From Verrucomicrobiales bacterium (GTDB lineage: Bacteria; Verrucomicrobiota; Verrucomicrobiia; Limisphaerales; CANJXF01), in NCBI GenBank assembly GCA_947478865.1, contig CANJXF010000032.1:1-46996 (forward strand): 46,996 bases of DNA. The letters are read 5' to 3'. Below are positions 1-46,996 of the stretch, piece by piece. Each line of letters opens with the position of its first letter. Position 1 is the first letter of the stretch. The notes under the pieces are model-generated. The model worked only from the letters and a program-made list of their open reading frames with translations. It was not told the origin of the DNA and did not search any database. The position numbers and the translations under genes are program-made.

Positions 1-135
1 GAACGCTCTTTTGCCTGGGCCGCCCGCTTCCGCCGATTAGCTCGAGATTATGAACGACTTCCTGCCACCTTGGCCGGCTATCACTGGCTGGCTTTTGTCA
101 CACTCATGCTCGCAAATCTCTTCCACAAAAGTTAA
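1..135 (+). CDS. IS5-family transposase, C-terminal end (partial)
   Basis: Frame 1 is open from the window edge to a TAA at 133-135 and gives 44 residues beginning [20 protein letters not shown]. This matches the conserved end of IS5-family DDE transposases, where the catalytic Glu is followed by an RTFAW..RFRRL..DYE block. The rest of the gene lies outside the window. A few bases after the stop, CTAG at 145-148 resembles the YTAR target duplicated by some IS5 members, so the element may end near 144-148; this is inferred because the other end is not visible. The element sits directly upstream of the prepilin gene and may have displaced its native promoter. Confidence 0.85.
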
Positions 136-180
136 ATACAGGCTCTAGAACTAATTTAGAACGCATGCTGTTGATTTAAA

Positions 181-960
181 GTGAAACTGAGACGCGCCTT
201 TACTCTGATTGAATTGCTGGTCGTCATCGCCATTATCGCAATTCTGGCGGGACTTCTTCTGCCGGCGTTGGCCAGGGCGAAATCAAAAGCCAGGCAGACT
301 TCGTGTCTAAATAACCTGAGGCAGATCGGTTTGGCCACAGTCATGTATGTCGGCGACAATGGAAAATATCCTGGGTGCCTTTGGGCCTCCAGTCCGTTTT
401 ACTACGTCTGGCCCGTCCGCATTTTTAGCAACATGGGTAACAACCGCAAAGCGTTTTGGTGTCCCGCTGCCAACGTAAATTCCGCCTGGGACACCAACTC
501 TAACAGATCCATCATTCGCGCTGTTTCTCCTTTGACTGGGTTGGTAGATACCTATGCCGTCTCCGAGACGACTCGCTTTTCCTATGGCTATAACGATTGG
601 GGTCTCAAAGATCCTGGAGCTGGCCAACTCGGAATGGGTGGCGACGTCAACATTGTCGGCGAAGTCAAAGAGTCGCAGGTCAAGCGTCCGTCCGATATGA
701 TTGTCACCTCCGACAGCAAGCCGGACGGTAGTTTTGATGGTAACATCGATCCCAAACAATCTGACCAATGGCCTTCCAACCGGCATAACCGACGCACCGT
801 GCTCAACTTTGCCGATGGTCATTCAGAAGCTCCCCTGCGCAAGGATGTCGTTAGTCCGCTTAGTGATCCTTGGCGGCGCCGTTGGAACAACGACAACGAT
901 CCTCATAGAGAAATATCATGGTCAATCAATGCCGCCCAAGAGAGCATTATCGACCCCTGA
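181..960 (+). CDS. type II secretion/prepilin-like protein with H-X9-DG domain
   Basis: This 259-residue protein has a class III signal: a short basic n-region, then [26 protein letters not shown], with Glu at +5 of the mature protein as prepilin peptidase and N-methylation require. The C-terminal half contains His, nine residues, then Asp-Gly in the segment [12 protein letters not shown], the hallmark of the large PVC-phylum H-X9-DG pseudopilin family. Such proteins are processed at the inner membrane and are thought to form surface or secretion-associated pseudopili. The start is a GTG; an in-frame TGA at 172-174 excludes a longer product. The gene is only about 45 bp past the IS5 transposase. 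It precedes a locus of secreted enzymes, but a shared role is not shown. Confidence 0.85.
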
Positions 961-1091
961 AATGTCAATCTACCTGTTTGCTCTGCGAGGATCCGATTGC
1001 TGACGCGCTTCAAAAAGTTTGCGCTAAAAGATCTAATTACCTTCGACTGCTTGCAGTCACTTTAGGTCTCGAAAAATTTAGTGCTACACGG

Positions 1092-2330
1092 ATGAAAATT
1101 TTAAGAATGGTTCTAAAGGTATGCCTGCTGACCTTGATGGCTTGGTCGCTGATTGGGTCGGCCACGCCTCTTCCAAGAATTAAATCTGGCGACCCGCTCG
1201 ATGCCAGTAACGTCTTGTGGGATTCCCCGAGTACAAACTCCTCCGGCTCAATGCCGCTGGGCAATGGCGACATCGGCCTGAACGCTTGGGTGGAAGAGAA
1301 GGCGTCGCGGGACAACCTGCAGTCCATCATCGACCAGATCCGCGCCTGGGCCGCCAAGCAAAACCAAGGCAAGGGCAAGAACGTCGAGATTGTCGTGCAG
1401 GCGATGAACAACTGCGTAAATGCACATGCCGATCAACGCCCGGAGCTGGGGCAATATTATCAGGGTTATCGCGAAGTGGCGAAGGCCAACAAGGGTGTGC
1501 TGTTCATTGATACCTATGGCAAGTGGCTCGAGCTTTACAACAGCCAGCCGGATCACGCGACGTGGATCAGTAATGTTCCTGACGGCCTCCACCCCAATGC
1601 CGAAGACGCGAAGGCGATCATTGTGCCGTCGGTGCGACAGGCGCTGCAACGCCAAGTGCCGGGAACAGAAGCTGTTGAAATGCCGGTGTTCAAGGAGAAT
1701 GCGAGGATACTATTCCAGGGTGACTCGATCACCGACGGGGAACGCAATCGTAATGACTGTCCGCACCTGCTTCTCGGGCAAGGCTACCAGTTCATCGTTG
1801 CAGCCAAATTCAGTGCGCTGTATCCGGAAAGAAGGGTGACGTTCATCAACCGCGCCGTCAGCGGGAACAACGTCAAGACCATGGCGGCCCGCTGGCGGAC
1901 CGACACGCTCGACCTAAAGCCGGACCTGCTGAGCATTTTGATTGGTATCAACGACAGCGGGATTGGCGGCGGGGACGAAAGGAAAGTGCCGTTAGATCAA
2001 TATGAGAAGGTCTATGACAATCTTCTCGCTGATGCCAGGGCGGCCAATCCGAACCTCTGCCTTGTTCTTGGGGAGCCATTCTATCTGCCCAAGGAGGGGC
2101 ACAAGGAAGGAAGCGAGCGGGAACGGGATGTCAGGCAGCGGCAGGCGATTGTCGCTAGACTAGCCACCAAGTATCAGGCCGCGTTGGTGAAGTATCAGAA
2201 GGTCTTTGATGACGCCTGCAAGCGTGCGCCCGCACAGTTCTGGGCTGCGGATGGGGTTCATCCCACGTATTCCGGTCACCAACTCATGGCGGATGAGTGG
2301 GTGAGGACGGTGACACAATTCTATCAGTGA
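1092..2330 (+). CDS. SGNH/GDSL esterase with chimeric GH95-like N-terminus
   Basis: The 412-residue exported protein has three parts. Residues 1-69 are a signal peptide plus the start of a DUF5703/GH95-like hydrolase; residues 34-69 match residues 35-70 of the next gene at 32 of 36 positions. Residues about 70-190 look like the C-terminal half of an SGNH hydrolase, ending in the Asp164/His167 block DGLHPN but lacking its Ser block. Residues about 200-412 are a complete SGNH domain, with GDSITDG (Ser212), an IGIND block and DGVHPTYSGHQ near the end. The last domain should be an active esterase, probably a glycan deacetylase. The frame is open upstream to 918, but ATG 1092 best precedes the signal peptide. 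The next gene starts 10 bp after the stop. Confidence 0.75.
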   Translation: MKILRMVLKVCLLTLMAWSLIGSATPLPRIKSGDPLDASNVLWDSPSTNSSGSMPLGNGDIGLNAWVEEKASRDNLQSIIDQIRAWAAKQNQGKGKNVEIVVQAMNNCVNAHADQRPELGQYYQGYREVAKANKGVLFIDTYGKWLELYNSQPDHATWISNVPDGLHPNAEDAKAIIVPSVRQALQRQVPGTEAVEMPVFKENARILFQGDSITDGERNRNDCPHLLLGQGYQFIVAAKFSALYPERRVTFINRAVSGNNVKTMAARWRTDTLDLKPDLLSILIGINDSGIGGGDERKVPLDQYEKVYDNLLADARAANPNLCLVLGEPFYLPKEGHKEGSERERDVRQRQAIVARLATKYQAALVKYQKVFDDACKRAPAQFWAADGVHPTYSGHQLMADEWVRTVTQFYQ

Positions 2331-2340
2331 AAATCAAAAT

Positions 2341-4794
2341 ATGAACAAATTATCAATCGTGATTGCCAAGGCAGCCGTGCTGATTTTGATCGCGTGCCAG
2401 AATGTTAGGGCGGCGACCCCTGGCCCGGAATCGAAACCTGGCAACCCGCTGGACGCCTGCAACGTGGTGTGGGACAGCCCGAGCACAAATTCGTCCGGTT
2501 CAATGCCACTGGGCAATGGCGATATCGGACTGAACGTGTGGGTGGAGGAGAACGGCGAGTTGGTGTTTTTCATTTCCAAGACTGATGCGATTACGGATTG
2601 CGGACGATTGGTCAAGTTGGGGCAAGTGCGGTTGCGGCTGACCCCGTCGCTGGCAACTCGACCATTCCGTCAGGAATTGCAACTGCGACAGGGACAGCTC
2701 GTCATCCGCAGCGGCCCCGAGAGTTCAGCCACCACGCTGCGTGTTTGGGTGGACGCCAATCGCCCAGTAATCCACATCGAAGGTGATTCGCAAAAGGACG
2801 TGCAGGCCGAAGTCAGCCTGAAGATATGGCGAACGGCGGATCGCGATTTGCAGCAGGACATGAGCGCCTTGGGCGTCTGTCGTGGCGGCGTACCGATCAT
2901 TGAAAAAGCCGACGTGGTGCTTCCGATTAAGCACAATCACATCGTCTGGTATCACCGCAACGAACTGACGATCTATCCCTTGACCATGAAGGCGCAGGGA
3001 TTAGAGAGCCTGATGAAAATGGTGCCGGATCCGATCCTGCATCGCACTTTCGGCGGCTGCATCAGCGGCAGCGGTTTGGTTCAGACCGAGGCGGTTGGCG
3101 AAGCGACGCAAATTTTGAAAACTGCGGCGCCAACTCGACACCTCGATGTTTCCATTCATGTGCTAACGGCACAAACAGACACTGCGGACCAGTGGCTGGA
3201 AAAGTTGAATGACATTGTAGCAGAGGGGAGCAAGGCGGGATTGGCCAAGACCTGGAAAGCGCATTGCCGGTGGTGGGAGGACTTCTGGAATCGCAGTTGG
3301 GTTTATGTGCGGACACCGGAAGACGCCGCGCCGGCCACGGTTGAGCAGCTGTCTGAACGACGCCGTGCGCGCGAGGATTTGCAGTTGATCGGGAAGAACG
3401 GACTGCACGGTCCGACCCACGTGTTACCCGCCGTCAGCGTTGAGCCCGCCGGCCCAGTGGTGACCCGCGGTTACGCGCTGCAACGGTTCGTCATTGCAGC
3501 CGGTGGCCGGGGAGCTTACCCGATCAAGTGGGACGGATCCATTTTTACGGTTAACTCAAGGAAGCCCGATAGCTTGCCCGATGCGGATCACCGCAACAAT
3601 GGTGGCCCGCTCTACTGGTTTCTGGATACGGTCACGACGACCTATGGGCCGACGCTCCGCAGCGGCGACTACGATCTCATGCGACCAGTATTCGCGATGT
3701 ATCGCGCAATGTTGCCGATGGCCAGGGAACGGACGAAGATTTACTATCAGCACGAAGGTGTTTTCATTCCCGCGACCCTCTATCCTTGGGGGACCTATGC
3801 GAATGATGATTACAGTTCGGCCAAGGGGTGGAACCAAGGCGATCGTCCGCTAGGCCTCCTCGAAAATATTTACGTCCGCTGGCTGTGGCAGGGCGGAGTC
3901 GAGCTTGCCTCGGTGATGCTCGACTACTATGAAGCCACACAGGATGAAAAATTTCTGCGCGACACTTTGCTTCCGATCGCGGACGGTGTAGCCACCTTCT
4001 ATGACCAACATTACAAGCGCGATGAACATGGCAAGATTCGGATCGATCCGGCGTGCGCATTGGAATCTTGCCATAATGTGGTGAACCCGCTCCCGGAGAT
4101 TGCCGGACTCAGATACGTTCTGCCGCGACTGCTGGCTTTGCCGCACACGAAAACTACTGCCGCCCAGCGCGCCGCCTGGAGGAAAACGCGCGCCGACTTG
4201 CCCGAGGTGCCGATGAACGGCAAGGCGGGCGAGAAAGTTCTCATTGCTGCGGAGGTCATCAAGGACCGTCAGGGTGATGAGCTGCCGGAACTCTACGCGG
4301 TTTTTCCCTACCGGCTCTATGCGTTGGGATGCCCGGAGTTTGAGATTGGGCGCCGCAGCGTTGAGCTTTACTCGCCGGAAAAGCCTCGCAGCGTTTATCC
4401 GTTTGAGGGAAGGGTGGGGGGCTGGCGGCTTAATCCCATCCAAGTGGCATACGTGGGCAAAGCCGAACAGGCGGCGCGGATGGTCACGTCAAATTTCGCG
4501 GCGCACGATCCTGGCAGCCGATTCCCGGCCTTCTGGGGCCCCAACCAAGTTGGGCTGCCAGACCAAAGCCACGGCGGAGTTTCGATGGCCGCCCTGCAGG
4601 CGATGCTCTTGCAGGTGGATGGTAAGAAGCTCTACCTGTTCCCAGCTTGGCTGAAGAAATGGGATGTGAACTTCAAACTCCATGCTCCTTACAACACCAC
4701 CGTGGAAGGGGAGCTGCGTGCTGGCAAAGTGGTTTCACTCAGGGTGACGCCAAAGTCCCGCACTGCCGATCTGGTCAACCTGCTGGCGAATTGA
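2341..4794 (+). CDS. exported GH95-like / DUF5703-type glycoside hydrolase
   Basis: This 817-residue protein has a signal peptide (about residues 1-25), then an N-terminal beta-rich domain with the block SSGSMPLGNGDIGLNVW, as in DUF5703 and GH95-like proteins. A long helical (alpha/alpha)6-type region follows, containing DHRNNGGPLYWFLDT near residue 418 and aromatic-rich segments such as YQHEGVFIPATLYPWG. GH95 enzymes are inverting alpha-L-fucosidases or galactosidases. This protein is a distant relative, so the exact sugar cannot be read from sequence. It lies in a run of glycosidases, and its first 70 codons are duplicated in the preceding chimeric esterase gene. The short 10-bp gap to that gene suggests cotranscription. 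Confidence 0.75.
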   Translation: MNKLSIVIAKAAVLILIACQNVRAATPGPESKPGNPLDACNVVWDSPSTNSSGSMPLGNGDIGLNVWVEENGELVFFISKTDAITDCGRLVKLGQVRLRLTPSLATRPFRQELQLRQGQLVIRSGPESSATTLRVWVDANRPVIHIEGDSQKDVQAEVSLKIWRTADRDLQQDMSALGVCRGGVPIIEKADVVLPIKHNHIVWYHRNELTIYPLTMKAQGLESLMKMVPDPILHRTFGGCISGSGLVQTEAVGEATQILKTAAPTRHLDVSIHVLTAQTDTADQWLEKLNDIVAEGSKAGLAKTWKAHCRWWEDFWNRSWVYVRTPEDAAPATVEQLSERRRAREDLQLIGKNGLHGPTHVLPAVSVEPAGPVVTRGYALQRFVIAAGGRGAYPIKWDGSIFTVNSRKPDSLPDADHRNNGGPLYWFLDTVTTTYGPTLRSGDYDLMRPVFAMYRAMLPMARERTKIYYQHEGVFIPATLYPWGTYANDDYSSAKGWNQGDRPLGLLENIYVRWLWQGGVELASVMLDYYEATQDEKFLRDTLLPIADGVATFYDQHYKRDEHGKIRIDPACALESCHNVVNPLPEIAGLRYVLPRLLALPHTKTTAAQRAAWRKTRADLPEVPMNGKAGEKVLIAAEVIKDRQGDELPELYAVFPYRLYALGCPEFEIGRRSVELYSPEKPRSVYPFEGRVGGWRLNPIQVAYVGKAEQAARMVTSNFAAHDPGSRFPAFWGPNQVGLPDQSHGGVSMAALQAMLLQVDGKKLYLFPAWLKKWDVNFKLHAPYNTTVEGELRAGKVVSLRVTPKSRTADLVNLLAN

Positions 4795-4830
4795 GTGCAA
4801 GCACACCGCGCACGAACCAAACAATAAATC

Positions 4831-7800
4831 ATGGTGATGAAATTCAAACTTATGAAGAACTTCTTGCTGGCTGGCTTGGCGCTGTGCTCGTTCGCTGGAA
4901 TGACTCGCGCGGAAACTAATCTGGCGACAGAATTCGTAACCCCACCCGATTCGGCGAAGCCGTGGGTGAACATGTGGTGGTTTGACAAGGTAACCCCGGC
5001 CAACATTACCCAACACCTTGAGGAACTGAAGACGAAGGGCGTGGGCGGTGTGATGCTGATTGATTTGGGCAACATGCCGGGCGCGCCGTACATGAGCGAT
5101 AATTGGCGGGAACTGTTTCGCCACGCGGTTCGGGAAGCGGATCGGGTGGGATTAAAACTGGGCGTGAACACCTGCCCGGGTTGGCCCTCGGGCGGGCCGT
5201 GGATCACGCCGGAGAATTCCAGCTGGATGATGGTTAGTTCCGAAACCGTCATCAAGGGACCGCAGAAGTTTTCCGGCCAGCTGGTGGAGCCAAATGGCAA
5301 GGGAGCGTTGTATGAAGATGTGGCGATTCAGGCTTTTCCAATCGCGGAAGACGCGGCCAAATCGCAACCTGTGATTGCCGTGAGTACCAACGCTGACGAG
5401 TTGCCGAATCTGCGCGACGGAAACTTCAACACCGCTTGGAAATCCGGCAGCGCCGATAGCCCGTGGATTCAGTTCGACTTCGGCCGGCCGCAATTGGTGG
5501 ATTGGGCTTGGATTGATCTGGTGGGACGGGTGGGCATTGAGGCCTCGGATGACGGCATCGCTTTCAAACCGGTGGTCACGTTGAATGGACCGCCACACAA
5601 CACTATTTACGAAGCCTTGCCTCCGACCACGGCGCGCTGGTTCCGCATCGTCGTGCCGAACAACGCCACCGTGCGCGACGTCGCGCTGGGCCCACGCATG
5701 GAGGTGGAGCGGTTTGCTCGCCTCGCGGCCAAGCGGGCGGGCACTCATCCCCTGGGTGTCACCGCAACGCGGCAGGCCGATCAAGTCAGTTTTGTGCGGG
5801 AAGAATTGCTGTCGCTGCCGAGCGACCGTCCGTTGCTCGTTCGTGAACGTATTGATTTGAGCAGCCGGGTTTCCGGGGATGGAACCCTGGAGTGGGACGT
5901 GCCGCCGGGGAATTGGAAGGTTGTCCGGATCGGTCGAACGACCACGGGCCTGAATGTCGCTTTCGGCAAAGGTCTATTGGTAGATTACCTCAGCCCCACG
6001 GCGATGGCGCAGCATTACGAGAAAGGCATCAAGCCGGTGGTCGGCGACGCGGGCAAGTTGGTGGGAAAGACCTTTGAGTATTCCATTGAGGACAATGTCG
6101 AGATCGACGGCATCTATTCTTGGACCCCGCGTATGCTCGAAGTATTTCAGAAGCGGCGGGGTTACGATCCGACTCCCTATCTGGCAACGCTCGCGGGGGA
6201 AGTCGTCGAGAACGTAAAAATTACGGATCGCTTCCTCGCGGATGTGCGGCGGACCATCGCCGATGGCGTGGCGGAGGATCACTACGGTCGCTGGGCTGAA
6301 TTGGCGCATGCCGATGGCCTTAAGGTGCGTGCTGAAGCTGGCGGGCAACACCATCCGCGATTGCTGTGCAACGACGGTTTGATGAATCAAGGTCGTATGG
6401 ATGTGCCGGTTGCGGAGTTTTGGGAACTCGAGCTGTGGAAGGAGAATCAGTGGGCCCCGGCGGATCATCACGCCATCACCACGCCAAGTTGGGATGAAAC
6501 CGCGCAGAATGTGAATGCAAAACAGACTGCGAGCGCCGGGCATCTTTATGGCAAACCCGTTATGGCTTCCGAAGCGTTCACCACCGGTGGTCGGCTACAG
6601 CATTGGAGTCAGTCGCCCAGCGGGCTGCTGCGCCACGCGAACACCGCGTTTTGCGAGGGCATCAATTCCCTGAGCATTCACGGCTCGGCGACATCTGGTC
6701 CCGAAGATGGCGTGCCAGGAAAATCCGTCTTCGGAGGAATGCATTTCAATCACAACATCACTTGGTGGAATCAGGGTGCCGCCGAATTCCTGCGCTACCT
6801 TTCGCGTTGCTCGCATTTGCTGAGGCAGGGGCATTTTGTTGCCGACGTGCTTTATTACAACGGCGATGAAGCGCCAAACTTTGTTCCGCCCAAGAACCTC
6901 GATCCCTCGCGCGGCTTCGGCTACGATTATGACGTCTGCAATACGGAGATTCTGCTCACGCGCCTCTCGGTCAAAGCGGGGCGGATTGTTCTGCCGGATG
7001 GAATGAGTTATCGGGTGCTGGTTTTGCCGGAGCGGCCGGTGCTGCCGTTGAGCGTGGCCAAAAGGATTCAAGAGTTGGTGTCCGCCGGCGCGACGGTGGT
7101 TGGCCCGAAGCCGCAACGCACGCCCGGACTGACCGGCTATCCCGGGAGCGAACAACAGCTCAGGATAATTGCAGACAAAGTGTGGGGAAAGAAAACGGAC
7201 GCGGCAACACAGCAACGTTCCTATGGCAAGGGGCGCGTTGTATCCGGCCTAAGCATTCGCGATGTCCTGAGGCAAGTCGCCGTTCCACCTGATTTCGCAT
7301 TCCAAAGCAAAGCAGAAAATGCGTCGTTTGATTTCATCCATCGCCGCACTGCGGACACAGATATCTACTTTGTCGTCAACCGGCGCGCTGCGGCACTGAA
7401 AGCCGATTTCACGTTCCGCGTCAGTGACAAGCAGCCGGAACTGTGGAATCCGGTGACTGGCGAACAACGCGATCTGCCCCATTTCGAGTCGAAGAACGGC
7501 GTCGCGTCCTTACCCCTCGAGTTTGAGCCATACGGTTCGATGTTTGTCGTCTTCCGAAAGAGCCTTCCTCACCCATCAGCAGCAAACCAGAATAGGACGG
7601 AAGAAAATTTTCCGAAGTTGCGTCAAATGCTGGAGGTTGCGGGACCCTGGACGGTGCAGTTCGATCCGCAGTGGTTTTATCCAACCAACGGTCTCGGCAG
7701 CGACCAGACCCAGGGATCGATGGTCTTTGAAAAACTTGAGGACTGGAACAAACGCTCGGAACCCGCGGTAAAATATTTCAGCGGCACGGCGGTTTATAAA

Positions 7801-8133
7801 CATACCTTCAATCTACTTCCGACGATTTCGGGGCAGCGCTTGTATCTCGATTTGGGCACAGTGAAAGAAACAGCCCGAGTGCGGCTCAATGGAAAAGACC
7901 TTGGGGTGGTATGGTGCGCTCCTTGGCGCGTGGATATTACCGGAATCGCCAAGCTTGTTGATAACACGGTTGAAATCGAGGTTGTTAATCTATGGCCCAA
8001 TCGGTTGATGGGAGACAAGAAGCTGCCAGTCCCGCAGCGCCGGACACGGACGCGAATGTTTATGGGAGGCCTCAACAACGACCAGTTAGCCTCTGGCCTC
8101 CTGGGGCCAGTGACGATTCAGGCAGTTCAGTGA
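4831..8133 (+). CDS. exported GH106-like alpha-L-rhamnosidase
   Basis: The 1100-residue product begins with a signal peptide (MKNFLLAGLALCSFAGMTRA after a few extra residues). It continues with the GH106-type opening PWVNMWWFDKVTPANITQHL and VGGVMLIDLG, then the CPGWPSGGPW block of the catalytic barrel. An inserted discoidin-like segment (DGNFNTAW at about 196, then WIQFDFG) and a C-terminal beta-sandwich from about residue 935 resemble the accessory domains of this family. GH106 enzymes remove terminal alpha-L-rhamnose from pectic and other plant glycans. ATG 4831, 4837 and 4852 are all possible starts; none has a clear ribosome-binding site. It lies 36 bp after the GH95-like gene and is probably in the same transcript. 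Confidence 0.85.
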   Translation: MVMKFKLMKNFLLAGLALCSFAGMTRAETNLATEFVTPPDSAKPWVNMWWFDKVTPANITQHLEELKTKGVGGVMLIDLGNMPGAPYMSDNWRELFRHAVREADRVGLKLGVNTCPGWPSGGPWITPENSSWMMVSSETVIKGPQKFSGQLVEPNGKGALYEDVAIQAFPIAEDAAKSQPVIAVSTNADELPNLRDGNFNTAWKSGSADSPWIQFDFGRPQLVDWAWIDLVGRVGIEASDDGIAFKPVVTLNGPPHNTIYEALPPTTARWFRIVVPNNATVRDVALGPRMEVERFARLAAKRAGTHPLGVTATRQADQVSFVREELLSLPSDRPLLVRERIDLSSRVSGDGTLEWDVPPGNWKVVRIGRTTTGLNVAFGKGLLVDYLSPTAMAQHYEKGIKPVVGDAGKLVGKTFEYSIEDNVEIDGIYSWTPRMLEVFQKRRGYDPTPYLATLAGEVVENVKITDRFLADVRRTIADGVAEDHYGRWAELAHADGLKVRAEAGGQHHPRLLCNDGLMNQGRMDVPVAEFWELELWKENQWAPADHHAITTPSWDETAQNVNAKQTASAGHLYGKPVMASEAFTTGGRLQHWSQSPSGLLRHANTAFCEGINSLSIHGSATSGPEDGVPGKSVFGGMHFNHNITWWNQGAAEFLRYLSRCSHLLRQGHFVADVLYYNGDEAPNFVPPKNLDPSRGFGYDYDVCNTEILLTRLSVKAGRIVLPDGMSYRVLVLPERPVLPLSVAKRIQELVSAGATVVGPKPQRTPGLTGYPGSEQQLRIIADKVWGKKTDAATQQRSYGKGRVVSGLSIRDVLRQVAVPPDFAFQSKAENASFDFIHRRTADTDIYFVVNRRAAALKADFTFRVSDKQPELWNPVTGEQRDLPHFESKNGVASLPLEFEPYGSMFVVFRKSLPHPSAANQNRTEENFPKLRQMLEVAGPWTVQFDPQWFYPTNGLGSDQTQGSMVFEKLEDWNKRSEPAVKYFSGTAVYKHTFNLLPTISGQRLYLDLGTVKETARVRLNGKDLGVVWCAPWRVDITGIAKLVDNTVEIEVVNLWPNRLMGDKKLPVPQRRTRTRMFMGGLNNDQLASGLLGPVTIQAVQ

Positions 8134-8464
8134 AGGGATAAAGCCGATCTCAGAGCCCGTAAACGAATCGTCGATCAGAATATTCAAAACAAACCACGAA
8201 AGGTTTTCTGACTCAAAAACTCGACCGACCAATCCCGGGCCATCCGGCATGTTCGAAAAGGCAATCGGGCCGGCGCCAAAAATCTTGAAGGCGCGCGAAT
8301 AAAAACGTCAAAGCGCATCATGAAAATTCAGTTTGCACCAGTTAAAATCTGAAAACATGAAACGAATCAAGCTCACCGCCACGATCATTTGTGTCGCTGT
8401 GGGTGCTGCGACGCAGCAAAATCGGTAGCCGTCAGCAGTGTTCATTGTATAAACTTAGCAAAAG
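8134..8464. other. 331-bp intergenic gap with an orphan signal-peptide remnant
   Basis: No gene of normal size is visible here. At 8357-8428 a 23-codon frame begins ATG AAA CGA and encodes a lysine/arginine start followed by a hydrophobic run (MKRIKLTATIICVAVGAA), then stops at TAG. This looks like the leader of an exported protein whose body is gone. A small perfect palindrome (GCTGCG-A-CGCAGC, 8404-8416) lies inside it. The gap is the largest within the glycosidase run and may carry a promoter for the genes downstream, but no convincing -35/-10 pair was found. Confidence 0.4.
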
Positions 8465-9844
8465 ATGAAAAATAGGAACTTTCGGAATCTCGGATCAATA
8501 TTCATTGCATCGTTTCTGTTGCACGGCATTTCCATGCCAGCGGCTGAGGCGAATGGGGCAAGATCAACCAGTAACCCTATTCCCCGACCGACAGCGGAGC
8601 AGGTGAAGTGGCAGGACTACGAGATTGGCGTCTTTTATCACTACGATGTGAATTCCTTTAAGCCTGGATGGAACCATCGCATGTATGAGAACTTCCCGGG
8701 ACCGGAGATATTCAACCCGACCAACCTCGATGTGGGGCAGTGGATGGAAGTGCCCAAGGCGCTCGGAGCAAAGTATGCGATTCTTACCGCCACGCACGGC
8801 AGTGGCTTTATGCTCTGGCAAAGCGATGCGTATGCTTATGGCGTGCGCCAGTCTCCCTGGCGTGGCGGAAAAGGTGATGTCGTAAGGGACTTCGTGGAAT
8901 CGTGCCGTAAGAACAAGATCTCGCCTGGCCTCTATTGCCACATGCGGGTCAACGGTTGGTGGCAGGTTGACCACCCTGGCATTGTCAACCGTGGAAAGGG
9001 AGGGGATCCAGCGTTGCAGGCCAAGTATGCCAAAGCCAAGATCCAACAGGTTGAAGAACTATGGGGCAATTATGGGCCGCTCGCGGAGATATGGTTCGAC
9101 GGTGGATTCGCCGATCCAAAAGCTGGGTTTGATCTTTTACCCTACCTGAAGAAGCTCCAACCTAAGGCCATGGTGATGGGGGGCGGCAACTGCCCTGTTG
9201 AGACCGTTCGCTGGATTGGGGGAGAGTCGGGTAAAACCAAGTATCCCTGCTGGGCGACGGGCAATAACCCGTTCGATGATAGCCTCGGCAGCACATCTGG
9301 AAAGGACTGGTGCCCGGGCGAAGCCGATGTTGACCTGCTAGGCGGGACTTGGTTGTGGCAACCCGGGTCTGATGCAAAATTGCATACTCTCGATGATTTG
9401 ATGGATATTTACTATGGTTCGGTAGGTAACAACTGCAATCTTTTGATCAACGCGGCGCCCGGTCCGGACGGCTTAATTCCAGCAGCCCAACTTCAACGAT
9501 TCCGAGAGTTTGGCAAGGAGATTCAACGGAGGTTTGGCCGGAGCGTTGCGGAATCCGCAGGTGAAGGAGATGTGGTGGATCTTCGCCTCAATAGAAGCAC
9601 CAAGATCGATCATGTCACGCTCATGGAGAATATCAGTGAGGGGGAGCGGGTGCGTGAGTATCTTATTGAAGGTAAGGTCGGCCAGGAATGGCGTAGGATT
9701 GGCGGGGGCACTTGTATCGGCCACAAGCGCATCGAACGCATTCATCCCATTGAAGTAACTGCAGTGCGTATAAGGGTGATTTCAAGCATCGGCAAGCCAC
9801 TCATTCGCAAGTTGGCCGTCTATGACACGACGGTTCAACCCTAA
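8465..9844 (+). CDS. exported GH29 alpha-L-fucosidase
   Basis: This 459-residue protein has an N-terminal signal peptide (about residues 1-28) and a GH29 barrel. Recognisable family blocks are YEIGVFYHYDVNSF near the start, AKYAILTATHGSGF, the nucleophile region AEIWFDGG with Asp212, and the late block SVGNNCNLLINAAPGPDG. After about residue 345 a small beta-sandwich follows, as is usual in GH29. The enzyme should release alpha-L-fucose by a retaining mechanism in the periplasm or outside the cell. The next gene starts 18 bp after the stop, indicating an operon with the GH36-like enzyme. The general acid and linkage specificity cannot be assigned by eye. Confidence 0.9.
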   Translation: MKNRNFRNLGSIFIASFLLHGISMPAAEANGARSTSNPIPRPTAEQVKWQDYEIGVFYHYDVNSFKPGWNHRMYENFPGPEIFNPTNLDVGQWMEVPKALGAKYAILTATHGSGFMLWQSDAYAYGVRQSPWRGGKGDVVRDFVESCRKNKISPGLYCHMRVNGWWQVDHPGIVNRGKGGDPALQAKYAKAKIQQVEELWGNYGPLAEIWFDGGFADPKAGFDLLPYLKKLQPKAMVMGGGNCPVETVRWIGGESGKTKYPCWATGNNPFDDSLGSTSGKDWCPGEADVDLLGGTWLWQPGSDAKLHTLDDLMDIYYGSVGNNCNLLINAAPGPDGLIPAAQLQRFREFGKEIQRRFGRSVAESAGEGDVVDLRLNRSTKIDHVTLMENISEGERVREYLIEGKVGQEWRRIGGGTCIGHKRIERIHPIEVTAVRIRVISSIGKPLIRKLAVYDTTVQP

Positions 9845-9862
9845 CGAGGAAAGAAGAAAAAT

Positions 9863-12700
9863 ATGGCGAGAGCGCTCATTAATTCAGCCGTGGTATTCCA
9901 GCCAATGATTCGAGCACTTGCCTTAACGGCATTGCTGCTCCAGTGCGCAATTTGCCCTGCCCGCGAGAGTGGCAACGACATCGTTATCGGCAATCGCCAC
10001 CTGGAGCTTCGGTTCACCCGAACGGGCGACCAGTTGCTGGCGACCGCATTGGTGAATCGCTCTGAAAATCGCACCATTAAACTGTCTGACGATGACTTTG
10101 CGTTGGCCATCGATGGTCACCCCAGTTTGCACGTGGACGACTTTTTCGTGCAGCAAGTAACCAAAGAGAGAATCGCGAATGGCCAACAGTTGACCATTGA
10201 GTTAGCTCAACGTAATGGGGTATCGAAAGTGGCGCTGGTTTACGAGTTGCTTGATGAAAATTTTTTCCTGCACCGACATCTGGAGTTTTCTCCAGAATCT
10301 CCTTTGGCTTTGCGGCAGGTCGATGTTTGGAGGGTTGGGCTGACGGGGAAGTGCTCGGCCCAGGAAAGCGGACCGCCGGAATATATGAGGGAGAATGTGT
10401 GGGGCGTGGATGGAAAGAAAGGTTTCGGCCAGCCGGTGTTTCTGGACAACACTTTCTGGGGATTGGAATTCCCGGTTGGATATAATCATTATGATGGGGG
10501 AAAAATGACGCTGTCACATTTTCCTGGCCGTTCTGTGGCTGGGCGGTTTGTTAGCAAAACTGCTGTGATGGGAGTTTCGCCTCTGGGTCAGGTAGCCTCG
10601 CGTTTTCGTTCCTACATTGAGCAGGGCCGAAATCGTTTCCCAGAACCGCGGGTTCAGGTAGACTACAATACTTGGACAACCGTGTCGCCAGCAACGGAAT
10701 CGAACAGCCTTGATCTCGTTAGTCAATTCAGGAAGAACCTGTTTGAACCTTACGGCGTGACCTTCGACAGCTTCACTCTGGACGACGGTTGGGATGAGAA
10801 GAATAGTCTTTGGGAGTTGCGTGCCAGCGGATTCCCTAGGGGATTTAAAACTCTACGCGATGCGCTCCAACCTATGGGAACAAAATTGGGGCTTTGGCTC
10901 TCGCCCTCAAGCGGCTATGAGCACGGTAGCTGGGGTGGTAAAAACGGCTATACTCAAAACGCCACATTCAATTGGTTTCTTTGCCAGAGCGATCCTAATT
11001 ACCGCCGCGATATGTGTCGCATCGTGCCCGAATTAATTCGAAAAAATGATGTCGGTTTTTTCAAGATGGACGGTTTTTGCGCGAGTTGTGATACCAATCA
11101 GCATCCGCACCATCTTGATGGCGACTATGCGCGCGAAGCTAACGTGGACGCATTCATCGAGTTGACCATCGCAATGCGGCAGGCGAAGCCAGGCGTATAT
11201 CTCGATCCGACCAGCGGGATGTGGGCCAGTCCTTGGTGGTTATGGTATGTCGATTCGGTCTGGTGCGATACCTACGACGGCACGGCGCCAGCCATTGTTC
11301 CATCGTTGAATGGACTTGATGGTGCCACGACCAGTCGCGATGCGCTTCTGATGCGGAGGATGTTGCAAAATCCCGGGTTCGATCCAGCCGCCTTCGAGAC
11401 GCTTGGCGTATATCTTGACCCGACTCTCGCAATTGAGCCGCAAACCTTCTTTGAAAACTGGCAGGATAACGCGATGATGGTGGCTGGTCGAGGTAGCCGT
11501 CTTCTGACATTTTATATGAATCCTGCCCAGTTTCCTCATCCATCGAAGGACTGGGCATTTCTCGCTGACCTGATTAAGTGGACCAGGCACAATGCTTCGA
11601 CGCTTGCCCGCACGGAGCCTATCCTGGGCGACCCATACCAGATGGAGCCCTACGGCTATGCTCACTTTGCGGGGCGGCGCGGAATTCTAGCTCTGCGGAA
11701 TCCATTCATTCAACCCCAGAGGGTGCGGCTGAAGCTGGACACATCGAATGGATGGATGGCGAACGAAGCCGGGAAGGGAACCTATTCCGCCAGAATAGTC
11801 TTTCCTTACCAGGAGGCGCTTCCGCAGGTGCTGCGCTACGGCGATGCCCTCAAACTGGAACTGCAGCCGTATCAGACGGTCTTGGTGCAAATTGAGTCAA
11901 CAGATCAATTACCAGCCACCTTGACCGGAGTGCGGGCGCGCGAGATCAGTCGCTCGTCGAATAAAATTGCGTGGGAGGTGTTAGGTTTGCCAGGAACGAA
12001 AAGTGCCGCCTGGATTGCAGGGTTGCCAAATCCTACGAAGGTCTCATTGGAGGGGAAGATCGTCGCGGGCTCGAAGGAAGAGCAGGGCGCAGAGCTCTCG
12101 CTTACGTTCGACGGAAAGGCTGAGCGCTGTTCTGCAGAAGGTGGATCGCTCCAGCTTGATCGTTCATTGGATTCCGGGAGCAGACTGGCTGGCAAATGTA
12201 CTGCCAGCATCCCGTTAGGAACGAAGGCTTCGGTTTACGTGCTCTGTCGCGATCCGTCGCCAACCAATGCGCAATTTCAATGCCGTGCCACAGTCAATGG
12301 AAACGCTGTAGCGGTGGCGACCATCCGTAGTCCCATCGCAGAGAAAATTCCTCTTCGCACGCTCCATGAGTTGCCCTTGAAGCGTTGGGTCTTCTTCCGC
12401 TTTGAGATTCCTGAAGGCAAAAGTGAGGTTTCGGTCACAGTCGATGGCGCCAGTCAGGATGCAAAACCAGTTTCCGTTCAAGCGGGATGGTGGCTCTGGG
12501 TTGAACGTCCGCTAGAAAAAGCAATCGTTACGATGGACTTCAAGGAAGCCTTGCCGGCCCCTGTGCTCAATCCACTGCCATTCCCATCTGCGATGGAATT
12601 CCAGCGGAAGGTGATGACCCTCCAACCGCTCCAGACATTTGCGCCGGAGGGAAACAAAGCCTCGTTAGTGAGGGATTCGATTTCCAAGGTGCGTAAATAA
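9863..12700 (+). CDS. exported GH36-like alpha-galactosidase (clan GH-D)
   Basis: The 945-residue product has a signal peptide (MIRALALTALLLQCAIC begins at internal ATG 9905) and a beta-rich N-terminal domain to about 270. A clan GH-D-type barrel follows, with FDSFTLDDGWDE (Asp307/Asp308) and FFKMDGF, whose Asp403 sits where the GH36/GH27 nucleophile follows a K-x-D pattern. The C-terminal approximately 280 residues form extra beta domains, possibly carbohydrate-binding. A purine-rich stretch with AGGA at 9847-9850 favours ATG 9863. The enzyme probably cleaves terminal alpha-galactose or a related residue. Its motifs differ from classical GH36 (KMD instead of KWD, no tetramer-type N-terminus), so a sister family is possible. 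Confidence 0.75.
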   Translation: MARALINSAVVFQPMIRALALTALLLQCAICPARESGNDIVIGNRHLELRFTRTGDQLLATALVNRSENRTIKLSDDDFALAIDGHPSLHVDDFFVQQVTKERIANGQQLTIELAQRNGVSKVALVYELLDENFFLHRHLEFSPESPLALRQVDVWRVGLTGKCSAQESGPPEYMRENVWGVDGKKGFGQPVFLDNTFWGLEFPVGYNHYDGGKMTLSHFPGRSVAGRFVSKTAVMGVSPLGQVASRFRSYIEQGRNRFPEPRVQVDYNTWTTVSPATESNSLDLVSQFRKNLFEPYGVTFDSFTLDDGWDEKNSLWELRASGFPRGFKTLRDALQPMGTKLGLWLSPSSGYEHGSWGGKNGYTQNATFNWFLCQSDPNYRRDMCRIVPELIRKNDVGFFKMDGFCASCDTNQHPHHLDGDYAREANVDAFIELTIAMRQAKPGVYLDPTSGMWASPWWLWYVDSVWCDTYDGTAPAIVPSLNGLDGATTSRDALLMRRMLQNPGFDPAAFETLGVYLDPTLAIEPQTFFENWQDNAMMVAGRGSRLLTFYMNPAQFPHPSKDWAFLADLIKWTRHNASTLARTEPILGDPYQMEPYGYAHFAGRRGILALRNPFIQPQRVRLKLDTSNGWMANEAGKGTYSARIVFPYQEALPQVLRYGDALKLELQPYQTVLVQIESTDQLPATLTGVRAREISRSSNKIAWEVLGLPGTKSAAWIAGLPNPTKVSLEGKIVAGSKEEQGAELSLTFDGKAERCSAEGGSLQLDRSLDSGSRLAGKCTASIPLGTKASVYVLCRDPSPTNAQFQCRATVNGNAVAVATIRSPIAEKIPLRTLHELPLKRWVFFRFEIPEGKSEVSVTVDGASQDAKPVSVQAGWWLWVERPLEKAIVTMDFKEALPAPVLNPLPFPSAMEFQRKVMTLQPLQTFAPEGNKASLVRDSISKVRK

Positions 12701-12763
12701 ACGCGTGGTTGTTCGGAGTCACTTCTGGACAACGGTGCCTTCGAGCTGTTAGAAATTGCACTC

Positions 12764-13624
12764 ATGATGAACCCAACGCTATCTCGTCGTAACTTTGTAA
12801 AAAAATCTCTGTTTGCGGCCGCCGCTCTCGGCGTGAACCCTTCCCTTTGGGCTAAAGGCGTGGCCTCTCCGCGCATATCGGTTCAACTCTTTTCGGTGCG
12901 AGACGATTGTGCCAAAGACTTTGACGCCGCACTGGCGCAACTGGCGAAAATAGGCTTCGCGGGAATGGAATTCGCTGGATACCATAAATACGGTGGCAAA
13001 CCCAAAGAACTACGCAAGACGCTTGATGACCTTAACCTTGTCTCCGCGGCGACGCACCTTGGCACCGGGAACCTCCGCGGCGATGAACTGAAGCGCACGA
13101 TTGAGTTTCACCAGATCATCGGCTGCAAATATTTGATCGTGCCGGGCGACCGAGACTTCACTCATCCGGAGAACAGCAAAGCGCTGGCAGAGACATTCAA
13201 CAAGACCGCTGAAGTCCTTAAACCGCTGGGGATGTATTGCGGCTATCACAATCATACGGGTGAATTCAAGAAAGATGGCGGCAAGACCTACTGGCAATTG
13301 TTTGCGGAGCGTACCAGTAACGATGTGGTCTTGCAGCAGGACTGTGGATGGTCCGCAACTGCCGGCTATAACCCGGCTGATTTGGTTAAGCAGTTTCCAG
13401 GGCGGACGAAAACCACCCACTTCAAGCCTGTGATCTTGAAAGATGACAAGTCAAAGAAGCCGATCATCGGCGAGGATTCGGTGGATTGGAAGGCAGTCCT
13501 TGCCGCTTGCCGTCAATTTGGCGGCACGGAATGGGTTTCCGTCGAGCAGGAAGCGTATCTGCCCGGCAAATCGCCAATGGAATGCACCGGAATGTCCCTG
13601 GCGGGCCTTAAGAAGATCTGGTGA
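12764..13624 (+). CDS. Tat-exported sugar phosphate isomerase/epimerase-like protein
   Basis: The 286-residue protein starts with a twin-arginine signal (SRRNFVKKSLFAAAALG). It continues as an AP-endonuclease-2/xylose-isomerase-like TIM barrel: ISVQLFSVRDD, the strand IGFAGMEFAGY, the metal-site region GMYCGYHNHTGEF, then LQQDCGWSATAG and EWVSVEQEAY near the end. The His and Glu/Asp residues of these blocks are typical divalent-metal ligands. Family members isomerise, epimerise or dehydrate sugars, and many PVC bacteria export them. It lies 63 bp after the GH36-like gene and may act on sugars released there. The substrate is unknown. Confidence 0.85.
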   Translation: MMNPTLSRRNFVKKSLFAAAALGVNPSLWAKGVASPRISVQLFSVRDDCAKDFDAALAQLAKIGFAGMEFAGYHKYGGKPKELRKTLDDLNLVSAATHLGTGNLRGDELKRTIEFHQIIGCKYLIVPGDRDFTHPENSKALAETFNKTAEVLKPLGMYCGYHNHTGEFKKDGGKTYWQLFAERTSNDVVLQQDCGWSATAGYNPADLVKQFPGRTKTTHFKPVILKDDKSKKPIIGEDSVDWKAVLAACRQFGGTEWVSVEQEAYLPGKSPMECTGMSLAGLKKIW

Positions 13625-13775
13625 CGGGGAGTGGTTGTCGCGGGTTACTTTCTGGTGATCGTTCGTAGGGAATCTTTTTATCAGTTCTGCTTTCGCGGAT
13701 TGTGATTATTTTAATCTTCTTCGCGCTGCGAAATGCTTGCGTGAATTCTGCATCTCGGTCACGCTGGAGCCCTGC

Positions 13776-16700
13776 ATGATTTTAATTGGAAAGCTCGTTT
13801 CGTCGCTCTGCGGTTTTGTTTGTGGCGAATTTAAAGTTGCCGGGTTTGCTGTGAGCTGTAATGGATCCGTCAGGCGACCGGTCCTTTGGAGCATCTGGTG
13901 CCTTTTGCCGATCTTGCTTTCCTCTGCTCAGGGTGCCGCTTCCAGTGACTCGATGAGCTTCAACCGCGATATTCGCCCCATCCTGTCGGACAAATGTTTC
14001 TACTGCCATGGGCCGGATGCAGGACATCGTAAAGGGAAACTTCGACTCGACCTTCGGGACGAGGCTTTGAAAAAGGAGGCGTTTATTCCAGGCAAGGCCG
14101 ACCAGAGCGAACTGGTCCGACGTATCTTCGCTACCAACCCGGAGGACCTGATGCCGCCGCCGGATGCCAACAAGTCCTTGACCAAGGTGCAAAAGGAACT
14201 GCTTCGCCGGTGGATCGCGGCCGGAGCGAAATACGAAGGCCATTGGTCCTACGAGAAGCCGGTCAAACCGGCGATAGCGCAGAAATCGAATCCAATTGAT
14301 TCACTGGTTCAAAAGCGACTTCGCCAAATTGGTTTGTCTCCATCGCCTGAGGCGGATCGCCGCACTTTGGTTCGCCGGCTTTATTTCGATTTGCTCGGTG
14401 TGCCGCCCAAACCAGAGGAGGTGGAAGTTTTCGCACGAGATAAGTCGCCTGATGCTTATGCCCGGTTGGTGGAGAAGCTATTAGCCTCGCCTCATTACGG
14501 CGAACGAATGGCGCTCGGTTGGTTGGACGTTGTTCGTTTTGCTGATACAGCAGGCTACCACTCAGATAATCCACGGAACATCTGGCCCTACCGCGATTAC
14601 GTCATCAAGGCCTTCAACGAAAACAAACCTTTCGATGTGTTCACCCGTGAACAACTCGCCGGCGACCTTCTTCCGCAAAGTGGCCAGGACCAGAAGGTTG
14701 GTTCAGCGTTCAATCGCCTGCTTCTCACGACCGAGGAAGGCGGCGCGCAAACCAAGGATTATGAAGCCCGCATGCTCACCGACCGTGTTCGTGCGGTCGG
14801 GGCAGTCTGGCTTGGTCAGACAATTGGGTGCGCGCAATGTCATGATCACAAATTTGACCCGATCACATCCCGCGACTTTTATTCACTGGGCGCATTCTTC
14901 GCCGACATCAAAGAGCCGATCATTGGCCGTCGCGAGGATGGAATGATTGTTTCCGATGCCGCCCAGGCTGCTGAACTGGCGAAACGCACTACAGAAGTGA
15001 AGCGCTTGGAAGATAACTACAACGCTTCCCATCCCGAACTGCTCGGTGCTTTCACGAAATGGGAGCAGGATCAGTCTCGCAATGCATCCCTCGACAGCAT
15101 GTGGTTGTCAGTCAGCCTAAAAAAAGCCGAGTCCGTCGGAGGTGATAAGCTGCAGATCAAACCGGATCATTCTGTGCTTGTCTCCGGCAAGCGCAATCCG
15201 GACAAAGACACCTACACTCTAGTCCTGACTAACCTTGCGCCTCAGGTCCAAGGCATTAGGATCGAGGTTCTTCCGGACGACTCATTGCCTTCGAAAGGCC
15301 CGGGGCGTGCCAGCAACGGCAATTTCGTTTTATCCAAGGTTATTGGAACGATCCAACGCGCAGGAGGAAACGCCGAAAATGTTGCGTTCGCTTCAGCGCG
15401 CGCCAGCTTCGAGCAAACCTTTGCCGCGGAGAACAACTCCTCGAAGCGATGGAGTGCGGCGTCTGTGATTGATCCTGAAGCCAAAGGGGAATTCACCGGT
15501 TGGGCCGTCTTGCCCGAGATCGGCAAGCCTCAACAACTTGTGCTGGAGTGTGCACAGGCCTTGACCTTGAACTCCGGCGATTCGTTGAAGCTAGAACTTC
15601 AACAGAACCACGGGCACGGTAGTCACACGCTGGGTCATTTTCGACTAAGTGCCACGACCAACGCCGCGGCCGTTCACGGTTCGTTCACCTACTCCTTGGC
15701 CAAAGAGATTGCCGAGATACTCATTATCCCTGCCGACAAGCGAGACTCGTCCCAAAAGGATAAGCTTTTGGAGGAATTCAAGAAGCTCGCTCCCGAACTG
15801 ACCTCGCTGCGAACCGAATTGGCCGCCGCTCGGAAAGCCCGAAACGACTTCGAAGCCAGCCTTCCTCGATGCCTGATCTCGATCGTTGACGAAAAGCCGC
15901 GCACCGTTCGAATTCTTCCTCGCGGGAATTTTCTGGTGGAAACGGGCGACATTGTGCAACCAGCGTTTCCCGCCTACCTCAAAGCCTCCTGGCAGAAACT
16001 GGATAAACCGCATCTCACCCGGTTGGACCTGGCCAACTGGCTGGTTTCGGCGGAGAACCCGCTGACCTCGCGTGTCACCATGAACCGGTTATGGAAACAG
16101 TTTTTCGGCGTCGGACTGGCGAAGTCGCTGGATGATTTTGGGGCACAAGGCGAATCTCCCAAGAATCAGGAATTGCTCGATTGGCTCGCGTGCGAGTTCA
16201 TGGCCAGTGGCTGGGATGTAAAGCACATGGTGCGCTTGCTGGTAAACAGTCGCACCTATAAGCAAAGCTCAACTCTGTCCAAGAAAGCGCGTGCGATCGA
16301 TCCTTACAACCGCGAGTTCTCTGCTCAAGGCCGCTGGCGGTTGGATGCTGAACTTGTCCGCGACAACGCGTTGGCTATCTCGGGCTTACTCGTTCCGACC
16401 ATCGGCGGGCCAAGCGTGAAGCCTTACCAGCCAGATGGCTACTGGGAGAACTTGAATTTTCCTACTCGCGAATGGGAACAAAGCCCAGCCAATGGGCTGT
16501 ATCGACGTGGGCTTTACACCTGGTGGCAGCGCTCCTATTTGCATCCAAGCCTGGTGGCTTTCGATGCGCCTAGCCGTGAGGAGTGCTGTGCCGAACGAAA
16601 TCGTTCCAACATACCTCAACAAGCGCTTGCCTTGTTGAATGACCCCACCTACGTCGAGTCCTCCCGCGTTTTTGCCGCCCGAATCCTAAAGGAGGGTGGC

Positions 16701-16958
16701 GACAAGCCTGAATCCCGGATTGATTGGGCCTGGCGGCAAGCCCTTGATCGCGCGCCGAGAAAGGATGAGGTTGATACGACGGTTAATCTGCTGGCAAAAC
16801 ACCTTGGCGAATATCGAAAGGATCCAAAGGCAGCCGAGGCTATCTTGCATGTTGGTGCGTCTTCCGTTCCAGAAAAGTGCGACCGGGTTGAACTCGCCGC
16901 ATGGACCAGTGTTTCTCGTGTGATCCTGAATCTGCATGAAACAATCACGCGCAACTAA
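13776..16958 (+). CDS. PSD1/DUF1549-DUF1553 planctomycete-type cytochrome c protein
   Basis: This roughly 1060-residue exported protein opens with a hydrophobic leader, then a PSCyt1-type heme segment with CFYCH (Cys74-His78) and the following GPD and MPPP blocks. A DUF1549 domain follows (DLLGVPPKPEE, ERMALGWLDVVRFADTAGYH, and a second CxxCH at Cys352, CAQCHDHKFDP). A DUF1553 domain occupies the C-terminus (NPLTSRVTMNRLWKQFFG, REECCAERNRSNIPQQ). The function of these domains is not established; heme attachment implies a periplasmic redox role. ATG 13776 has TGGAG six bases upstream. A TTG at 13737 and a GTG at 13851 are in frame, and the latter would give a more conventional leader. The partner DUF1501 gene follows after 37 bp, as in many PVC genomes. 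Confidence 0.9.
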   Translation: MILIGKLVSSLCGFVCGEFKVAGFAVSCNGSVRRPVLWSIWCLLPILLSSAQGAASSDSMSFNRDIRPILSDKCFYCHGPDAGHRKGKLRLDLRDEALKKEAFIPGKADQSELVRRIFATNPEDLMPPPDANKSLTKVQKELLRRWIAAGAKYEGHWSYEKPVKPAIAQKSNPIDSLVQKRLRQIGLSPSPEADRRTLVRRLYFDLLGVPPKPEEVEVFARDKSPDAYARLVEKLLASPHYGERMALGWLDVVRFADTAGYHSDNPRNIWPYRDYVIKAFNENKPFDVFTREQLAGDLLPQSGQDQKVGSAFNRLLLTTEEGGAQTKDYEARMLTDRVRAVGAVWLGQTIGCAQCHDHKFDPITSRDFYSLGAFFADIKEPIIGRREDGMIVSDAAQAAELAKRTTEVKRLEDNYNASHPELLGAFTKWEQDQSRNASLDSMWLSVSLKKAESVGGDKLQIKPDHSVLVSGKRNPDKDTYTLVLTNLAPQVQGIRIEVLPDDSLPSKGPGRASNGNFVLSKVIGTIQRAGGNAENVAFASARASFEQTFAAENNSSKRWSAASVIDPEAKGEFTGWAVLPEIGKPQQLVLECAQALTLNSGDSLKLELQQNHGHGSHTLGHFRLSATTNAAAVHGSFTYSLAKEIAEILIIPADKRDSSQKDKLLEEFKKLAPELTSLRTELAAARKARNDFEASLPRCLISIVDEKPRTVRILPRGNFLVETGDIVQPAFPAYLKASWQKLDKPHLTRLDLANWLVSAENPLTSRVTMNRLWKQFFGVGLAKSLDDFGAQGESPKNQELLDWLACEFMASGWDVKHMVRLLVNSRTYKQSSTLSKKARAIDPYNREFSAQGRWRLDAELVRDNALAISGLLVPTIGGPSVKPYQPDGYWENLNFPTREWEQSPANGLYRRGLYTWWQRSYLHPSLVAFDAPSREECCAERNRSNIPQQALALLNDPTYVESSRVFAARILKEGGDKPESRIDWAWRQALDRAPRKDEVDTTVNLLAKHLGEYRKDPKAAEAILHVGASSVPEKCDRVELAAWTSVSRVILNLHETITRN

Positions 16959-16995
16959 AAAGATAAAAAACGGCGTTTCTTTGACCTAATATTTT

Positions 16996-18456
16996 ATGCT
17001 CAATCCCAACTTCAGTTTTACCGAGGAGAGATCGAGTCGCCGCGTTTTCCTTGGTCGCGCCGCGCAGGGCCTCGGCAAGGTCGCGTTGGCCTCACTTCTT
17101 AGTCCTTCGTTGCTTTCCGCCGCCGTCGCTGCCCAGACCAAGGCAAAGGATAAGGATAAGTGGACCGGTGTGGTGAACCCGTTTCATTATCCGCCGAAGG
17201 CGAAGAGAGTGATCTGGTTAACCATGGCGGGTGGGCCTTCCCATCTGGAGACTTTTGACTACAAACCCAAGCTTGCCGAGATGCATGGGCAGCCGATGCC
17301 CGAATCGTTTACCAAAGGCAAACAGATCGCGCAATTGCAGGGGGCGAAGCTGGTTTGTTACGGTCCGCAGCATAAGTTTAAGCGCTTCGGCAAAAGCGAA
17401 GCCGAGATCTGCGATCTCTTTCCTCAAATCGGATCAGTGATGGATCAGATTTGTTTGGTGCGCTCCATGACCACTGACGCGATCAATCATGATCCTGCGC
17501 ACATGTTCATGAATACTGGTTCGCAAATCGCTGGCCGGCCGAGCATGGGATCGTGGGCGGTTTATGGGCTTGGTTGTGAGGCCGAGGAGTTGCCTGGGTT
17601 TGTGGTGCTGACTTCGCTCGGCAAGGGCGGTCAGAATCAGCCGATTGCCGCCCGCCAATGGGCTGCCGGCCTTCTTCCGAGCCGGTTTCAGGGGGTTCAC
17701 CTACGTGGCAAAGGTGACCCTGTCCTCTATTTAGGTAATCCTGCTGGCGTTTCGCGCGATCAACAACGCGACGTCGTGCAAGCCGTGAACAAGATCAATG
17801 CGAAGTATGACGCGATCGCCGATGATCCGGAAATTGCCACTCGAATTGCCCAGTATGAAATGGCGTTCAAGATGCAGGCGAGTGTTCCTGAGTTGATGGA
17901 GACCAAGAAGGAGCCACAAACGGTTTTTGACCTCTACGGTTGCCAGCCTGGGGATGGATCGTTCGCCTCCAACTGCCTGCTCGCCCGCCGCTTGGCCGAG
18001 CGCGGAGTGCGGTTCATCCAGTTGTATCATAAAGATTGGGATCACCATGGCGGGTTGAAGGACGGGATCGCACTCAAGGCCGCCGAAGTGGATCGCGCCT
18101 GCATGGCGTTGATCACCGACCTCAAGCAGCGCGGAATGTTGGAGGACACGCTGATTGTGTGGGCTGGCGAATTTGGCCGGACGCCGATGAGCCAAGGCGG
18201 CGACGGGCGTGATCATCATAACGCGGGTTTCAGCGTGTGGCTCTGTGGCGGCGGCATCAGACCGGGCACGGTCTATGGATCGACGGATGAACTCGGTTAT
18301 TCCGCCGTCGAAAATGTCGTTGATGTTCACGATCTCCACGCCTCCATGCTCAAGCTGTTGGGTATCGAACACACCAAGTTATCCGTAAAATTCCAAGGCC
18401 TAGATATTCGGCTGACCGGAATCGCAGGAAAGGTGATCGACGGTATCTTGACCTGA
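16996..18456 (+). CDS. Tat-exported DUF1501 protein (alkaline-phosphatase/sulfatase-like fold)
   Basis: The 486-residue product has a twin-arginine-type leader (SRRVFLGRAAQGLG) and the typical DUF1501 blocks: VIWLTMAGGPSHLETFDYKP near the start, NHDPAHMFMNTGS in the middle, and late GEFGRTPM plus DHHNAGFSVWLCGGG. DUF1501 belongs to the alkaline-phosphatase-like superfamily, but no substrate is known. It is encoded immediately after its usual PSD1 cytochrome partner, with a 37-bp gap, and the two are almost certainly cotranscribed. Their place among glycosidases suggests a role in periplasmic oxidation or processing of glycan parts; that is only inference. Confidence 0.9.
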   Translation: MLNPNFSFTEERSSRRVFLGRAAQGLGKVALASLLSPSLLSAAVAAQTKAKDKDKWTGVVNPFHYPPKAKRVIWLTMAGGPSHLETFDYKPKLAEMHGQPMPESFTKGKQIAQLQGAKLVCYGPQHKFKRFGKSEAEICDLFPQIGSVMDQICLVRSMTTDAINHDPAHMFMNTGSQIAGRPSMGSWAVYGLGCEAEELPGFVVLTSLGKGGQNQPIAARQWAAGLLPSRFQGVHLRGKGDPVLYLGNPAGVSRDQQRDVVQAVNKINAKYDAIADDPEIATRIAQYEMAFKMQASVPELMETKKEPQTVFDLYGCQPGDGSFASNCLLARRLAERGVRFIQLYHKDWDHHGGLKDGIALKAAEVDRACMALITDLKQRGMLEDTLIVWAGEFGRTPMSQGGDGRDHHNAGFSVWLCGGGIRPGTVYGSTDELGYSAVENVVDVHDLHASMLKLLGIEHTKLSVKFQGLDIRLTGIAGKVIDGILT

Positions 18457-18587
18457 AGACCGTGTGGGGAAGTCGATTGCGCTAATTGAGGTGCTTTGTC
18501 TCGGAGGCCGTTCGTCATGCAGCGCCGCGCGAAAAACCGAGGTGAACTGAACCAACGCACAACAACGACCCAACATTCCAAAACTCT

Positions 18588-21341
18588 ATGAATCTTCTAC
18601 CAGAAACGGTCTCACGGTTATGTGCGCCTGGAAAACCTGCGCTCAATAAAGCAAGCGCCGCGCTCGTATTTCTCTTCGCGGTCTTGTTGTGGATCCAGCC
18701 TCTGCCAGTCGCGTTTGGGGTGGAGAGCGTCGCTTCGCCTGAAAGGGTTTCCCTGTGGTCCGGCCAAGCGCCGGTTGGCGACGGGAAATTTACGAGCGAG
18801 GATGCTTTCATCGCGATCTTTACTCCGGGCAAAGCGAATGGCGCTGCGGTCATAATCTGTCCTGGCGGTGGCTATGGCGGTTTGATGATTGAGCCCGAGG
18901 GAAAGCTTATTGCACGGTGGCTCAATCAACATGGCATAGCTGGGATTGTGCTTGAGTATCGTTTGCCGCATGGAAATGCATTCGTGCCGCTCCTGGACGC
19001 CCAAAGGGCGATTCGTCTGGTGCGCTCCAAAGCCGCAACGCTAGGAATCGATCCTAAACGCGTTGGCATCATGGGGTTCTCTGCTGGTGGACACCTCGCT
19101 GCGACGGCTGCGACCCACTTCAACGACGGCAATGCCAACGCCACAAACGTCATTGATAGACTGAGTTCGCGACCAGACTTTGCTGTCCTGATTTATCCGG
19201 TCATAACCATGGGCGAGAAAACCCACGGAGGCTCGAAAGCGAATTTGCTCGGGCCGGGTCCGACCGCTGATATGGTCGCGTTGTTCTCCAATGAAAAGCA
19301 AGTAACGGAGAAAAGTTCGCCTAGCTTCCTAGCGCATGCTAAGGACGACCAAGCGGTTACCTCCGAGAACAGTCGAATGTTTTACGACGCCCTCCAGGCC
19401 CACAACGTGGCGGCGCACTACCTTGAGCTTCCATCCGGCGGACATGGTCTAAACGGGTATAAGGGGCCGATGTGGGACGCGTGGCAAGATGAGTCGTTGA
19501 GGTGGTTGGCCACACAAAAATTCATCCCAACAGGGGATGCTTCGGGTTCTGAAAAATCAATTGTTAGCTTTTCGTTTCCCGATTACCCGACGCTGGCGAA
19601 TGGCGCGCAACAAGTGCGATTGCTGCCCGGCCAACGCGACGTCGTCTTTAGCATGTATGGAGCGCCAGGTGAGTTGGATAAAATCCAGCAACTTGTTGCC
19701 GTCATGCGCGAGCAGAAGCTTGGAAACGGCTTTGATCCAGGGCCTAGCCCGTATCCAAATGCGAAACCGATATTTGATTATCTAGCCACCGTCGGCTGGC
19801 CGGTAATTTGTTATCCCGGAGGCGACATGCAGATCAAAGGTGGACGCGGTGTTTTGGGGCGCGAGAATGAATCCTCCCTTGCAGCAATGGATATGGCAGG
19901 AGTTTTTACGGCAGTTCAACTCGGCGAGTGGGGCTACTACTTCCATAACCTCGCCTCGACTGAGTCGTGGTGGCGCGATAATTTCGGCAAGGAATTTGAG
20001 GCCTTCAAGCACTTGATGAAGCCAGCGGGCTTGGCGGGCTATGATCGTCGCCCCACCAGCAAACGGGAATGTTACGAGTTGGTTAAAGACTATTTCACGA
20101 GTAAAAACCGCGACCTGCTCGGCCGCGTCATCAGCGTTACGGGCCATTCTCATTACGAGGCCTATGCCGGGGAGTGGGGCGCGAAGTGTATCGGATTGGA
20201 AGTGGGCGAGAATATTGCCTTCACCCAATCGAAACTGGCTTTCGCTCGCGGCGCTTCGCGTCAGTGGCAGAAGCCGTGGTCTGTTCAGATCAGCCCGTGG
20301 TTTAATGGCGCCTGCACGATGAGTGGCCCGTTGCGCAAGGAAGGCGGGGATGCCCGAGGGTTAGATGCCGGCCACTCGCTCAGCTTTTACGAGCGGATGT
20401 GGCTACATTCCTGGTTTGCTGGAGCGGCGATGGTGACACCAGAAAACAGCGTGGCGACGTTCTTTGAAAAGCCAGAAGCGCCCTGGACCTTGACATCCCA
20501 TGGACGAAAGGCCGCTGAAGTGTTCACCTTCATGCAAAGCCACGAGCGAGGTGTGCCTTACACTCCGGTAGCCATCGTTCTGGACCATCTTGCTGGATAT
20601 AACGGATATATGGACAAGCCATGGGGCATTTTGAAACCCACGACAGGTGATCGTGAGCTTCGCGATTTGTTCGATCACCAACTGTTTCCCAACAGCGATC
20701 ACATTCACACAAATCCTTTCCCTAGCAATCCTGAGCTGAGCTACCTGCGTCCGACTCCTTATGGTGAAAGTTTTGATGTAATGCTAACGGGTGTGTTGCC
20801 GGAGACAATTTCCACCTACCCGGTCATTCTACTGGCTGGAGATATCGAATTTGATCCTACTTTTCTCGGTGGTTTGGAAAAAGCGCTTTGGCATGGTAGC
20901 CGCGTGTTGATGTCGACTCATCACCGCGCTTCACTTGGGGCTGACTTTGATCGCCTCGCCAAGCAAGGCGAGGTTGAAGTTCTGGATGAATGGATCAACC
21001 CAGCTACCGGTCGCTCATCCGCAATTTCTAATTTTCGGTTGGCGCAACTGGCGCAAACACACCTTCCCATCGAAGTGACGGGTGACTCGATCCAATACCA
21101 AATCAACCGGACTTCCCACGGATGGATAGTCGAACTCATCAACAATCAGGGGGTGATCAAAAAGCGGGACCAGCCGGCTGTGGTTGACGGGACCGCCGTT
21201 GCGAGGGTGCGATTGAAATGCAAGATTCCCTGCAAGACGGCGACGGAATTCCGTTCAAATCGAGTGCATGAGAAGGTCGGCGAGCTTGATTTGGAGGTTG
21301 GTCCGGGAGCAGTTGAGTTTGTCGAGTTCCGATGTTTTTGA
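18588..21341 (+). CDS. bifunctional exported esterase plus unassigned glycosidase-like domain
   Basis: This 917-residue protein has a signal peptide, then an alpha/beta-hydrolase esterase (about residues 45-310). The esterase shows the oxyanion block CPGGGYGGL, the nucleophile elbow GFSAGG (Ser165) and LPSGGHGLNGY holding the likely catalytic His; this is the BD-FAE/acetyl-xylan-esterase type. After a short linker, about 600 residues carry no motif assigned here to a known family. They contain aromatic and acidic blocks such as QLGEWGYYFHNLAS, VTGHSHYEAYAGEWG and SFYERMWLHSWFAGA, then a Rossmann-like stretch and a C-terminal beta-sandwich. That order resembles TIM-barrel glycosidases with trimerisation and sandwich domains. 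The esterase would deacetylate and the second domain would cut the same glycan; this is inferred from the fusion. Confidence 0.75.
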   Translation: MNLLPETVSRLCAPGKPALNKASAALVFLFAVLLWIQPLPVAFGVESVASPERVSLWSGQAPVGDGKFTSEDAFIAIFTPGKANGAAVIICPGGGYGGLMIEPEGKLIARWLNQHGIAGIVLEYRLPHGNAFVPLLDAQRAIRLVRSKAATLGIDPKRVGIMGFSAGGHLAATAATHFNDGNANATNVIDRLSSRPDFAVLIYPVITMGEKTHGGSKANLLGPGPTADMVALFSNEKQVTEKSSPSFLAHAKDDQAVTSENSRMFYDALQAHNVAAHYLELPSGGHGLNGYKGPMWDAWQDESLRWLATQKFIPTGDASGSEKSIVSFSFPDYPTLANGAQQVRLLPGQRDVVFSMYGAPGELDKIQQLVAVMREQKLGNGFDPGPSPYPNAKPIFDYLATVGWPVICYPGGDMQIKGGRGVLGRENESSLAAMDMAGVFTAVQLGEWGYYFHNLASTESWWRDNFGKEFEAFKHLMKPAGLAGYDRRPTSKRECYELVKDYFTSKNRDLLGRVISVTGHSHYEAYAGEWGAKCIGLEVGENIAFTQSKLAFARGASRQWQKPWSVQISPWFNGACTMSGPLRKEGGDARGLDAGHSLSFYERMWLHSWFAGAAMVTPENSVATFFEKPEAPWTLTSHGRKAAEVFTFMQSHERGVPYTPVAIVLDHLAGYNGYMDKPWGILKPTTGDRELRDLFDHQLFPNSDHIHTNPFPSNPELSYLRPTPYGESFDVMLTGVLPETISTYPVILLAGDIEFDPTFLGGLEKALWHGSRVLMSTHHRASLGADFDRLAKQGEVEVLDEWINPATGRSSAISNFRLAQLAQTHLPIEVTGDSIQYQINRTSHGWIVELINNQGVIKKRDQPAVVDGTAVARVRLKCKIPCKTATEFRSNRVHEKVGELDLEVGPGAVEFVEFRCF

Positions 21342-21361
21342 AATTGAATTAAAGAAACCTT

Positions 21362-22072
21362 ATGAAGCATTTGTTTCTATTCGCACTGCTGCTGACTTCG
21401 ACGGTTGCGGCGCGCGCTGCTGAACGGATATCCTCATTTACACCGGGTGCGCACATTTTATTTCAAGGTGACTCGATCACGGATGGAAATCGAGGGCGCA
21501 ACTCGGACCCAAATCATATTCTCGGACACGGATACGTTTTCATCATCGCGGCACGGCATGGTGCGACATTCCCGGAGGCAAGGCTTGATTTCATCAACCG
21601 CGGTATCAGCGGCAACACCGTCCTTGATTTGGAGAAGCGTTGGCAAAACGACACGCTCGATTTAAAGCCAGATGTCCTCAGCATCCTTATTGGTGTGAAT
21701 GACAGAGGGAGAAAGGTTCCACTGGACGAGTATGCGCAAGTATACGACAAGCTCCTTGCCGAAACCCGGGCGGCGAATCCTAAGGTCAAGCTGGTGCTCT
21801 GCGAACCCTTCTTTCTGAACCACCTCGCCACCCTTCCGTCCGTCGGTTCGCCAGATGCAGACATTGTAAAAAGACAGGAAATCGTTTCCAAACTCGCCGC
21901 AAAATATGGTGCGGCTCTTGTTCATTTTCAAAAGGTTCTGGATGATGCGTGCCTGCGCGCCCCCGCCAGCCATTGGATCTGGGACGGCGTCCACCCAACC
22001 TATTCTGGACATCAACTCCTTGCGGATGAATGGGAGCGCGCGGTTCGTGAATTTCAGCCACCAACAAAATGA
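21362..22072 (+). CDS. exported SGNH/GDSL hydrolase (acetylesterase-type)
   Basis: The 236-residue protein has a short signal peptide (MKHLFLFALLLTSTVAARAA) and one complete SGNH domain. Block I is FQGDSITDG with nucleophile Ser38, then the Gly block NRGISGNT, the Asn block IGVND, and the Asp208/His211 pair in DGVHPTYSGHQ. It closely resembles the last domain of the chimeric esterase at 1092-2330, sharing DTLDLKPD, SILIG and the whole C-terminal block. Enzymes of this type remove acetyl groups from plant polysaccharides. The gene lies 20 bp after the esterase/hydrolase fusion, and its TGA overlaps the ATG of the next gene by four bases (ATGA), indicating translational coupling. Confidence 0.85.
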   Translation: MKHLFLFALLLTSTVAARAAERISSFTPGAHILFQGDSITDGNRGRNSDPNHILGHGYVFIIAARHGATFPEARLDFINRGISGNTVLDLEKRWQNDTLDLKPDVLSILIGVNDRGRKVPLDEYAQVYDKLLAETRAANPKVKLVLCEPFFLNHLATLPSVGSPDADIVKRQEIVSKLAAKYGAALVHFQKVLDDACLRAPASHWIWDGVHPTYSGHQLLADEWERAVREFQPPTK

Positions 22073-22884
22073 AGCTGCGTATCACATTGGCGATTCTTGC
22101 TGTCTTAGTTGTGACTTCGCCAATCGGGTTGCGTGGCGAACCAGGTGATTCCATTTCTAGTTCCCCGAAGAAGGCTTTACCTTTGCCGGGCGAATCATTC
22201 CTCGTTGCTGGACATGCCGCCTTTATAATACCGGGAAAAACTGATCCAGATGGTAAATCAAAACCCTGGGTCTGGTATGCGCCAACCCTTCCGGGGCTCC
22301 CGGGTCAGGAGGAGCAGTGGATGTTCGAGAGGTTCCGCGATGCTGGTATTTCCATTGCAGGGATCGACGTGGGTGAATCCTACGGCAGTCCAGCGGGTCG
22401 CAAGCTTTTCACGGAGTTCTATGCGGAAATGAGTAGGCGGCGAGGTTACTCCCGCAAGCCGGTCTTGCTCGGGCGCAGTCGAGGCGGCCTGATGACCCTG
22501 TCGTGGGCGGTAGAGAATGCGGATAAAGTTGGCGGTTTCGCGGGGATCTATCCCGTTTGCAGCGTGGTGAGTTATCCGGGTGTGGCGAAGGCCGCCGATG
22601 CTTTTGAGATGACCAGTGAAGGATTGCGGGCGCATTTGGCGGAGCACAACCCGATTGACCGGCTCGCTGCACTTGCCAAGGTCGATGTGCCGCTCTTTGC
22701 GATTCACGGCGACGTGGACAAAACCGTGCCGTTGGAGGCGAACTCTGGACTGATGAAGGATCGCTACACTGCTCTCGGCGGTAAGATGGAGTTAGTCATC
22801 CCGAAGGGGCAGGGGCACAATATGTGGTCCGGCTTCTTCCAGAGCGATGAGCTCGTTCGGTTCGTCAAGACACACGCTAAGTAA
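22069..22884 (+). CDS. exported alpha/beta hydrolase (probable carbohydrate esterase)
   Basis: The 271-residue product has an N-terminal signal peptide and an alpha/beta-hydrolase fold. Motifs are the nucleophile elbow GRSRGG (Ser137), an aspartate in AIHGDVDKTVPL and a late His in KGQGHNMW. The elbow GRSRGG differs from the common GxSxGG only in its third residue. It is translationally coupled to the preceding SGNH esterase by a 4-bp overlap and is the last gene of the plus-strand run, facing the convergent DUF1348 gene. A role as a second esterase in the same pathway is likely, but the acyl group is unknown. Confidence 0.8.
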   Translation: MKLRITLAILAVLVVTSPIGLRGEPGDSISSSPKKALPLPGESFLVAGHAAFIIPGKTDPDGKSKPWVWYAPTLPGLPGQEEQWMFERFRDAGISIAGIDVGESYGSPAGRKLFTEFYAEMSRRRGYSRKPVLLGRSRGGLMTLSWAVENADKVGGFAGIYPVCSVVSYPGVAKAADAFEMTSEGLRAHLAEHNPIDRLAALAKVDVPLFAIHGDVDKTVPLEANSGLMKDRYTALGGKMELVIPKGQGHNMWSGFFQSDELVRFVKTHAK

Positions 22885-22911
22885 TCACGGGGTTCACAGT
22901 GAACCGAGAAC

Positions 22912-22965
22912 CGCACATTTCAAAGTTTGGTTGGAACCTTGTCGTTTGAAGTGCCGAAATGTGCG
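22912..22965. repeat. 10-bp inverted repeat at a convergent gene junction
   Basis: CGCACATTTC (22912-22921) and GAAATGTGCG (22956-22965) are perfect inverted copies separated by 34 bases. A smaller palindrome, GGTTCAC-A-GTGAACC (22891-22905), lies just before. They fall between the stops of the alpha/beta-hydrolase (+) and DUF1348 (-) genes. Neither has a T run, so they may be structured 3' ends rather than classical terminators. Confidence 0.5.
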
Positions 22966-22979
22966 CAAGTCAGCGGAGT

Positions 22980-23408
22980 TTAGGTTTTCCGTTCCCAGCG
23001 AAACTTCCGGTCAACTTCCCGAATGGCGACGTCGTTAATGCTGGCGAAGCGGCGGTGCATATAGCCAAGTTTATTAAATTCCCAGTTCTCGTTGCCGTAG
23101 GCGCGATACCATTGGCCGGAGTCGTCGTGAAATTCATATTCGAAGCGCACGGCAATGCGGTTGCCGGTGAACGCCCAGAGTTCCTTCTTCAGGCGATAGT
23201 CCAATTCCCGTTTCCATTTGCGTTGCAAGAATTCGATGACTTGGGCGCGGCCATTTACAAACTCGGAACGATTGCGCCATTCGGTGTCTTCGGTGTAGGC
23301 GAGCGCGACGCGTTGGGGGTCGCGAGCGTTCCAGGCATCTTCGGCAGCCTGAACCTTCTGGCGCGCGGTCTCTTCGGTAAACGGTGGCAATGGCGGGCGC
23401 GGGTTCAT
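22980..23408 (-). CDS. DUF1348 / NTF2-like (SnoaL-fold) protein
   Basis: The 142-residue protein matches the DUF1348 pattern. An N-terminal helix with [20 protein letters not shown] is followed by [56 protein letters not shown] and a late [11 protein letters not shown]. The fold is a small alpha+beta barrel of the NTF2 superfamily; the function is unknown. It has no signal peptide, so it is cytoplasmic. The upstream gene ends three bases before its ATG, so it is in one operon with the PNPOx-like and probably the DsrE protein. Confidence 0.85.
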
Positions 23409-23411
23409 AGG

Positions 23412-24008
23412 TCAGTTCTGGATTTTGAGTTGAGCTTCGAGTTCGGCGATGCGTTGTTTCAGTGGTGTGACTGCTTCTTCCACTTCGGTGGCAGTATAGC
23501 GGGGCGTGATGTATTTTGGACAGTTCCAATCAAACGAGATGACATCGATGAAGAATAATCGTTCCACAATGCGATGAACGTTCGGTTCGGCGAGCTGTGC
23601 GACCAGTCCGGAATGTTGCCGCGCATCCTGGATGCGGACGTGGCCGAGAATTTTTAATCGTGTTCGCTGCGGGTAATCGATGAGGAACAGGCAGACGCGA
23701 TTATTCGCGGTAAGATTACCGGTAGATAACATCTGGCGGTTGCCCTTGTAATCAGCGAAGGCGAGTTGCGTGGGACTGACGACACGGAGAAACCCAGGTT
23801 GACCGCCGCGATGCTGCATGTAGGGCCAGCCTGTTTCCATCACCGTCGCCATGTAGAAACTATCGCGCGACTGGATGAATAAGGTTTCGTCGTCAGAGAG
23901 TGTGTCGCGCTCCGGCGCATCAGTGAGGCGCTGCGAGTTGCCGTAATAGTGCTCCTGTGCTTTCCGCACGGAATCCGTGAAGGCGATTTCGAGAAATTTG
24001 GTGGCCAT
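23412..24008 (-). CDS. pyridoxamine 5'-phosphate oxidase-like FMN-binding protein
   Basis: This 198-residue cytoplasmic protein has the split-barrel flavin-binding pattern of the PNPOx-like superfamily: FIQSRDSFYMATVMETGWPYMQHRGG, FLRVVSPTQLAFADYKGNRQ and a central NNRVCLFLIDYPQRTRLKILG. The last about 25 residues form a helix, EEAVTPLKQRIAELEAQL, which could be a short coiled coil. Such proteins use FMN or F420-like cofactors as small reductases or sensors. It sits between the DsrE gene (74 bp upstream) and the DUF1348 gene (3 bp downstream). Its cluster-mates suggest a detoxification or redox role under HxlR control, which is inferred. Confidence 0.85.
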   Translation of the reverse strand: MATKFLEIAFTDSVRKAQEHYYGNSQRLTDAPERDTLSDDETLFIQSRDSFYMATVMETGWPYMQHRGGQPGFLRVVSPTQLAFADYKGNRQMLSTGNLTANNRVCLFLIDYPQRTRLKILGHVRIQDARQHSGLVAQLAEPNVHRIVERLFFIDVISFDWNCPKYITPRYTATEVEEAVTPLKQRIAELEAQLKIQN

Positions 24009-24040
24009 AGGTGCCTTGGTCGTTGTGGTTTGAGTAGGCA

Positions 24041-24066
24041 GGGCGACACCTGTTACGCCGTCGCCC
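24041..24066. other. 7-bp stem-loop between DsrE and PNPOx-like genes
   Basis: GGGCGAC (24041-24047) and GTCGCCC (24060-24066) are perfect inverted arms with a 12-base loop. The structure lies in the 74-bp gap after the DsrE stop and before the PNPOx ATG. No U run follows on the minus strand, so it may be an attenuator or mRNA-processing structure that sets unequal expression, or may have no function. Confidence 0.35.
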
Positions 24067-24082
24067 CGTCAAGTCAGTGGCT

Positions 24083-24454
24083 TTAAAATATCAACGTCTG
24101 CCAACCGTCCGCGAGATATCGGCGAAGGTTGGATAGGCCTGGTGTTCCAGCAAGTGCCTTGTCCTTGAGCAGCGGCAGACCACACGCCTCCACACCCTTG
24201 CTCGCTCCGAACACGGCGGCGCAACCGCAGGAGGCGCCTTTGACCGTTTCGCGAACGGTGTTGTAGAGGCCGTTCGCCGGATGTGAGATTTTGGTTAATT
24301 CCTCGGGCCACCGTGTGCCTGCGCCGTTGAAGATGACCTCGACCTCGTCGCCTGCCTGCAAACACTCGTGGGCGAGGGCCAGTGCGTTGAACGCGCGACC
24401 GAGGGCTTCTTCTCCAGCTTTTGGATCGGACAAGATGATGATGGCAGTTTTCAT
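24083..24454 (-). CDS. DsrE-family sulfur-relay-like protein
   Basis: The 123-residue protein starts MKTAIIILSDPKAGEEALGRAFNA and shows the DsrE fold order: an alternating alpha/beta layout, ALAHECLQAGDEVEVIFNGAGTRW in the middle, then ASCGCAAVFGASKG. Four cysteines are visible (Cys31, Cys76, Cys78, Cys91), including a CxC pair. DsrE-type proteins carry or reduce sulfane sulfur or sense thiols. A longer frame runs upstream to 24928, but ATG 24454 gives the standard N-terminus and leaves a 132-bp divergent promoter region shared with the HxlR gene. It is the first gene of the minus-strand operon. Confidence 0.85.
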   Translation of the reverse strand: MKTAIIILSDPKAGEEALGRAFNALALAHECLQAGDEVEVIFNGAGTRWPEELTKISHPANGLYNTVRETVKGASCGCAAVFGASKGVEACGLPLLKDKALAGTPGLSNLRRYLADGWQTLIF

Positions 24455-24548
24455 TTTCGTTTTCTCTTTTCTGATTGTTGTTACGTTGTCGCCGTTGTTG
24501 TTGGCAACGCCCGCAATCTGAACCGTATTTATAAAAAGCGAAAGCGGG

Positions 24549-24579
24549 CACAAATCGGTGGGATACCCACAAATCGGTG
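24549..24579 (+). promoter_or_regulatory. tandem 12-bp direct repeat, candidate HxlR operator
   Basis: CACAAATCGGTG occurs perfectly at 24549-24560 and again at 24568-24579, a 19-bp period. The second copy ends 7 bases before the HxlR-family ATG at 24587. The pair lies in the divergent region between dsrE and the regulator. HxlR-type regulators are dimeric winged-helix proteins that often act on paired sites next to their own gene. An upstream TTGGCA (24501-24506) with an AT-rich stretch at 24526-24535 could be the + promoter, but spacing is poor. Confidence 0.6.
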
Positions 24580-24586
24580 TAAATTT

Positions 24587-24979
24587 ATGACAGCGAACGA
24601 TAAAAAATTTCTGGCAATCATGCCCAAGCTCAACTCCCGGCGCGTGGACGTTTTGTTGGAAGATGTTCTCGGCTGCCGCTGGACCATTAGCGTGTTGCGG
24701 GCGGTGGGCAGCGGTGTGAATCGCCCGGGTGCCCTGGAACGTTACATCGATGGTATCAGCGCCAAAGTCTTGAGTGACCGGTTGAAGCATTTTCAACGCT
24801 CCGGAATTTTTGAACGTGTTCAGTTTCCGGAAATTCCACCGCGCGTGGAGTATCGCCTCACTGAGTTTGGAAAAAAGTTCCTGCGCCTCTTGAAAGAGGT
24901 TGAAAAGCTTCAGGAAGACTTGAACCAATCTGAGGAGGGCAAAACCGCGTCAAAGAAGCCCAAACCGAAAAATTTCTAG
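24587..24979 (+). CDS. HxlR-family winged-helix transcriptional regulator
   Basis: The 130-residue product fits the HxlR family. VLLEDVLGCRWTISVLRAV replaces the usual GGKWT helix start, followed by the wing region GISAKVLSDRLKHFQRSGIFERVQFPEIPPRVEYRLTEFG and a lysine-rich C-terminal tail. The only cysteine is Cys30 at the start of the W-T helix, close to where thiol- and quinone-sensing members carry their sensing Cys. The frame extends upstream to 24368, but ATG 24587 gives the family length. It diverges from the DsrE/PNPOx/DUF1348 operon and probably represses it together with itself through the adjacent direct repeat. Confidence 0.9.
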   Translation: MTANDKKFLAIMPKLNSRRVDVLLEDVLGCRWTISVLRAVGSGVNRPGALERYIDGISAKVLSDRLKHFQRSGIFERVQFPEIPPRVEYRLTEFGKKFLRLLKEVEKLQEDLNQSEEGKTASKKPKPKNF

Positions 24980-25112
24980 GGACATGATGCAATCGTGTTG
25001 ACTGATCCCGGTTCGAACCGAGTGGGTTAAGGTTTATACCAGCTCGATGGAGAACAACCCGCGATGCGGAGGCCTCCACAGCGCAGGTTGTATATGAGTT
25101 GAATCGGATGGT

Positions 25113-28100
25113 TCAGCGCGCCGGCTTCGGATCTTTTCCAGCCGACCAGAACACGGCATTGCGTAAGAGTTGGATGTAAGCCGCGTGCTCATGGGCCTGG
25201 GCATCGTGGCCAAGCGTGATGCCGACGACCCGACCCTTTGGCTGTTCGACAATGAAGACCTGCGGAAAATCCTTGTTCTTCTGTTTCGAATAGGCGGTGG
25301 CCAGAATCTTGATCGGAGCGCCCTGCGCGTCGGGTTCGAAGTGGTATAACTCATCTTTGAGCGTGAACTTCGCGGGCACGCCCAGCATGAGCGGATGTTT
25401 CGAATCGATCACCTGCACATCGAACTCGCCGTAGCTGTCGTGGCCGCGTGAACCGCCGCCGATGAGGTTGCGATTGTATTCCGGCCAGTCTTTCCAGTTA
25501 TACCAAAGGCCTGGGTGCAGACCGATGATTCCTTTTCCATTTTGTAAATGGCGGACGATGGCTTCCTTTGTTGCAGGATTCGCGAACGGCTTGTTGTTGC
25601 TGATAATAATCACGTCCACATCCGGTATCGCCTGGGATAGATCGCCGGTCGGGTCCGTGTAATTTGCGCTGATGCCGCCCGCTGCATTGAGCGTCTTCAA
25701 ATCTTCCACGTTGAACCAACGGTCGAAGTCGTGGCTCGAACCACCGCCGACAATCAGCGTTTTTAAACCTGTGCCCCATTTGAATCCGGGGACTGCGATG
25801 ATGGAACTGCCAGGGGTTGGCGCGGAGGCTTTGCCGCCTTCGCCGAGTTCTGCCGTGATGCTGGCAAAAGTTGGCGCGACCTCGTTGCCGTAACTGGAGA
25901 TGGTCAACTTCTCCACCACGCCGCGATTCGTAAGAGGCTTGGCAAAGTAGCGAATCTGTCTTCCATTCGGCAGAAGTTGATCGAGGTTGTCGAGCGCTTC
26001 TGAGCCAGGCACATCAATGTGCGAGATGTAATCGGCAATTTCGACACCATTTCGCAGCACGATTTCTTCTGTTGCTCCACCGGCGAAGTGAACGGTGATC
26101 TTTGCCGCCGGTTCATTTATCTTTCCGCCCGGATAACCCCAGCCCGCCACGCCGCCGAGGAAATGCAATTTCGTCACGGGCAATCCCACCTTGACCTCCA
26201 CCTGCCTGGGATAAGCCTGTGACATGCCGGAACCTCCTTGCAGGACAATGATGTTCCTGCCTTCGGCCATACGCTGAGGATTCACCAAATCAAACGGCAC
26301 TTCGCGGTGCCTGATCGTGCCCCACTTTCTGAAACGCAACGATTCGTCGCGCGACTCCAAGGTCTGGTAAATGCCGCGGGAGGTATTCGCCGTGAAGGCG
26401 CTGGTGAGGTCGAGGATGCGGAAGCGTTGATCGTCCGCGCAGATGTAGGTGAGCAGATCGCGCAAGGGTTCCGCCCCGAGCTGCTCAAAGCCTTCAGGCA
26501 TCAATGAACGGCTGTTGTTGCGGCGCGATTTGATGTTATCCTTGCGCACTTCAATCTCACCCGTCTGGTTGCGAACCACGACTGCACTGCCATTTTCGCG
26601 CAGGACGATGCCTTCATAGCTCAGTTCATCCTTCGTCTCGATGCTAACGGTGAAGAAGTTCGGTTCGACAACGCGATTCGGATCGACGATGTGGACTAGC
26701 AAATCTTCCGACCCGTGTGCGCCCATGCCGGTGAGGTTGGGAGCGAAATCCGCACCTTCGCTTTTGAACTTGTGGCAGACGGCACAGTTTTGCGTGAACA
26801 ATTTTGCTCCATTAGCCGCATTGCCTGGCTTGGTTACCTCGGGTCGCAACTTGGCAATGACCAAGTCCTTCTGCTTTTGTTCGGGGCCACGCAATTGAGC
26901 GATCACCTTCGTCGCATGTTCTGCGACTGCCGCGTCGGAATGCGTGCGCAGCCGAGACAGGTTCGCCAAACCGAGCAACGCCGAATCAAACTTCCGATCC
27001 GCGAGTGCCTGCACCAGCGCCTCGGACCAATCACTGCGCCGGATCAATTGTCCAAATGCCGCTTCGCGCAAGTCGAAAGGAAGTGTGGGCATCGCCGCAA
27101 GGAGGGTTTGTCCCACCGCCGCGTCGCTGGTTGTGCCGAGCGCTTCGATGACGCGTCGTTGCAAGGCAGGACTTGCGTCACTGGCCACAAGAGCGGAGAC
27201 GGAAGGAACAATGCTTGCATCAAGCGAACGAACACCGAGGAGATTCGCGGCGATCTGCCCGCGCTCGTCGTCTGAAACGGACTTGTCCGCGAGCCGCGAC
27301 TCGGCCTTGTTGATGGAGGACTTGGCTGCGTCACCGACCTCGGCGGCAAAGTCCCAGCGCACAACCAAAGGCAGGACTGCTCCAGCAGTGGCATCTGCAG
27401 CCAGCAACCGTTTCAATGCGTCGCCGAGCGCGGAATCTTTCGCCGGCTTCACCTCCGCCTTAAGATTCGCCGTGAGAGATTGCAGCGCGATTACCTTCGC
27501 TGAGTCAGCTCCGGCGGGTTTGCCAGCCAGTCCGACAACCAGCGCGCGCGCGGAAACCGGATTGTTCTGGTTCGCCACTTGGCGGGCAAGTTGCGAAATC
27601 ATCCCGGACAACAAGGTCGGATCTTTCATCTCCAACGCCGCTTCGAGAAACATCACGGGATCATTGGCTGTGATGGATAGGGCGGCGGTTTCCAAATAGG
27701 GATTCTTCAAAGTGGGCCAGGCGGCAACGATGGCGGCGGCGAAATCACGATCCGGAGTGAGTGTTCCACAAGCGATCAGCGTCGCCATGCGCACGCGCTG
27801 ATCCGAGTCGGCAAGCATCGTTCGCACGAAGTCCACCGGTGGTTCTACCTTTGAGTTATCCTGCTCTGCGGCGATGCGCATCGCATTTTTACGAACCACA
27901 GCGTCGCGGTCGCTGGCAGCTGCTTCCAATCCATCGGGCGTCAGCAGGTTCAGATTGTGCAGCACCCACAAGGCTTGCATCCGACCGTAGGCAGTGCTTG
28001 CCGTGGTTGACTCGTCTTCCAAGGCTGCGGCTAGATCACGCCCGGATCCCTCGCTCAATAAACGATTTGCCGTCGTGCGCACCCAGCCATTTGGATGATT

Positions 28101-30230
28101 GAGCATCGCCACCAGTTTGGCGGGCTGCTTCGGATTCAAATCGAACGGCGGCAATGCGCGCGCCTCTTTGTGTTGGATGCGATAGATGCGGGTGAAATGA
28201 TGATCGCGATCGGGTCGGGACGCGGCATTGCGCGCGCCGTGCGCCGGGCCACGTGTGTCGTTGTGGACGGCGATCTGGTTGTACATGTCCACGAGATACA
28301 GCGCGCCATCGGGACCGACGCGACTGTGGATCGGCTTGAACCAATAATCGGTGCTGGTCAGGAAATGGGTGTCCTTGCGCCCTTCCTCGCGGCGACCTTG
28401 ATAGGTCACGCCGTTCGGGTCGAGAAACTCATGGTGCATCAGCCACACCGTGGGCTCGTGCAGGAAGAACGACCATGACGGCCCTTGCCACTTGGCTGGC
28501 CATGCGCCGCCATCGTAAATGCAGGCACCGGACGCCGCGGTCCAGGCCCCGACCCAGTCAATCTGCACATACGGCTGCCGCGTTTCTTTGCGGGCCGGGA
28601 AAACTTTGTTTTCTTCCATGATGGAATTGGCTGAACGCACACCGGGAACGCCCGCTCGGCTGATGGTTTTTTCGGGCAGCACCACGTGCAGAATTGGTTG
28701 GCCGCAGGTGGCACTGCTGAAAAAAATTTCGCCATCAGGTGCGATTTCGCAGCCCCAGGTGTTGCATGAGCCGGAGGCAATTTGTTCCAGCGCCGAACCA
28801 TCGGGACGGAAGCGATACAAACCAGCTGAGATGCGCCCGAACTTTCTCTTCCCGTCGCCCGACGACACATCGCCCGCACTGTAACCGACTGAGCCGTAAA
28901 CCCAGCCGTCCGGGCCCCAGCGCAGGTTGCTGGTCACGGAATGGGTGTCTCCCGTGCCCCAACCGGTGTAGAGCACCTCGACCTTGTCCGCCTTGCCGTC
29001 CCCGTCGGTGTCGCGAATCCAGAGAATATCCGGCGCCTGCGTCACCAGCGCGCCGTCCTTGTAGAGCACCACCGACGTCGCGAGTTCCAGATCGTCCGCA
29101 AAAACGGTTTTCTTGTCCATGACGCCATCCCCGTTGGTGTCCTCGAGGATGGAGATGCGATCACGTTTTGCGCGGGATTCTTTGCCGCCAATCGGAAACT
29201 TATCCGGGTCGCGTAAGCGCCACGGCGTGATCTTGCCGTCGTTCTTGTGGATGTCGCGCCCGCCCGGATATTCAGGCGTCTCGACAACCCAGAGGCGTCC
29301 GCGCGGATCCCATTCGAGGGACATGACTTTCTCGGCAACGTTCTCGTCCGCGACCAGGGAGATGTTGAACTCCGGGTGCAGGTTGAAGGTCTTCATCGCT
29401 TCCTTGGCTGGGAGCGGGCCACCGGGTGGATAGAGCAGGGCAGCCAATTCTTCCTTGGCGCAAAATTCGTCCACGTTCGCACGTTTGCCGGCCCAGGCGA
29501 TGCCGCGCATCAGCACCGCGCGGTATTGAGGAGTGTTGAAGGTGTCAAAGTCATGTCCCGGCAAACTCACGAAAGCGCGATAGGGGTTCGTGCCGCCCGA
29601 GAGAGTCTTCTCGTAGGTCCAAATTTGCGGAGCGATGACGTGGACGTTATGAAAGCTCGTCGCCAACACGCCGATGTCCGGCGCCAGGTCCATGTCATGA
29701 TAAATCTCATCCTTCCAATCGAAGTTCGAAATGCCACGGCTGATGGGATGCTCCTGATCCACCCAGCAGATGCCGACGTTGCCCTCATACCATTTGGTTG
29801 CCTTGTCCTTGGTCAAATCAGCCGCGGGCCAGCGCCACGCGCCACCGATGATGGACTTGCACCATTCATTCTGGTCACCGCTCACCACGCCGTCATGGAG
29901 CACCACCAAGCCGCCGCCGCGCTTCAGGAAAGTTTCGAGTTCCGAACGTTGCTCGTCCTTTATCTTCATCCCGTCGGCTGCATAAATGATCAGCACGTCG
30001 GTCCTCGCCAGTTGCTCGGCTTTCGGGAAATCCAGCTCGCCACTCACTTTCATCCCGCGATCCCCGAGCAGCTTTGTCCATTCGGACAGGAAGCGTGGGT
30101 GATCGTGCTGGTTGGGCCCGTGTGTCTTAACACCGCCGCGGATGAAGACGCGCAAAGGTTCCGCCGCTGGTGCGGAAATGATTCCCATCAGCAGCGCGGC
30201 CACGACCAATAATTTGACGAATGTTTTCAT
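25113..30230 (-). CDS. giant PVC-type ThuA / propeller / HEAT / heme c / ThuA protein
   Basis: This 1705-residue exported protein is a chain of domains. After a signal peptide comes a ThuA domain (about 22-245, with VLIIYAADGMK and GGGLVVLHDG), then a PVC-type dehydrogenase-like beta-propeller (about 285-700, with ILEDTNGDGVMD and DGWVYGSVGY). HEAT-like helical repeats follow (about 710-1110), then a PVC heme-binding domain with CAVCH (Cys1149-His1153) and HIVDPNRVVEPNF. A beta-sandwich (about 1285-1450) and a second ThuA domain (about 1465-1700, with DVDVIIISNNKPF and GIIGLHPGLWYNW) complete it. ThuA proteins are linked to trehalose and other disaccharide use; the heme and propeller parts suggest periplasmic sugar oxidation. 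It is the third gene of a minus-strand set, 45 bp after the cupin. Confidence 0.85.
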   Translation of the reverse strand: MKTFVKLLVVAALLMGIISAPAAEPLRVFIRGGVKTHGPNQHDHPRFLSEWTKLLGDRGMKVSGELDFPKAEQLARTDVLIIYAADGMKIKDEQRSELETFLKRGGGLVVLHDGVVSGDQNEWCKSIIGGAWRWPAADLTKDKATKWYEGNVGICWVDQEHPISRGISNFDWKDEIYHDMDLAPDIGVLATSFHNVHVIAPQIWTYEKTLSGGTNPYRAFVSLPGHDFDTFNTPQYRAVLMRGIAWAGKRANVDEFCAKEELAALLYPPGGPLPAKEAMKTFNLHPEFNISLVADENVAEKVMSLEWDPRGRLWVVETPEYPGGRDIHKNDGKITPWRLRDPDKFPIGGKESRAKRDRISILEDTNGDGVMDKKTVFADDLELATSVVLYKDGALVTQAPDILWIRDTDGDGKADKVEVLYTGWGTGDTHSVTSNLRWGPDGWVYGSVGYSAGDVSSGDGKRKFGRISAGLYRFRPDGSALEQIASGSCNTWGCEIAPDGEIFFSSATCGQPILHVVLPEKTISRAGVPGVRSANSIMEENKVFPARKETRQPYVQIDWVGAWTAASGACIYDGGAWPAKWQGPSWSFFLHEPTVWLMHHEFLDPNGVTYQGRREEGRKDTHFLTSTDYWFKPIHSRVGPDGALYLVDMYNQIAVHNDTRGPAHGARNAASRPDRDHHFTRIYRIQHKEARALPPFDLNPKQPAKLVAMLNHPNGWVRTTANRLLSEGSGRDLAAALEDESTTASTAYGRMQALWVLHNLNLLTPDGLEAAASDRDAVVRKNAMRIAAEQDNSKVEPPVDFVRTMLADSDQRVRMATLIACGTLTPDRDFAAAIVAAWPTLKNPYLETAALSITANDPVMFLEAALEMKDPTLLSGMISQLARQVANQNNPVSARALVVGLAGKPAGADSAKVIALQSLTANLKAEVKPAKDSALGDALKRLLAADATAGAVLPLVVRWDFAAEVGDAAKSSINKAESRLADKSVSDDERGQIAANLLGVRSLDASIVPSVSALVASDASPALQRRVIEALGTTSDAAVGQTLLAAMPTLPFDLREAAFGQLIRRSDWSEALVQALADRKFDSALLGLANLSRLRTHSDAAVAEHATKVIAQLRGPEQKQKDLVIAKLRPEVTKPGNAANGAKLFTQNCAVCHKFKSEGADFAPNLTGMGAHGSEDLLVHIVDPNRVVEPNFFTVSIETKDELSYEGIVLRENGSAVVVRNQTGEIEVRKDNIKSRRNNSRSLMPEGFEQLGAEPLRDLLTYICADDQRFRILDLTSAFTANTSRGIYQTLESRDESLRFRKWGTIRHREVPFDLVNPQRMAEGRNIIVLQGGSGMSQAYPRQVEVKVGLPVTKLHFLGGVAGWGYPGGKINEPAAKITVHFAGGATEEIVLRNGVEIADYISHIDVPGSEALDNLDQLLPNGRQIRYFAKPLTNRGVVEKLTISSYGNEVAPTFASITAELGEGGKASAPTPGSSIIAVPGFKWGTGLKTLIVGGGSSHDFDRWFNVEDLKTLNAAGGISANYTDPTGDLSQAIPDVDVIIISNNKPFANPATKEAIVRHLQNGKGIIGLHPGLWYNWKDWPEYNRNLIGGGSRGHDSYGEFDVQVIDSKHPLMLGVPAKFTLKDELYHFEPDAQGAPIKILATAYSKQKNKDFPQVFIVEQPKGRVVGITLGHDAQAHEHAAYIQLLRNAVFWSAGKDPKPAR

Positions 30231-30275
30231 ATGAAATTTGAAGGTTGGAATTGGTTTTTGTCTCAGTCAAGCCGC

Positions 30276-30725
30276 CTAGCGGACCTCATTCGAGTTCTGG
30301 CATTCCGGCAATCCATGTTTCTGACGGAGCGATACCCACGGTTCTTCCGTGGAAACGTCCACGATCCCTGGTTCCGCGGCCTTGGCCGGCGCGAGAATTG
30401 CGAGGAACACGAGCCGCTCGCGGAAAGGATTATAGGTGCCGTGGACCTCGCCCTTTGGGATCAAGACCATTTCACCCGGCCCCAGCACGCGATGCTCATT
30501 CCCGACCCATTGTTCGGCGCGACCGGACAAGATGTAGATGATTTCCTCGCGGGTGGGATGGGTGTGAAATGGATGCGAATGCCCGGCCTCCATGTTCGCG
30601 CGCACCATCATCAAGTCCTGGTTCGGCACCACGTCAGAGCGGCAAAGCCATTCCTCCAAGGTCCAGGGCGAAACAAAATCGACTTTCTCGGCGGCGGTCA
30701 CGAAACGGCGGTTCTCGATGCTCAT
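30276..30725 (-). CDS. small cupin-domain protein
   Basis: The 149-residue cytoplasmic protein has both cupin motifs: GHSHPFHTHPTREEIIYILSG carries three His and a Glu as metal ligands, and GPGEMVLIPKGEVHGTYN carries the later His. This is a single-domain cupin, likely a metal-dependent isomerase, dioxygenase or sugar-binding protein; the sequence does not choose between them. It begins 12 bp after the stop of the PEP-hydrolase-like gene and ends 45 bp before the giant ThuA protein, so all three are probably cotranscribed. Confidence 0.85.
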   Translation of the reverse strand: MSIENRRFVTAAEKVDFVSPWTLEEWLCRSDVVPNQDLMMVRANMEAGHSHPFHTHPTREEIIYILSGRAEQWVGNEHRVLGPGEMVLIPKGEVHGTYNPFRERLVFLAILAPAKAAEPGIVDVSTEEPWVSLRQKHGLPECQNSNEVR

Positions 30726-30737
30726 AGTGTTTGCGAT

Positions 30738-31631
30738 TTATTTCTTCTTCGCCTTGCCAAAGGACTTCGCGGACGGCGCTTTTAATTTTTTGAACTCGCG
30801 GGTGAGATTGGTCAGCGATGCCTCGACGCCCATGCGTTCGAGCGAACTTGCGCCGACGAAGCCGACGGCATCGGTATTCTTCAACACGCGATCTGCATCG
30901 GACGGCGTGTTAATCGGGCCGCCGTGGGCCAGGAAGAAAATGTCCTTCCGCACGCGGCTCGCGGCGTTGATGATTTCCTGGGTGCGTTTGATCGTGAAGT
31001 CCCAATCCACCACCGCTTTTTTCACGCCGATCGAACCGCCCACGGTTGTGCCGACGTGGGCAATGATCGCGTCGGCACCTGCCTTCGCCATTTCGACGGC
31101 TTCCTCTGGCGTGGCGACATAAACCACCGAGAAGAGATCCATCTTTCGGGCGAGCGCCACCATCTCGTATTCCTTCTGCACGCTCATTCCCGTTTCTTCG
31201 AGCACGCCGCGAAAATGGCCATCGACAATGGTGTGCGTAGGGAAATTATTCACGCCGCTAAAACCCATCTCTTTGACCTTGCCGAGCCAGTGCCACATGC
31301 GGCGGCGCGGGTCGGTGGCATGAACGCCGCAAATCACCGGCACTTCCTCGACCACCGGCAACACTTCGTATTCGCCGATCTCCATCGCGATGGCATTGGC
31401 GTCCCCATACGCCATCAAGCCGCAGGTGGACCCATGGCCCATCATGCGAAAGCGCCCGGAGTTATAGATGATGATGAGATCGGCACCGCCCTTTTCAATA
31501 AACTTGGCGCTGATGCCCGTGCCAGCGCCGGCGGCGATGATGGCATCGCCGGTTTTCAGCGTGGCGCGAAGCCGGTCAACGACTTCTTTGCGCGTGTAGG
31601 GATTTCCTTTTCCAGTCCAAGGGTTCGGCAT
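30738..31631 (-). CDS. phosphoenolpyruvate hydrolase-like TIM-barrel protein
   Basis: The 297-residue protein, starting MPNPWTGKGNPYTRKEVVDRL, shows the pattern of the PF09370-type family: GDAIIAAGAGTGISAKFIEKGGADLIIIYNSGRFRMMGHGS, then PVICGVHATDPRRRMW, GVNNFPTHTIVDG and the late HGGPINTPSDADRVL. These are single-domain TIM barrels annotated as PEP-hydrolase-like or as the C-terminal half of Tm-1-like proteins. The usual Tm-1-like ATP-binding partner is not next to it. The frame extends 19 codons further upstream to 31688, but ATG 31631 gives the standard N-terminus. It is the first gene of a three-gene minus-strand set. Confidence 0.85.
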   Translation of the reverse strand: MPNPWTGKGNPYTRKEVVDRLRATLKTGDAIIAAGAGTGISAKFIEKGGADLIIIYNSGRFRMMGHGSTCGLMAYGDANAIAMEIGEYEVLPVVEEVPVICGVHATDPRRRMWHWLGKVKEMGFSGVNNFPTHTIVDGHFRGVLEETGMSVQKEYEMVALARKMDLFSVVYVATPEEAVEMAKAGADAIIAHVGTTVGGSIGVKKAVVDWDFTIKRTQEIINAASRVRKDIFFLAHGGPINTPSDADRVLKNTDAVGFVGASSLERMGVEASLTNLTREFKKLKAPSAKSFGKAKKK

Positions 31632-31804
31632 AATTTTTGATTCTATTTTCCGGCATGTTTCAATTACCAGTTTCAGGGTGATCGTCAATTACTTCCATTC
31701 GCTAATGCTCGGCCCGATCTTGCGCCGGCTCACGGCCTGCAGAGTGTTAGGCTAAACCGGCAAAGGCGGCTTGACCTCGGCCCGCTTTCAGTTCGAATTG
31801 CCGG

Positions 31805-34336
31805 GTGAAGAATCTCAACGCGACTGAAGGCCGGACAAGAACTCTTTCGAACCAATTACGTCTGATCGCCGCTTTGTGGACGCTGCTCGGCGCTTCGCTT
31901 CACGCCGAACCTGCGCCAACGGCAGCGGCAGCCATCCTCAAGGCGGAGTCGTTCCGGCATTACGTCGAGGATTTCAACCAGAACGATCGCGAACTTTACC
32001 AGGGCCATTTCCCCAACGCGGCGGCTTGGGATTTTCTCAAGGAGAACATTCCGTTGCTCGATTGCCCGGATGCTGACCTCCAGACGACCTACTATTTCCG
32101 GTGGTGGACCTACCGGAAGCACATCAAGCAGACGCCGGGCGGTTTCATCGTGGATGAGTTCCTGCCGCCCGTGGGCTGGGCGGGGAAATACAATTCGATC
32201 AGTTGCGCCGCGGGGCATCACCTCTACGAAGGTCGCTGGTTGCGGCAGCCGCGAGTGCTCGACGACTATTCGCGCTTTTGGTTTCGCGGCGGCGGCGAAC
32301 CGCGGCGTTACAGTTTCTGGGCCGCCGACGCGATCTGGGCGCGCTACTGCGTGACCGGGGACAAATCGCTCGCGCTTGATTTGCTCTCGGATCTAATCGC
32401 GAACTACGCTGCGTGGGAAAAGTCGCGACGCGATGGCAACGGCCTGTTCTGGCAGGAGGACGGTCAGGACGGCATGGAAGTCTCGATCGGAGGCAGCGGT
32501 TATCGCGCGACGATCAATAGCTACCAGTTCGGCGATGCGCTCGCGATCGCGCGCATCGCGGATCTCGCCGGCAAGCCTGACTTGGCCCGCGAATTTCGCG
32601 AGAAGGCGGCGGCGCTCAAAAAGGTCGTCCAGGAAAAGCTGTGGGACGTCGACGCGCAGTTTTTTAAGGTCCTGCCGCGCGGCGAAAACAGATCGCTCGC
32701 CAACGTCCGTGAGCAGCACGGGTTCACGCCATGGTATTTTAATCTGCCCGACGCGCCTTTCGCTGTGGCATGGAAACAGATCATGGATCCGCAAGGCTTC
32801 TTCGCGCCGTTCGGGCCAACGACAACGGAACAACGCTGTCCAAAATTTGCCGTCTCCTACTCGGGCCACGAGTGTCAGTGGAACGGTCCAAGTTGGCCTT
32901 ACGCGACCGCCGTCACCTTGACCGGCCTGGCAAATCTGCTGAACGGTCCGCCGCAGAATTTCGTCGGCAAGCGCGACTATGTTGAGTTGCTCAAGATTTA
33001 CGCAAAGTCACACCGGCTCCAGCTCGACAATGGCCGCGTCGTGCCGTGGATCGATGAAAACCTCAACCCCACCAATGGCGATTGGCTTTCCCGGACGCGC
33101 CTTAAGACCTGGAAAAACGGGGCCTGGGACGCTGGCAAAGGCGGGGAGGAACGCGGCAAGGATTACAACCATTCCACCTATTGCGACCTGTTGATCAGCG
33201 GGCTGATCGGACTGCGCCCGCGCGCGGATGACACGGTCGAGGTGAATCCGCTCGCGCCGGAGGACTGGGATTATTTCTGCCTCGATCAAATCGCCTATCA
33301 CGGACGGACGTTGACGATCTGTTGGGACCGAACCGGCGAGCGCTACGGCAAGGGCAGGGGACTTCGCGTCCTTGCCGACGGAAAAGAAATCGCGGCATCG
33401 GAAACACTCGCGCGGGTAACCGGATCGTTGCCGCGGCCCGCCTCTCCCGAAACTTCCGCGGGCTGGAAGAAGTTCGACGGCAATCCGGTGATGGGCGGAA
33501 AATACGGGACGTGTTTTGACATTTCGGTTTTGCGGGAAGGTGCTAAATACCGCATGTGGCTCTCCTGGCGGCCCAAGATGTCCTTAGCCTTGGTCGAGAG
33601 CCGGGACGGAATTCATTGGAGCGAGCCGCCGCAAGCCGTGCTCGGTCCGCGCCCGGAAACTGGATGGGAAGATGATATCAATCGTCCCATCGTTCTGAAG
33701 CGCGAGGACGGTTATCATCTCTGGTACACGGGTCAGGCAAAGGGCCATTCATCCATCGGTTATGCGACCAGCACCGATGGCGTGGCGTGGAAGCGCATGA
33801 GCGAAAAACCGGTGTTGAAGCCCGAGCAGCCGTGGGAAAAGGTCGCTGTGATGTGTCCGCATGTTTTGTGGGATGCTGACACGAAGCTTTTCCGAATGTG
33901 GTATTCCGGCGGCGAGCAGAACGAGCCCAACGCCATCGGCTATGCTACGAGCCCGGATGGCCTAAAATGGACGAAGCATGACGCGAATCCAATTTTTACA
34001 CCCGATCCGCAAAGCCCTTGGGAAAAGCACAAGGTCACTGCCTGCCAGGTCGAGCGCGTCGGAGGCTGGTATGTGATGTTCTACATTGGTTTTCGTGACG
34101 AACCGCACGCGCAGATCGGCCTCGCGCGCTCGCGCGACGGCATGACCAACTGGCAGCGCCATCCGGCAAATCCCATCGTCCGCCCGGGCGAGAACCAGTG
34201 GGATCACGACGCGTGCTACAAGCCCTACGCGATTTTCGACGGGAATAAATGGCTGCTCTGGTACAACGGTCGCCACGGCGGGCTGGAACAAATCGGCGTC
34301 GTGCTGCACGAAGGCGAGGATCTCGGATTCCGATGA
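31805..34336 (+). CDS. exported (alpha/alpha)6 glycosidase fused to a GH43/GH130-like propeller
   Basis: The 843-residue product starts with GTG and a signal peptide. Residues about 45-550 form an MGH1/GH63-like (alpha/alpha)6 barrel with TTYYFRWWTYRKHI, ADAIWARYC, FGFTP-type blocks and HECQWNGPSWPYATAV, the counterpart of the W-x-GP-x-W motif of GH63. From about 553 a five-bladed beta-propeller follows, marked by repeated DGIHWSEP, DGVAWKRM and DGLKWTKHD segments with LWYTGQ, MWYSGG and WYNGRHGG. This resembles GH43, GH32 or GH130-type domains. One domain could trim chain ends while the other binds or cleaves arabinan- or mannan-type parts. It diverges from the PEP-hydrolase-like operon. Confidence 0.8.
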   Translation: MKNLNATEGRTRTLSNQLRLIAALWTLLGASLHAEPAPTAAAAILKAESFRHYVEDFNQNDRELYQGHFPNAAAWDFLKENIPLLDCPDADLQTTYYFRWWTYRKHIKQTPGGFIVDEFLPPVGWAGKYNSISCAAGHHLYEGRWLRQPRVLDDYSRFWFRGGGEPRRYSFWAADAIWARYCVTGDKSLALDLLSDLIANYAAWEKSRRDGNGLFWQEDGQDGMEVSIGGSGYRATINSYQFGDALAIARIADLAGKPDLAREFREKAAALKKVVQEKLWDVDAQFFKVLPRGENRSLANVREQHGFTPWYFNLPDAPFAVAWKQIMDPQGFFAPFGPTTTEQRCPKFAVSYSGHECQWNGPSWPYATAVTLTGLANLLNGPPQNFVGKRDYVELLKIYAKSHRLQLDNGRVVPWIDENLNPTNGDWLSRTRLKTWKNGAWDAGKGGEERGKDYNHSTYCDLLISGLIGLRPRADDTVEVNPLAPEDWDYFCLDQIAYHGRTLTICWDRTGERYGKGRGLRVLADGKEIAASETLARVTGSLPRPASPETSAGWKKFDGNPVMGGKYGTCFDISVLREGAKYRMWLSWRPKMSLALVESRDGIHWSEPPQAVLGPRPETGWEDDINRPIVLKREDGYHLWYTGQAKGHSSIGYATSTDGVAWKRMSEKPVLKPEQPWEKVAVMCPHVLWDADTKLFRMWYSGGEQNEPNAIGYATSPDGLKWTKHDANPIFTPDPQSPWEKHKVTACQVERVGGWYVMFYIGFRDEPHAQIGLARSRDGMTNWQRHPANPIVRPGENQWDHDACYKPYAIFDGNKWLLWYNGRHGGLEQIGVVLHEGEDLGFR

Positions 34337-34394
34337 GCTGATGCAGTTGCCCCTCGCGGCGGCCGGATCGTCTGCGGCCAGGGGAACTGGTGAG

Positions 34395-34410
34395 CGCAAG
34401 CCAGCTTGCG
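34395..34410. other. 7-bp hairpin at a convergent gene end
   Basis: CGCAAGC (34395-34401) and GCTTGCG (34404-34410) form a perfect short-loop palindrome in the 80-bp gap between the + strand fusion glycosidase and the - strand TMEM175-like gene. A second imperfect pair (CCCCT/AGGGG) surrounds a GGCCG/CGGCC stem at about 34351-34386. The gap is thus rich in structure at a convergent junction, but lacks T runs. Confidence 0.4.
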
Positions 34411-34416
34411 ACCCGC

Positions 34417-35004
34417 CTATTTTCCTCCTCGCTTGGCCAGGGCGCGCTCGATGCGACGGTCGGGTACCAGCCACAGAAGGGCCACGAACACATACAAGCC
34501 GCTGGCAATCCACGAGCTGACGAATGCCAGTGGAATGGCGATGCCGTAGAGCACTGGCGAGAGTTTCCCTTTCCAATCTTTCCCGATGGCCGCCTTCAGC
34601 AGGGAGTTGCGCCCTTGCTGCGCAATGATGGTCTGTTGGAGAATATAGTAGGCGAGGCCGGCCATCAGCAGCACGAACCCATAGACGGCCGTGGGTGTTG
34701 GCGCGAGATGGTTTTCGCCCATCCAACCGGTGGTGAACGGCAAGAGCGACAGCCAGAACAACAGGTGCAGGTTCGCCCACAAGATGCCGCCGGTCACCTG
34801 CTGGGTGGAATGAAACATGTGATGATGGTTGTTCCAGTAAATGCCCACGTAGAGGAAGCTCAACACGTAACTCAGGACTTTCGGGAGCAACGGTTTCAAT
34901 CCGGCAAGATCAATGGCCTGCGGCACTTTCAATTCCAGAACCATGATGGTGATGATAATGGCGAGCACGCCGTCGCTGAAGGCTTCGAGCCGGTTCTTTC
35001 CCAT
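34417..35004 (-). CDS. TMEM175/DUF1211-family membrane protein
   Basis: The 195-residue protein begins MGKNRLEAFSDGVLAIIITIMVLEL, carrying the R-x-x-x-F-S-D signature of the TMEM175 potassium-channel family. It has about six hydrophobic helices, including VLSFLYVGIYWNNHHHMFH with the typical WxNHH block, LLFWLSLLPF, and two C-terminal helices. Bacterial members are K+-permeable channels formed by oligomers. The gene stands alone on the minus strand between two plus-strand genes and has no link to its neighbours. Confidence 0.9.
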   Translation of the reverse strand: MGKNRLEAFSDGVLAIIITIMVLELKVPQAIDLAGLKPLLPKVLSYVLSFLYVGIYWNNHHHMFHSTQQVTGGILWANLHLLFWLSLLPFTTGWMGENHLAPTPTAVYGFVLLMAGLAYYILQQTIIAQQGRNSLLKAAIGKDWKGKLSPVLYGIAIPLAFVSSWIASGLYVFVALLWLVPDRRIERALAKRGGK

Positions 35005-35098
35005 GCAACGAATTTACGGGAGAGGTGATGGGGTTGCAATCACTCTGGGCCCACGCTTCGCGCTCGCGCTTTTCAAATCTTGGTGAAAAACTGCCGGG

Positions 35099-36604
35099 AT
35101 GAACCGAACCAAATCGCCGGGCAGGTTTTTGCTTCGAACCGGAGTGCTGCTCCTGTTGCTGGTGGCCCGCAACTCGGTTGGGGCAGGGCAGGCGAACCCG
35201 CCGTCGCGTCCCAATGTCCTCTTCATTGCCATCGACGATTTGAATGACTGGGTCGGTTGCCTCGGCGGTCACCCTCAGGCGCGCACGCCGAATCTCGACC
35301 GCCTTGCCGCGCGCGGTACGCTGTTCCGCAACGCGCATGTGCAAGCGCCCTTGTGCAATCCCTCGCGCAGCAGTCTGCTGACCGGATTGCGCCCGTCCAC
35401 CACCGGCATTTACGGCCTCGTGCCCGGGATCCGCGACGTCGCTGTGACGAAGGATTGCGTTACGCTGCCGCAATATTTCGCCCGCCACGATTATTTCACG
35501 GCCACGTTCGGCAAAGTGTTCCACGACGGCTCCATCCCGCCCGCGTTGCGCACAAATGAATTCAACGTCTGGGGTTCCGCGCCGGGCATGCCGATGCCAA
35601 AACAAAAGATCGTGCAGACACCGGCAAAACTGGCGGCGATGGACTGGGGCGTGTTTCCAGCCGACGACCACGAGCAGGCGGACTGGAAAATCGCGGACGC
35701 AGCCATCGCGCAGATGAAAGCATTGCCGCGGGGCAAACCATTTTTCGTCGCGGTGGGATTCCGCCTGCCGCACGTGCCTTGCTTCGCGTCGCAAAAGTGG
35801 TTCGACCTGTTTCCACCGGAAGCCGAGATCATTTTGCCGTCGGTCAAAGAACGTGACCGCGACGACGTCCCGGAGTTCGCATGGTATCTGAACTGGAAGC
35901 TCCCCGAGCCACGCCTCTCGTGGCTGAAGCAAGCGAAGGAGTGGCGTTCACTCGTGCGCGCCTACCTGGCCAGCACAGCGTTCATGGACAGCCAAATCGG
36001 ACGGGTGCTCGACGCGCTCGACGATATCGGTGCGACCCGCAACACCGTTGTCGTGCTCTGGTCGGACAACGGTTGGCATCTCGGTGAAAAGGGGATGACC
36101 GGCAAGACCACACTCTGGGAACGTTCAACCCATGTGCCGCTGATTTTTGCCGGACCCGGCGTTGCCAAAGCAGCCAAGTGTGCGCAACCGGCCGAGCTGT
36201 TGGATATTTATCCGACGCTGGCCGAACTCTGCGGACTGCCGCCAAAGGACGGCATCGAGGGCCACAGCCTTGCTCCCCAATTGAAGAACGCGAAAGCCTC
36301 GCGCCGATGGCCAGCGATCACCACGCACAACATCGGCAATCACGCGGTTCGCTCCGAGCGCTGGCGCTACATTCGCTACGCCAATGGTTCGGAGGAACTC
36401 TACGACCTGCACGCCGACCCGAACGAATGGACCAACCTCGCTTCCAACCCGAAGTATGCCCGCGTGATTCGCGAACACGCGCAGTGGTTGCCGGGAAACA
36501 ACGCGCAGCCGGTGCCTGGCAGCGCCCACCGAATTCTGGTCCAGGACAACGGCCAATGGTTATGGGAAGGAAAGCCAATCGTTCCGGCGGAGAAGGAGGA
36601 TTGA
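35099..36604 (+). CDS. exported type I sulfatase (iduronate-2-sulfatase-like)
   Basis: The 501-residue protein has a signal peptide and a classical sulfatase fold. The metal-binding IAIDDLNDW near the N-terminus is followed by the modification site CNPSRSSLLTG, where Cys86 of the CxPSR core is converted to formylglycine. VLWSDNGWHLGEKGMTGKTTLWE supplies later active-site residues, and the C-terminus has a small subdomain. The pattern resembles the iduronate-2-sulfatase group. It would remove sulfate esters from a sulfated glycan or small molecule in the periplasm. No maturation (anSME/FGE) gene is visible. The following exported helical protein begins about 100 bp later and may be cotranscribed. 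Confidence 0.9.
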   Translation: MNRTKSPGRFLLRTGVLLLLLVARNSVGAGQANPPSRPNVLFIAIDDLNDWVGCLGGHPQARTPNLDRLAARGTLFRNAHVQAPLCNPSRSSLLTGLRPSTTGIYGLVPGIRDVAVTKDCVTLPQYFARHDYFTATFGKVFHDGSIPPALRTNEFNVWGSAPGMPMPKQKIVQTPAKLAAMDWGVFPADDHEQADWKIADAAIAQMKALPRGKPFFVAVGFRLPHVPCFASQKWFDLFPPEAEIILPSVKERDRDDVPEFAWYLNWKLPEPRLSWLKQAKEWRSLVRAYLASTAFMDSQIGRVLDALDDIGATRNTVVVLWSDNGWHLGEKGMTGKTTLWERSTHVPLIFAGPGVAKAAKCAQPAELLDIYPTLAELCGLPPKDGIEGHSLAPQLKNAKASRRWPAITTHNIGNHAVRSERWRYIRYANGSEELYDLHADPNEWTNLASNPKYARVIREHAQWLPGNNAQPVPGSAHRILVQDNGQWLWEGKPIVPAEKED

Positions 36605-36701
36605 ACGTCCTGACCTTGTTCCCGGGAAACTGTGATTTTAAATATCTGGTACGGGATGCTGTGGAGCGGGCGATGTTAATGTTATGGAGCAGAAGATTTT
36701 A

Positions 36702-37994
36702 ATGAAACCAATTCAGTGCGTCGGTCCCGGCTTTGTTATGAGAAAACTTGCGTGGTTCGGAATGCTCTTCGCCCTGACTCAGTTGCGCGCAGCCAATGAT
36801 TTGCCTTTGGCGGCTCTCGGAAGGGCTCTTTTGGCGGAGGACTTGCCAGCGGTGAGGACGGCAGTGGCTGACGTGCGGAGAATTCTCGGAGACAAAGCGG
36901 GAGTTCCTGAAACAGCAGACAAATATTCTTCCGTTCCCGAAGGCGGAAGCTGGTTGTCGGCGGCGGAGGTTCAAGGCGGTTTCACCCGCCATTTTTCCGA
37001 GTTGGAGAAGCTCCGCTGGTGGCGAATCGGCCTGGACCCCACGAAGCTATCCCGGCCATTGCGCGATCCGGCGTCGGTGCTCGCCGGCAATCTTGCCGCC
37101 TGCCGGGCGAAGCTCGATGGCGCAGACCAGAGCCTCGCGATGGCGCGGGACGCGGCGCAATTTCTGATGTGGGCCCAGGAACAGGCTGGCAACGGAGTCT
37201 ATCCATTTCCCGCCGCGCGCGGGGTGACCGGGGACAAAGCGATGGCGGCGGCGAACGAATTTTTGCGGCGTGCTGAACAGGAAGGCTTGGCAAAACAGGT
37301 GGTTAAAGATGGATGGGTCATGGATGACCTGGGAGACGGCGGCTTGCAGTTCGACAATGGAGAGTGCGGCGTGGCGATGTTTGAATATTACGAGCTGACG
37401 CATGATGAGAAGGCACTTGCCTCGGCTCGCAAATCCTCCGATTGGGCAATGGGCCGTAAGCTGGTCCGCAACTGGAATTATAACAGCTTCTCCGTCTATT
37501 TACTCGCGAAGGCGTTTGCCGTAACCGGTGAGAAGCGATACCTCGACGCGGCGAAAACGAAGGCTCTTATCGGCGTCATCCCCGGACAACTCACCAATGG
37601 TCCGCACGCCGGACGCTGGCTCGATCCGCACAATGCGCGGCCGGCTTATCACTACATCATGCTTCGTGCCCTCACTCAACTCGCGGCAGTATTGCCCGCG
37701 GAAGACCCTGCGCGCGCCGAAGTCGTCAAGGCGTTGGCGCTCGGCCTGAAAGCGCGGAACAAAGAGATGGTTAGCCGCGGTGTGATGAACAAAGACAAGT
37801 CAACTGAGGCATTGCTGCTGGTTGAGCAAGTTTTTGCGAAGAACCCGGCTTTCCTGCGCGACACGGATTCCTCCGCCGCGCTCGACGTGTTGGTGCGAGC
37901 GGTTTCTGCGGAAGTGCATCGTGGGAAAAGTCCGCTTGGACCTCGCGAATGGGGATTGCTCCTGGAGCACATCAAAGGACGACCGAAGCCTTGA
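36702..37994 (+). CDS. unrecognised exported helical protein following the sulfatase
   Basis: The 430-residue product has a leader whose core is MRKLAWFGMLFALTQLRAAND; in-frame ATGs at 36684, 36702 and 36738 are possible, and AGAAG six bases before 36702 supports that one. The mature part is mostly helical, with DGGLQFDNGECGVAMFEYYE, WAMGRKLVRNWNYNSFSVYLLAKAF and RWLDPHNARPAYHYIMLRAL. The aromatic repeats and AKAFAVTGEKRYLDAAK-type helices resemble an (alpha/alpha)6 toroid such as in GH88/GH105 or polysaccharide lyases, but no family is assigned. Its place after a sulfatase suggests a role on the same substrate. Convergent with the DnaJ gene, only 36 bp away. Confidence 0.6.
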   Translation: MKPIQCVGPGFVMRKLAWFGMLFALTQLRAANDLPLAALGRALLAEDLPAVRTAVADVRRILGDKAGVPETADKYSSVPEGGSWLSAAEVQGGFTRHFSELEKLRWWRIGLDPTKLSRPLRDPASVLAGNLAACRAKLDGADQSLAMARDAAQFLMWAQEQAGNGVYPFPAARGVTGDKAMAAANEFLRRAEQEGLAKQVVKDGWVMDDLGDGGLQFDNGECGVAMFEYYELTHDEKALASARKSSDWAMGRKLVRNWNYNSFSVYLLAKAFAVTGEKRYLDAAKTKALIGVIPGQLTNGPHAGRWLDPHNARPAYHYIMLRALTQLAAVLPAEDPARAEVVKALALGLKARNKEMVSRGVMNKDKSTEALLLVEQVFAKNPAFLRDTDSSAALDVLVRAVSAEVHRGKSPLGPREWGLLLEHIKGRPKP

Positions 37995-38030
37995 TTTCGC
38001 GCCTCGTGCAACCACGATTCCAAGCGGGAA

Positions 38031-38753
38031 CTAACGTTTTGTTTGGCGGGAGATTTGGACTTCCGGACGGTAAGTGATGCGCACAAGAAGGTCGCCTCGA
38101 CTGCCTCTGGCTTTGGGCAAACCTTCGCCGGGAATGCGCAGGACTTCACCTCGACCGACGCGGGGCGGGATTGTGACTCGAAGCTTCGCGCCGGTTGCGT
38201 TGCTGACCATTTCAACTCCCCCTTGAGTCGCGCGTTGAGCGCTGATTCGGAGGTCGCACCGGAGGTCTGAGCCGCGGACTTTGAAGCGAAAACCGGGGCG
38301 GGCGCGCAGACGAACTTTCACGAATCCACCGCCAAACGGATCGGAACGCGGCACATTAAAACGAGTTCCCGGCGCGGTATTGGGCGGAACAACCAGCTCA
38401 TAAACTTCCAGCCCGCCTGGGTTCGCCGGATCTTTCACACGCACCTCCAGCGACGTCCCGCGTAAGAATTCCTCGATTTGCAATTGCACCTCCTGAACGA
38501 GGTTTCTCTCGATTTTTCCGGAGCGGCGTGGAGCAGATCTTTTTGCGGCAGCAAGTTCGCAGTCGTAGGCACTGCGTCGTTCAGAATCGGATAGGATTTC
38601 GTGAGCGGCGTTCAGCTCCTGGGTTCGCCTTAACGCCTCGGGCGAATGTGGGTTGAGATCAGGATGATGCTGCTTCGCCAGGATTCGGTAGGCGGCGCGA
38701 ATTTGCTCGAGGGTGCAGAGGGAATCAAGGCCGAGCGTTGCGTAATGGTTCAT
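38031..38753 (-). CDS. DnaJ-domain co-chaperone (CbpA-like, no zinc finger)
   Basis: The 240-residue protein has an N-terminal J domain: YATLGLDSLCTLEQIRAAYRILAKQHHPDLN carries the essential HPD at residues 30-32. After a basic linker comes a DnaJ_C-like beta domain with VPPNTAPGTRFNVP and VRGSDLRCDLRISAQRATQGG, ending in VTIPPRVGRGEVLRIPGEGLPK. The cysteine-rich zinc centre of DnaJ is missing, as in CbpA-type co-chaperones. Its partner would be DnaK, not in this window. It follows the response regulator by 78 bp, a gap holding a strong hairpin, so transcription may continue from the ispF operon or begin separately. Confidence 0.9.
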   Translation of the reverse strand: MNHYATLGLDSLCTLEQIRAAYRILAKQHHPDLNPHSPEALRRTQELNAAHEILSDSERRSAYDCELAAAKRSAPRRSGKIERNLVQEVQLQIEEFLRGTSLEVRVKDPANPGGLEVYELVVPPNTAPGTRFNVPRSDPFGGGFVKVRLRARPGFRFKVRGSDLRCDLRISAQRATQGGVEMVSNATGAKLRVTIPPRVGRGEVLRIPGEGLPKARGSRGDLLVRITYRPEVQISRQTKR

Positions 38754-38785
38754 TGCAAGAATAAACGAACCCGGAGCAGGAATCG

Positions 38786-38819
38786 ACGGGGCACGGAAGT
38801 TTCGCTCCGCGTGCCCCGT
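38786..38819. other. 10-bp stem-loop between response regulator and DnaJ
   Basis: ACGGGGCACG (38786-38795) and CGTGCCCCGT (38810-38819) are perfect inverted arms with a 14-base loop in which further partial pairing is possible. It lies in the 78-bp gap of the minus-strand operon. No U run follows it in the transcript direction, so it is more likely an attenuator, processing site or dispersed REP-like element than a rho-independent terminator. Confidence 0.6.
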
Positions 38820-38831
38820 GAGAAAAGCGGA

Positions 38832-40139
38832 CTAGGTGTCGATCGCGTAGACTTTGATTTTGTTGTAGAGCGTTTGGCGTCCGATGCCAAGGCGCTTGGC
38901 GGTTTCCAATTTGTTGCCGCCGGTTTCCTTGAGAATGCGTTCGATGGTGTTGCGTTCCATCGCTTCCATCAGGGTGAGATCTTCGACTTCGCTCTGGCTC
39001 ATGACCGTGGTGATCGACAAATCTTCCACGTCGATCACGCTGTTTTCCCACATCAGGACGGTGCGCTGGATTTCATTCTGCAACTGGCGAATGTTTCCCG
39101 GCCAGTCGAACGTGCGGAGCATTTCAATGGCGGTCGGGCTGAAGCCGGTGATGTTGCGGTCGGCTTGCGCGGCGTAACGCTTCAGGAAGGTGTTTGCCAA
39201 CGGCATGATGTCTTCTCGGCGTTCGCGGAGCGGGGGAAGGTGAACGGAGATGGCGCTGATGCGGTAGAATAGATCTTCGCGCAGTTTGCCTTCCTTGATC
39301 GCGAGATCGGTATGGCGATTGGTGGCGGCCACAATGCGGCAATCCGTTTTGAAACTGACTTTGCCGCCGACCGGGCGGACTTCTTTTTCCTGAAGAACGC
39401 GGAGCAATTTGCTTTGCGTATCAATGGGCATTTCGGAAATTTCATCCAGGAAGAGCGTGCCGCCTTCAGCCAAACGAAATAAGCCATCGCGATCTGCATT
39501 GGCACCAGTGTAAGCGCCTTTCACCGATCCGAATAACTCGCTCTCGATCAATTCGCGGGGCAATGCGGCGCACTTGATTTTAATCAATGGACCTTTGCTG
39601 CGCTTGCTCAGGCGATGAATCAGGTCGGCAATGACTTCCTTGCCCGTGCCGCTTTCGCCGGTGATCAAAATGGAAACGTCGCTGGTGGCAACGCGCTCAA
39701 CCGTGCGCACCACATTTTTCATCGATGCACTTTGAAATACCGGGAAAATGGCTTCGCGCCGGTCCAAAAGAATCTGGCGATGTTCGAGCGCTTTTTCGAG
39801 GTTGAACAAAAGGGTTTTTGTGTCGAACGGCTTGGCTTGGAAGGAATAGGCGCCCAGTTTCGTGGCTTCCACGGCCGTGTCGAAATCTGCTTTGCCGGTG
39901 AGGACGATGACTTGCGTGTCCGGCCATTGCTTTTTGACCAGCGGCAGAAGCTCCATGCCGTTGCCGTCTGGCAAAGTGAGATCGAGCAGGATCGCGTCCG
40001 GTTCAGCGTCCGCTAGAGAATCCTTTAATTCGGTGGCGTTGCATTTTGGAATCGGGTCGAAACCGCCACTTTTCAAAATTGTGCAGAGTAAATCACGAAT
40101 CTCGTGAGTGTCCTCAACTACCATCACTTTATGTTTCAT
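38832..40139 (-). CDS. sigma-54-dependent response regulator (NtrC-like)
   Basis: The 435-residue protein has three domains. A receiver (1-120) carries the acidic pair Glu9/Asp10 and the phosphoacceptor Asp53 in LLDLTLPDG. An AAA+ domain has Walker A GESGTGKE, a GAYTGA loop for sigma-54 contact, Walker B GTLFLDEI and the R-finger region LFYRI. The C-terminus ends in a Fis-type helix-turn-helix, LETAKRLGIGRQTLYNKI. It activates sigma-54 promoters after phosphorylation by a kinase not encoded nearby. ATG 40139 overlaps the TGA of the upstream amidotransferase (ATGA); a longer frame to 40172 lies inside that gene. Targets are unknown. Confidence 0.95.
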   Translation of the reverse strand: MKHKVMVVEDTHEIRDLLCTILKSGGFDPIPKCNATELKDSLADAEPDAILLDLTLPDGNGMELLPLVKKQWPDTQVIVLTGKADFDTAVEATKLGAYSFQAKPFDTKTLLFNLEKALEHRQILLDRREAIFPVFQSASMKNVVRTVERVATSDVSILITGESGTGKEVIADLIHRLSKRSKGPLIKIKCAALPRELIESELFGSVKGAYTGANADRDGLFRLAEGGTLFLDEISEMPIDTQSKLLRVLQEKEVRPVGGKVSFKTDCRIVAATNRHTDLAIKEGKLREDLFYRISAISVHLPPLRERREDIMPLANTFLKRYAAQADRNITGFSPTAIEMLRTFDWPGNIRQLQNEIQRTVLMWENSVIDVEDLSITTVMSQSEVEDLTLMEAMERNTIERILKETGGNKLETAKRLGIGRQTLYNKIKVYAIDT

Positions 40140-40900
40140 ATTTTTTTTGTGCCCACGCTCGCGCAAGACCAAACAAAGCTCCTGAATATTGGTTGAAACT
40201 CTCTATGGTGCTTCACCAGGCGCTCCGGGTGAAATTGAACCGACAATAAATACGGCAACAGCCCTTCATTTTTCAATTCCATGGCTTCTACCACTCCATC
40301 GGAACTCTTGGCAGTAATCCGAAGCAGCTTGGCCAAACGGTCAACTGATTGATGATGTGTGCTGTTGACACCGAGCATTTGTCTTCCCGTGATTTTGGCT
40401 AAAAGAGAGTCGGGCGTCAATGTTACTTCATGAACCTTGTCACATTTTCGCTCCATTTGCCTGTGGTTTATCGATTTCGGAACTTGGGTTGCGATATCCA
40501 CAATCAACGTTCCGCCCAATGCCACATTGAGAATCTGGTGCCCCCGGCAAATCGCCAGGAGCGGTTTATGTTGTCGGAAAACTTCGTCAACTATCTGCAG
40601 CTCCATGACGTCGCGCTCAGGTTCGGTTTCTGTGACCGTTTTTGCAAGTGCCCTGGAAATCCGCGGCGCATAAAGCTTCGGCTGAACGTCGTCACCGCCG
40701 GTCAACAGCACGCCATCTGCGCGCCGGACGTATTCCGCAACCAGCTTCTTCGACTTCGTGCATGGGATGATCACAGGAATTCCGCCCGCCTGAATCACCG
40801 CATCGGTGTAGCAGTTGGAAAGGCTGATGGAGTCGTCCGAAAATTCCACTCCCTGTCGTTGCGTGTTTGGACAAACTAAGATCAGCGGCGCTCTATTCAC
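40136..40900 (-). CDS. class I glutamine amidotransferase-like hydrolase (peptidase C26)
   Basis: The 254-residue cytoplasmic protein matches the gamma-glutamyl-gamma-aminobutyrate hydrolase (PuuD-like) group. It has GIPVIIPC, the strand ADGVLLTGGDDVQP, a nucleophile elbow LLAICRGHQILN with Cys118, and the late QFHPE with the catalytic His/Glu pair. These enzymes hydrolyse gamma-glutamyl amides. The stop overlaps the response-regulator ATG by four bases, and the start overlaps the small upstream gene by eight bases, so translation is coupled across three genes. The physiological amide substrate is not shown. Confidence 0.9.
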   Translation of the reverse strand: MNRAPLILVCPNTQRQGVEFSDDSISLSNCYTDAVIQAGGIPVIIPCTKSKKLVAEYVRRADGVLLTGGDDVQPKLYAPRISRALAKTVTETEPERDVMELQIVDEVFRQHKPLLAICRGHQILNVALGGTLIVDIATQVPKSINHRQMERKCDKVHEVTLTPDSLLAKITGRQMLGVNSTHHQSVDRLAKLLRITAKSSDGVVEAMELKNEGLLPYLLSVQFHPERLVKHHREFQPIFRSFVWSCASVGTKKI

Positions 40901-41180
40901 TCTTGTCGTTATGCAAATCAGCGTCAGGAAAGCGTTCCTTGATCGCTTTGATGATGCGAGGCTCTTCTTCCGGGCGCAACAAACTGCGAGCGATCCGTCG
41001 CTGTGCGGAGTCCAGCAATTCCAACCAGTCTTCCAGCGGTGGATTTTTTACCGCTTCCCAGTTGTCGTATCGCTTGGACCGCATGAAAAACTTCCACTGG
41101 TCGCCGACGTGCTGGGCGTAAACCTGCACTTTTTCGCCGTCCTCCGTCGTCCTCCGCCAGCTGATTTCTGCCTTGGCCAT
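40893..41180 (-). CDS. small conserved protein of unknown function (95 aa)
   Basis: This 95-residue protein is not recognised. It starts MAKAEISWRRTTEDGEKVQVY and continues with a beta-rich section, QHVGDQWKFFMRSKRYDNW, which could form a small sheet. A helical C-terminal half follows, rich in Arg and Glu (LELLDSAQRRIARSLLRPEEEP, IIKAIKERFPDADL). It has no signal or membrane segment. A longer frame runs up to 41315 inside ispF; ATG 41180 is four bases after the ispF stop. Its tight packing between ispF and the amidotransferase makes it a real gene. The basic/aromatic pattern could fit RNA or DNA binding, unproven. Confidence 0.8.
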   Translation of the reverse strand: MAKAEISWRRTTEDGEKVQVYAQHVGDQWKFFMRSKRYDNWEAVKNPPLEDWLELLDSAQRRIARSLLRPEEEPRIIKAIKERFPDADLHNDKSE

Positions 41181-41184
41181 AAAT

Positions 41185-41664
41185 TTATTCGTGCAAATCC
41201 ACGCTCGCAACCGCCATCGCCGCGATCCCTTCGCCGCGACCGATGAATCCGAGATGTTCGTTGGTCGTCGCTTTGATTCCAACGCGGGCGGGGTTGATGC
41301 CGAGCGCGTGGGCAATGTTCATTTTCATGGCTTGCGCGTGCGGCATGAGTTTCGGTTGCTCCGCAATCAAGCTGGCATCGATGTTGACAATTTTTGCCTG
41401 GTGAAATCCAACCTGCCGCGCGGCCTCTTCCAGAAAGATCTTGCTCGGGGCGCCGCGCCAACGCGGGTCCGTGTTGGGAAAAAATTGGCCGATATCACCT
41501 TCTCCAATGGCGCCGAGAACTGCATCGCAGATCGCGTGCATCAACACGTCCGCATCGGAATGGCCATCCAAACCCTTGTTGTGCGGAATCTGCACGCCGC
41601 CCAAGATGAGGGGCCGTCCGGCGACCAGCGGATGAACATCGTAACCAATTCCAACGTGAATCAT
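41185..41664 (-). CDS. ispF: 2-C-methyl-D-erythritol 2,4-cyclodiphosphate synthase
   Basis: The 159-residue protein is IspF of the MEP isoprenoid pathway. It converts CDP-methylerythritol 2-phosphate to the cyclic diphosphate with loss of CMP. Metal ligands are visible: Asp9 and His11 in GYDVH and His43 in DGHSDADVLMHA. The late block KATTNEHLGFIGRGEGIAA is the family signature. Length and start (MIHVGIGYDVH) are standard; an upstream extension to 41700 is not needed. It is the first gene of a five-gene minus-strand operon leading to the response regulator and DnaJ. A perfect hairpin stands directly before the ATG. Confidence 0.95.
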   Translation of the reverse strand: MIHVGIGYDVHPLVAGRPLILGGVQIPHNKGLDGHSDADVLMHAICDAVLGAIGEGDIGQFFPNTDPRWRGAPSKIFLEEAARQVGFHQAKIVNIDASLIAEQPKLMPHAQAMKMNIAHALGINPARVGIKATTNEHLGFIGRGEGIAAMAVASVDLHE

Positions 41665-41665
41665 T

Positions 41666-41685
41666 GCGCGAAAATATATTCGCGC
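41666..41685 (-). promoter_or_regulatory. hairpin directly upstream of the ispF start codon
   Basis: GCGCGAA (41666-41672) and TTCGCGC (41679-41685) form a perfect 7-bp stem with a 6-base AT loop. In the transcript it ends one base before the ATG at 41664. The only good ribosome-binding sequence (GGCGGAG, on the minus strand at about 41685-41691) lies on its far side. Folding would bring that site close to the start codon, so the stem could set or control translation of ispF and the coupled genes. Confidence 0.5.
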
Positions 41686-41732
41686 TCCGCCTGATACCAA
41701 GCAATTTCGCTGGGCAATTGTTTTCGGGCAAA

Positions 41733-41768
41733 AAAAATGGCCCGACGCAGATGCGCCGGGCCATTTTT
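41733..41768. terminator. bidirectional rho-independent terminator
   Basis: AAAAATGGCCCG (41733-41744) and CGGGCCATTTTT (41757-41768) are perfect 12-bp inverted arms around a 12-base loop that has a further CGC/GCG pairing. Each strand gives a GC-rich stem followed by a T run. It ends the Gfo/Idh transcript, whose stop is at 41779 on the minus strand, and isolates it from the ispF operon. Confidence 0.9.
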
Positions 41769-41778
41769 GAAGTTCCTA

Positions 41779-43173
41779 CTAAGCGTTGACGTTCAACTCA
41801 TATTCGTGCGTCTTGTTGAGTCCCGGGCGTGGCACGGGATATTTTCCATCCTTATCCGAGCGCAAGAACGCAGGGCTGTTCATCGTCAATTTGTCCACGC
41901 CCGGAGCGAATTCGTGGTCGCAATTGAGCATTTCGTCCCACGTGATTTCTTGGCCGGTATGGGCAGCCATGCGTCCCATGGAAGTAGCGATGCTCGCTTC
42001 GACGCCGCGCTTGGCTTCGTTGTGCGGTTTATCTTTTCGGATGGCGTCAATGAGTGCGTTCCATTCGTTTTGGTACGGATCACGTTCGTCCGGGGCGACT
42101 TCGGAAGTCCAAATCGCGTTGCCACGATTGGCCTTCATTCCCGTGTGCAGGCTGGAAGGCAATCCGCAATCGCCATCATGCGCGAGGATGGCATTTCCTT
42201 TTGTGCCCTGGGCGTAACTGGAGTAAATCGGGAGCGCGCCAACCATGCAGCGGCCGTCCATGATGAATTTGCTTCCATCTTCGAACGTGTATTCAACCGA
42301 ATAGCTATCGAAGTTCTGATCGACATAATCTCCGCGATAATGGCGTCCGCCGATGGCGTGAGCCTTGACCGGCCATGCGTTTTTCATCCAGCAGCAATGG
42401 TCGATGTGGTGGATATAGAAGTCGTTGAAGCAACCGCCGCTCGCCCAGAGGAAGCTGTGGAAGCGTTGGATCTGCCAGAGCAATTCGCTCGGCTGGCCTG
42501 GCCATTTTTCCGAAAACGCGGAACCCAGCGGTCCAGCCATGCGGTAGCCGCGCATGAGGGTGATGTCGCCGATGGCGCCGTCCTGAATTCGTTGATGCAC
42601 CTGCTGGAGGGCCCGGCTGTGGCGCGACATGAGCCCGACGCCAACTTTCAGATTCTTTTTCACGGACTCTTCGGCCAGAGTCAACATTCTCCTTGAGGAC
42701 GGGCCGTCTGCCGTCAGCGGCTTTTCCATGAAAACGTTTAATTTCTTCTCGATCGCATAGGTGAAATGCACCCAGCGGAACGCCAGGGGAGTCGTGAAAA
42801 TGACGACATCGCCGGGCTTCAGGCAATCCATCGCTTTTTTATAACCATCGAAGCCGATGAATCTGCGATCTTCCGGCACATCCATGCGTTCGGCATGATT
42901 TTTCTGGAGCGAGCCGTAACTCGTATTGAGTCGGCTCTCGAAAACGTCCGCCATGGCGACCAATTTAATCGGGCCGTTTTTGACCGATAACGCGTTGCTG
43001 GCTGCCCCGGTGCCGCGGCCGCCGCATCCAATGAGCGCTACTTGAATCGTGTTGTTTTCCGCCGCATGCACGTGCGGAATTGCAACCCCGGCGAGGGCCG
43101 AAACGGCCGCCAGTTTACTGGTGTTAATTAAGAATTTTCGTCGTGATGAAAGATTTTCAATCGATTGGTTCAT
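41779..43173 (-). CDS. Tat-exported Gfo/Idh/MocA-family oxidoreductase
   Basis: The 464-residue protein starts with a twin-arginine leader (SSRRKFLINTSKLAAVSALAG). The NAD(P)-binding domain begins IQVALIGCGGRGTGAASN and includes the conserved EKP motif in NVFMEKPLTADGP. The C-terminal domain is the usual open-faced beta sheet with HHIDHCCWMKNAWPVKAHAIGG. Such exported dehydrogenase-like proteins are common in PVC bacteria and Bacteroidetes and are thought to oxidise sugars or polyols; cofactor export with the folded protein is consistent with the Tat signal. The gene stands alone, with a strong terminator after it and a 309-bp divergent region before the ThuA gene. Confidence 0.95.
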   Translation of the reverse strand: MNQSIENLSSRRKFLINTSKLAAVSALAGVAIPHVHAAENNTIQVALIGCGGRGTGAASNALSVKNGPIKLVAMADVFESRLNTSYGSLQKNHAERMDVPEDRRFIGFDGYKKAMDCLKPGDVVIFTTPLAFRWVHFTYAIEKKLNVFMEKPLTADGPSSRRMLTLAEESVKKNLKVGVGLMSRHSRALQQVHQRIQDGAIGDITLMRGYRMAGPLGSAFSEKWPGQPSELLWQIQRFHSFLWASGGCFNDFYIHHIDHCCWMKNAWPVKAHAIGGRHYRGDYVDQNFDSYSVEYTFEDGSKFIMDGRCMVGALPIYSSYAQGTKGNAILAHDGDCGLPSSLHTGMKANRGNAIWTSEVAPDERDPYQNEWNALIDAIRKDKPHNEAKRGVEASIATSMGRMAAHTGQEITWDEMLNCDHEFAPGVDKLTMNSPAFLRSDKDGKYPVPRPGLNKTHEYELNVNA

Positions 43174-43482
43174 AACGATAGTTCCCGACGTTTTTGCCAG
43201 AATGTCAATTCAAGAAATCTGAAAAAAAGAGAAAATTGCCTTGGTCGATTGTTATTGGGGGAAGTGTTGATTCACGCCGGTTTTCTATTTTAAGTCGATT
43301 GCGTGTGCGTTTTTCGAATTCGAAGGAAGCAATGATCGCCGCCAAATCCGTCCTCGCGCCAATGCGGAAATCCTTCGTGGTGGGCCTTTCGCGTCTAATT
43401 AATATTATCTGGCAGGGTCTTGGGGTAAATGGAGCGATTCTCGGTATCGACAGCGGCGCAAAACGATTTTACTATCTGGCTA
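43174..43482. other. 309-bp divergent promoter region between Gfo/Idh and ThuA genes
   Basis: No gene is supported here. The region separates two divergently transcribed genes for exported sugar-related proteins. It has AT-rich stretches (for example near 43398-43410) that could be promoter elements, but no clear -35/-10 pair or operator-like repeat was found. A GGGAAC-type sequence precedes the Gfo/Idh ATG. An in-frame extension of the ThuA frame back to 43429 has no signal-peptide sense. Confidence 0.4.
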
Positions 43483-44346
43483 ATGCAACGAAAAATTCTC
43501 AGTCTCCTTTGCGCCGCAACTGTGTTGTGCTTGAGCGCTGCCACCCTCTCCGCCGCCAATCCGCCGCACCTCGTTTTTGTCACCGGCGATCATGAATACG
43601 GCTCGGAACGAACCATGCCGGCGCTCGCCAAAGAGCTGGAAAAAAAATTCGGAATGCGCACGACCGTTCTCCTGGCCACTGATGAAAAAGGCAAACACGA
43701 CGAGAACTACGAAAAGAATATTCCGGGCATGGAAGCCTTGGAGAAGGCTGACCTGGCAATCTTCTATTTGCGCTGGCGCCTCTTGCCCAAGGACCAGCTC
43801 GCCCTCATCCAGAAATATTTGGATTCCGGCAAACCGGTCCTCGGATTCCGCACCACCTCGCACTCGTTTCATTACGCGAAAGGGGACGAATCGGAACGCT
43901 GGAATGCATTCGGCGAATTTGCCTTTGGGACACCTCCCGGCTGGGGCGCTTCCGGCCACACCCATTACGGCCACAAATCCAGCACAGACGTTTCCATCAT
44001 TGCCGCCGCGGCGAAAAATCCGATCCTCAACGGCGTTGATCCAAACTTCCACGTGCGCTCCTGGCTCTACCACGTCGTGCCAAAGTATCCGCCGAGCGGC
44101 GCGACCCAACTGCTGATCGGTAAATCAATCAATCCCGAACATCCGGCAGTTGAAAACCCGGTCGCCTGGACCTATCACACCGAAAAAGGTGGACGCTCCT
44201 TCTACACCTCGATGGGTCACCCCGAAGATTTTCAGGTCGAATCGTTCCAACGCCTGGTCGTCAATGCGATTCACTGGACGCTGGGCAAGCCGGTTCCCAA
44301 AAAATGGCCCGGCAAACTCGATATCAACGTAACTTACGAGAAGTAG
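43483..44346 (+). CDS. exported ThuA-domain protein
   Basis: The 287-residue product has a clear signal peptide (MQRKILSLLCAATVLCLSAATLSAAN) and one ThuA domain: PHLVFVTGDHEYGSERTMPALA, KADLAIFYLRWRLLPKDQL, GKPVLGFRTTSHSF, then ENPVAWTYHTEKGGRSFYTSMGHPEDF near the end. ThuA folds resemble class I amidotransferase-like Rossmann domains but lack an obvious nucleophile Cys. Family members are tied to trehalose and related sugar use, yet the reaction is poorly known. The divergent Gfo/Idh neighbour is a frequent ThuA partner. It is followed by a small membrane protein 31 bp later. Confidence 0.9.
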   Translation: MQRKILSLLCAATVLCLSAATLSAANPPHLVFVTGDHEYGSERTMPALAKELEKKFGMRTTVLLATDEKGKHDENYEKNIPGMEALEKADLAIFYLRWRLLPKDQLALIQKYLDSGKPVLGFRTTSHSFHYAKGDESERWNAFGEFAFGTPPGWGASGHTHYGHKSSTDVSIIAAAAKNPILNGVDPNFHVRSWLYHVVPKYPPSGATQLLIGKSINPEHPAVENPVAWTYHTEKGGRSFYTSMGHPEDFQVESFQRLVVNAIHWTLGKPVPKKWPGKLDINVTYEK

Positions 44347-44377
44347 AATCACGTTCGCGCGCAGGGTAAATTCAACC

Positions 44378-44629
44378 ATGCCTATCCAATCCGCCATCTC
44401 GGTCCCGGCGAAAAGCTCCTCGGCCGCGAGAAAAATCGCCATTGCGGTGATTGGTGGAACGGTCGTGCTCTTCGGCATTGCCCTGGTGGTTCTGCCGGGT
44501 CCGGCCTTCATCGTGATCCCCGCCGGTTTGGCGATTCTCGCCACGGAATTCGCCTGGGCTGGCCGCTGGCTGGAAAAGGCGAAAGGTCATTACCGCAAAC
44601 AGCGCGACAAAGTTAGATCAAAATTTTAA
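44378..44629 (+). CDS. small PGPGW-type transmembrane protein
   Basis: This 83-residue protein has a basic N-terminal stretch followed by two hydrophobic helices, IAIAVIGGTVVLFGIALVVL and FIVIPAGLAILATEFAWA, split by the PGPA turn. A charged C-terminus, RWLEKAKGHYRKQRDKVRSK, stays in the cytoplasm. It matches the small PGPGW-type membrane family, which has no known role. Its TAA overlaps the A of the rpiB ATG by one base, so the two are translationally coupled. Confidence 0.85.
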   Translation: MPIQSAISVPAKSSSAARKIAIAVIGGTVVLFGIALVVLPGPAFIVIPAGLAILATEFAWAGRWLEKAKGHYRKQRDKVRSKF

Positions 44630-45054
44630 TGAAAATTGCCATTGGTTCCGATCACGCCGGGTTCGATTACAAGGAGACGATCAAGCAGTTCCTCCATCAG
44701 CTCGGCCACGACGTCCAGGATTTCGGCACGCACAGCCGTGAGTCGGTGGATTACCCGGTCTATATCCGACCCGTCGCCGAAGCGGTTGCCCGGGGGGACT
44801 TCGAGCGCGGCATCGTTCTCGGTGGTTCGGGAAACGGCGAAGCGATTGTGGCCAACAAGGTTCGCGGCATCCGCTGCGGCCTTTGCTGGAATGTGGAATC
44901 AGCCATACTCAACCGCCAGCACAACGACGCCAACATGCTCTCGCTCGGCCAGCGCATGATGTCGTCAGAAACCGCTTTGGAAATCGTGGAAGTCTGGCTG
45001 GTGACTCAATTTGAAGGCGGTCGTCACATCAAGCGGATTCAGCAAATCGAATAG
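44629..45054 (+). CDS. rpiB: ribose 5-phosphate isomerase B (RpiB/LacAB family)
   Basis: The 141-residue protein has the RpiB pattern MKIAIGSDHAGFDYKE, then GIVLGGSGNGEAIVANKV, RCGLCWN and RQHNDANMLSLGQRM. The usual catalytic Cys of the GxCGTG type is replaced by Ser67, and Glu71 in GNGE is in the place of the catalytic Glu of the mycobacterial RpiB type. It should interconvert ribose 5-phosphate and ribulose 5-phosphate, or a similar sugar phosphate such as allose 6-phosphate. The start overlaps the stop of the membrane-protein gene by one base. Confidence 0.9.
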   Translation: MKIAIGSDHAGFDYKETIKQFLHQLGHDVQDFGTHSRESVDYPVYIRPVAEAVARGDFERGIVLGGSGNGEAIVANKVRGIRCGLCWNVESAILNRQHNDANMLSLGQRMMSSETALEIVEVWLVTQFEGGRHIKRIQQIE

Positions 45055-45698
45055 GTTCTGCCCGGGGTGCTGTCGTCCGATTTTCCGCCCGCGCGGTGGT
45101 GGTTTTCGATAATTTCTTTGACTTTTCCCGCGCTGTTTTGTCCCCTGTGCGTGTCTCGCTGAATCCCTATTGCTATGTTGTATTGGCTAAAGAGAATTCT
45201 GACCCTCGCTCCGCCGCGGAAAAAGCGCGCCCGCCGAGAAACTGAAACAACCACCTTTCGTAAACCGCTGGCAACCTTGCCTCCGCTCCGAAACGGAAAA
45301 ATAGATCCCGCTCCATCTGGCAAGTAACAAATGCTAAAACTCAGTTGCAGGTAATCGGGGATCCACGACATCGCCACTACGATTCCCTTCAGGCTTGGCG
45401 GCCGGGGGTGGGTTGGCAGCCACAGGTTGTGCGGCTTTGCCGGAATGCCAGGGCGGCACAGCAACCCCGCCCTGCCCGTGATGGAGCCAGTGGTAGGGCA
45501 AAGCTGCCGCTTCGCCCATTTTCCCCATTTCAAAAAATCCCGAACCAGGATAGTAAGACGCCTGTCAGACACACCGAGGCGCGAGCCGACCCTGTCCGGG
45601 GCCATGGAAATCCGCCGCGGCTCATCCGGAACCTCGCCCCACCAAACGGGCCGTTGAACCAGGATTGACAGCGCAGGTGGAAGCGGGATGATGGGCCG
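45055..45698. other. 644-bp gene-poor segment with hairpin and likely repeat material
   Basis: No supported gene lies here. A minus-strand frame spans it, but its arginine- and proline-rich product shows no domain or leader. A perfect 8-bp stem, CAGGGCGG/CCGCCCTG (45449-45456 and 45467-45474), lies in the middle. The part at about 45556-45660 has the look of a dispersed genomic repeat, and it leads into a 5'-truncated RHS gene. The segment is best read as old insertion or recombination debris between rpiB and the RHS fragment. Confidence 0.5.
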
Positions 45699-46835
45699 GT
45701 GCCCCGAATGGTTCAAATGGAACGTCAACTGGCAAAACCTGCCGATCGTAAAGGAGAGTTTTATCGCAAGGAACTGACGGTTGCGAATACATCAACGTCC
45801 GTTTGGCAATCCGTGACCAATTCAGCAACGAACGAAACGTCAGTCATTGGGAATCTCTTTGTGCCGAAGACGCCGGAAGCGTTTACGTATGATGACGACG
45901 GAAATTTGACCAGTGATGGGCATTGGACAAACCGTTGGGATGCGGAGAACCGATTAATTGAAATGGAGGCGTTATCGAGTGTGCCGGATGGGGCAAAGAA
46001 AAAACTTGTATTTGGGTATGACTGGCAGGGACGGCGCATCAGCAAAACGGTGTCGAACTGGGTTTCGAGCGCTTGGGCCTTGTCGGAATCGAAACGCTTT
46101 GCCTATGACGGCTGGAATCTGATGGCGGTATTAAGCGGAACTAACTTGCTCCAATCATTCGTGTGGGGAACCGATCTCAGCGGCACAATGCAAGGAGCGG
46201 GTGGCGTGGGTGGTCTTGTGGCGTTCAATGACACAACGAATGTTCATTTTGTGGCGTATGACGGGAATGGAAATGTCACACGCTTGGTCAAAGGCTCAGA
46301 CGGGACGACGAGTGGCAATTATGAATTCGGCGCGTTTGGCGAACCGATGCGCGTGACGGGCACGGCATCAAAGATTAATCCATTTAGGTTCTCGACTAAA
46401 TACACGGATGATGAAAGTGATCTGTTGTATTATGGGTATCGGTATTACAACCAGAGTGCAGGAAGGTGGCTATCCAGAGACCCCATCGAAGAACTAGGTG
46501 GGGTGAACCTTTACCAGTTTGTTGGAAATGACCCGATGAATGCTTGGGATTACTTGGGATTATCAACACCTGAATGCATAAATCTATTGGCAGAATTAGC
46601 GCGAAAAGCTGCGTTGCTTGCGGAAGAACTGGCGAAATATAACCCGGTTGCTGACGGTAAAGGAGGATTTCCGATGAAATATGGCACGGGGCTTACCAAG
46701 CCAGGAGGCCACTTCAAGGAAATGATGGATCTAAAACGAGGGATTTATGGGGATCTCATTAATTATTACAAGAAGTGCGTCTGCAAAGATTGTGGAGATC
46801 CACCGCCCCCCCAAAAAATACGAAGACTTAGTTAA
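45699..46835 (+). CDS. 5'-truncated RHS-repeat protein with variable C-terminal tip
   Basis: The 378-residue frame has YD-repeat segments (AFTYDDDGNLTSDGHW, RWDAENRLIEM, VAYDGNGNVTRLV) and the RHS core GYRYYNQSAGRWLSRDPIEE followed by GGVNLYQFVGNDPMNAWDYLGL. After the core, residues about 287-378 form a separate tip, with a helical ECINLLAELARKAALLAEEL, then GHFKEMMDLKRGIYGDLINYYKKC and a CKDCGDPPPPQ end. In RHS proteins this tip is often a toxin. Full RHS proteins exceed 1000 residues and have a signal or PAAR region; this frame has neither and begins inside the repeat region. Homology seems to start near residue 11. The gene is likely a relic or recombination cassette. Confidence 0.8.
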   Translation: MPRMVQMERQLAKPADRKGEFYRKELTVANTSTSVWQSVTNSATNETSVIGNLFVPKTPEAFTYDDDGNLTSDGHWTNRWDAENRLIEMEALSSVPDGAKKKLVFGYDWQGRRISKTVSNWVSSAWALSESKRFAYDGWNLMAVLSGTNLLQSFVWGTDLSGTMQGAGGVGGLVAFNDTTNVHFVAYDGNGNVTRLVKGSDGTTSGNYEFGAFGEPMRVTGTASKINPFRFSTKYTDDESDLLYYGYRYYNQSAGRWLSRDPIEELGGVNLYQFVGNDPMNAWDYLGLSTPECINLLAELARKAALLAEELAKYNPVADGKGGFPMKYGTGLTKPGGHFKEMMDLKRGIYGDLINYYKKCVCKDCGDPPPPQKIRRLS

Positions 46836-46906
46836 TCAGCATATCCCGTTGAGGTTGCTTCGAATTGACGGACGGAGGATTGGGTGAACAATGAATCATT
46901 AAGCCC

Positions 46907-46996
46907 ATGACCCAAACATCTGTTAAGACCCGCCGTAAATTCGATGAAACGTTCAAACGTGAAGCCGTCCAGAACTGGCTTGCCAGCGGCAAATCC
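46907..46996 (+). CDS. IS3-type transposase OrfA, N-terminus (partial)
   Basis: From ATG 46907 the frame is open to the window edge and encodes 30 residues beginning MTQTSVKTRRKFDETFKREA. The pattern RRKFDETFKREAVQNWL is the start of the HTH_Tnp_1 (transposase_8) domain of IS3-family OrfA. The rest of OrfA and OrfB lies outside the window. The gap from the RHS stop is 71 bp and should contain the left end of the element, but its inverted repeat cannot be fixed from one side. Its position suggests that it landed where an RHS immunity gene would be expected. Confidence 0.8.
   Translation, partial: MTQTSVKTRRKFDETFKREAVQNWLASGKS

Follow-up and report, generated by a model that had tools for sequence, protein, structure and literature searches.

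A 412-residue open reading frame at positions 1092-2330 (forward strand) of the window, by which we mean the whole 46,996-nucleotide stretch of Verrucomicrobiales DNA analysed here, is confirmed as a real three-part fusion of a glycosidase leader with SGNH hydrolase sequence. Residues 1-70 correspond to the start of a DUF5703/GH95-like protein, residues 71-195 to the C-terminal half of a first SGNH domain (A), and residues 196-412 to an intact second SGNH domain (B). The gene itself is probably young and made by recombination. Our preferred account of its origin, to which we give a probability of a little under one half, is that a block from a relative resembling locus L010 recombined into the native GH95-like gene, giving a chimera that most likely still works via domain B. 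The fusion has been caught at a stage when both parents still have recognisable relatives and the unfused neighbours can still be seen, and it illustrates in concrete terms how a gene deprived of its start can come by a promoter and an export signal again. The source genome is a single draft MAG of 114 contigs, and its family consists of this one genome.

Structure of the fusion gene

The reading frame is open back to position 918, and the start at 1092 was assigned by homology. Pfam places DUF5703_N at residues 43-70 and finds two Lipase_GDSL_2 stretches, the best of them at 210-398. The DUF5703_N match scores 43.2 bits against a cut-off of 26.7 and spans profile positions 2-29; since just these of the 287 positions are present and the GH95 catalytic domain is absent, the fusion is not itself a member of the GH95-like/DUF5703 family.

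The leader (1092-1298, forward strand) comprises a putative signal peptide and the first 69 or so codons of a GH95-like (DUF5703) gene, as identified by Pfam, by identity to the downstream gene and by a tree of short sequences. An initial annotation had matched it to the start of the neighbouring GH95-like gene; this holds for residues 34-69, where the count given, 32 of 36 identical, is exact (88.9%), and not for residues 1-33, the putative signal-peptide part, which are only 36% identical. The whole-genome search pairs leader and downstream gene with E = 5.7e-24. Aligned as DNA, the two are 82% identical over 124 nt (E = 1e-27) and 81.5% identical over codons 34-69, so that 18.5% of the nucleotides differ there. 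A tree of 108 nt groups the leader weakly with its own GH95 gene (UFBoot 50, SH-like 0.865) and gives the leader a branch about three times longer. Codons 46-69 of the leader have a pS of 0.51 (9 of 17.7 synonymous sites) and a pN of 0.02 to the genome's own GH95 gene, and are about equally far from it and from the GH95 genes of other species.

The N-terminal sequence MKILRMVLKVCLLTLMAWSLIGSA looks like a signal peptide by eye, and AlphaFold predicts a helix at residues 2-19. Predicted confidence is very low for residues 18-73 (pLDDT < 50), as would be expected of a disordered linker. The leader probably serves expression and export alone. The region upstream of 1092 has no match to any SGNH or GH95 upstream region; a 30-bp match on another contig of the genome (C47) lies within an unrelated gene and was taken as chance.

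The junction falls somewhere within 1290-1302 (forward strand), where alignments to GH95-like and SGNH A sequences share at most a few bases. Similarity to intact proteins with both SGNH domains begins at residue 71 (codon at 1302), in agreement with the earlier placement of an in-frame switch at about 1299 to the C-terminal half of an SGNH hydrolase.

The two SGNH domains

Domain A is represented by its C-terminal half (1302-1676, forward strand), which is 58.4% identical to the counterpart in locus L011. In a 19-sequence alignment with 18 domain A homologues, the half-domain keeps the Asp/His motif DGLHPN, and the nucleophile motif GTSLT and the Asn block are absent. Domain B (1677-2330 with the stop codon, forward strand) is a complete SGNH/GDSL hydrolase, as had been proposed: the motifs GDSIT, NRAVSGN, GIND and DGVHP are all there in order, the Pfam match is strong (PF13472, E = 6e-34), and the key residues are invariant in 49 sequences. 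Identity of the fusion to L010 is 82.4% over residues 71-195 and 87.6% over residues 196-412.

AlphaFold gives domain B a pLDDT mostly above 90 and much of the A-half a pLDDT below 60; only three sequences covered the A-half, so these low values do not show it to be unfolded. Domain B is under purifying selection, with pairwise dN/dS of 0.09-0.19 (0.18 for the fusion against L010). The A-half has a dN/dS of 0.33 between the fusion and L010, much like the 0.35 between L010 and L011, and amino-acid changes number six on the window side and four on the other, no clear excess in the window. Thus the truncation is a recent one, or else what remains of domain A is still of slight importance.

Among proteins of known structure, domain B resembles SGNH/GDSL enzymes of the acetyl xylan esterase type (PDB 3w7v/4jhl, 4q9a and LAE5 5jd3), which match residues ~200-407 with E down to 4e-31 and with all of the catalytic motifs present; unlike them, the fusion has about 200 extra N-terminal residues, made up of the GH95 leader and the half SGNH domain. 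Residues 39-70 match the start of the chains of DUF5703-containing GH95-like proteins (PDB 9hyq, 9hmb), of which the fusion carries the first ~70 residues alone, without the DUF5703 body or the catalytic domain.

Relatives and distribution

Relatives of the fusion were found by a scan of GTDB r220 contigs. Intact genes encoding both SGNH domains occur in loci L010 (Pedos-510; 4835-6259, 474 aa) and L011 (Umea1_bin-1099; 5602-7041, 479 aa). Both end 10 bp before a GH95-like gene, as in the window, and a GH106 gene follows. Over residues 71-412 the fusion is collinear with both (82-88% identity for L010), whereas upstream of residue 71 they have their own signal peptide and a complete domain A in place of the GH95 leader. 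The 5' half of the SGNH gene has thus been lost in the window, and no copy of the lost half lies elsewhere in the source genome. The undeleted arrangement expected by the initial annotation, a GH95-like gene ahead of a full SGNH gene, was found in part: the full SGNH gene is there in L010 and L011, but no genome examined has the order GH95-SGNH-GH95.

Domain A has been lost in four different ways in four further genomes, with different breakpoints, and so looks dispensable; domain B is nearly always kept. In L012 (1947-2999) the core of domain A is missing, and in L013 (1888-3162) its second half; in L014 (1557-2357) all of it is gone and a new leader stands instead. The frame is open in all three, in the same operon. 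In L080 (1873-2451) domain A is gone together with the middle of domain B, and the nucleophile Ser is changed (GDS to GDP), again in an open frame of the same operon. Elsewhere in the order, relatives of domain B are mostly of single-domain length. The repeated loss shows one domain being discarded and the other retained.

A GH95 leader in front of an SGNH domain was seen nowhere else among 75 GTDB hits, 320 genomes of the order and 387 of the phylum, and a search with the leader alone in 313 genomes of the order returned no other such fusion. An old, stable three-part family spread over many genomes, a finding that would have spoken against a recent fusion, did not appear among the genomes searched. 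A literature search found no mention of DUF5703, nor any account of a fusion of this kind in Verrucomicrobia.

Divergence along the operon

Synonymous divergence between the window and L010 changes abruptly within the downstream GH95-like gene. It is low over the A-half (pS 0.25), domain B (0.27) and the first ~45 codons of the GH95-like gene (2341-2475, forward strand; 0.20), and high over GH95 codons 46-90 (0.60), codons 91-817 (0.63) and the GH106 gene (0.61). The body of the GH95-like gene (2476-4794, forward strand) contains DUF5703_N and the GH95 catalytic domain by Pfam. The contrast between the low block (0.20-0.27) and the GH95 body (Fisher p ~9e-24) has the same direction in all pairs, with pS in the body close to saturation and few cassettes behind the statistics. 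The step implies that the block of SGNH gene plus GH95 leader has a history different from that of the GH95 body, the two meeting near GH95 codon 45, and indicates that the block is the younger; it suggests that the driving force was recombination within a polysaccharide-use operon.

Slow synonymous evolution of domain B is disfavoured as the cause of the step, because the A-half is also low against L010 (0.25, compared with 0.51 between L010 and L011; p 0.001) and the first 45 GH95 codons share the low pS. Imported and native parts are not told apart by their codon composition (GC3 64-73%), and among 384 genomes of the class no GH95 body is nearer than 37%.

Exchange at the same place can be seen between L010 and L191, loci from two genomes of one genus that are ~94% identical before and after a differing stretch. 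L191 has no gene for domains A and B before its GH95 gene and an unrelated GH95 leader, and homology with L010 resumes at GH95 codon 40. What was exchanged extends from the 3' end of a GH29 gene to that codon, with a clean replacement at both sides. This contrast marks the 5' end of the GH95 gene as a site of exchange for leaders and SGNH genes. Since L010 itself has a border at codon 40, the step between the window and L010 shows that an exchange took place, and fixes the right border in the window only as codon ~45 or later. Over a wider range (L010 1-12524 against G073:C44:1500-10000 for L191), the two loci differ in the presence of GH2, of the two-domain SGNH gene with its GH95 leader and of GH106, all within one polysaccharide-use cluster.

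Origin of the fusion

The order of events that we infer would begin with a donor block, from an L010-like relative, that held the two-domain SGNH gene and the start of the following GH95-like gene. This block would have recombined into the recipient's own GH95-like gene, its right end joining by homology inside the conserved 5' part of GH95, at about codon 45 or beyond, and its left end joining without real homology at 1290-1302. This would have left the 5' end of the native GH95 gene, with its promoter, start, signal peptide and 69 codons, standing in frame ahead of the C-terminal half of domain A, so that the leader would be the native start of the genome's own GH95 gene. We prefer this account as the most economical, because a single insertion explains the leader, the junction and the pS step together; the genome search finds one GH95-like gene alone in the source genome. 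Several points count against it. Were the genome's own GH95 gene native from codon ~46 onwards, codons 46-69 of the leader would be expected to be a recent copy of it, and their pS of 0.51 is higher than that predicts (against ~0.25 for the block, binomial p ~0.02 on one short stretch). A right crossover beyond codon 69 would remove this difficulty, but codons 46-70 of the genome's own GH95 gene are not donor-like in comparison with L012-L014 and L080. The left junction without homology is also a rare kind of event, no available genome shows the locus as it was before insertion, and the sequence upstream of 1092 matches nothing.

The same product could have come from a deletion. The initial annotation took as simplest the loss of a second GH95-like gene and the 5' half of an SGNH gene; the fusion, the lost SGNH 5' half and the GH95-like source of the leader all stand, and the vanished second gene as the simplest reading does not. 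Here that gene would have lain upstream of an intact two-domain SGNH gene, and the two would have been fused by a single deletion that began at its codon 69 and ended at SGNH codon ~132. We regard this as possible, though somewhat less likely than block insertion. The pS of 0.51 and pN of 0.02 in leader codons 46-69 are what a separate GH95 gene working until recently would be expected to show, and one other genome (G088) does hold many GH95-like paralogues. Nevertheless, no examined locus has the required gene order, the extra gene must later have vanished from a genome with one GH95-like gene, and the pS step at codon ~45 is left unexplained, so that recombination in the downstream gene is needed anyway. 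Tandem duplication would yield exactly this junction (GH95 codon 69 to SGNH codon ~132) in one step, after which the intact SGNH copy upstream would have had to disappear, and is in keeping with the weak sister grouping of the leader and the genome's own GH95 gene; we consider it very improbable, as the SGNH 3' end is not traced upstream of the leader and the nucleotide difference over codons 34-69 is too large for a young duplication. An assembly chimera of reads from two organisms, to which a draft in so many contigs is open, is improbable: the bases shared at the junction are too few for the kind of misjoin that assemblers commonly make, the reading frame is kept across it, the leader copies no sequence found, and the downstream 10-bp spacing and the operon are intact.

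Block insertion as we propose it has a counterpart in homology-facilitated illegitimate recombination, which has been tested in E. coli (PMC3240628) and proposed for the displacement of T6SS effector modules in Vibrio cholerae (PMC5361080). In that process, likewise, one end joins by homology and the other without, and a displaced remnant of the old gene is left; in the fusion, by contrast, the remnant is a 5' end that would have become the leader of the incoming gene, through a mechanism that is proposed here. The borders in the window, a pS step at GH95 codon ~45 on the right and almost no homology at 1290-1302 on the left, suggest by analogy that this process may apply here. A broader proposal, which we think rather unlikely, is that the SGNH gene and the first ~45 GH95 codons act as a cassette, exchanged again and again in many Verrucomicrobiota and entering GH95-like genes by way of a conserved 5' motif; its entry could strand the old 5' end and so capture a leader in one step, giving new exported fusions.

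Operon context and putative function

The GH106 alpha-L-rhamnosidase gene (4831-8133, forward strand; Pfam E = 2.7e-164) is the last of a conserved three-gene group and has the same position in L010, L011, L012 and L080. By Pfam, the gene for domain B is accompanied by GH95-like, GH106 and GH29 genes. The fusion would most likely have remained, by virtue of domain B, an active exported SGNH carbohydrate esterase. Because domain B is closest to acetyl-xylan-esterase-like SGNH proteins and has these neighbours, its likely role would be deacetylation of a rhamnose- or fucose-bearing polysaccharide.

Several other features of these loci may be recorded. Immediately 5' of the fusion is a pseudopilin-like gene (181-960; N_methyl and DUF1559). 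A 945-aa open frame with no Pfam match at E 1e-5 lies within the glycosidase cluster (9863-12700). A second, single-domain SGNH gene (21362-22072), ~59% identical to domain B, stands beside BD-FAE and Peptidase_S9 esterase-like genes. Short repeats that encode VAAVYDRRCPS / LIERRYNAPMRG-like peptides are present in L012 (3-200 and 5473-5750) where genes begin round the cassette, and they lengthen the predicted N-terminus of GH106.
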